From a virus, in the IMG/VR virus record IMGVR_UViG_3300044993_000245, positions 1 through 24,872 of that record: a stretch of DNA of 24,872 nt. The stretch is one strand, 5' to 3'. Positions 1 through 24,872 of the stretch are shown here, in pieces. Positions within the stretch are counted from its first letter, which is position 1. Each line of letters opens with the position of its first letter. The position numbers were made by a program, and so were the translations under genes. The notes under the pieces are model-generated. The model had not been told where the DNA came from. It saw nothing but the letters and a program-made list of their open reading frames with translations, and ran no database searches.

Positions 1-1185
1 TTGCAGTTCCTCGATCCAGCCGTTGAACGGGCTGGCGAGCGCGAAGTTCGAGCCGATGCGGAGCGCCGTCATGCCGGTGGGCAGCGTCTCGCTGCTCGCG
101 CTGGTGGCACCCGCGACGCCGGTGGCGCTGAGCGCATAGTCGCCGGGCTTTACGCGCCACTCGACCTGCTTGAGCCCAAGCGTCGACACGACGCCGCTTT
201 GCAGCGTCAACACGTCCGAGGCGGATTTACGCAGGATGAGCTTGAAGCGGTTGTCCGTGTCGAAGATGAGCCGCCAGAGATTGCTGGCGTCCACGCCCGC
301 GCCCGCGATGAAGCGCGTGGACGAATCCGACAGCCGGTCGACATCAACCTTCGCAACACCGCCATGCGCCGCGTCGAGCCCCGCCGCCTCCCAGCCGGGA
401 AAGGGCTCGGGCTGGCCGTTGGAGGGGCGGGTGCCCGGCACGGCAGTGATGTCGGAGGCAAGGAGCGTTGCCGCGCCGCCCGCGACAACGATTGGCGGCG
501 AAGCGAAGCTGTTTTCCTGAAGCTGATTGAGGATGAAGTAGTACTCCGCGTTGTCGGTAGTCCGGAAGCCCATACTGCGCGAGGCAGTGCTCGGCGTGCC
601 GGTGAACGCGAACCGAGTCAGACCCGCATTCGGGCTGACCGTGCCAAGCGCAGCTTGACCGACCAGCACGATCTGCACGGAGCCCGAAACAACGTAAAGC
701 CATCCCGACAAGGTGTGCGGGTTTGTGTTCCCCGTTGTGCCGTTTATTGTAAGCGTGTTTGTCGAACTGTCCGCGACGGCGCGGTAGATGCGGCCCGACG
801 TGCAGACATTCTGGAGCCCGGCCGCCGCAATCATCGCCGCCTCAACAGGCTGCGTCACCGTGATGCCGCCCGTCAGCGTCAGGCCGGTATTGTCAGCCGG
901 GTTTGCATTGAAATTCAGGCATTTGTTCGTGATCTGCCCGTTCGCATAGAGCCCGCGATCCGTCCTCGGCAGGGCGTTGTTGCCGAGCGTCTGCACCGCG
1001 CCCGCCGAATCGGGCAGGAAGATACCGGAGGCGCGGGTGACGGCGAGCTGCCCGGCGGGCGTGGTATTGCCTCCCTGCCGCCGCCAGTACAGGCCGCGCG
1101 TGTAATCGTCGGCATAGGCGGCGAGGGGGTTCACCCATGCGGGGCGGCCCCCAAACAGCCTGCGGCGCGCGAGGGGAGACGGCAT
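1..1185 (-). CDS. Phage structural protein with LamG-like domain (partial, C-terminus cut by window edge)
   Basis: An uninterrupted minus-strand frame of 395 codons runs from an ATG at 1185 to the window edge, and I translated all of it without meeting a stop. The N-terminus (MPSPLARRRLFGG) leads into a Gly/Thr/Asn-rich beta-type sequence. Near the visible end are FNGWIEEL and repeated short strands typical of LamG/concanavalin-like lectin folds in phage tail or fibre proteins. The upstream gene's stop overlaps the start (TGATG), so the two are translationally coupled. The role, surface or glycan binding in the virion, is inferred from fold-like features only. A longer ORF on the opposite strand is a GC-driven shadow. 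Confidence 0.72.
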   Translation of the reverse strand, partial: MPSPLARRRLFGGRPAWVNPLAAYADDYTRGLYWRRQGGNTTPAGQLAVTRASGIFLPDSAGAVQTLGNNALPRTDRGLYANGQITNKCLNFNANPADNTGLTLTGGITVTQPVEAAMIAAAGLQNVCTSGRIYRAVADSSTNTLTINGTTGNTNPHTLSGWLYVVSGSVQIVLVGQAALGTVSPNAGLTRFAFTGTPSTASRSMGFRTTDNAEYYFILNQLQENSFASPPIVVAGGAATLLASDITAVPGTRPSNGQPEPFPGWEAAGLDAAHGGVAKVDVDRLSDSSTRFIAGAGVDASNLWRLIFDTDNRFKLILRKSASDVLTLQSGVVSTLGLKQVEWRVKPGDYALSATGVAGATSASSETLPTGMTALRIGSNFALASPFNGWIEELQ

Positions 1186-1769
1186 CAATCGGCCTGTACG
1201 AACAGCTCGAAATCGAGCGTCTGCGCCACGGCACCAGGATTCCACGGCGCGTTGGCCCGCAGGATGCCGCGCAGCCCGCTCGCCGGGCCGAGGCCCTGAA
1301 GGTCGTACGGCACCCATGAGAGCCCGGAGGCAGGCCCGACGATCTGCATCGCCGCGCCGGTCTCGACGCCGGTCGCGTACCAGCCCGAGGCTGAGAATGT
1401 AAACCGCCCGACCATCTGGTTCATCATGGCCGCCGTCAGGGTCAGGGCTGCATTGTCCGCGGGATACGATCCGGCAGCATAGGGGATGCCCACCACGGGC
1501 CGGAACAGCAGCAGGTCGAACGCAAAGTCGGCCGTCACCAGCGCGCCGCTCGCCGCCTTTGCAACGCATTTCGCGGCGGTGATTACGCCGGAGCCCGACG
1601 CCCCGCCCTCCGGAATCGCGAATTCCAGCGGCGTGACGCTCGCCGCCGTGGTCGTATTGGCGATGTGGTCGTTGGCCGCGTACTGCGTCGCGTCCGCCGC
1701 CCTGACCCGCTGGGCCGTGACGCGCGGCGTGATACCGCCGACCGCCCCGAGTTTCACACGTGTCGTCAT
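1185..1769 (-). CDS. Hypothetical phage structural protein, 194 aa
   Basis: The ATG at 1769 follows an AAGAGG ribosome site, and the stop overlaps the start of the LamG-like gene. The protein is rich in Ala, Gly, Thr and Val and has no membrane segment or catalytic motif. That composition, together with its place between the small terminase and a LamG-like protein, suggests a virion component such as a tail or head-decoration protein. I do not recognise a specific family. The compact beta-rich pattern (for example FTFSASGWYATG) agrees with a jelly-roll or immunoglobulin-like fold, but this is inference. Confidence 0.7.
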   Translation of the reverse strand: MTTRVKLGAVGGITPRVTAQRVRAADATQYAANDHIANTTTAASVTPLEFAIPEGGASGSGVITAAKCVAKAASGALVTADFAFDLLLFRPVVGIPYAAGSYPADNAALTLTAAMMNQMVGRFTFSASGWYATGVETGAAMQIVGPASGLSWVPYDLQGLGPASGLRGILRANAPWNPGAVAQTLDFELFVQAD

Positions 1770-1840
1770 ATCAGCCTCTTTTTTGCGGTTGCGAAATGTT
1801 TTCCCGCGATTTTTGGATAGTCGTTACGCAGGTGCAGCAT
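1766..1840 (-). CDS. Possible 24-aa basic peptide ORF
   Basis: This short frame lies in the 100-bp gap between the small terminase and the next structural gene. It starts at an ATG at 1840 behind GTGGGA, encodes a Lys/Arg/His-rich peptide beginning MLHLRNDY, and ends in an ATGA overlap with the downstream start at 1769. The overlap matches the coupling style of this genome. The peptide could equally be a remnant of a larger lost gene, or chance. Confidence 0.3.
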   Translation of the reverse strand: MLHLRNDYPKIAGKHFATAKKRLI

Positions 1841-1870
1841 GTTCCCACGCTGCCAACGGGGAGGAATTGG

Positions 1871-2380
1871 CTACGCGCCGGAATCCTGTGCCTTGACCGC
1901 CTTCGCAAGTACTAAAGCAATCCGCCGCGCAATCTCCGTCTCGCTCGCCTCAGGCATGAGCGGAGCGCCGTCCCTGCCAGTCAGTTCGGACTTGTCCGCC
2001 AGCCCGAGATCGCGGGCGATAATGTTGGGATTCAGCAGGTCCGCCGCAGCGCCGGTGAACTTCTGCTCCCGGATAACCTGTTCCGCGGCCTGTACGACTT
2101 GGGAAAAACCTTCTCTTTTGCGGTAATCGTCCCACGACCTCCGGTCGATCCCGAGGAAAATACACAGCCCGCCAATGGTCATGGCGCGGAGCTTCGGTAC
2201 GGGTTCGACCTTGCTTTCGCCCTGGTATGATACAAGCCTGTACTCATACAGCGGGTTGTCTGCGGCCCATTCGAAATATTCGACGCAGGCGTCCCACAGG
2301 ATTTCGGGCGAGGCGAAAATCAGGTCGCGGCCGTGTTTTGTGCGGGCCTCCCAGAAGCGGTTTCCCTTGGGCGCGGCCAT
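1871..2380 (-). CDS. Terminase small subunit (P22/Sf6 gp3-type DNA packaging protein)
   Basis: The 169-aa product resembles the gp3 family of small terminase subunits along its whole length. Hallmarks are [10 protein letters not shown] and ASPEILW near the N-terminus, [13 protein letters not shown] and [11 protein letters not shown] in the middle, and the family signature around [19 protein letters not shown] before an acidic C-terminus. Small subunits form rings that recognise the phage packaging site and load the large terminase ATPase/nuclease. The ATG at 2380 lies two bases after the stop of the preceding gene. The large subunit, which usually follows directly, is not next to it here. Confidence 0.93.
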
Positions 2381-2382
2381 GT

Positions 2383-2637
2383 CTAGCCCTCCGCCCTTGC
2401 AAAGAGGCTGCGCCGGGTACCGGACCTCCGCTTTTTGGGTTCGGCGAAAACAGAGCCGCTCGCCGGGGCTGAACCGAAGATGCCGCCCTCTCCGGGTGTA
2501 AAACCGGCCCCCCGGAACGCGCGGGAATCCTTGAACTCCGCGAGGGCCTGATTGATCGCGTCCACGCGCGACACCCCCTCCCGCCGTTTCTGCCGGACGG
2601 ATTTACCGAGGCTGCCGCCTCTTGCTGCGGGTTTCAT
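2383..2637 (-). CDS. Small basic hypothetical phage protein, 84 aa
   Basis: The ATG at 2637 is preceded by a good GGAGGT site; a TTG one codon upstream is less likely. The gene sits just upstream of the small terminase with a 2-base gap, so it probably belongs to the same packaging transcript. The product is basic and low in complexity, with [20 protein letters not shown] at the N-terminus and [10 protein letters not shown] near the C-terminus. A DNA-associated role would be reasonable, but no family is recognised. Confidence 0.65.
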
Positions 2638-2656
2638 CAAGACCTCCGGAATGCAA

Positions 2657-2682
2657 AAGCCCCGCCGGTGATGGCGGGGCTT
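2657..2682 (-). terminator. Rho-independent terminator, minus strand
   Basis: A perfect 10-bp inverted repeat (AAGCCCCGCC, 6-base loop, complement) is followed on the minus strand by TTTTG. It lies between the DUF6456-like regulator and the 84-aa gene and would end transcripts arriving from the right, separating packaging genes from the upstream cluster. Confidence 0.85.
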
Positions 2683-2730
2683 GAGGCAATTGTCCTATTG
2701 AACCCACTATGTGTTGATTTTCTGGAAACG

Positions 2731-3213
2731 TCAAGTTTTCCGCGGGGGCAGGTCACGCCTGTCGGCCAGACCGTAATGCACGGCCAGCTCGTCCAGAGCC
2801 TCCCGGGCGCGCGGCCCGACATAATGCGGGCTCCAGCCGTAGCGGGCCGCTATATCCCTGAGCGTCATACCCTCGCCGCATAGAGACCTGATGATGATCG
2901 CACCGACTGGGCTGATTGCCGTAATGGCGCGGCGGACCCGCTCCTGTGCCTGACACTGCCTGTCGGTCAGCGTGTTCCGCGGGTATCCGCCCTGCACCCT
3001 CTCGCACATCTCTGCGGAGCGGCTCGCGCCGATGGTGAGGGCCTCCCAGTCCCGCCGGAACGTGCCGCCCGCAAGATGCTGATACGCCTGGATGATACCT
3101 TTTTTGAGCAGCAGATCGAGCGGGCTCTCGGCGCAGTTGTAGGCGTGGACGCCGGAATCCTGATCTGTCTGGCGGTATTCGAGGATCGCCGCGTTGCCGT
3201 CGCGTCCGGTCAT
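2731..3213 (-). CDS. DUF6456-like helix-turn-helix regulator (candidate late regulator)
   Basis: A GGAGG site six bases upstream supports the ATG at 3213. The 160-aa protein has the pattern DLLLKKGIIQAYQHLAGGTFRRDWE followed by a C-terminal helix-turn-helix (LCGEGMTLRDIAARYGW, then VGPRAREALDEL). This arrangement resembles the DUF6456 domain found in alphaproteobacterial chromosomes and phages and has a sigma-70 region 4-like feel. Its position just ahead of the terminator and the packaging genes fits a late-gene activator or antiterminator analogous to lambda Q. That function is inferred from position and fold. Confidence 0.7.
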   Translation of the reverse strand: MTGRDGNAAILEYRQTDQDSGVHAYNCAESPLDLLLKKGIIQAYQHLAGGTFRRDWEALTIGASRSAEMCERVQGGYPRNTLTDRQCQAQERVRRAITAISPVGAIIIRSLCGEGMTLRDIAARYGWSPHYVGPRAREALDELAVHYGLADRRDLPPRKT

Positions 3214-3317
3214 GTGGCCTCCATGCTGATGGGCGGGCCTAGTATGGCCCGATCGCCGGATTTTTCAATGCGGGGCGGGCACAATACGGATGAGCTTCGG
3301 ATCGGCACCTGCATAGA

Positions 3318-3518
3318 TCAGGCGGGCGCGGCGGCTTGGGATGACTTGTCCTTGCGCGGCCTGCCGCGTGGTCTCTTGATTGCGGTGGCCTGGGCGATGC
3401 AGGGTCTTGCGGCTTCCTGCATCCGCCCCCACCTGACACGGTCTTCGGACCTGATCCAGCCGGTGACGTAGACGAGTCCCTCATTCTTGAGGCGGCGATG
3501 CTTGTTGCGGGAGTTCAT
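3318..3518 (-). CDS. Small AT-hook-like DNA-binding protein, 66 aa
   Basis: The protein carries the AT-hook core RPRGRPRK near its C-terminus, a motif that binds the minor groove of AT-rich DNA. The rest is basic with two Trp residues. The ATG at 3518 is preceded by a G-rich stretch (GGGGGG) about a dozen bases upstream, a weak or distant ribosome site. The 104 bp between this stop and the next gene hold nothing I can identify. A nucleoid-associated or transcription-modulating role is likely but unproven. Confidence 0.6.
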   Translation of the reverse strand: MNSRNKHRRLKNEGLVYVTGWIRSEDRVRWGRMQEAARPCIAQATAIKRPRGRPRKDKSSQAAAPA

Positions 3519-3527
3519 AAAGTTTTG

Positions 3528-3695
3528 TTACCCCCCAAATCCGGTTTCGTCGCCCGCCTCAATCCAATCTAGGATCATTTGCAAGAGTTCCGCGTCAGAC
3601 GCAGATGCAATAGCATCCAGGTCCTCGAATTGACATTCAAAAATGGCTGCAATTTCGAGGTCCGCCCGGCTGGTGTTTTCGTCGATAAAGATCAT
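3528..3695 (-). CDS. Acidic hypothetical protein, 55 aa
   Basis: The frame is open to 3803, but the ATG at 3695 has the only convincing ribosome site (GGGAGA, 7-8 bases upstream), so I start there. The product begins MIFIDENTSRADLEIAAIF and is strongly acidic, with alternating hydrophobic and acidic residues suggesting helices. The sequence between 3696 and 3789 is AT-richer and probably regulatory. No family is recognised. Confidence 0.55.
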   Translation of the reverse strand: MIFIDENTSRADLEIAAIFECQFEDLDAIASASDAELLQMILDWIEAGDETGFGG

Positions 3696-3789
3696 TTTTT
3701 CTCTCCCGTTTGGGCGCTTGCCCGTTTCCATGCCTCTGTTGTGCCATATAGGACGCGGCGCGTCAATATAAAAATGCGCGGCGCGTGAT

Positions 3790-3981
3790 TTATTTTTTAG
3801 CAATGCTCATCAATGCCCGCGCGAGAAACCACGGCCAGAACAGCCACAAGACGACCACGCCTATTAATATCGCGACAACGTGGTGGGACCCGCTCCGGAC
3901 GAGGGCGGCAAGCATCGGAGCATGGAGGGTTTCAAGAACCAGCAGCCCGCCCGCGATCAGGTATAGCTGAACGTATATCAT
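3790..3981 (-). CDS. Small membrane protein, 63 aa, two predicted TM segments
   Basis: Two hydrophobic stretches, about residues 2-20 (VQLYLIAGGLLVLETL) and 33-55 (HVVAILIGVVVLWLFWPWFLA), indicate a helical hairpin in the inner membrane with the C-terminal AKK outside the helix. The start overlaps the stop of the HTH gene by four bases, so the two are coupled. Small two-TM proteins in this position can be holins or superinfection proteins. The sequence does not decide which. Confidence 0.6.
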   Translation of the reverse strand: MIYVQLYLIAGGLLVLETLHAPMLAALVRSGSHHVVAILIGVVVLWLFWPWFLARALMSIAKK

Positions 3982-4352
3982 CTGGGCGCAACCAGGCGGA
4001 TGAGCTTCGGGTCCGCCCCGGCGCAGATTATCCTTGCGATGGCGAGCGCGGCGGCGCGGCGGTTTGCGTAAAAATCACGAGGGACAGACGGCCCGCCGTC
4101 GAGGCCGGGAAGCTCTATCGTGACCGGGAGCGGGTGCGCGAGCCTGTCCTCGCAGATGGCCCACGACTGCATGTCGATCTCCGCCCACAGGTCCGACAGT
4201 TCCGCCAGTACGCCCGGCGGCGCGTTGCGGGCACTGGGCGAGGACGGCGGCTTGCGCCACTTCTCGACGGTCGATTCCGGCACATTCAGGTAGTCCGCGG
4301 CCTCCCGGTTGGAGAGGCCGCAGAGGGATTGAAGGGCGGAGAACGGGGTCAT
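3978..4352 (-). CDS. HTH-domain protein, 124 aa
   Basis: The ATG at 4352 was chosen because it sits in the GGCAGACAG-ATGAC junction shared with two neighbouring genes. The N-terminal 35 residues form a helix-turn-helix (SALQSLCGLSNREAADYL, then NVPESTVEKWR) of the kind that chooses DNA by a recognition helix after NVPEST. The remaining 85 residues are acidic/hydrophobic with no known domain. It may regulate the adjacent minus-strand cluster, but no operator could be assigned. Confidence 0.65.
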   Translation of the reverse strand: MTPFSALQSLCGLSNREAADYLNVPESTVEKWRKPPSSPSARNAPPGVLAELSDLWAEIDMQSWAICEDRLAHPLPVTIELPGLDGGPSVPRDFYANRRAAALAIARIICAGADPKLIRLVAPR

Positions 4353-4368
4353 CTGTCTGCCCTTGTGA

Positions 4369-4596
4369 TTATTGAGGCGGGGGAGGGAGTGGCATCCAGT
4401 GCGTAACATCGGATGGGCTGACAAGGCGACGATCAAGACCATTACAAAGCCAGACGCGGTTGCCTTCGTGTTGGCCGGAGATAGCCTCGCCCCAAACGCA
4501 GTCCGTTACCCGACCGCGACCCCGCACCCATAAATCAACCACCGTCCCATCCTTCGGGGCCGTCTCAATCGGCTGCCATTGTGATTTGTCGGTCAT
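4369..4596 (-). CDS. DUF551-family protein, 75 aa
   Basis: The family signatures are clear: WQPIETAPKDGT at the N-terminus and THWMPLPPPP at the C-terminus. DUF551 proteins are common in phages and mobile elements and have no established function. The start lies in a GGCAGACAG-ATGAC junction. The last nine codons recur as an isolated remnant at 9754-9780 next to the second copy of the promoter repeat, which points to a rearrangement. Confidence 0.85.
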   Translation of the reverse strand: MTDKSQWQPIETAPKDGTVVDLWVRGRGRVTDCVWGEAISGQHEGNRVWLCNGLDRRLVSPSDVTHWMPLPPPPQ

Positions 4597-4607
4597 CTGT
4601 CTGCCAC

Positions 4608-4910
4608 CTAGCGCCGGTTGATCTTGTCCGCGAGAAACGGCCCGTGGGCCGCCTCGCAGGCCTTCCGCGCGGCCTTGTCGCTCGCGGCGAACCCCTTGCC
4701 AGCGGCGCGCGCGGCGTCAAAAGCGGCATCGTAAGTGGCTTGGGCGGGGGCCAGACGGGCCGCGAACGCGGCGCGGGCCTTGGAACCATCAGGATCGGCA
4801 GCGCGCGCCATGGCCTGATTGCGGAGGATTTCTTCGGCGGTCTGCCGGGTGACGGCATAGGCTTTCATCGTCTCGATGATGGCCGCCTCGTAATTTTCTG
4901 TGCTGGTCAT
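4608..4910 (-). CDS. Ala-rich helical hypothetical protein, 100 aa
   Basis: The ATG at 4910 follows AAAGGGCAGACAG, with the promoter repeat beginning about 50 bases upstream. The product starts MTSTENYEAAII and is almost entirely charged/Ala-rich helix (long runs of A, K, R, D), consistent with a coiled coil or a DNA-associated protein. It is the first gene of the left cluster transcript. No family is recognised. Confidence 0.65.
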   Translation of the reverse strand: MTSTENYEAAIIETMKAYAVTRQTAEEILRNQAMARAADPDGSKARAAFAARLAPAQATYDAAFDAARAAGKGFAASDKAARKACEAAHGPFLADKINRR

Positions 4911-4958
4911 CTGTCTGCCCTTTCGGCTGTTGGCCAACCCTGCGTCGGCCTGTGGTGT

Positions 4959-5022
4959 TAATATGTGCTGTTTATCCGCGCATGTCAACGAGAAATATAA
5001 ACAATCCGCATCCGAAATGACT
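4959..5022. repeat. 64-bp direct repeat, copy A (second copy at 9689-9752)
   Basis: This 64-bp segment is repeated in the same orientation at 9689-9752 with two mismatches. It contains the complete minus-strand promoter and the TGTTTAT/ATAAACA dyad. Between the copies lie 4.67 kb with pseudogenes and insertion sequence remnants. Confidence 0.9.
4960..4988 (-). promoter_or_regulatory. Sigma-70-type promoter for the left minus-strand cluster
   Basis: On the minus strand a consensus -35 TTGACA (4988-4983) is separated by exactly 17 bases from CATATT (4965-4960), four of six matches to the -10. Transcription would start near 4953, about 43 bases before the ATG at 4910. Inverted half-sites TGTTTAT and ATAAACA flank the -35 with 21 bases between them, suggesting a repressor operator. 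Confidence 0.7.
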
Positions 5023-5134
5023 TACGGCCAATCGTCTGGCCTCCAGCCGTCGAGGGGAATAGTATTCTTTGCAAACCCATTGACTCTGAGGGTGTATAAC
5101 CTAAGCTGATTGTTCCGTAACAGGACGAATCGGC

Positions 5135-5427
5135 ATGAAGGAAATCACCAAGAAACCTAATAAAATCAGTGTATTAGCACCAAAATCGGGTGCAAAGGGA
5201 ATCGGCTCCGATCAATGGTCTTTGGACCTCGCGATTGAGACCGAACGAGATGTTCAGGGCATCGGAATGGGCGTTCTTTCGGACGGAACGCCCTATATCA
5301 ATCAGCGTGGCCTAGCGGCGCTCTGCGGCGTTCAGAACGCGCACATTGGCGCGGAGAGCTGCCACCTTCAATTGCGCAGTTGGCGATTGAGGCCATCGTG
5401 CCCGCACAGATTGAGCACAAGCCGTAA
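5135..5427 (+). pseudogene. Frame-broken gene (N-terminal and C-terminal pieces in different frames)
   Basis: The frame from ATG 5135 encodes a sensible N-terminus: a Lys-rich start, then SDQWSLDLAIETERDVQG and MGVLSDGTPYINQRGLAALCG. After about residue 72 it turns into Cys/Arg-rich nonsense. A second frame just downstream encodes ELPPSIAQLAIEAIVPAQIE and stops at 5425-5427, looking like the real C-terminus. The gene therefore carries a frameshift or internal deletion near 5345. I know the type as a chromosomal/phage hypothetical protein with a nucleic-acid-related flavour but cannot name it. Confidence 0.6.
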
Positions 5428-5580
5428 CTACTTCTTGGCTTTTGTGCTCTTAGGAGAGTGCGTTGCGGCTTTCGCCAGCTTGCGTAGCTTATCCTCAAAA
5501 GCGGCTTCGGATTCGTCCGCGCCAACTTCCTTCGCCGCCTGTTTGAAGCGGTCCGCTTGGGATTTCTCTTTCTGAGGCAC
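5428..5580 (-). CDS. Small conserved Lys-rich protein, 50 aa
   Basis: The frame with a GTG start at 5580 encodes PQKEKSQADRFKQAAKEVG, then ADESEAAFEDKLRKLAKA and a Lys-rich tail. I recall small proteins of this pattern (QxxxFxxAAxExGxDESExxFxxxLxKLAK) in proteobacterial genomes, often near DUF3800 genes. The start lies one base from the oppositely oriented DUF3800 ATG, leaving no room for separate ribosome sites, so this junction may not be original. The stop abuts the neighbouring pseudogene's TAA, tail to tail. Confidence 0.55.
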   Translation of the reverse strand: MPQKEKSQADRFKQAAKEVGADESEAAFEDKLRKLAKAATHSPKSTKAKK

Positions 5581-5581
5581 T

Positions 5582-5695
5582 ATGCACCTACTTTTTGTTG
5601 ATGAATCGGGGACTCCGCCAAAGCCGGATGTAAGGGGACAGCGATATTTCGTTGTCGGCGGCATAATCAAAGTGCCGCTGCGCGGTTGGGTATAG
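5582..5695 (+). pseudogene. DUF3800 protein, N-terminal fragment
   Basis: An ATG at 5582 opens 37 codons with MHLLFVDESGTPPKPD and RYFVVGGIIK. The DESG strand and YFVVGG are the hallmark N-terminus of DUF3800, an RNase H-like fold family common on mobile elements. The reading breaks off after about residue 32 and stops at 5693-5695. A full protein has well over 200 residues, so this is a remnant, probably cut when the downstream transposon or a deletion arrived. Confidence 0.7.
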
Positions 5696-5779
5696 CAGAC
5701 GCCGGGTGAGACCTTAGTCCCAACGTGCAATTTCGACGCACTCCCGGCGTAAGAATCATCTCATGAACGCTTTGGATTC
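5696..5779. other. Junction between DUF3800 fragment and IS1595 transposase
   Basis: No gene is visible here. The left end of the IS1595-type element should lie in this stretch, but I could not identify a matching terminal inverted repeat or target duplication with the right side (about 6774-6790). A 7-bp pair CGCCGGG/CCCGGCG (5701 and 5743) is present, with a long loop. Confidence 0.4.
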
Positions 5780-6721
5780 TCAAGCTTTCTGACAAGCTGG
5801 GTTATATTTCAGCCGCTTACCGACGATCCCTGCGAGCGCGCGGGTAGCGCGCTGAGCATCGCTCACGCCCAAGGATTCGCGCTCGTTATAGCGGAAATCA
5901 AATTCGGCCAGATAACGCTTCAAGTGCTGTTGGCTGACATGATGGAACGTGCCGGTTATGCCGCGCTTGAGAACCGAGAAATAGCCTTCCACGGTGTTGG
6001 TATGGGCTTCGCCGCGCACATACTCGCCAATGCCGTGGTTCACGACCTCATGGGCAAAGTCCTTGTGCATGTGGCGGTACTGGCCTGCATCGTCGGTCAT
6101 AAGGAACGTCTTGGCGTCGAGTTGAGCGACAAGGATAGGACGCAGCGTCTTGGCGGTGACGCTCGGCACATGATGCGAGCGGACGCGGCCATTGCGTTCC
6201 ACTAGGGAGAATACGATCTCCTTGCCCATGCCGCCGATGTTCTTGCTGTTGTGCTTGGAGCGGTGCTTGTTGGTTTCCTTGCCGCCGATATAGGTTTCGT
6301 CGGCTTCCACGAATTTGCCTTCGCCGCCCATCGGTTCGATGTGCAGAACGCGCATGGCCTCGCGGAGCCGGTGCGCCATGAACCATGCGGTTTTGTAGGT
6401 CACGCCCAACGTGCGGTGAAGCTGATGGGCGCTGATGCCCTTCTTGGACGAAGCCATGAGATAGGCAGCCTGAAACCACAGATTCAGTTTGACGTTGGAC
6501 GCCTCAAAAACGGTGCCGACTTTGACCGTGAACTGTTTACGGCAATCGCCGCACTTGTGAAGGCCAAGGCGCACCCGCTTCTCAGGGTTCGCCTTGATGC
6601 TGTAAATCCTACCCATGCAGCCACAGTGCGGGCATACCGGGCCTTCCGGCCAGATGATGGCTTCCAACTTAGCGTAAGTTGCCGCTTCATCGTGAAAGTA
6701 TGCTTTGGATAGAATGGACAT
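5780..6721 (-). CDS. IS1595-family (ISXO2-like) transposase
   Basis: The 313-aa product is full length for the family. The N-terminus has a zinc ribbon (CPHCG ... CGDCRKQF) followed by the DDE-type catalytic domain: FVEADETYIGGKE holds the first Asp, LMTDDAGQYR the second, and AHTNTVEGYFSVLKRGI the downstream N/E region typical of ISXO2-like enzymes. It ends RYNERESLG and a basic tail. The start is fixed by AAGGAG eight bases before ATG 6721, and a promoter is visible upstream. The transposase appears intact, although the element's ends could not be delimited. It has interrupted the phage gene order between an HTH remnant and a DUF3800 remnant. Confidence 0.93.
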   Translation of the reverse strand: MSILSKAYFHDEAATYAKLEAIIWPEGPVCPHCGCMGRIYSIKANPEKRVRLGLHKCGDCRKQFTVKVGTVFEASNVKLNLWFQAAYLMASSKKGISAHQLHRTLGVTYKTAWFMAHRLREAMRVLHIEPMGGEGKFVEADETYIGGKETNKHRSKHNSKNIGGMGKEIVFSLVERNGRVRSHHVPSVTAKTLRPILVAQLDAKTFLMTDDAGQYRHMHKDFAHEVVNHGIGEYVRGEAHTNTVEGYFSVLKRGITGTFHHVSQQHLKRYLAEFDFRYNERESLGVSDAQRATRALAGIVGKRLKYNPACQKA

Positions 6722-6744
6722 CGCCTTGCTCCTTCGATGCCATG

Positions 6745-6773
6745 AATATAGGAAAAATCAAATGGGTTTGCAA
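6745..6773 (-). promoter_or_regulatory. Promoter of the IS1595-type transposase
   Basis: On the minus strand TTGCAA (6773-6768) and TATATT (6750-6745) are separated by 17 bases, with the transposase ATG 24 bases below the -10 and an AAGGAG site between. Confidence 0.65.
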
Positions 6774-6850
6774 GGTATATAACTCCCCCGTCGAGACAGG
6801 CGTTACGCAGGCGCTCCGTTCTCGCGGCCATCGGGCGGGCCCTGGAGGCG

Positions 6851-6968
6851 CTAGGATCGCGCTCCATGCGCGTTTCGATCCTGCCTCGTCTCCCCCTGCA
6901 CAGACGCGAGTTGCGCCTGTGTGAGGCGTAGGCGGGCTCTGGCGGCACGTAGCCCGGCGGGGCTCTCA
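6851..6968 (-). pseudogene. Possible broken HTH (XRE-type) gene next to the IS
   Basis: Right after the 82-aa gene, one minus frame reads PAGLRAARARLRLTQAQLAS, which matches the first two helices of XRE-type proteins, then loses sense and stops at 6853-6851. A different frame stays open towards the IS. This looks like the start of a small repressor-like gene that was frameshifted or cut when the IS1595 element entered. The call rests on a 20-residue resemblance only. Confidence 0.35.
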
Positions 6969-7214
6969 CAAGCCCCTGTACGGCATCGGCTGCTCCGGCC
7001 CGCGCGGCAGCCGGGCTCGCTCTCGGGCCTCGTTGATCTTGATCGCCACAATCCGCGCGCCCTCCGCAGTGCTTGGCGGCCATTCTGCGGCAACCGTCAT
7101 GCGATCGGAAAAAAACGTAGCCCCGAACTCGCGCGCGAGCCAGCCGCGCCACGCATCCCACTGCTTTTCACCCTTGACCACGACCCACAACCCGCCGTTT
7201 CCCTCAATCGCCAT
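6966..7214 (-). CDS. Hypothetical phage protein, 82 aa
   Basis: The ATG at 7214 lies inside the end of the DUF1376 gene (11-base out-of-frame overlap), so it is probably translated by coupling. The product has a Trp-rich N-terminal half (GGLWVVVKGEKQWDAWRGWL) and a basic, Pro-containing end (RARLPRGPEQPMPYRGL). No family is recognised. Its conserved context downstream of a DUF1376 gene suggests a replication-associated accessory role, which is inference. Confidence 0.65.
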   Translation of the reverse strand: MAIEGNGGLWVVVKGEKQWDAWRGWLAREFGATFFSDRMTVAAEWPPSTAEGARIVAIKINEARERARLPRGPEQPMPYRGL

Positions 7215-7986
7215 CCCGTGCCTCCACCATCCCGGCCCTTGCGGCCGCCTCGATTTCCCTGAGCCTTGCCAGATCGGGGTCGATAGGCGAGGCCCGCGCG
7301 CCGTTGAAGCCGTCAAACCGGCGTTGAGAGATAAACCGCTCGGCATGGACCGGCCTGTAATCCGGGTGCTTGCGGCAGTGCTCGCGGAAAGCCGGGATCG
7401 CAGCGCGGGCCGCGTCCCTGTCCTCATCCGGTAGCCGCTTCCATGCCTCGAAGGCCTTTTTCTTGCTCATCAGCGGATCGGTTGGGTAGTCCCGCCAGAA
7501 AGCCTCGAACTCTGGCGGGTACGGAGCCCTCTTGGGCTTCGTACAAGAATCTTCTTTTTCTTCTTCGTTAGAAGAAGAATGTGGTTGTGGTTGTGGTTGC
7601 GTGCGCACTGCGTCCGGACTGCGCCCGGACTGCGTGCGCTGTGCGTCCGGACTGCGTCCGGACTGCGTGCGCTGTGCGTTCGCTCTGCGAGCACCAAGCG
7701 CCCGCTTTTCGTAAAGCTCGTTGGCCTTTGAAATCTCGGCGTCTATCCTGGGATGCCGCCAACCGGCGTCAAAAAACTCGGCCACAGTATCGCGGATTGC
7801 CGCCCACTCCTGCGGAGCGCAACGGGCTATTCGGGCGAGCTTGGCGTCGTCATCGGGCAGGCTGCCGGCCCGCCAATAGTGCATGATAAGCAGCAGATAT
7901 GCCCCGTGTTCCGTCGCCGTCAGGTGGGCCGTGTCGGCGAGATAATCGCCAATATAGAGGGGCATGAAATGTTTTGGACCGCTCAT
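7204..7986 (-). CDS. DUF1376 protein (phage replisome organiser-like)
   Basis: The N-terminus is a textbook DUF1376 domain, a winged-helix-like fold of phage replication proteins: FMPLYIGDYLADTAHLTATE, then YLLLIMHYWRAGSLPDDD and FFDAGWRHPRID (residues 7-85). A low-complexity linker follows (two 11-residue repeats, QPQPQPH, an acidic Ser/Glu stretch), then a C-terminal helical domain (FEAFWRDYPTDPLMSKKKAFEAWKR) like those of phage proteins that recruit the helicase. It probably marks the origin or loads the host helicase, as inferred from the family. A second initiation-type set (Prim-Pol, DnaA-like domain) is encoded further right. Confidence 0.85.
   Translation of the reverse strand: MSGPKHFMPLYIGDYLADTAHLTATEHGAYLLLIMHYWRAGSLPDDDAKLARIARCAPQEWAAIRDTVAEFFDAGWRHPRIDAEISKANELYEKRALGARRANAQRTQSGRSPDAQRTQSGRSPDAVRTQPQPQPHSSSNEEEKEDSCTKPKRAPYPPEFEAFWRDYPTDPLMSKKKAFEAWKRLPDEDRDAARAAIPAFREHCRKHPDYRPVHAERFISQRRFDGFNGARASPIDPDLARLREIEAAARAGMVEARDGD
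7610..7675. repeat. Tandem 33-bp repeat (11-bp subunits) inside the DUF1376 gene
   Basis: Two 33-bp units, each built of three related 11-mers such as GCGTCCGGACT, lie in tandem and encode the duplicated linker peptide QRTQSGRSPDA. Because 33 is divisible by three, unit changes would keep the reading frame. Confidence 0.85.
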
Positions 7987-8049
7987 AATACCTCAATCGC
8001 TATGGCGAGGCATTGACCTTGAGCGTGATTTCCGGCATATTGGCCGCCG

Positions 8050-8805
8050 GTGAATCGAACTCAGCGCTGCTCTCGCTTGGTTCGCGGCCCGGCAGCCTCG
8101 CAATCTGCCGGGCCTTTTTTATACGCTATCCACGTTGGGCGGGCAAGTCTGGACAAGCCGTGGCAGATTCCCATTTTCATAGCCCCGCTCGTGCCGGTTT
8201 TTCCGGACATATACCAAGCAATTTCATCAAACCTTGTGGGCACCCTAGTCAATTGGACCCTAGCGAAGTTCGGCGGGAGACCGAAGGAGGCCGAAATGTT
8301 TAAAGAAATTGCCGATAAGGCGATTGAGTCAAGCGAGCGAACATCTAAACACGCTATTTCGGAGATGCGGCGGCTGGCTGAAAGCGTGGTTGATGCTCAG
8401 AGGCCAGCAGCAAAGAAACTCGTGAAGCCGGTTGGAGAAACGTGCGAGACGCTTAGGATTGGCGACAGCCCGGAGTCCATAGAAGTTGATCGGCCAATGA
8501 AAGACACAATTTCCGAGGACGGAAACATCGAGACTTTGGACGAACGAAACTATGTTGTTTTGTTCTCTGAGTTAGACCGGCGGAACAAGACGGGCAAGCT
8601 TTCAATTAAAGACGATCCTCAGCCACAAAGGCGTTACTCCTCAGTTATCACCGATCCGAAAATAGATGAGATAGACAATATCTACGCAGAGTCTTTGAGC
8701 GCAGAGAAGTGGATCACTGTTCGCGGAAAGATGCAGATCAAAGATAATGAACCTTATCGCATCTACATTTCAGCCGGGGCGGCGGGATCGGCTAAAATTG
8801 CCTGA
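8050..8805 (+). CDS. 5'-truncated hypothetical gene (authentic part from about 8130)
   Basis: The frame is open from an ATG at 8050, but the first part overlaps a terminator hairpin and reads as unrelated sequence. Plausible protein begins around residue 28 (KPWQIPIFIAPLVPVFPDIY). It continues with a hydrophobic segment, a charged helical region (MFKEIADKAIESSERTSK), then alternating beta-type sequence ending in YRIYISAGAAGSAKIA. The composition is AT-richer and the codon use differs from the flanking phage genes, suggesting foreign origin. The arrangement recalls DUF7946-like proteins, but this is a weak resemblance. I treat it as a C-terminal portion whose original start was lost. Confidence 0.5.
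   Translation: MNRTQRCSRLVRGPAASQSAGPFLYAIHVGRASLDKPWQIPIFIAPLVPVFPDIYQAISSNLVGTLVNWTLAKFGGRPKEAEMFKEIADKAIESSERTSKHAISEMRRLAESVVDAQRPAAKKLVKPVGETCETLRIGDSPESIEVDRPMKDTISEDGNIETLDERNYVVLFSELDRRNKTGKLSIKDDPQPQRRYSSVITDPKIDEIDNIYAESLSAEKWITVRGKMQIKDNEPYRIYISAGAAGSAKIA
8086..8120 (+). terminator. Rho-independent terminator, plus strand
   Basis: A perfect 10-bp stem (GGCCCGGCAG / CTGCCGGGCC) with a 9-base loop is followed directly by six T residues on the plus strand. No plus-strand gene ends just upstream. It may be left from a lost gene or shield the minus-strand DUF1376 transcript. Confidence 0.85.
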
Positions 8806-8811
8806 TAAGCT

Positions 8812-9147
8812 TTAGTCCGCCAACTGAGCAATATCCTCTAGCGTCCAGACGGTATCCGCAATACCCGCCTGCATGGCCGGGGTGACGCGAAGCGACTTAT
8901 GGATTTTTGCAAAATTGTAGAACATGAAATGCAGGGCCACGGCGTGGGCGTGGTTCTCGACCTTCTTTGAGAAGCCGTTGGTCAGGCGCGTGAACCGGCG
9001 CATGTGCATCCGCATGGTGAGGTTCTGGCGCTCAACGTAGGACGTGGAGACATGCGCCCGGTCAGGATTGCCCGTCACCCGTTCCTTGCGCGCACCCTTG
9101 CAGATGGCCGGGCTATAGCGGCTATGAACCTTATGCTTGACCGTCAA
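8812..9147 (-). pseudogene. IS1-type transposase, C-terminal fragment
   Basis: The 111-residue frame carries the conserved C-terminal block of IS1-like transposases: HVSTSYVERQNLTMRMHMRR, FTRLTNGFSKKVENHAHAVA and HKSLRVTPAMQAG. It includes the final catalytic Glu in YVERQ. The N-terminal HTH and the two upstream Asp residues are missing, and the 5' side runs into another gene at about 9140. It is therefore a remnant that cannot transpose. Confidence 0.85.
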
Positions 9148-9425
9148 GCATCATATTCACTTTCATCATTAGAATTCGTCTCGGGGGAAGTAGTGTTCTG
9201 CGACCTCTCGTTACGCGCTTTAATCTCCTTTCGCTTCAAATCAATGAGCTTTTCGGCCATCGAAAGCGCCTGCTCAGTCTCGATTGCCCCCCCGACAGAA
9301 ATGCGCACAAAGCCGCCACCCTCAAAGTCATACCGGGCAACATTCCTCTCATCAGATTGATTATAAATAGGCTTTCCGGCATTCGGCGCTGGGGCTGCGG
9401 AGTGGCTTTGGGGTGTGCTGTGCAT
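9144..9425 (-). CDS. Hypothetical protein, 93 aa
   Basis: The frame is open from 9530, but the ATG at 9425 has an AGAGGA site seven bases upstream and is the preferred start. The product has a Pro/Ala-rich N-terminus, a central segment YDFEGGGFVRISVGGAIETE and a charged helix (ALSMAEKLIDLKRKEIKARN) before an acidic tail. Base composition is lower in GC than the phage genes. The stop overlaps the IS1 fragment, so the 3' end may be a junction. No family is recognised. Confidence 0.5.
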   Translation of the reverse strand: MHSTPQSHSAAPAPNAGKPIYNQSDERNVARYDFEGGGFVRISVGGAIETEQALSMAEKLIDLKRKEIKARNERSQNTTSPETNSNDESEYDA

Positions 9426-9560
9426 GGCAGGGTCCTCTGTTGAAACGGGTACTGAGCCCGAATCATATGCACCAGCCTCGCGCTCTGCAAATTCGCATGT
9501 TTCACGATAGGCGAGTATTACTGACGACACTGCGGCTGGCGCGAAGCCTTTCCGAATAGA

Positions 9561-9609
9561 AAGGCCCGTTTCTGATCCGGTTTGAGACGCGGGAACAGAA
9601 ACGGGCCTT
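9561..9609. terminator. 14-bp perfect inverted repeat, probable (bidirectional) terminator
   Basis: AAGGCCCGTTTCTG (9561-9574) and its exact complement (9596-9609) enclose a 21-base loop. On the minus strand the stem is followed by TCTATTC, a weak U tract; on the plus strand it sits 13 bases before a tRNA fragment. It may insulate the tRNA gene from neighbours. Confidence 0.55.
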
Positions 9610-9622
9610 GGTGAGCGCCTTT

Positions 9623-9689
9623 GGAGGTGTGGCAGAGCGGTCGAATGCAGCGGTCTTTAAAACCGCCGGACTGTGCAGGTCTCGTGGGT
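9623..9689 (+). tRNA. 3'-truncated tRNA (Ser-like type II) with UUA anticodon
   Basis: The acceptor 5' strand GGAGGTG, T8-G9, a D-arm (GCA ... TGC), A26 and a perfect 5-bp anticodon stem (GCGGT/ACCGC) around the 7-base loop CTTTAAA are all present. Positions 34-36 read TTA, which would pair with the UAA stop codon. A variable arm (GGAC ... GTCT) and the 5' side of the T stem (GTGGG) follow. The sequence then switches into the 64-bp promoter repeat, so the T-loop, the 3' T stem and the acceptor partner are missing. The body resembles bacterial tRNA-Ser(UGA), whose loop would be CTTGAAA. It cannot be functional as it stands. Confidence 0.65.
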
Positions 9690-9752
9690 AATATGTGCTG
9701 TTTATCCGCGCATGTCAACGAGAAATATAAACAATCCACACCCGAAATGACT
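9689..9752. repeat. 64-bp direct repeat, copy B
   Basis: This copy is 62/64 identical to 4959-5022 and in the same orientation. It starts inside the T-arm of the tRNA fragment and is followed at 9753 by a remnant of a DUF551 gene end. Confidence 0.9.
9690..9718 (-). promoter_or_regulatory. Second copy of the minus-strand promoter
   Basis: TTGACA (9718-9713), a 17-base spacer and CATATT (9695-9690) are fully conserved with the promoter at 4960-4988, as are the flanking TGTTTAT/ATAAACA half-sites. It would transcribe antisense through the tRNA fragment towards the 93-aa gene. Confidence 0.6.
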
Positions 9753-9782
9753 ATTGAGGCGGGGAAGGGAGTGGCATCCAGT
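9751..9782 (-). pseudogene. DUF551 C-terminal remnant
   Basis: On the minus strand nine codons WMPLPSPPQ and a TAG stop match the end of the intact DUF551 gene at 4369 (29 of 30 bases over 4371-4400 and 9753-9782). No upstream DUF551 sequence is present, so this is a junction scar. Confidence 0.7.
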
Positions 9783-9792
9783 TGGCTGGGGG

Positions 9793-10323
9793 TTAGTCAC
9801 CTATAATATCGCGGTACTCTGCATCCAAGTTGCGCCAGTCTGTCTCGAAACTTGCCCCTTTGCCTCGATTGCAGAGAGTACAAAGCACCTGCAAGTTATT
9901 GATATCCAAAGCCAATTCTGGATATTTCTTGACCGGCTTTATATGATCGACGGTCAGCCGAACCCCGTGCGACTTATCTCCGCCGCACACCGCACATTGT
10001 GTGCCGTATTTCTCGAAAGCCATATATCGAAGCCGCGCCCATTCTTTCGTGGCGTAGAAATTATTGCCGGTCGGTTCGGCCTTTTTTCTTCCCGACTGCC
10101 CGCGCTTTCGCTTCCTTTTAGCCAACTGGTGTTGGCAAGTGCCGCACATGGCCCGGCTAGTGTGCGCCCTAACGGATTTCTCCGTCAGTCTCGAAAATCC
10201 CGAGTTCTCAAGCCTGCAATAGGTCTTTCCGGTTTCGTCCAGAATATGTTGCTTGTGACCCTTCTTGTTCCCGTTCCACGCAAACTTGCTTATCAGTCCT
10301 TTGTTATCTTCTATTAGTGTCAT
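9793..10323 (-). CDS. HNH endonuclease (homing-type), 176 aa
   Basis: The C-terminal half is a clear HNH nuclease: CAVCGG, LTVDHIKPVKK with the catalytic His, DINNLQVLCTLCN with the Asn and zinc-binding Cys residues, and a lead-in FYATKEWARLRYMAFEKYG. The N-terminal half has a second Cys/His set (YCRLENSG, MCGTCQHQL) and a strongly basic stretch KRKRKRGQSGRKK likely to contact DNA. It does not overlap its neighbours, unlike the surrounding operon genes, and has its own 5' hairpin, so it behaves like a free-standing mobile endonuclease. Confidence 0.88.
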   Translation of the reverse strand: MTLIEDNKGLISKFAWNGNKKGHKQHILDETGKTYCRLENSGFSRLTEKSVRAHTSRAMCGTCQHQLAKRKRKRGQSGRKKAEPTGNNFYATKEWARLRYMAFEKYGTQCAVCGGDKSHGVRLTVDHIKPVKKYPELALDINNLQVLCTLCNRGKGASFETDWRNLDAEYRDIIGD

Positions 10324-10344
10324 GCTCTTTATCTCGTATGTCTG

Positions 10345-10407
10345 CGGTCAATAGTCCACCAACCCCTTTTGGACAGGCCAAAAAGGTCGATGGACTACCG
10401 GAGACCG
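10345..10407. repeat. Imperfect inverted repeat upstream of the HNH gene
   Basis: Arms of about 28 bases share CGGTC and TAGTCCA...ACC..TTTT around a short loop. In the minus-strand transcript it would be a long hairpin in the leader 22 bases before the HNH start codon. Confidence 0.6.
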
Positions 10408-10649
10408 TCTTGCTCTTTAGAGCCCTGTAGAGGTCTTGCGGTACGGCGCTTCCTCAAGCCCGCGCCTTGCAGGTCTTTCAACAGGCTTGATCCCGTTGCC
10501 GTGACGGCACCTGCTTTCGCCCAGCCGTCGCCAGATTTGGCGGTCCCGTGGTATCTGGCCTTTGATCTGCGAGCGCGCCACTGTCGTCTCCACGCGGGCA
10601 GGGAATACGCCAAAGGGAAGTGACAAGCCGTCACTTTTATGGCGGTCCG
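10408..10649. other. Stretch without a convincing gene
   Basis: Two overlapping minus frames of 78-79 codons are open here (from a GTG at 10653 and an ATG at 10634). Neither shows a family signature or a good ribosome site, and they cannot both be real. I searched for a group I intron core because of the adjacent HNH gene but found no proper R and S elements. Confidence 0.4.
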
Positions 10650-10724
10650 TCACACATGGGGCTTGATTTCGGGGGTCATTTCGGCCATATTCAGGGCCGA
10701 GAACGAACCGCGCATCTTGGTCAT
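10650..10724 (-). CDS. Possible 24-aa leader peptide ORF
   Basis: A short frame starts at ATG 10724, reads MTKMRGSFSALNMAEMTPEI and ends at 10650. It lies just downstream of a hairpin on the minus strand. There is no strong ribosome site, so it is a weak call. Confidence 0.25.
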   Translation of the reverse strand: MTKMRGSFSALNMAEMTPEIKPHV

Positions 10725-10737
10725 GCGGTCAGGTTCC

Positions 10738-10778
10738 GAAGCCCCGGGGCGGGTCACCCTCGGGGCTTCATCTTTTTC
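10738..10778 (+). terminator. Rho-independent terminator, plus strand
   Basis: A 9-bp stem (GAAGCCCCG / CGGGGCTTC, 14-base loop) is followed by ATCTTTTTC on the plus strand. As with the hairpin at 8086 there is no plus-strand gene leading into it, so it may block antisense transcription into the replication operon. Confidence 0.75.
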
Positions 10779-10814
10779 AGGCTATACGGAGCGGGCCGGA
10801 TATGCAACCCGGCA

Positions 10815-10837
10815 AACTCATACAGGCTGTATGAGTT
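10815..10837. promoter_or_regulatory. Perfect palindrome with 1-base centre
   Basis: AACTCATACAG and its exact complement flank a single G. The last base overlaps the stop codon of the minus-strand gene at 10837. On the minus strand it is followed only by TTTG, so it could be a weak terminator or a dimer-binding operator. Confidence 0.6.
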
Positions 10838-11196
10838 CAAACATCCATCCAGCGGCCCTGATTGAGCCACGTGGCGAGCTGCGGAATATACTTGCCGTCG
10901 TCGCGCCACAGTCCCGGAGCGCCGCGCACGGGGTTTCTCTGGCTTGCAAGATAGGCTTTGACGCCCTCGGCGATTTCCTCATGGGTCGCCTTCAAATCAA
11001 TCGTGATGTACTCGCCTGAGTCCCTGTCCAGCGTCCGCGTCGTCAGGCCCCGCCCGATGATCGCGCGGTACTTCGCGAGCGCGATGGCCTTTTTGACCCG
11101 GCGATGTGCGGGCCATGGCATCCATATATCGGCGTCAAACCTCGCCGCCGGATCAAAACCGGGCTCAGCAATCGGCAGGCGCAGGACGTTGGTCAT
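10837..11196 (-). CDS. Replication-associated hypothetical protein, 119 aa
   Basis: The ATG at 11196 lies in the AGGGGATCGTGA-ATGAC junction shared with other genes of this operon. The C-terminus IPQLATWLNQGRWMDV matches the recurrent end of many phage replication proteins (PxTWLxxgRW). The central helix HRRVKKAIALAKYRAIIG is basic. Placement directly downstream of the Prim-Pol gene supports a helper function in replication, for example helicase recruitment. This is inferred from the tail motif and context. Confidence 0.65.
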   Translation of the reverse strand: MTNVLRLPIAEPGFDPAARFDADIWMPWPAHRRVKKAIALAKYRAIIGRGLTTRTLDRDSGEYITIDLKATHEEIAEGVKAYLASQRNPVRGAPGLWRDDGKYIPQLATWLNQGRWMDV

Positions 11197-11206
11197 TCAC
11201 GATCCC

Positions 11207-12037
11207 CTATCTTGGTTTTTCTTTCCCGGCTCTCAAGCCGGATGCAATTGTCTTTTCGGCCTCAACATAAGGCAGGCCGATGCTCGCCGAGGCGGCCAGC
11301 AGGCGACGACGCGCATCCGCCTCTCCGATCATGCCTGCCGCCACGAACTGCCCAAAAACGAAGGCCGCCTTGTTGAGCGCGTGGTTCCGGCCGCCTTCTC
11401 CGGTAGCACGAAGCTCGCGCTCTTCCATGTCGAGGATACGTGGGGAGGGCTTGTCTGGTGTGCGCCCCGCGCTCCTGCGAATTGCAGCAGGGTTGGGCAG
11501 CCGTTCGGCGCTGGCCTTCTGGCGTAGCCATTCCGGCATTGGTGCCGGGATTACGATGCCATCGTGGTTCCATGCGTCCGGCGCGTTGATCCACTCGTAT
11601 CTGCCGTGTTCCGTCTCGCTCGGCGGCGCGATTATTGCGCCTCCATTTGATCGGATGTCGAGGCCGGGTGCAATCATACCGGCGCGGTTTTTGGTCGCTA
11701 CATTGGGCTGGATGAAATAGTAATGGAGGCCGCCCCTCGCGCTCCGTGCCATCACTGTGGGGGCGAATCTCTCAAACCCCATCGACCATATGCGGTCGAG
11801 GCTTTCCAGGCCTGCCGGGTTATCGACATCCAAAACGCAAATACCGTTTATGTCCCCGCAAGCGACCGCTATATTGGCGTTCGGAAACTCATCGCTCCAG
11901 GCGTCTATTTGATCCGGGTCGCGGCTGGCAGCATGACAGCCACCGGCAATACAAGGCACCTTGTTGCGTGACACAGGAAAAACAGCCCAGCCGTATTTTT
12001 GAAGGTATGGCGCTGCTTTTTCCGAAAATTTCGTCAC
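11207..12037 (-). CDS. Bifunctional primase/polymerase (Prim-Pol domain)
   Basis: A GTG start at 12037 in the coupled TGAGTGAC junction gives 276 aa. The N-terminal 180 residues show the Prim-Pol (AEP-type) motifs: GWAVFPV, the metal-binding VLDVDNPAG, SARGGLHYYF, and GLDIRSNGGAIIAPPSE. A linker and a C-terminal helical domain (NHALNKAAFVFGQFVAAGMI ... LPYVEAEKTIASGL) resemble the primase C-terminal region. It should synthesise primers at the phage fork. No fused helicase is present, so it probably works with the host helicase or one encoded outside the window. Confidence 0.9.
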   Translation of the reverse strand: MTKFSEKAAPYLQKYGWAVFPVSRNKVPCIAGGCHAASRDPDQIDAWSDEFPNANIAVACGDINGICVLDVDNPAGLESLDRIWSMGFERFAPTVMARSARGGLHYYFIQPNVATKNRAGMIAPGLDIRSNGGAIIAPPSETEHGRYEWINAPDAWNHDGIVIPAPMPEWLRQKASAERLPNPAAIRRSAGRTPDKPSPRILDMEERELRATGEGGRNHALNKAAFVFGQFVAAGMIGEADARRRLLAASASIGLPYVEAEKTIASGLRAGKEKPR

Positions 12038-12339
12038 TCAGGATCCCCTATCGGATTAGGTGCACAACGCCCGTCGGCATCCGTTACATCAGCCGCTTCC
12101 GATGTAAGGGCGAGAATGGCGTTGGCGCATTCGTCTGCACCGTCGGACTTTCCCTCGGTATACGTGCTGCCTTTTAGCCCCGCGCGCCACTCTCTGTTCC
12201 ACTCGTCAGCGAGCCTCAGCGCTTCCGTCGCAGCTGCCTTGAGCGCGATGTCGATGACTGCCGATGCCTGGTCCTTGCACACGGCACATAGCGCGCGGCC
12301 AACAGCTTCAATCAGCTCGCTCCGCTTATCATTGCTCAT
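12034..12339 (-). CDS. Hypothetical protein, 101 aa
   Basis: The ATG at 12339 follows AAAAGGAG and the stop overlaps the Prim-Pol GTG. The protein is helical and Ala/Glu-rich (ELIEAVGRALCAVCKDQASA, then ATEALRLADEWNREW) and ends in NPIGDPE, a tail nearly identical to that of the neighbouring DnaA-like gene because both stops lie in the same repeated junction sequence. No family is recognised. Confidence 0.65.
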   Translation of the reverse strand: MSNDKRSELIEAVGRALCAVCKDQASAVIDIALKAAATEALRLADEWNREWRAGLKGSTYTEGKSDGADECANAILALTSEAADVTDADGRCAPNPIGDPE

Positions 12340-12363
12340 CGTTCTTCTCCTTTTGGCGTATGT

Positions 12364-12651
12364 CTATTCAGGCTCCCCTATCGGATAGAGATGCGGCCTC
12401 GCCTCGACGGCCCGGACCGCGTCTATTACAGTCGTGTGGTGCCGCCCGAAAATCCGCGCGATCTGAGGATAGCTTTTGCCGGTCTTGATCCGCGCGAGAT
12501 ACATCGCGGCATTCCGCGGGCGGGAATATTTCCGCGCCAGCCCCGGCCCGTAAATATCGGCAACGTCTATGCCGCTACGCTCGGCCACGTCGCGGACGAT
12601 GTTTCTGACCGTCGGAGCAGGATTGCCGGGATGTGTGTCGATGTCGGTCAT
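12364..12651 (-). CDS. Stand-alone DnaA domain IV (DNA-binding) protein, 95 aa
   Basis: A strong AGGAGG site six bases upstream fixes the ATG at 12651. The product corresponds to the DnaA C-terminal DNA-binding domain: VRDVAERSGIDVADIYG, then RNAAMYLARIKTGKSYPQIA and the signature GRHHTTVIDAVRAVEA that reads the DnaA box. No ATPase domain precedes it. It may bind DnaA boxes at the phage or host origin or promoters and compete with or mimic host DnaA. Solo domain IV proteins occur in alphaproteobacterial phages; the function here is inferred. Confidence 0.9.
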   Translation of the reverse strand: MTDIDTHPGNPAPTVRNIVRDVAERSGIDVADIYGPGLARKYSRPRNAAMYLARIKTGKSYPQIARIFGRHHTTVIDAVRAVEARPHLYPIGEPE

Positions 12652-13166
12652 ACGTGCCTCCTGAAATCGACGGGCCGTGGCGCTCCGGCATCCGGATCGG
12701 GGATGAAATCCTTGCGGCGGCACAAAGCCCGATGCTCGGCGCAATACGGACTTTCCCCGTCTTTCTCGCGGGCGCAGAAATGAAACCCGGCGTCACCAGT
12801 ATCACCATGCGGGTATCTGCATTGCCGGGCATGGAGAGTCGCCACCGCGTCCGGGATGCCAACGCCGCGACCCCGGAGGAATGGCGTCTCAGGCTCGGGC
12901 GGAAGTTGTGGCGCATTGGCAGGTGGGGATGCTTTTGCGTTGGTCACGCGCCGGGCGGGTGGTTTAATCGCTCGTGGCATAGATGGGATAGGCTCGCCAT
13001 CCCGCCTATCGTGGTAGACCGTATCGCGCGGCGGCAGCCCGAGGCGATGGACTTTGCCGATAATGGCGTTGCGTGACCGGCCCATGATTCTGCCGATGAC
13101 ACTCGCGCTTCCACCCTCAGTCCAAAGTGCGGTCAGCCGCTTGATGGATTCCGCGTCCCAACTCAT
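12648..13166 (-). CDS. gcrA: GcrA-family cell cycle regulator, 172 aa
   Basis: The N-terminus is diagnostic: SWDAESIKRLTALWTEG followed by SASVIGRIMG and RSRNAIIGKVHRLGL, the GcrA helix-turn-helix. A Pro-rich linker leads to the conserved C-terminal Cys cluster (CRYPHGDTGDAGFHFCAREK ... YCAEHRALC). In Caulobacter GcrA binds sigma-70 RNA polymerase and activates promoters carrying CcrM-methylated GANTC sites. Both the DNA-binding and polymerase-binding regions seem present. Start and stop overlap neighbouring genes by four bases, so it is an integral operon member. Confidence 0.93.
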   Translation of the reverse strand: MSWDAESIKRLTALWTEGGSASVIGRIMGRSRNAIIGKVHRLGLPPRDTVYHDRRDGEPIPSMPRAIKPPARRVTNAKASPPANAPQLPPEPETPFLRGRGVGIPDAVATLHARQCRYPHGDTGDAGFHFCAREKDGESPYCAEHRALCRRKDFIPDPDAGAPRPVDFRRHV

Positions 13167-13324
13167 GACAGCGCCCTCTTTATGCGCGCATACATCCGCC
13201 GGGCGGTCAGGGCGGGTCTCATCTCCTCAAGCAGCCTTGCCGTCGTGGCGCGGCGGGCAGCCTTGGCCGCTTCATGCTGGCCGCGAGTGTCGCCGCGTTC
13301 GCGGGCTTGTTCATACGGGGTCAT
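13163..13324 (-). CDS. Small basic protein, 53 aa
   Basis: An AGGAGG site six bases upstream supports the ATG at 13324, and the TGA overlaps the GcrA start (ATGA). The product is a basic, Ala/Arg-rich helix (TPYEQARERGDTRGQHEA, then RRATTARLLEEM). The coupling on both sides makes it a real gene despite its size. It may bind nucleic acid, but no family is recognised. Confidence 0.7.
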   Translation of the reverse strand: MTPYEQARERGDTRGQHEAAKAARRATTARLLEEMRPALTARRMYARIKRALS

Positions 13325-13325
13325 G

Positions 13326-13667
13326 TCAAGCCTCCTTGATCTGGATGCCCGCGCGCCGCAGCGTCTCTCGCGCGTCGTCGATGGACCTGCATACAGCCGT
13401 ATGGACGCCGCAGGCGTTGAGTTGTGCCATCATTTCCCGCTGTTCCGGCCGGGCGTATTGGCCCTCTTTCTTGACCTCGATTGCGACCGTGCGGATCGGG
13501 TGAAAAACCAGAACATCGGGGAAGCCTTTCTTGGCACCCATTGCTTTTTGCATCGCGCCCGCGACCCTGGACCGTGGGTTGTTGGCGACGTGGACCACAA
13601 GCGACGGCTGCGGCAAGACGGCCTCAAGCCATGATACAATCGACCGTTGGATCGCAGCCTCGTTCAT
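13326..13667 (-). CDS. VRR-NUC domain nuclease, 113 aa
   Basis: The protein has the PD-(D/E)XK-type VRR-NUC core: an N-terminal EAAIQRSIVSWLEAV, then KGFPDVLVF with the catalytic Asp, AIEVKKEGQYARPEQREMM with the E-x-K pair, and LNACGVHTAVCRSIDDA. Stand-alone phage VRR-NUC proteins are predicted structure-specific or junction endonucleases acting in replication and recombination. It overlaps the upstream gene by four bases. Confidence in the family is high; the substrate is inferred. Confidence 0.9.
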   Translation of the reverse strand: MNEAAIQRSIVSWLEAVLPQPSLVVHVANNPRSRVAGAMQKAMGAKKGFPDVLVFHPIRTVAIEVKKEGQYARPEQREMMAQLNACGVHTAVCRSIDDARETLRRAGIQIKEA

Positions 13668-13900
13668 TTGCCGCCGTCCATTTTGACAAGCTCGATCTCG
13701 TATCCCAGTGCGGCGAAAAAAGCATCCATATCGGCGAGCGCCTTGCCGTAGTGCCGCGCTATCTCGCTGCCGCGCGAGCGCTTCTTGAATACGGCTTCGC
13801 TTAGGCTCGTTATGTTGGTCCCGTGCTCGCGGGGCAGGCTGTACATCGCGTCGGTCAGCCAGTGGCCTGTCTTGCGGTATCCGGGCTTGTGGTCAATCAC
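13664..13900 (-). CDS. Hypothetical protein, 78 aa
   Basis: The frame overlaps genes on both sides (four and eight bases), typical of this operon. It encodes HWLTDAMYSLPREHGTNITS followed by a basic helix (KKRSRGSEIARHYGKALADM) and a hydrophobic end FFAALGYEIELVKM. No known domain is visible, though the charged first half could bind DNA. Confidence 0.6.
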   Translation of the reverse strand: MIDHKPGYRKTGHWLTDAMYSLPREHGTNITSLSEAVFKKRSRGSEIARHYGKALADMDAFFAALGYEIELVKMDGGK

Positions 13901-14111
13901 GACGCCTGTCCCTGTCGTTCACGATGCCTTCCAGCCGGGCGACGATGTAGCCCGCGGCCTCGTCGGATTCGCGGATGGCGCGGGCTTGGCGAAGGCACAT
14001 ACAATCTTGCCCAAGCTCGCAGACACTAGAGATGGATGTGTCGTTTTGCCATATTGTACATGTATAATCCGCTATTACGCGGGCGCGGCGCTCGTCTATC
14101 TCATCAGTCAT
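13893..14111 (-). CDS. Hypothetical protein with Cys motif, 72 aa
   Basis: The product carries TCTIWQ, SSVCELGQDCMCLRQARAIR and an acidic C-terminal helix. The four Cys residues could bind a metal, but their spacing fits no family I know. It overlaps both neighbours, supporting translation as part of the operon. Confidence 0.55.
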   Translation of the reverse strand: MTDEIDERRARVIADYTCTIWQNDTSISSVCELGQDCMCLRQARAIRESDEAAGYIVARLEGIVNDRDRRRD

Positions 14112-14364
14112 CCGGATTCCCCTTGAGCCGGTAGCCCTTTCCCCAAACGGTTTCTATGGTCAGGCCGGTTCCGGCCAGCTTTTTCCGGAGCGCCGAAATC
14201 TTGACGGGGATGACCGCATCGCCGGGCCTCACAGCCGCGTCCGCGTATACCTCGTCGCCGATGACATATTTCGATTTCGGTGGTTCGCCGTCGCGCGGCA
14301 GTGCGTCGATGATGCGGCGCTCCAGCGGGGTCAGCGGCGCCGTGATTTCTGGGCTCTCAGTCAT
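14104..14364 (-). CDS. OmpR/PhoB-type winged-helix protein (CtrA-like DNA-binding domain), 86 aa
   Basis: The ATG at 14364 with AGAGGA upstream is preferred to the longer frame from 14412. The whole protein is one Trans_reg_C winged helix: LTPLERRIIDALPRDGE, then VIGDEVYADAAV, the recognition helix PVKISALRKKLAGTGL and the wing IETVWGKGYRLKG. There is no receiver domain, so it cannot be controlled by phosphorylation in the usual way. The recognition helix and wing (LRKKLA, IETVWG-GY-L) resemble CtrA and other OmpR proteins. It may act on the divergent promoter region or on host promoters. Confidence 0.85.
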   Translation of the reverse strand: MTESPEITAPLTPLERRIIDALPRDGEPPKSKYVIGDEVYADAAVRPGDAVIPVKISALRKKLAGTGLTIETVWGKGYRLKGNPDD

Positions 14365-14467
14365 CGTCGATCCTCTCAGGTCGGGGAGGCGGTACGCAGC
14401 GGATGGACACACTATCCGCCTCCCCTGCCCGCTGCACCAAGGGGGATGGCGCGGCGGGGTTAGTCAT
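14357..14467 (-). CDS. 36-aa coupled small ORF
   Basis: Its ATG overlaps the stop of the Cro-like gene (ATGA), and its own stop overlaps the winged-helix start by eight bases. The peptide is MTNPAAPSPLVQRAGEADSV followed by a Pro/Arg/Asp-rich end. It may exist mainly to couple translation of the two regulators. Confidence 0.55.
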   Translation of the reverse strand: MTNPAAPSPLVQRAGEADSVSIRCVPPPRPERIDDD

Positions 14468-14661
14468 GCATTCGGCTCCGGCCCGTAAATATCGGGCCTC
14501 AGCTTGTGGCGCGATACGCCAGTGATTTTTTCGACCTCAAGCACGCGCTCGGCGGGCACTCGCCGCCATTGCGAAATCGAGCTCGGGTAAAGATTGAGTT
14601 GAGCGGCGAGGGCAGATCGCCGCCCGCGTTCGCCATCCAGCCATTTGGTCAGGTGTTTCAT
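14464..14661 (-). CDS. Cro/YdaS-like HTH regulator, 65 aa
   Basis: The product has the YdaS/Cro pattern: HLTKWLDGERGRRSALAAQL, then NLYPSSISQWRR as the turn and recognition helix, VPAERVLEVEKITGVSRHKL and the family ending RPDIYG. An alternative ATG four codons upstream (14673) cannot be excluded; neither start has a strong ribosome site, which may mean a leaderless or short-leader mRNA. It is the first gene of the leftward operon and faces the divergent intergenic region, so it probably represses one or both promoters. No CI-like partner is seen. Confidence 0.82.
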   Translation of the reverse strand: MKHLTKWLDGERGRRSALAAQLNLYPSSISQWRRVPAERVLEVEKITGVSRHKLRPDIYGPEPNA

Positions 14662-14710
14662 GCCGCCCATCATACCGCGGAAAAAAATTCACGCAACATG
14701 AAAATAGCGG

Positions 14711-14739
14711 TTGACTTAATTTTAATTCCGGCTGAAATT
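14711..14739 (+). promoter_or_regulatory. Divergent control region with plus-strand promoter
   Basis: TTGACT (14711-14716) with a 17-base spacer and GAAATT (14734-14739) forms a moderate sigma-70 promoter for the plus-strand operon. The spacer contains the dyad TTAATTTTAATT, a plausible operator for the Cro-like protein, in an AT-rich stretch (14674-14763). Confidence 0.5.
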
Positions 14740-14763
14740 TACATCATGCACAACGGGAGATGG

Positions 14764-15183
14764 ATGATGAGCAACATTCAAATCACGTCGCGCCTTTCGG
14801 GTGCTGTTATTTTTGAAACCGAGATCGCGGCGGAATACGAAGGCTATACTTTCGGCTTCCGGCTCGGGCTGGCGGTGAAGGCGGCTTACAACAGCGGTGC
14901 CGACCTGAGCGATGCCGACCTGAGCGATGCCGACCTGAGCGATGCCAAAATCATCCGCGTCATTGCGCGCGCCACTCGCCTCGACGGCTACGAGTTTATC
15001 GCTTTCGACACCGACAAGGGCATCATCATCCGGGCCGGTTGCCGGACCATGAGCCCGGACGATTATCGCGCTCATGTTGCGCGCGGATACCACGGCACGG
15101 ACAAGGCCGAAGAAACGCTCGCCATCCTCGACTACATCGAGGCGCGGGCCGCGAAGCTCTGCTGGGCAGATGTGTCGGCATGA
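14764..15183 (+). CDS. Phage pentapeptide-type repeat protein, 139 aa
   Basis: ATG 14764 (or 14767) is preceded by GGGAG. The N-terminal 45 residues lead into a short pentapeptide run ADLSDADLSDADLSDA, then a conserved globular part (TRLDGYEFIAFDTDKGIIIR, then AGCRTM and DYRAHVARGYHG, ending ETLAILDYIEARAA). I recall longer relatives with many more pentapeptides, so this copy seems contracted. Pentapeptide repeats form a beta-helix, and some mimic DNA, but three units are too few for a helix of that kind. It is the first gene of the plus operon. Confidence 0.75.
   Translation: MMSNIQITSRLSGAVIFETEIAAEYEGYTFGFRLGLAVKAAYNSGADLSDADLSDADLSDAKIIRVIARATRLDGYEFIAFDTDKGIIIRAGCRTMSPDDYRAHVARGYHGTDKAEETLAILDYIEARAAKLCWADVSA
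14896..14946 (+). repeat. 15-bp tandem repeat, three copies
   Basis: Three copies of GATGCCGACCTGAGC (the first with one mismatch) plus a partial fourth encode the pentapeptides. The near-identity at DNA level implies recent expansion or contraction by slippage. Confidence 0.9.
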
Positions 15184-15629
15184 TCCGCAAATGGCCGCTC
15201 TGGAAATCGCTTGCGCTTATCGGCGGATATTCCGCCGTCGCATGGGCTCTCGTTCTGGTTATCGTGCTGGCCCTCGCCGGTTGCGCATCCACGGAATATG
15301 ACATGGGCGGCAGCGTCCACGAATATTCGATGAAGTATCACGCGATGGAACAGGCTGGCGAAATGTGGGTGGCTCCCAAGAATTGCGGCTCGGCCTGCAC
15401 TCTTGGGCTCCGCAACACGCGGGCCTGCTACACGCCGGATACGATGTTTCATTTTCACGGCGTGTCCCGTAATGGCGTCTATGATCCGGCTGCAAGCGCG
15501 GCGTTCCGCGATGTCATGCCCGAAGGCGTCCGCGCTTGGGCGGAACATTCCGGCGCGTTCAATTCAACCGAAATCGTTTCAATCTCTGGCCGCGATCTGG
15601 CGGCATTCGATGGGAGGCTTTGTTCATGA
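15180..15629 (+). CDS. Lipoprotein with COG3904-like (ClpP-type) fold, 149 aa
   Basis: The ATG at 15180 overlaps the previous stop. Residues 9-34 are a hydrophobic signal (ALIGGYSAVAWALVLVIVLA) ending in a lipobox LAGC, so it should be a lipid-anchored envelope protein. The mature part contains NCGSACTLGL and later ACYTPDTMFHFHG, matching the Ser and His positions of COG3904-type periplasmic ClpP/crotonase-like proteins, followed by FRDVMPEGVRAWAE. It ends SGRDLAAF. An envelope hydrolase or exclusion role is possible. The family link is my reading of these motifs; the catalytic Asp was not identified. Confidence 0.7.
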   Translation: MIRKWPLWKSLALIGGYSAVAWALVLVIVLALAGCASTEYDMGGSVHEYSMKYHAMEQAGEMWVAPKNCGSACTLGLRNTRACYTPDTMFHFHGVSRNGVYDPAASAAFRDVMPEGVRAWAEHSGAFNSTEIVSISGRDLAAFDGRLCS

Positions 15630-16102
15630 CCATTAAAACCAGCGGTTTTTTCGGCGCGGTCAACCGCCTGAATGAAACCTACCGTCAGGCTCACGGCCTC
15701 GGATCGTCTACACGCGGAAACCCCGTGCTTGTCGCAGGCGAGCGGCGCGATCCCGGCCGGAGCGAGGCTGAGGCGCGGGCAATGGCCGCAGTGAAAACGG
15801 CTGCCGATACGGTCGTGGAGCGCACCCGCCAGAAGCGCGAGGCGGAACGTCTGGCCCGCATGTCTCGCGGCGAGCCTGCCGAATTGTGGGTGAATGCCTT
15901 CTTCTGCCAGCAGTCGGCAACGATGGAAATGTTCCCGCACGAGTCCGAAGCGTCCGCGTTTGAGGAAATCGTGGATGGGATCGACGGCTGTGACTACCGC
16001 TACACGATCAAGGTCTGCCGGACGGCCAACCGCGGCATTCGTGAAACGAGCGCATTCGATCTTGAGGACGATGCGCGGGCATGGGCGGGAGAACGGGAAT
16101 GA
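15626..16102 (+). CDS. Hypothetical phage protein, 158 aa
   Basis: The start overlaps the previous stop (ATGA). The N-terminal half is charged helix (EAEARAMAAVKTAADTVVER, then TRQKREAERLARMSRG). The C-terminal half (ELWVNAFFCQQSATMEMFPH, YRYTIKVCRTANRGI, then DLEDDARAWAGE) looks like a small alpha/beta domain. No family is recognised. It shares its coupling style and codon use with the rest of the operon. Confidence 0.65.
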   Translation: MTIKTSGFFGAVNRLNETYRQAHGLGSSTRGNPVLVAGERRDPGRSEAEARAMAAVKTAADTVVERTRQKREAERLARMSRGEPAELWVNAFFCQQSATMEMFPHESEASAFEEIVDGIDGCDYRYTIKVCRTANRGIRETSAFDLEDDARAWAGERE

Positions 16103-16275
16103 CCTTGCGGATCAGGGAGCGTGTGCGTCGGGGCTACATCCGCGAGGCTCAAGCATACGGAGAGTGGGCGGAATATCAGGTCGTTGACGGCCGGAAAATT
16201 CTGTTTCGCGGCGAGACGCTCGCACAGGCTGAAAAGTTCATTCGCGGGCGCGTCGATCCGCGAGGGGAGGAATAG
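16099..16275 (+). CDS. Small basic protein, 58 aa
   Basis: ATG 16099 overlaps the preceding TGA. The peptide has a basic N-terminus (MTLRIRERVRRGYIREAQAY) and a strand-rich middle (EWAEYQVVDGRKILFRG) before a helix AQAEKFIRGR. Function is unknown. Confidence 0.6.
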   Translation: MTLRIRERVRRGYIREAQAYGEWAEYQVVDGRKILFRGETLAQAEKFIRGRVDPRGEE

Positions 16276-16276
16276 G

Positions 16277-16384
16277 ATGAGCGAGAAAAAGACAGGTGTA
16301 TATGGCGAGCCGTGGCGGCTTGCGGGTCCGTATGAGTACCCGTGGGCGCTGGGCGAAAAGCACATTCTTGGGAGGGCACTATGA
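16277..16384 (+). CDS. Small ORF, 35 aa
   Basis: The ATG at 16277 follows GAGGGGAGGAATAGG, a strong ribosome site, and the TGA overlaps the next start. The product is MSEKKTGVYGEPWRL followed by an aromatic-rich end (GPYEYPWALGEKHILG). Spacing and site support translation. Confidence 0.6.
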   Translation: MSEKKTGVYGEPWRLAGPYEYPWALGEKHILGRAL

Positions 16385-16839
16385 CCACCATCGGAACAGA
16401 CATGGCACCCGCCTATCGCGCGGCGAAGCGGCAGAAACCCCGGACACTGAGCGCGGCACTCTGGCAGCGGATGACGAAGATCGACGCTCGCAGGGCAGCG
16501 GCGGCGCTCGGGTTCATCGACGCGAAGCCGCGCCCTCTGGCTGCAATGCGCCGCGATCCGTTCCCGCCGCTCGATCCCGCGCGGCTCGCCGTTGCCTTCA
16601 AGCAGGGATTCACCGGGGGCGGCACGTTTGAGACGGTTCCGGCAATCGGGCGCGAAAAGAAGTTCGGCGCTTATGTGACCGTTCAGGCGCACCAGATGGA
16701 CGCGCTTTACAAGCCAATCTCCGGGCGCTCCGTGTCCGACATTCTTGAGGACTACGAGGCGCAGCGGGCCATCGCGCGGAATTTCCACATGGGCGCGCTT
16801 GAGCTTCGGCAGTGGCGGAAGACCCGGAGGCGTGGATGA
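16381..16839 (+). CDS. Hypothetical phage protein, 152 aa
   Basis: ATG 16381 lies behind GGGAGG and overlaps the previous stop. The product is basic, with RAAKRQKPRTLSAALWQRMT in the first quarter, a Pro-rich middle and a terminal basic helix (ALELRQWRKTRRRG). It precedes NinB in a coupled pair. No family is recognised. Confidence 0.65.
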   Translation: MTTIGTDMAPAYRAAKRQKPRTLSAALWQRMTKIDARRAAAALGFIDAKPRPLAAMRRDPFPPLDPARLAVAFKQGFTGGGTFETVPAIGREKKFGAYVTVQAHQMDALYKPISGRSVSDILEDYEAQRAIARNFHMGALELRQWRKTRRRG

Positions 16840-17231
16840 CGCAAACCGTGATCCTTCGCGGGCCGGAGCAGCGCGCACTTGCGAAGCGGCTGGTCGATGC
16901 CGCTCCGGCCGATGCTGTGGTTAAGATCGGCCCGGCAAGGCGCAGCACGGAACAGAATGACAAGATGTGGGCGATGCTGTCCGACGTGTCGCGCGCCAGG
17001 CCGGAGGGCCGGAAGCACACGCCGGAAGTCTGGAAGGCCCTTTTCATGTCTGCCTGCGGTCATGCTGTGCAGTTCGAGGAAGGGCTCGACGGCCATCCCT
17101 TTCCGGTCGGGTTCCGCTCGTCGCGTCTCAACAAGGCGCAGATGAGCGACCTGATCGAATTTATCTACGCCTACGGATCGCAACACGGCGTTGTGTGGAG
17201 CGAGCCTGTTGAAATCCCGGAGCGGGCTTGA
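16836..17231 (+). CDS. ninB: NinB/Orf-family recombination mediator, 131 aa
   Basis: The sequence follows the NinB pattern: RRSTEQNDKMWAMLSDVSRA, HTPEVWKALFMSACG, the GHPFPVGFRSSRLNKAQMSD block and a final YAYGSQHGVVWSEP. Lambda Orf (NinB) binds single-stranded DNA and SSB and helps load the annealing protein at gapped DNA, replacing RecFOR. Its presence upstream of YqaJ, ERF and SSB completes a recombination module. Length agrees with the family and the start overlaps the previous stop. Confidence 0.9.
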   Translation: MTQTVILRGPEQRALAKRLVDAAPADAVVKIGPARRSTEQNDKMWAMLSDVSRARPEGRKHTPEVWKALFMSACGHAVQFEEGLDGHPFPVGFRSSRLNKAQMSDLIEFIYAYGSQHGVVWSEPVEIPERA

Positions 17232-17283
17232 CGATAGCTTGCCCGCTTGCTAATCTTTCGGACCAATAAAAGGAGCAACATTG

Positions 17284-17433
17284 ATGGCAACTCCGTACAT
17301 ATCGGTATTCACCCGCTACGAGCCGAGGCAAAAGGCATGGATCGAGCGCGAGGCGCGGCGGCGGAAGATTTCCGAGGCGCAGTTGCTCCGTGACATTCTC
17401 GACGCGGCAATCAGGGGCGCGGCCCGTGAATAG
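17284..17433 (+). CDS. Ribbon-helix-helix-like small protein, 49 aa
   Basis: AAAAGGAG lies before TTG 17281/ATG 17284. The peptide starts with a strand (TPYISVFTRYEPRQK) followed by two helices (WIEREARRRKISEAQLLRDI), the order seen in CopG-type RHH proteins. A 50-bp gap before it is the only break in this part of the operon, so it may head its own transcript and regulate the recombination genes. Its stop overlaps the GTG of the exonuclease gene. Confidence 0.6.
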   Translation: MATPYISVFTRYEPRQKAWIEREARRRKISEAQLLRDILDAAIRGAARE

Positions 17434-18241
17434 TCCGCATCAGAAATCGGCTGAGTGGCACAAGGCCCGCCGCTCCGGCATCGGCGGATCGGATGCCAAC
17501 ATCATCATGTCCGGCGACAGGCAACGCATTGTTGCGCTGTGGGAGGAAAAGACCGGACGCCGCGAGCCGGAAGACCTGTCATGGGTTCTCCCTGTCCAGA
17601 TGGGCGCGGCAACGGAGGCACTCAACTGCGCGTTCTACACCCATGCCACGGGCCGCACCATCCGCAGCCGCAATGAAATGCGCGTCGCGCCCGGTATGCC
17701 TTGGATGCGGTGCGAACTCGATGGCATAACGGCCACGGAAAAAGGCGACGATGCGATATTCGAGGCCAAGCACGTGAATGCGTTCTCGACCATCGAAGAC
17801 GTTGTGCAGCGCTACATGCCGCAACTGCACCATAACATGCACGTCGCCCGCCTGCGTCACGCTGTGCTGTCGGTTTTTATCGGCACCCTCAGGCACGAGA
17901 TTTTCGAGGTTGTGCTGGATGATTTTTACCTCGCCGCGCTTATGGATGCCGAGGCCGATTTCTGGCGCTGCGTCGAAACCGAAACGCCGCCAGAGGGCTA
18001 CACACCTCCACCGCCGCCCGTTGCGTTCGAGAATCTGCGCGAAGTTGACATGAGCGAATCTAACCTCTGGGCATCCAACGCGCTCGACTGGCTCGCGAAC
18101 AAGGACGCGGCAAAGACGTTCGACAAGGCCGCGAAGGAAATCAAGGGCCTTGTGCCGCCAGATGTTGGACGCGCGTTTGGTCACGGCATTGTCGTGAAGC
18201 GGAGCAAGTCCGGCGCGCTCACGATTTCAGCGGAGAAATAA
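17426..18241 (+). CDS. YqaJ-type (lambda exonuclease family) 5'-3' exonuclease, 271 aa
   Basis: The GTG at 17426 overlaps the previous stop and gives the canonical N-terminus SAEWHKARRSGIGGSDANII. The PD-(D/E)XK nuclease residues follow: WMRCELDGITATEKGD supplies the Asp and IFEAKHVNAFS the E-x-K pair, with QLHHNMHVARLRHAVLSVFI after. The enzyme resects one strand from double-strand ends so that the ERF protein downstream can anneal the exposed strand. The C-terminal third is helical and charged and may contact the annealase. Confidence 0.9.
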   Translation: MNSPHQKSAEWHKARRSGIGGSDANIIMSGDRQRIVALWEEKTGRREPEDLSWVLPVQMGAATEALNCAFYTHATGRTIRSRNEMRVAPGMPWMRCELDGITATEKGDDAIFEAKHVNAFSTIEDVVQRYMPQLHHNMHVARLRHAVLSVFIGTLRHEIFEVVLDDFYLAALMDAEADFWRCVETETPPEGYTPPPPPVAFENLREVDMSESNLWASNALDWLANKDAAKTFDKAAKEIKGLVPPDVGRAFGHGIVVKRSKSGALTISAEK

Positions 18242-18243
18242 GA

Positions 18244-18924
18244 ATGACGGACCACCCGAAAATATACGGCCAGATGGCCAAGATCATGGCGGACATCACC
18301 GCTGTTGCCAAGGACAAGAAAAACGAAGCTCAGGGGTTCAAGTATCGCGGCATTGATGATGTTTATAACGCGATTAATCCTCTGCTTGCAAAGCACGGGG
18401 TGTTCATGACATCGCGCATTATCGACAAGGTGCGCGACGAGCGGACGAACTCGAAAGGCACAGTGCTCGCGTTTACATGCCTGCGGATCGAATATACGTT
18501 CTGGGCCGATGATGGCTCCAGCGTCTCGACAGAGGTTGAGGGCGAGGGCATGGACAGCGGCGACAAGTCCAGCAACAAGGCAATGGCTGTCGGGCACAAA
18601 TACGCTCTCCTGCAAGCATTCTGCATTCCGACGCAGGATTTGGACGACCCGGACGCGGAGGTGCATGAGGCCGCCCCCGCACAGCGCACAATTCAGGCAA
18701 GCAAGAAAGCAACGCCAGCACAGCGCGAAGAACCGCCGCATGTCAAGGACGCCAAGGCTCTTATCAGCATGGCAAACTCGATCAGCGATCCGGACAAATA
18801 TGCTGCGTTCTTCGACGGCATTGCCCCGCGCCTTGAGAAGATCAAGGACGCAAGCGAAAACACCTACAAGGCCGTTATTGAAAAACTCGGCGCGATTGAA
18901 GCCGGACTGAGGGTTGGAGCATGA
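18244..18924 (+). CDS. ERF-family single-strand annealing protein, 226 aa
   Basis: The N-terminal 140 residues are an ERF domain: KIMADITAVAKDKKNEAQGF, FKYRGIDDVYNAINPLLAKH, then TEVEGEGMDSGDKSSNKAMA and VGHKYALLQAFCIPTQD. ERF proteins form rings on single-stranded DNA and promote annealing. A Pro/Gln-rich linker and a helical C-terminal domain follow, probably for partner contacts. Two bases separate it from the exonuclease gene, and its TGA overlaps the SSB start. Confidence 0.93.
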   Translation: MTDHPKIYGQMAKIMADITAVAKDKKNEAQGFKYRGIDDVYNAINPLLAKHGVFMTSRIIDKVRDERTNSKGTVLAFTCLRIEYTFWADDGSSVSTEVEGEGMDSGDKSSNKAMAVGHKYALLQAFCIPTQDLDDPDAEVHEAAPAQRTIQASKKATPAQREEPPHVKDAKALISMANSISDPDKYAAFFDGIAPRLEKIKDASENTYKAVIEKLGAIEAGLRVGA

Positions 18925-19334
18925 AGAACGTCACCATTGCAGGCCGCATTGGCCGATCCGCTGAACTGCGGCGCACTCAGGGCGGCGATCCCGTCGCCAG
19001 CTTCTCCGTTGCCGTGGATGACCGGAGCGGGAAGGACAAGGCAACCATGTGGTTTGACTGTTCCGTCTGGGGCAAGCGAGCCGAAAGCCTGACGCAGTAT
19101 CTCACCAAGGGCACGGCGGTGGCAGTATCCGGCGAACTTGGCACCCGCGAGCATAACGGCAAGACCTATCTAACGGTGCGCGTCAATGACGTGACATTGC
19201 TTGGCGGCGGCGAGCGCCAGTCCGGCGGGCAGTCGGCGGATGCCAGCGAGCGTCAATCGTTCTCGCAAGATTTGGATGATCAAATACCCTTTATCTCATG
19301 GGGCGACGTGCCTCGGCACAGGATGGGAGCCTAA
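18921..19334 (+). CDS. ssb: Single-stranded DNA-binding protein, 137 aa
   Basis: The OB fold is clear: NVTIAGRIGRSAELRRTQGG, VASFSVAVDD, TMWFDCSVWGKRAESLTQYL, KGTAVAVSGELGTRE and KTYLTVRVNDVTLLGG. A Gln/Ser-rich linker leads to the acidic tip DLDDQIPF, which in bacterial SSBs is the very C-terminus and the docking site for partners. Here 13 more residues (ISWGDVPRHRMGA) follow. The gene is coupled to ERF and closes the recombination core. Confidence 0.93.
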   Translation: MKNVTIAGRIGRSAELRRTQGGDPVASFSVAVDDRSGKDKATMWFDCSVWGKRAESLTQYLTKGTAVAVSGELGTREHNGKTYLTVRVNDVTLLGGGERQSGGQSADASERQSFSQDLDDQIPFISWGDVPRHRMGA

Positions 19335-19336
19335 AC

Positions 19337-19864
19337 ATGGAGGCCGTCCGTCAAAAGAAATGCCGCGCCTGTGGGCTTTCAAAGCCCATGACGGCCTTCT
19401 ATCGCCACAGGGCCATGAGGGACGGCCACCTCAACAGGTGCGTCGAATGTGTGAAAGAGCGCGTTCGGAAATATCGCGCGGCCAATATCGAAAGGGTGCG
19501 CGAGTACGACCGCAACAGGCCGAACCGTGATGAGCGGTGTGAGGTGAGCACCAAGCAAAATCGCGAGAGGTATTACAAAGATCCCGAGTTCAGGTCCCGC
19601 GTTCTCAAAACAAAGAGGGATTGGATTGCACAAAACAAACTCAAGCGCCGGGCTCACGTAATAACTGGAAACGCGATCAAGTCTGGCTCATTAGAAAAGC
19701 GGCCCTGCGAAGTCTGTGGGGCAAAAGATGTTGATGCCCATCACGAGGATTATCGGGTTCCGCTTGATGTTCGTTGGCTATGTCACAAACACCATATGGA
19801 ACGACACCGCGAGATTAACGAAGAAATCCGTATCGGCGTCGATTGGAGTTACAAAGGGTTCTAA
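19337..19864 (+). CDS. Zinc-finger/HNH-like phage protein, 175 aa
   Basis: The N-terminus holds a zinc ribbon (CRACGLSKPMTAFYRH ... CVECVKERVRKYR), the middle is a long basic helix (KDPEFRSRVLKTKRDWIAQN), and the C-terminus a second zinc site (CEVCGAKDVDAHHEDYRVPL, then WLCHKHHMERHRE). The second block resembles the zinc core of HNH nucleases, but the usual catalytic strand order is only partly visible. It is a probable DNA-binding nuclease, two bases downstream of SSB. Confidence 0.75.
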   Translation: MEAVRQKKCRACGLSKPMTAFYRHRAMRDGHLNRCVECVKERVRKYRAANIERVREYDRNRPNRDERCEVSTKQNRERYYKDPEFRSRVLKTKRDWIAQNKLKRRAHVITGNAIKSGSLEKRPCEVCGAKDVDAHHEDYRVPLDVRWLCHKHHMERHREINEEIRIGVDWSYKGF

Positions 19865-19896
19865 CCATTCATCGCCCGAGGGCGGAAGGAGAAGAA

Positions 19897-20487
19897 ATGA
19901 CGACTTGGATCACGGATGAAAACGGGAACAAGTGTTCCGTCGAATATTTCGGTAGCGAAGAAGCAGCACGGGCGGCGCTGGAAAGCCTTGAGAACTGCAA
20001 GAATTGTGTGAATTGCAAGGACTGCACAGACTGCTCGCACTGCACGGACTGCTCGGACTGCTCGGACTGCTCGCGCTGCTCGTACTGCTCGTACTGCTCG
20101 TACTGCACGGGATGCTCTCATTTGGCCAGTACCTATAATGAGAAAGGCATTAGCGCGATCCCGGGTGATAAGGGTGCGCCCGCCGCTCCTCCAATTCCGC
20201 GCATCGAAAATATCCACTCCTTGGTCTATAAGGCGGTGTCGCAGCCCAATGCCCTCAATATGCATTCTTGGCATAAATGCGAGACGACGCATTGCCGGGC
20301 AGGTTGGGTTGTTCATCTTGCGGGGGAAGCGGGCCGAGCTCTTGAGCAATTCCACAACACTCCGCTGGCGGCACAACTCATCTACCGCGCGAGTGGGTAC
20401 GCAATCAATCCGTGCCGGTTTTACGACAGCAACGAGGACGCGATGGCTGATATGAAACGGCTCGCAGAAGAAGAGCAGGCCGCATGA
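19897..20487 (+). CDS. Cys-every-third-residue repeat protein, 196 aa
   Basis: GGAAGGAG precedes ATG 19897. After 30 residues, a run of 14 cysteines spaced exactly three apart (C-x-x repeated, for example CKNCVNCKDCTDCSHC) covers about 40 residues. After a Pro-rich linker comes a separate domain: IPRIENIHSLVYKAVSQPN, then MHSWHKCETTHCRAGWVVHL, FHNTPLAAQLIYRASG and RFYDSNEDAMADMKRLAEEE. I recognise this C-terminal domain from other phages without a known function. The Cys run might bind metal clusters or form a disulphide or beta-solenoid rod. Confidence 0.75.
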   Translation: MTTWITDENGNKCSVEYFGSEEAARAALESLENCKNCVNCKDCTDCSHCTDCSDCSDCSRCSYCSYCSYCTGCSHLASTYNEKGISAIPGDKGAPAAPPIPRIENIHSLVYKAVSQPNALNMHSWHKCETTHCRAGWVVHLAGEAGRALEQFHNTPLAAQLIYRASGYAINPCRFYDSNEDAMADMKRLAEEEQAA

Positions 20488-20690
20488 CCCCCATCCTTCA
20501 AATCCTCGCGGATGAGAAATGCCGCATCGAACCTGACGGGCGGATTGTATATCCCGATCCGCTCGGCAGGGCATCCGTCGCAATGGCGATTGAGGATGAG
20601 TACGGCATTGAAGAAATCACCGAGGATGAAGCGGAGCAATGCGTGACGGTCGATGATTGGGAAATGCTGGTTAAGGCGAAGACGGGATGA
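20484..20690 (+). CDS. Acidic hypothetical protein, 68 aa
   Basis: The start and stop overlap neighbours by four bases. It reads ILADEKCRIEPDGRIVYPDP, then an acidic segment IEDEYGIEEITEDEAEQCV and DDWEMLVKAKTG. Function is unknown. Coupling to the HNH gene suggests coordinated expression. Confidence 0.6.
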   Translation: MTPILQILADEKCRIEPDGRIVYPDPLGRASVAMAIEDEYGIEEITEDEAEQCVTVDDWEMLVKAKTG

Positions 20691-21040
20691 CCAAGCGCAA
20701 GGCCCTCACCCGCAAGCAACGGATCGAGCTATTCGAGCAGCACGGCGGCATATGCCATCTGTGCGAGACGAAGATTCATGCGGAGCGAGGAGAGGCTTGG
20801 GAAGTCGAGCACGTGCTGGCGCTGGAAATATCTGGCCGCGACGATTGGGACAACCTGCGTCCGGCTCATGTAAAGTGCCACAAGGCAAAGACGGCGGCGG
20901 ACGTTAAGATCATCGCCAAGTGCAACCGGCGCAAGGCCAAGCACCTAGGCATCCACAAGCCCAAGTCCGCGCTCTCAAAGCGAGACGGCTATAAATTCAA
21001 CTGGGCCAAGGGCCGGTATGAGAAGGAAGTCAGGGAATGA
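20687..21040 (+). CDS. HNH endonuclease, 117 aa
   Basis: HNH elements are present in order: RIELFEQHGGICHLCETKIH with the first Cys pair, WEVEHVLALEISGRDDWDNL with the His and Asn region, and RPAHVKCHKAKTAADVKIIA with the last Cys/His. A basic C-terminus follows (KCNRRKAKHLGIHKPKSALS). Small HNH proteins next to replication genes often assist packaging or act as homing enzymes. The position here does not decide. Confidence 0.88.
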   Translation: MTKRKALTRKQRIELFEQHGGICHLCETKIHAERGEAWEVEHVLALEISGRDDWDNLRPAHVKCHKAKTAADVKIIAKCNRRKAKHLGIHKPKSALSKRDGYKFNWAKGRYEKEVRE

Positions 21041-21474
21041 CCCTCACAGAAGAACAGAAGGCGGAGAAAGTTGCGCTGGCGGCATTGCTGGTGGACCTGC
21101 AACACCACTGCGATGCGCATTCGCAAGGAAGCATTCGCATTGACTTGAGCGAGGTCAGACGACTTCTCGCCGCCCTCGAAGCCGCGCAGTCGGCAAATCG
21201 ACCTCGTGATGATTACCCGGTTTTTTGTAGCGACTGCGGTCGAGCGCATGTTCTCGACACGGTGCTGCCATCCGAAATCTGGAACAAGATTGCGTCTCCA
21301 GATGACCTTCTTTGCGTTGTGTGTATCGACACACGGCTGAAAAAAGCAGGGCTTACGGCAGAGGCGGAGTTCTACTATTCCGGCGACGCCTTGCGTTCAC
21401 GCTTATATGGCGATGCCGACGCCCTCGAAGCTGCCAACAAGCGGGCGGAAGCGGAGGCGGGCGATGAATCGTGA
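21037..21474 (+). CDS. Phage protein with zinc-binding motif, 145 aa
   Basis: A helical first half (EEQKAEKVALAALLVDLQHH) leads to CSDCGRAHVLDTVLPSEIWN and LLCVVCIDTRLKKAG, a four-Cys probable zinc site, then AEFYYSGDALRSRLYG and an Ala/Glu-rich tail. This combination occurs in other phage accessory genes, function unknown. The start overlaps the previous stop, and the end overlaps the next ORF by 11 bases. Confidence 0.7.
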   Translation: MTLTEEQKAEKVALAALLVDLQHHCDAHSQGSIRIDLSEVRRLLAALEAAQSANRPRDDYPVFCSDCGRAHVLDTVLPSEIWNKIASPDDLLCVVCIDTRLKKAGLTAEAEFYYSGDALRSRLYGDADALEAANKRAEAEAGDES

Positions 21475-22117
21475 AGACCTTATACGCGCAATAGCAGGTG
21501 AGATAGACCTCAATATGCCATTTGTCATGGTGGCATCGGAGAGGATAGCCAACCTCGTTCTAGAGGAAGCGGCGAAGGTGGCGCACAATGCCTGCCTCGT
21601 TCCACCTGACGGCGGCGCGCCGACCGAAGAAGAACGGCTCATGTGCGAGCAAGCGGCGGATGAAATTCGCGCCCTCCGCGCACGGGTGGCGGAGTTGGAG
21701 GGGGGCGCGATGACTGACACCCCCGCCCGCGTGATACTGCCCGCTGAGGCGACGGGAGAGATGCTCAAAGCAGCGAGAAAGCACCTTCCCGGCGGCCACG
21801 GCCAAGTCTGGGTGTATCTTCCGGAAGCCTACGAGAGCATGCTCGCCGCCTCTCCCAATGCAGGGAAGGTGACGGAAGCGGACCTTAATGCTCTTGCCGC
21901 TGCAATCAAGAAGGCATCATCGGAGCGGCGGTACGGGAAGTACGATTATTCAGAGTACCCAGGAAAAGAGCCCCCCTTCGTTGTGAGGGACGAAAGGACC
22001 GGCGATGCGGTTTTCCGCTCATGGAGCTGTGACGAAGTCGAGCGTGAGTACGCCCGGTTGTGTGATGAACACATTGCACGAACCGCCGTCTCTGCTCTCG
22101 GCCTTGAGGTGGAGTGA
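21464..22117 (+). CDS. Composite phage protein, 217 aa (likely fusion of two genes)
   Basis: The ATG at 21464 opens a helical N-terminal part (NREDLIRAIAGEIDLNMPFV, ending in the coil EIRALRARVAELEGG). At residue 83 a second start-like Met begins TDTPARVILPAEATGEMLKA, with a good GGAGGGGGGCGCG ribosome-like stretch upstream. The same MTDTPARVIL start occurs as a real gene start at 23718. The C-terminal part ends in ERTGDAVFRSWSCDEVEREY and ARTAVSALGLE. The frame is continuous, so two ancestral genes seem to have merged, although internal initiation at 21710 may still give a separate product. Confidence 0.65.
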   Translation: MNREDLIRAIAGEIDLNMPFVMVASERIANLVLEEAAKVAHNACLVPPDGGAPTEEERLMCEQAADEIRALRARVAELEGGAMTDTPARVILPAEATGEMLKAARKHLPGGHGQVWVYLPEAYESMLAASPNAGKVTEADLNALAAAIKKASSERRYGKYDYSEYPGKEPPFVVRDERTGDAVFRSWSCDEVEREYARLCDEHIARTAVSALGLEVE

Positions 22118-22506
22118 TGGAGACGCGCAACTTTCACATCGGAGATATTCTGTCCATCACGACGGGGTGCCTTGTCTCGCCGCGCCACATGGAAGGCGTC
22201 TACGACATTCTCAACTTCATGACTGGCGAAAGCCTGTTCACGCATCAACTTCCGCGCGTATGCCGTGAAGCGGAGCCGGTCCTTCTCGCACAGCACCCGC
22301 AACTGGCCGATGCCGAAGCAAGCAGCATCACGCCGGAGAACTATCGGGAATGGCTTGATGCGGCTATCGCGAAATATGGGCAGGAGCTGCCAGTCCGACC
22401 AATGACGGCAGACGATCATGAGCGGATAGACCCGCTTTCCGAACTGGCCGAGAAGGTTCACCCGGACAATATCGTCGTCGTTCGCGCCACCCAGCCCAAG
22501 GACTGA
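22117..22506 (+). CDS. DUF7736-like phage protein, 129 aa
   Basis: TGATG overlap with the previous gene fixes the ATG at 22117. The N-terminus METRNFHIGDILSITTGCLV, followed by SPRHMEGVYDILNFMTGESL and FTHQLPRVCREAEP, is a conserved phage sequence I associate with DUF7736. The second half is acidic (ITPENYREWLDAAIAKYGQE, then HERIDPLSELAEKVHP). Function is unknown. It is the last gene before a 325-bp stretch lacking plus-strand genes. Confidence 0.7.
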   Translation: METRNFHIGDILSITTGCLVSPRHMEGVYDILNFMTGESLFTHQLPRVCREAEPVLLAQHPQLADAEASSITPENYREWLDAAIAKYGQELPVRPMTADDHERIDPLSELAEKVHPDNIVVVRATQPKD

Positions 22507-22600
22507 GAGAAACAAAACCCCGGACGGGATTAGCGTCCAGGGTGTGTTGCTGCGGGCACTGGATTTGTAGACCAGCCGTCTACCAGTAGCCTCGATTGCC
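22507..22600 (-). ncRNA. Candidate minus-strand small RNA with terminator
   Basis: On the minus strand a hairpin at 22587-22558 (outer ACTGG/CCAGT, inner TAGAC/GTCTA, 5-base loop) is followed by a second one at 22543-22517 (ACCCTGGACG, 7-base loop, CGTCCGGGGT) and then TTTTGTTT. Two stable stems with a terminal U tract are the usual shape of a bacterial sRNA. No clear promoter was found. The second hairpin could simply be the end of the plus operon, used in both directions. Confidence 0.35.
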
Positions 22601-22758
22601 TTAACCTACGCCCATGATGGCATCACGATCTTGGGGACTTGCGTTCCGGCGCTGGTCACTACTTCTTTACCCGTGCCGCCTTGTCCTTGCCTTCGTGCCT
22701 CGTGGGGCGCTCCCGGTGCTTGCAACCGATACAGCCCAAACACCCTACAAGAAAAAGA
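22601..22758. other. Stretch without a gene
   Basis: No frame with a credible start or family pattern is visible on either strand. Together with the flanking hairpins this makes a 325-bp break in an otherwise gapless operon, suggesting an insertion or deletion event. Confidence 0.4.
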
Positions 22759-22783
22759 CCCCGCGATCAATTAGAAAGCGGGG
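22759..22783 (-). terminator. Rho-independent terminator, minus strand
   Basis: CCCCGC and GCGGGG form a 6-bp stem (extendable by a G-U pair), followed on the minus strand by TCTTTTTC. It lies 49 bases beyond the stop of the Rz1-like gene and should end that transcript. Confidence 0.75.
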
Positions 22784-22831
22784 CCAAGTTTCAGGGAGGG
22801 AATGGGTAGCGTAACCCGGCTACCACGGGAA

Positions 22832-23014
22832 TCAGTTAGTACGCCAGCCGCATAGCTTTGCACCAGTCTCGTTATGCGCCAGCACCTGTGCCACGCTATC
22901 GTCCGTCAGGGTGTCGATTTCCGCCACGGTGAGATAGATTGGCCGGAAGGCAGCGCAACCCGTATCAGTGGCGCGACCAGTCACGCAGCCGGTCACGAGC
23001 AACGCCAGCGTCAC
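22832..23014 (-). CDS. Rz1-like small lipoprotein, antisense within the plus operon
   Basis: The 60-aa frame from GTG 23014 has a short hydrophobic start and a lipobox LVTGC. It continues with TDTGCAAFRPIYLTVAEIDT, then LTDDSVAQVLAHNETGAKLC and a final CGW. The pattern (C-x-x-F-RPI, LTD, ILAHN, LCGW) recurs in small lipoproteins of phage lysis regions. The signal segment is short; an ATT five codons upstream would give a better one. It stands alone, opposite to its neighbours, with its own terminator, and may be a displaced lysis gene. Confidence 0.6.
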   Translation of the reverse strand: MTLALLVTGCVTGRATDTGCAAFRPIYLTVAEIDTLTDDSVAQVLAHNETGAKLCGWRTN

Positions 23015-23074
23015 GGCGAATAACGGAATGGTTGTGGATCACGGAAATTGTTTAGCCATACGGGATCACAAAGA

Positions 23075-23269
23075 ATGAAATCCGATCTTGTAGACATTGT
23101 GGTGCAAATCCATCACCGCACGGAACGAGCCATCCTCGTATCGGATGACGGAGACCGCGACAATGCGGTGTGGCTTCCGCTCTCCCAGATCGAGGTAATG
23201 CCGAAAGAAAGCGGCATGGCGGAAATAGCGATGCCGGAATGGCTTGCGGTCGATAAGGGTCTCGCATGA
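23075..23269 (+). CDS. Hypothetical phage protein, 64 aa
   Basis: The ATG at 23075 begins MKSDLVDIVVQIHHRTERAI, followed by LVSDDGDRDNAVWLPLSQIE and MPEWLAVDKGLA. The alternating strands and the motif VWLPLSQIE suggest a small beta-barrel type fold seen in phage accessory proteins. The ribosome site is weak. Its stop overlaps the HNH gene. Confidence 0.65.
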   Translation: MKSDLVDIVVQIHHRTERAILVSDDGDRDNAVWLPLSQIEVMPKESGMAEIAMPEWLAVDKGLA

Positions 23270-23721
23270 CCCGCTCCGCCTTCTCCGAGCGCAAGGTTAT
23301 CGAAACGCTGATCCGGCGCGGCGCGGTTATTCCGTGCTACCGCTGCCGGGCGGCATTTACCCTTGAGGATGTTCCGTTTATCGAGCGCGAGCACCTTGTC
23401 GAAATCGCACTCGGAGGCGACAATACCCCGGAGAACGCGGCTTATTCCCACGGCCAGCGAAGCGCGCAGCGGTGCCACGGCATCGTGACGAATGGCAATG
23501 GCGCGACATCGGCGGGAAGCTCGAAGCATCGCATCGCCAAAACGAACCGCATTACCGGCAAGACCAAGGACGGAAAGAAAGCCAGCCGCTTCAAGCCGCT
23601 GCCGACCGGGGCCGACGTTCTCGAAAGGGATGATCCCGCCAGCGGGAAGCGCGAGAAGAAATATCGGTGGCCGAAGGGGCGGAAGTTGCAGGGGCGCGGG
23701 TTTGAGAAGAGGGCGCGATGA
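23266..23721 (+). CDS. HNH-type endonuclease, 151 aa
   Basis: Zinc residues CYRC, the catalytic-type strand FIEREHLVEIALGGDNTPEN, AAYSHGQRSAQRCHG and a long basic tail (SSKHRIAKTNRITGKTKDGK ... KYRWPKGRKLQGRGF) make this an HNH nuclease of the phage type with EH--EIALGG-N and CH motifs. It overlaps both neighbours by four bases. It probably nicks or cuts double-stranded DNA; the biological target is unknown. Confidence 0.85.
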   Translation: MTRSAFSERKVIETLIRRGAVIPCYRCRAAFTLEDVPFIEREHLVEIALGGDNTPENAAYSHGQRSAQRCHGIVTNGNGATSAGSSKHRIAKTNRITGKTKDGKKASRFKPLPTGADVLERDDPASGKREKKYRWPKGRKLQGRGFEKRAR

Positions 23722-23831
23722 CTGACACTCCCGCCCGCGTGATACTGCCGGGAAACATGATCGAGGTTCGGGTGCCTCTTACCTGGCCCATTCGCGCCAT
23801 GCGGCGAGCCTCGATTGCAGGTCCAGAATGA
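23718..23831 (+). CDS. 37-aa ORF sharing its start with the composite gene (probable truncated copy)
   Basis: The first 11 codons (MTDTPARVILP) and their ribosome-site region match the internal start at 21710 (38 of 39 bases, 21703-21741 and 23711-23749). The rest (GNMIEVRVPLTWPIRAMRRA) is different and overlaps the end of the convergent spanin gene. It is probably a chopped copy left at the operon's end. Confidence 0.5.
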   Translation: MTDTPARVILPGNMIEVRVPLTWPIRAMRRASIAGPE

Positions 23832-24060
23832 TGAGCCGAAGCGCGCGCTCGCCGTCGGCTGTCAGTGCCGATGATGCGGCAGGATCGGCGGGCGAGACAA
23901 ACTCCGGCAGGGCTTCGGGCTTGTAATCGACCATGAGCCAATCCGGCGCGGCGGGCTTCGCCGGGACCGGGATCATCACGTCACGGGTGACGATGCGCTC
24001 TTGGGTGGTGCAGCCAGCGAGAAGGATTGCGAAGGCAACGGGAAGGCAATGGATTTTCAT
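23779..24060 (-). CDS. Outer-membrane spanin lipoprotein (Rz1-like), 93 aa
   Basis: The ATG at 24060 gives a signal peptide MKIHCLPVAFAILLAGC with lipobox LAGC. A Pro-rich mature region follows (VMIPVPAKPAAPDWLM ... PEALPEFVSPADP) and then a C-terminal helix (RALRLIILDLQSRLAAWREW). This is the o-spanin plan: an outer-membrane-anchored partner that fuses membranes with the i-spanin at lysis. It overlaps the stop of the i-spanin gene (TGATG), as in Rz/Rz1 pairs arranged in series. Confidence 0.8.
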   Translation of the reverse strand: MKIHCLPVAFAILLAGCTTQERIVTRDVMIPVPAKPAAPDWLMVDYKPEALPEFVSPADPAASSALTADGERALRLIILDLQSRLAAWREWAR

Positions 24061-24413
24061 CAAAACACCTCCCGCATAAAATCGTTCATCCGCTCCGGCC
24101 CGGCCCGCGTGTCCGCCGCCTCCCTCGCCCTGCGTCTCTCGGCATCCTGTCTGGCCCGCTCGGCGCGTTCCGCGTCTTTCCGGGCCGCTTCATCGGCTTT
24201 TTCCTGAAACGCTCTCACGGCCTCATTCTGGGCTTCCAGAGCGGCTTCCAGCGTCCCGAGATTGGCGGCGCACAGCTCAAGCCCGGCTTTGGCCCTGTCG
24301 GCAGCGGCCTCCGCGAATTGCAGCCTGACCCATCCAAGAGCCAACAGGACGCAGAGAGCGAGACAGGCAGCCCGCCACGGGTTTGCGGTCAGGAACGTGA
24401 GGGCGGCGGTCAT
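24060..24413 (-). CDS. Inner-membrane spanin (Rz-like), 117 aa
   Basis: An N-terminal membrane anchor (residues 11-29, PWRAACLALCVLLALGWVRL) is followed by an almost uninterrupted charged coiled coil (FAEAAADRAKAGLELCAANL, then QEKADEAARKDAERAERARQ). This is typical of i-spanins, which reach across the periplasm to the lipoprotein partner downstream. ATG 24413 overlaps the preceding TGA. Confidence comes from architecture and gene order rather than sequence identity. Confidence 0.8.
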   Translation of the reverse strand: MTAALTFLTANPWRAACLALCVLLALGWVRLQFAEAAADRAKAGLELCAANLGTLEAALEAQNEAVRAFQEKADEAARKDAERAERARQDAERRRAREAADTRAGPERMNDFMREVF

Positions 24414-24637
24414 TCGTGGACCTCGTAATTCAGAAGCTCCCGCTTGGCGATTTCGAGCGTCCAAAGCACTTCGGCTCCGCTGGCCTTGCTCGATGCAAAA
24501 TAGAAGTTCCCGTCCGCGTCATAGCCCACTACCGTTGCCTCTGTCAGCCCGGCCTCTTTTGCGGCATCAAGAATTCGCTCCGGCGGGCAGTCGAGCCGGG
24601 TCATGACGGGAAGGATTACCACATTATCCGCGCTCAT
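24410..24637 (-). CDS. Hypothetical protein in lysis cassette, 75 aa
   Basis: GGAGG lies seven bases before ATG 24637. The protein reads VVILPVMTRLDCPPERILDA, then TEATVVGYDADGNFYFASSK and EVLWTLEIAKRELLNYEV. The middle strand pair (GYDADGNFYFASS, then LWTLEIAKREL) is a pattern I have seen in phage and chromosomal small proteins. Its place between endolysin and spanins is conserved-looking, but a lysis role is not evident. Confidence 0.65.
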   Translation of the reverse strand: MSADNVVILPVMTRLDCPPERILDAAKEAGLTEATVVGYDADGNFYFASSKASGAEVLWTLEIAKRELLNYEVHE

Positions 24638-24872
24638 TTATGCCTCCATGGCGGCACCCATCCCGCGTCCGTGGCGCGGGCATAGGCAGCATATAGCGCG
24701 CCCGCGAGAATGACGAGACCAACCACAATCTTGATGATCGAGCCGCCGTCCATCATGCCGCCCGCCCTTTCGGTCGCAGCGACAATCTCGGCGACGCCAT
24801 CGGCAGCGATGCCCGCGCCGGGGACGCCCGCCACCGCCGCGCCCGCGATGGTGCGGCTCTTTGTCAGGTCCG
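24634..24872 (-). CDS. C-terminus of membrane-anchored endolysin or holin-like protein (partial)
   Basis: The minus frame is open to the window edge and reads TKSRTIAGAAVAGVPGAG, an Ala-rich linker, then a TM segment IIKIVVGLVILAGALYAAYA and a short basic tail PPWRHK. The motif SRTIAGA plus a single C-terminal TM is the usual end of phage endolysins fused to a holin-like membrane anchor. The catalytic part lies outside the window, so the enzyme class cannot be told. An internal ATG at 24757 could also give a short separate membrane protein. Confidence 0.65.
   Translation of the reverse strand, partial: DLTKSRTIAGAAVAGVPGAGIAADGVAEIVAATERAGGMMDGGSIIKIVVGLVILAGALYAAYARATDAGWVPPWRHK

Follow-up and report, generated by a model that had tools for sequence, protein, structure and literature searches.

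Three host-type DNA-binding modules in the early operon of a temperate alphaproteobacterial phage, and a tentative reading as a gene-expression switch

The operon and its surroundings

The window, as we call the whole stretch of DNA that was analysed, is a linear IMG/VR record of 24,872 b and is a fragment of a viral genome. A minus-strand block running from 14673 to 10837, with a Cro-like gene first, encodes a winged helix, GcrA and a DnaA domain IV (Table 1). All three scored above their Pfam cut-offs: 37.5 bits against 26.2 for Trans_reg_C, 94.1 against 26.9 for GcrA and 69.7 against 31.5 for Bac_DnaA_C. The Cro gene is separated by a gap of 99 nt from the remaining genes of the operon. The spacing across the ten genes from the winged helix to position 10837 is only -8 to +24 nt, and these genes are therefore taken to be coupled. 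This bears out an earlier note, made from the sequence alone, which had placed a DnaA domain IV, a full GcrA and an OmpR-type winged helix without a receiver in one coupled operon headed by Cro. The same note had remarked that the parts subject to control by ATP or phosphate were missing, and this is also correct, as Pfam finds no AAA+ domain with the DnaA domain IV and no receiver with the winged helix.

Table 1 Features of the window (positions in the 24,872-b record)
Feature	Positions	Strand	Evidence or remark
Cro-like (YdaS/P22 Cro) repressor, operon head	14464..14673	-	PF15943 E=5e-13; P22_Cro E=1e-5
Receiverless OmpR-type winged helix, CtrA-side phage family	14104..14364	-	PF00486 37.5 bits
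72-aa protein, coupled	13893..14111	-	no Pfam/PHROGs match; spacing -8 nt
78-aa protein, coupled	13664..13900	-	no Pfam/PHROGs match; spacing -8 nt
VRR-NUC nuclease	13326..13667	-	PF08774 E=1e-8
53-aa ORF, coupled	13163..13324	-	spacing +1/-4 nt
Full-length GcrA, DNA-binding and sigma-interaction domains	12648..13166	-	PF07750 94.1 bits
Stand-alone DnaA domain IV, GafY/HdaB-like architecture	12364..12651	-	PF08299 69.7 bits; ATGA overlap with gcrA
101-aa protein	12034..12339	-	no Pfam/PHROGs match; spacing +24 nt
Prim-Pol DNA primase/polymerase	11207..12037	-	PF09250 E=8e-38
Replication-initiation-like protein, end of coupled block	10837..11196	-	phrog_270 E=5e-9
64-nt promoter-like repeat, copy 1	9689..9752	-	TTGACA-17-CATATT; 97% identical to copy 2
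DUF1376 phage replication protein	7204..7986	-	PF07120 E=2e-25
64-nt promoter-like repeat, copy 2, upstream of DUF6456 and packaging segment	4959..5022	-	97% identical to copy 1
DUF6456 sigma-region-4-like protein (GafZ type)	2731..3213	-	PF20057 E=3e-10
gp3-type DNA-packaging protein (small terminase type)	1871..2380	-	PF16677 E=3e-26

To the right of the operon lie genes for NinB, YqaJ, ERF and SSB, and to its left those for DUF1376, an IS1595 transposase, DUF6456 and the gp3-type packaging protein. This layout is ordinary for a temperate phage. Among 385 genomes of the class to which a Caulobacter genome (G001) belongs, the best match to the YqaJ protein was 42% identical. The stretch that separates the operon from the DUF6456 region holds an IS1595-family transposase gene (5780-6721) and the remnant of an IS1-type transposase (8812-9147), and the element may therefore have decayed in part. 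No tRNA genes were found in the window, and no CI-type repressor was recognised by eye in the ORF divergent from cro. That ORF contains three tandem copies of a 15-nt repeat (14893-14946), giving an ADLSDADLSD pentapeptide-like stretch.

The three DNA-binding modules

The GcrA match covers positions 1-147 of the 155 in the Pfam profile, and the protein aligns end to end with the solved GcrA structure (PDB 7ye1, E=4e-22). As the recognition motif RNAIIGKVHRLGL and residues C116, C131, C142 and H145 are retained, this GcrA is probably active. The family assignments of the earlier note hold for all three modules. The GcrA is well below the equivalog model for the host cell-cycle protein, NF050816 (89.8 bits against a cut-off of 280). 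In a tree it forms a long branch beside the copies from the phage loci L021, L054 and L046 (SH-aLRT 80). GcrA relatives are encoded in 253 viral contigs and were present in 22 of 27 loci that had been selected solely for a related YqaJ gene. GcrA is therefore ordinary in phages of this group, and phage GcrA either has several origins or moves back and forth. A phage-encoded member of the family, gp222 of phiCbK, was reported in 2012 (PMC3556154).

The DnaA-like ORF is 95 aa long; PF08299 is the sole family above cut-off and AAA+ domain III is absent. Its AlphaFold model resembles DnaA domain IV on DnaA-box DNA (1j1v) with a TM score of 0.77. When the sequence was aligned to 1j1v, the residues R399, D433, H434 and T435, whose roles in reading the DnaA box are taken from published work (PMC5742627, PMC5043019), were found to be L, H, H and T in the window. 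GafA likewise lacks R399 (PMC9638019). The window sequence lies on a long branch of the DnaA-IV tree, and its placement gave AU p values of 0.14 with GafY and 0.07 with DnaA. The NCBIfam PRK06030 models for small hypothetical DnaA-like proteins scored 18-20 bits, against cut-offs of 136-181. A scan with the single protein found no viral relatives.

A second, short Bac_DnaA_C gene beside dnaA was present in 17 of the 20 host genomes sampled, and at 8 of 9 loci examined the host stand-alone DnaA-IV gene is adjoined by a DUF6456 gene. These neighbours are the published gafY-gafZ pair (PMC9632790, PMC9638019). GafY (CCNA_01111), for which HdaB is another name, is a homologue of DnaA domain IV and activates gene-transfer-agent genes (PMC9632790, PMC9638019); it binds RpoD (PMC11150451). 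Rhodobacter GafA unites both partners, with a DnaA-like N-terminal region and a DUF6456/sigma-like C-terminal region (PMC9632790, PMC11150451, PMC9638019). Given the loss of R399 and D433, and the closer fit of GafY as a precedent, we rejected the view that the protein of the window is a piece of DnaA which competes at oriC.

The DUF6456 gene of the window is just upstream of the packaging gene and 9 kb from the DnaA-IV gene. The relative L093 also has DUF6456, and in both L093 and the window Cro is followed in turn by DnaA-IV, DUF6456 and the terminase region. The DnaA-IV gene overlaps or precedes a DUF1376 gene in L021 and L035. In another phage locus (L017:7712-8673) the DnaA-IV gene is followed directly by a DUF6456 gene, which is the gafY-gafZ order.

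The winged-helix ORF (86 aa) consists of Trans_reg_C alone, the receiver domain with its phospho-acceptor being absent, and its AlphaFold model resembles OmpR/PhoB winged helices with Z scores of about 9-10. The earlier note had likened its wing to CtrA. In a tree, 25 of 27 phage winged helices, including that of the window, fell on the CtrA branch (99/98), which separates them from the 40 remaining response-regulator domains of hosts. A profile built from phage winged helices only (seven rows, three of them, L012, L013 and L014, strongly CtrA-like) had CtrA as its top match in 20 of 20 host genomes. We take these host proteins to be CtrA by comparison with the CtrA of C. crescentus, to which the top matches were 75-97% identical and the rest below 40%. 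For the window sequence taken alone the likeness is weak: it is on a long branch, its placement among other response regulators was not rejected (AU p=0.31), the phmmer comparison gave 21.2 against 18.2 bits, and the NCBIfam models tied. It has diverged in the CtrA recognition helix KIIDVFICKLRKKL, matching 8 of 14 residues. Thus the likeness to CtrA is real for the phage family and weak for this member. The receiverless winged helix of another phage locus (L330:3674-4039) has a recognition helix identical to that of CtrA (14/14) and is a candidate constitutive binder of CtrA sites.

Co-occurrence in related phages and candidate sites

Among 121 non-redundant viral loci, DUF6456 was present in 5 of the 15 with DnaA-IV and in 6 of the 106 others (odds ratio 8.3, p=0.004). 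When only loci not picked for these genes were counted, the figures were 3/3 and 3/45 (p=0.001). Most of the co-occurrence counts cover stretches of 20 kb or less. Besides the window, one further phage lineage (L012, L014 and L087) has all three modules. The trio to which the earlier note drew attention does recur, therefore, but pairing of DnaA-IV with GcrA in the viral loci was not significant (p=0.28). GcrA and the winged helix showed no significant excess together, in a table that is confounded by locus selection. Neighbouring genes are GcrA and DnaA-IV in L035 and L054, the winged helix and GcrA in L012, L014, L087 and L037, and DnaA-IV and the winged helix in L011; by a rough estimate the number of such pairs is not clearly beyond chance.

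No CcrM-type methylase was seen among the scanned ORFs of the window, in agreement with the earlier note; as the record is a linear 24,872-b fragment, this applies to the fragment only. In three loci of related phages (L021:13867-14883, L054:9715-10599 and L084:12741-13595), N6/N4 methylases that partially match CcrM are found close to GcrA and DnaA-IV.

The window contains no strict DnaA boxes and no full CtrA sites, and its relaxed DnaA boxes and CtrA half sites are not enriched over expectation. Of sixteen comparable pentamers, none is as strongly depleted as GANTC (42 observed against 91 expected), which is likewise depleted in the alphaproteobacterial host loci tested; the depletion fits a CcrM-bearing host. 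Clusters of GANTC occur at 5082-5874, on the border of the IS1595 element, and at 8052-8689, in the DUF7946/7947 gene. Both stretches are of lower GC content and look like recent insertions.

The two 64-nt promoter-like repeats, both of the TTGACA-17-CATATT type, are flanked by TGTTTAT/ATAAACA arms and precede the segments leading to DUF6456 and packaging. The repeat was not found in the other loci examined, nor its pattern in viral contigs. The two copies are candidate targets of the proteins encoded by the phage. GANTC is lacking in both copies and in the Cro promoter region, so GcrA may act on host promoters instead. A palindrome-like sequence, GGCCCGTAAATATCGGGCC, is found inside cro (14480-14498) and has a second copy, with 3 mismatches, within the DnaA-IV gene (12545-12563), where 0.03 such matches would be expected by chance. 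The pair is possibly an intragenic operator or a coding coincidence, as DIYGP occurs in both proteins.

A phage switch and its alternatives

In alphaproteobacterial hosts, small sigma70-directed activators serve the cell cycle as well as gene transfer agents. We tentatively propose that the regulatory core of this temperate phage is a gene-expression switch assembled from that kit, a reading which we judge the most likely one, though it is perhaps slightly more easily wrong than right. Cro would gate the early operon. After derepression, the DnaA-IV and DUF6456 proteins would activate replication and packaging genes in the manner of GafY, the winged helix would bind its own sites without phosphorylation and GcrA would dock on host sigma70 at GANTC promoters. 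Together, GcrA, DnaA-IV, the winged helix and DUF6456 would steer the sigma70 polymerase of the host onto phage genes. The expression of phage genes would then be most or all of what the switch is for; side effects on the replication genes of the host, above all through GcrA, are plausible but secondary. We infer all of these binding and regulatory steps from sequence. The switch is favoured by the domain scores, by the pairing of DnaA-IV with DUF6456 at 8 of 9 host loci and by the association of the same two genes in phages. The binding of GafY to RpoD, the gene order shared with L093, the receiverless CtrA that adjoins a DUF6456-like gene in RDJL Phi 1 or is fused to one in RDJL3 and RcSalem, and the residues retained in GcrA with its alignment to the solved structure also speak for it. 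Against it, the two genes are 9 kb apart in the window rather than adjacent, the DnaA-IV tree gives AU p values of 0.14 and 0.07 for its two placements, the PRK06030 scores are far below cut-off, DnaA-IV often has DUF1376 or another replication gene as its neighbour (L021, L035), consistent with a role in replication, and GcrA may not act at the Cro promoter or the repeats, from which GANTC is missing.

The evidence favours capture of the host cell cycle no more than it does such a switch. In the capture reading, which was that of the earlier note, the phage supplies GcrA and unregulated DNA-binding halves of DnaA and CtrA and so forces the host into a replication-permissive state. All three module types are coupled in one operon and this is repeated in a second lineage, and the GcrA of phiCbK has been proposed to alter the replication state of its host (PMC3556154). 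According to a citation in PMC9632790, overexpression of GafY/HdaB inhibits division and changes copy number at some loci. Several phage winged helices have a nearly perfect CtrA recognition helix (14/14 in L330 and 13/14 in RcSalem), and with GANTC scarce in the window and lacking in the Cro promoter, the targets of GcrA may be on the host; in this respect the idea stays alive for GcrA. However, the DnaA-IV and winged helix of the window have lost residues for reading DnaA boxes and CtrA sites that the proposed competition would need. Moreover, the co-occurrence of DnaA-IV with GcrA does not exceed chance, GafY is argued not to act on oriC replication (PMC9632790) and this fragment has no CcrM. 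The oscillator reading of the earlier note is thus supported only in part: its three modules are present and recurrent, but stand-alone DnaA-IV of the GafY/HdaB type is ordinary in hosts. Effects of the operon on the host cell cycle are possible; capture of the cycle by the phage seems decidedly unlikely. A variant, in which the phages carry a recurring decoy of the circuit (a constitutive binder of CtrA sites, GcrA, DnaA-IV and, in relatives, a CcrM-like methylase) whose early co-expression would override host replication timing, is very unlikely.

Two readings dispense with a joint circuit. The DnaA-IV could be the origin-binding part of the phage's own replication initiator, with DUF1376, Prim-Pol or DnaB-type genes as its partners; the winged helix and GcrA would then be separate regulators. 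Its contact with DUF1376 in L021 and L035 agrees with this, as do its position two genes from Prim-Pol, the DUF1376 gene on the same strand and the likeness of its model to domain IV on DnaA-box DNA. The association with DUF6456 in phages and hosts, the lack of any strict DnaA box in the window, with relaxed ones no more frequent than expected, and the loss of R399 and D433 all argue the other way, and we consider an initiator unlikely. It is only somewhat unlikely that the operon is an accident of mosaicism, in which common regulators of alphaproteobacterial phages with separate jobs came together in one early operon by chance. GcrA is very common in these phages, DnaA-IV and winged helices are recurrent, the co-occurrence of GcrA with either is not raised and all three proteins of the window are on long branches. 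The point against such an accident is that neighbouring pairs recur in several unrelated contigs, in a number that is not significant by the rough estimate.

Each of the three kinds of module is already known singly in alphaproteobacterial phages. The modules of the window have the same DNA-binding folds as host DnaA, GcrA and CtrA, but lack the AAA+ and receiver domains of DnaA and CtrA and are changed in key DNA-reading residues of the DnaA-IV and the CtrA-side helix. Among the closest known systems are also the GafY/HdaB-GafZ pair of Caulobacter and the GafA of Rhodobacter: the window has a stand-alone DnaA-IV of similar size and, near its packaging gene, a DUF6456 protein that may be the partner; it differs in that the two genes are not adjacent and that the DnaA-IV gene is surrounded by phage replication genes, GcrA and the CtrA-side winged helix. 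Like the window, phiCbK encodes a GcrA-family protein, but it is a large phage of another kind, and the portion of its report consulted mentions no DnaA-IV or receiverless CtrA alongside (PMC3556154).

The operon joins three literatures that rarely meet, on phage GcrA, on receiverless phage CtrA and on the way in which GafY and GafZ control gene transfer agents. Its content suggests that alphaproteobacteria and phages exchange a single pool of regulators, to which those of the cell cycle and of gene transfer agents both belong. The comparison also singles out phages suited to testing whether a constitutive binder of CtrA sites and a phage GcrA control the replication of the host.

A receiverless CtrA beside GafA had already been noted in RDJL Phi 1 (Fogg 2019, PMC6363796). 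RDJL Phi 1 and Phi 2 (HM151342, KT266805) share with the window a CtrA-type winged helix without a receiver and a DUF6456-like regulator, and in the RDJL Phi 1 record the two genes adjoin. Unlike the window, the records of RDJL Phi 1, RDJL3 and RcSalem were found to contain no GcrA and no Bac_DnaA_C, and their recognition helices are much closer to that of CtrA. In RDJL3 (L435:7650-8489) and RcSalem (L437:4713-5318) the CtrA-type winged helix is fused to DUF6456/GafZ-like segments, and the RcSalem-type fused gene has matches in 21 Rhodobacter phage records.
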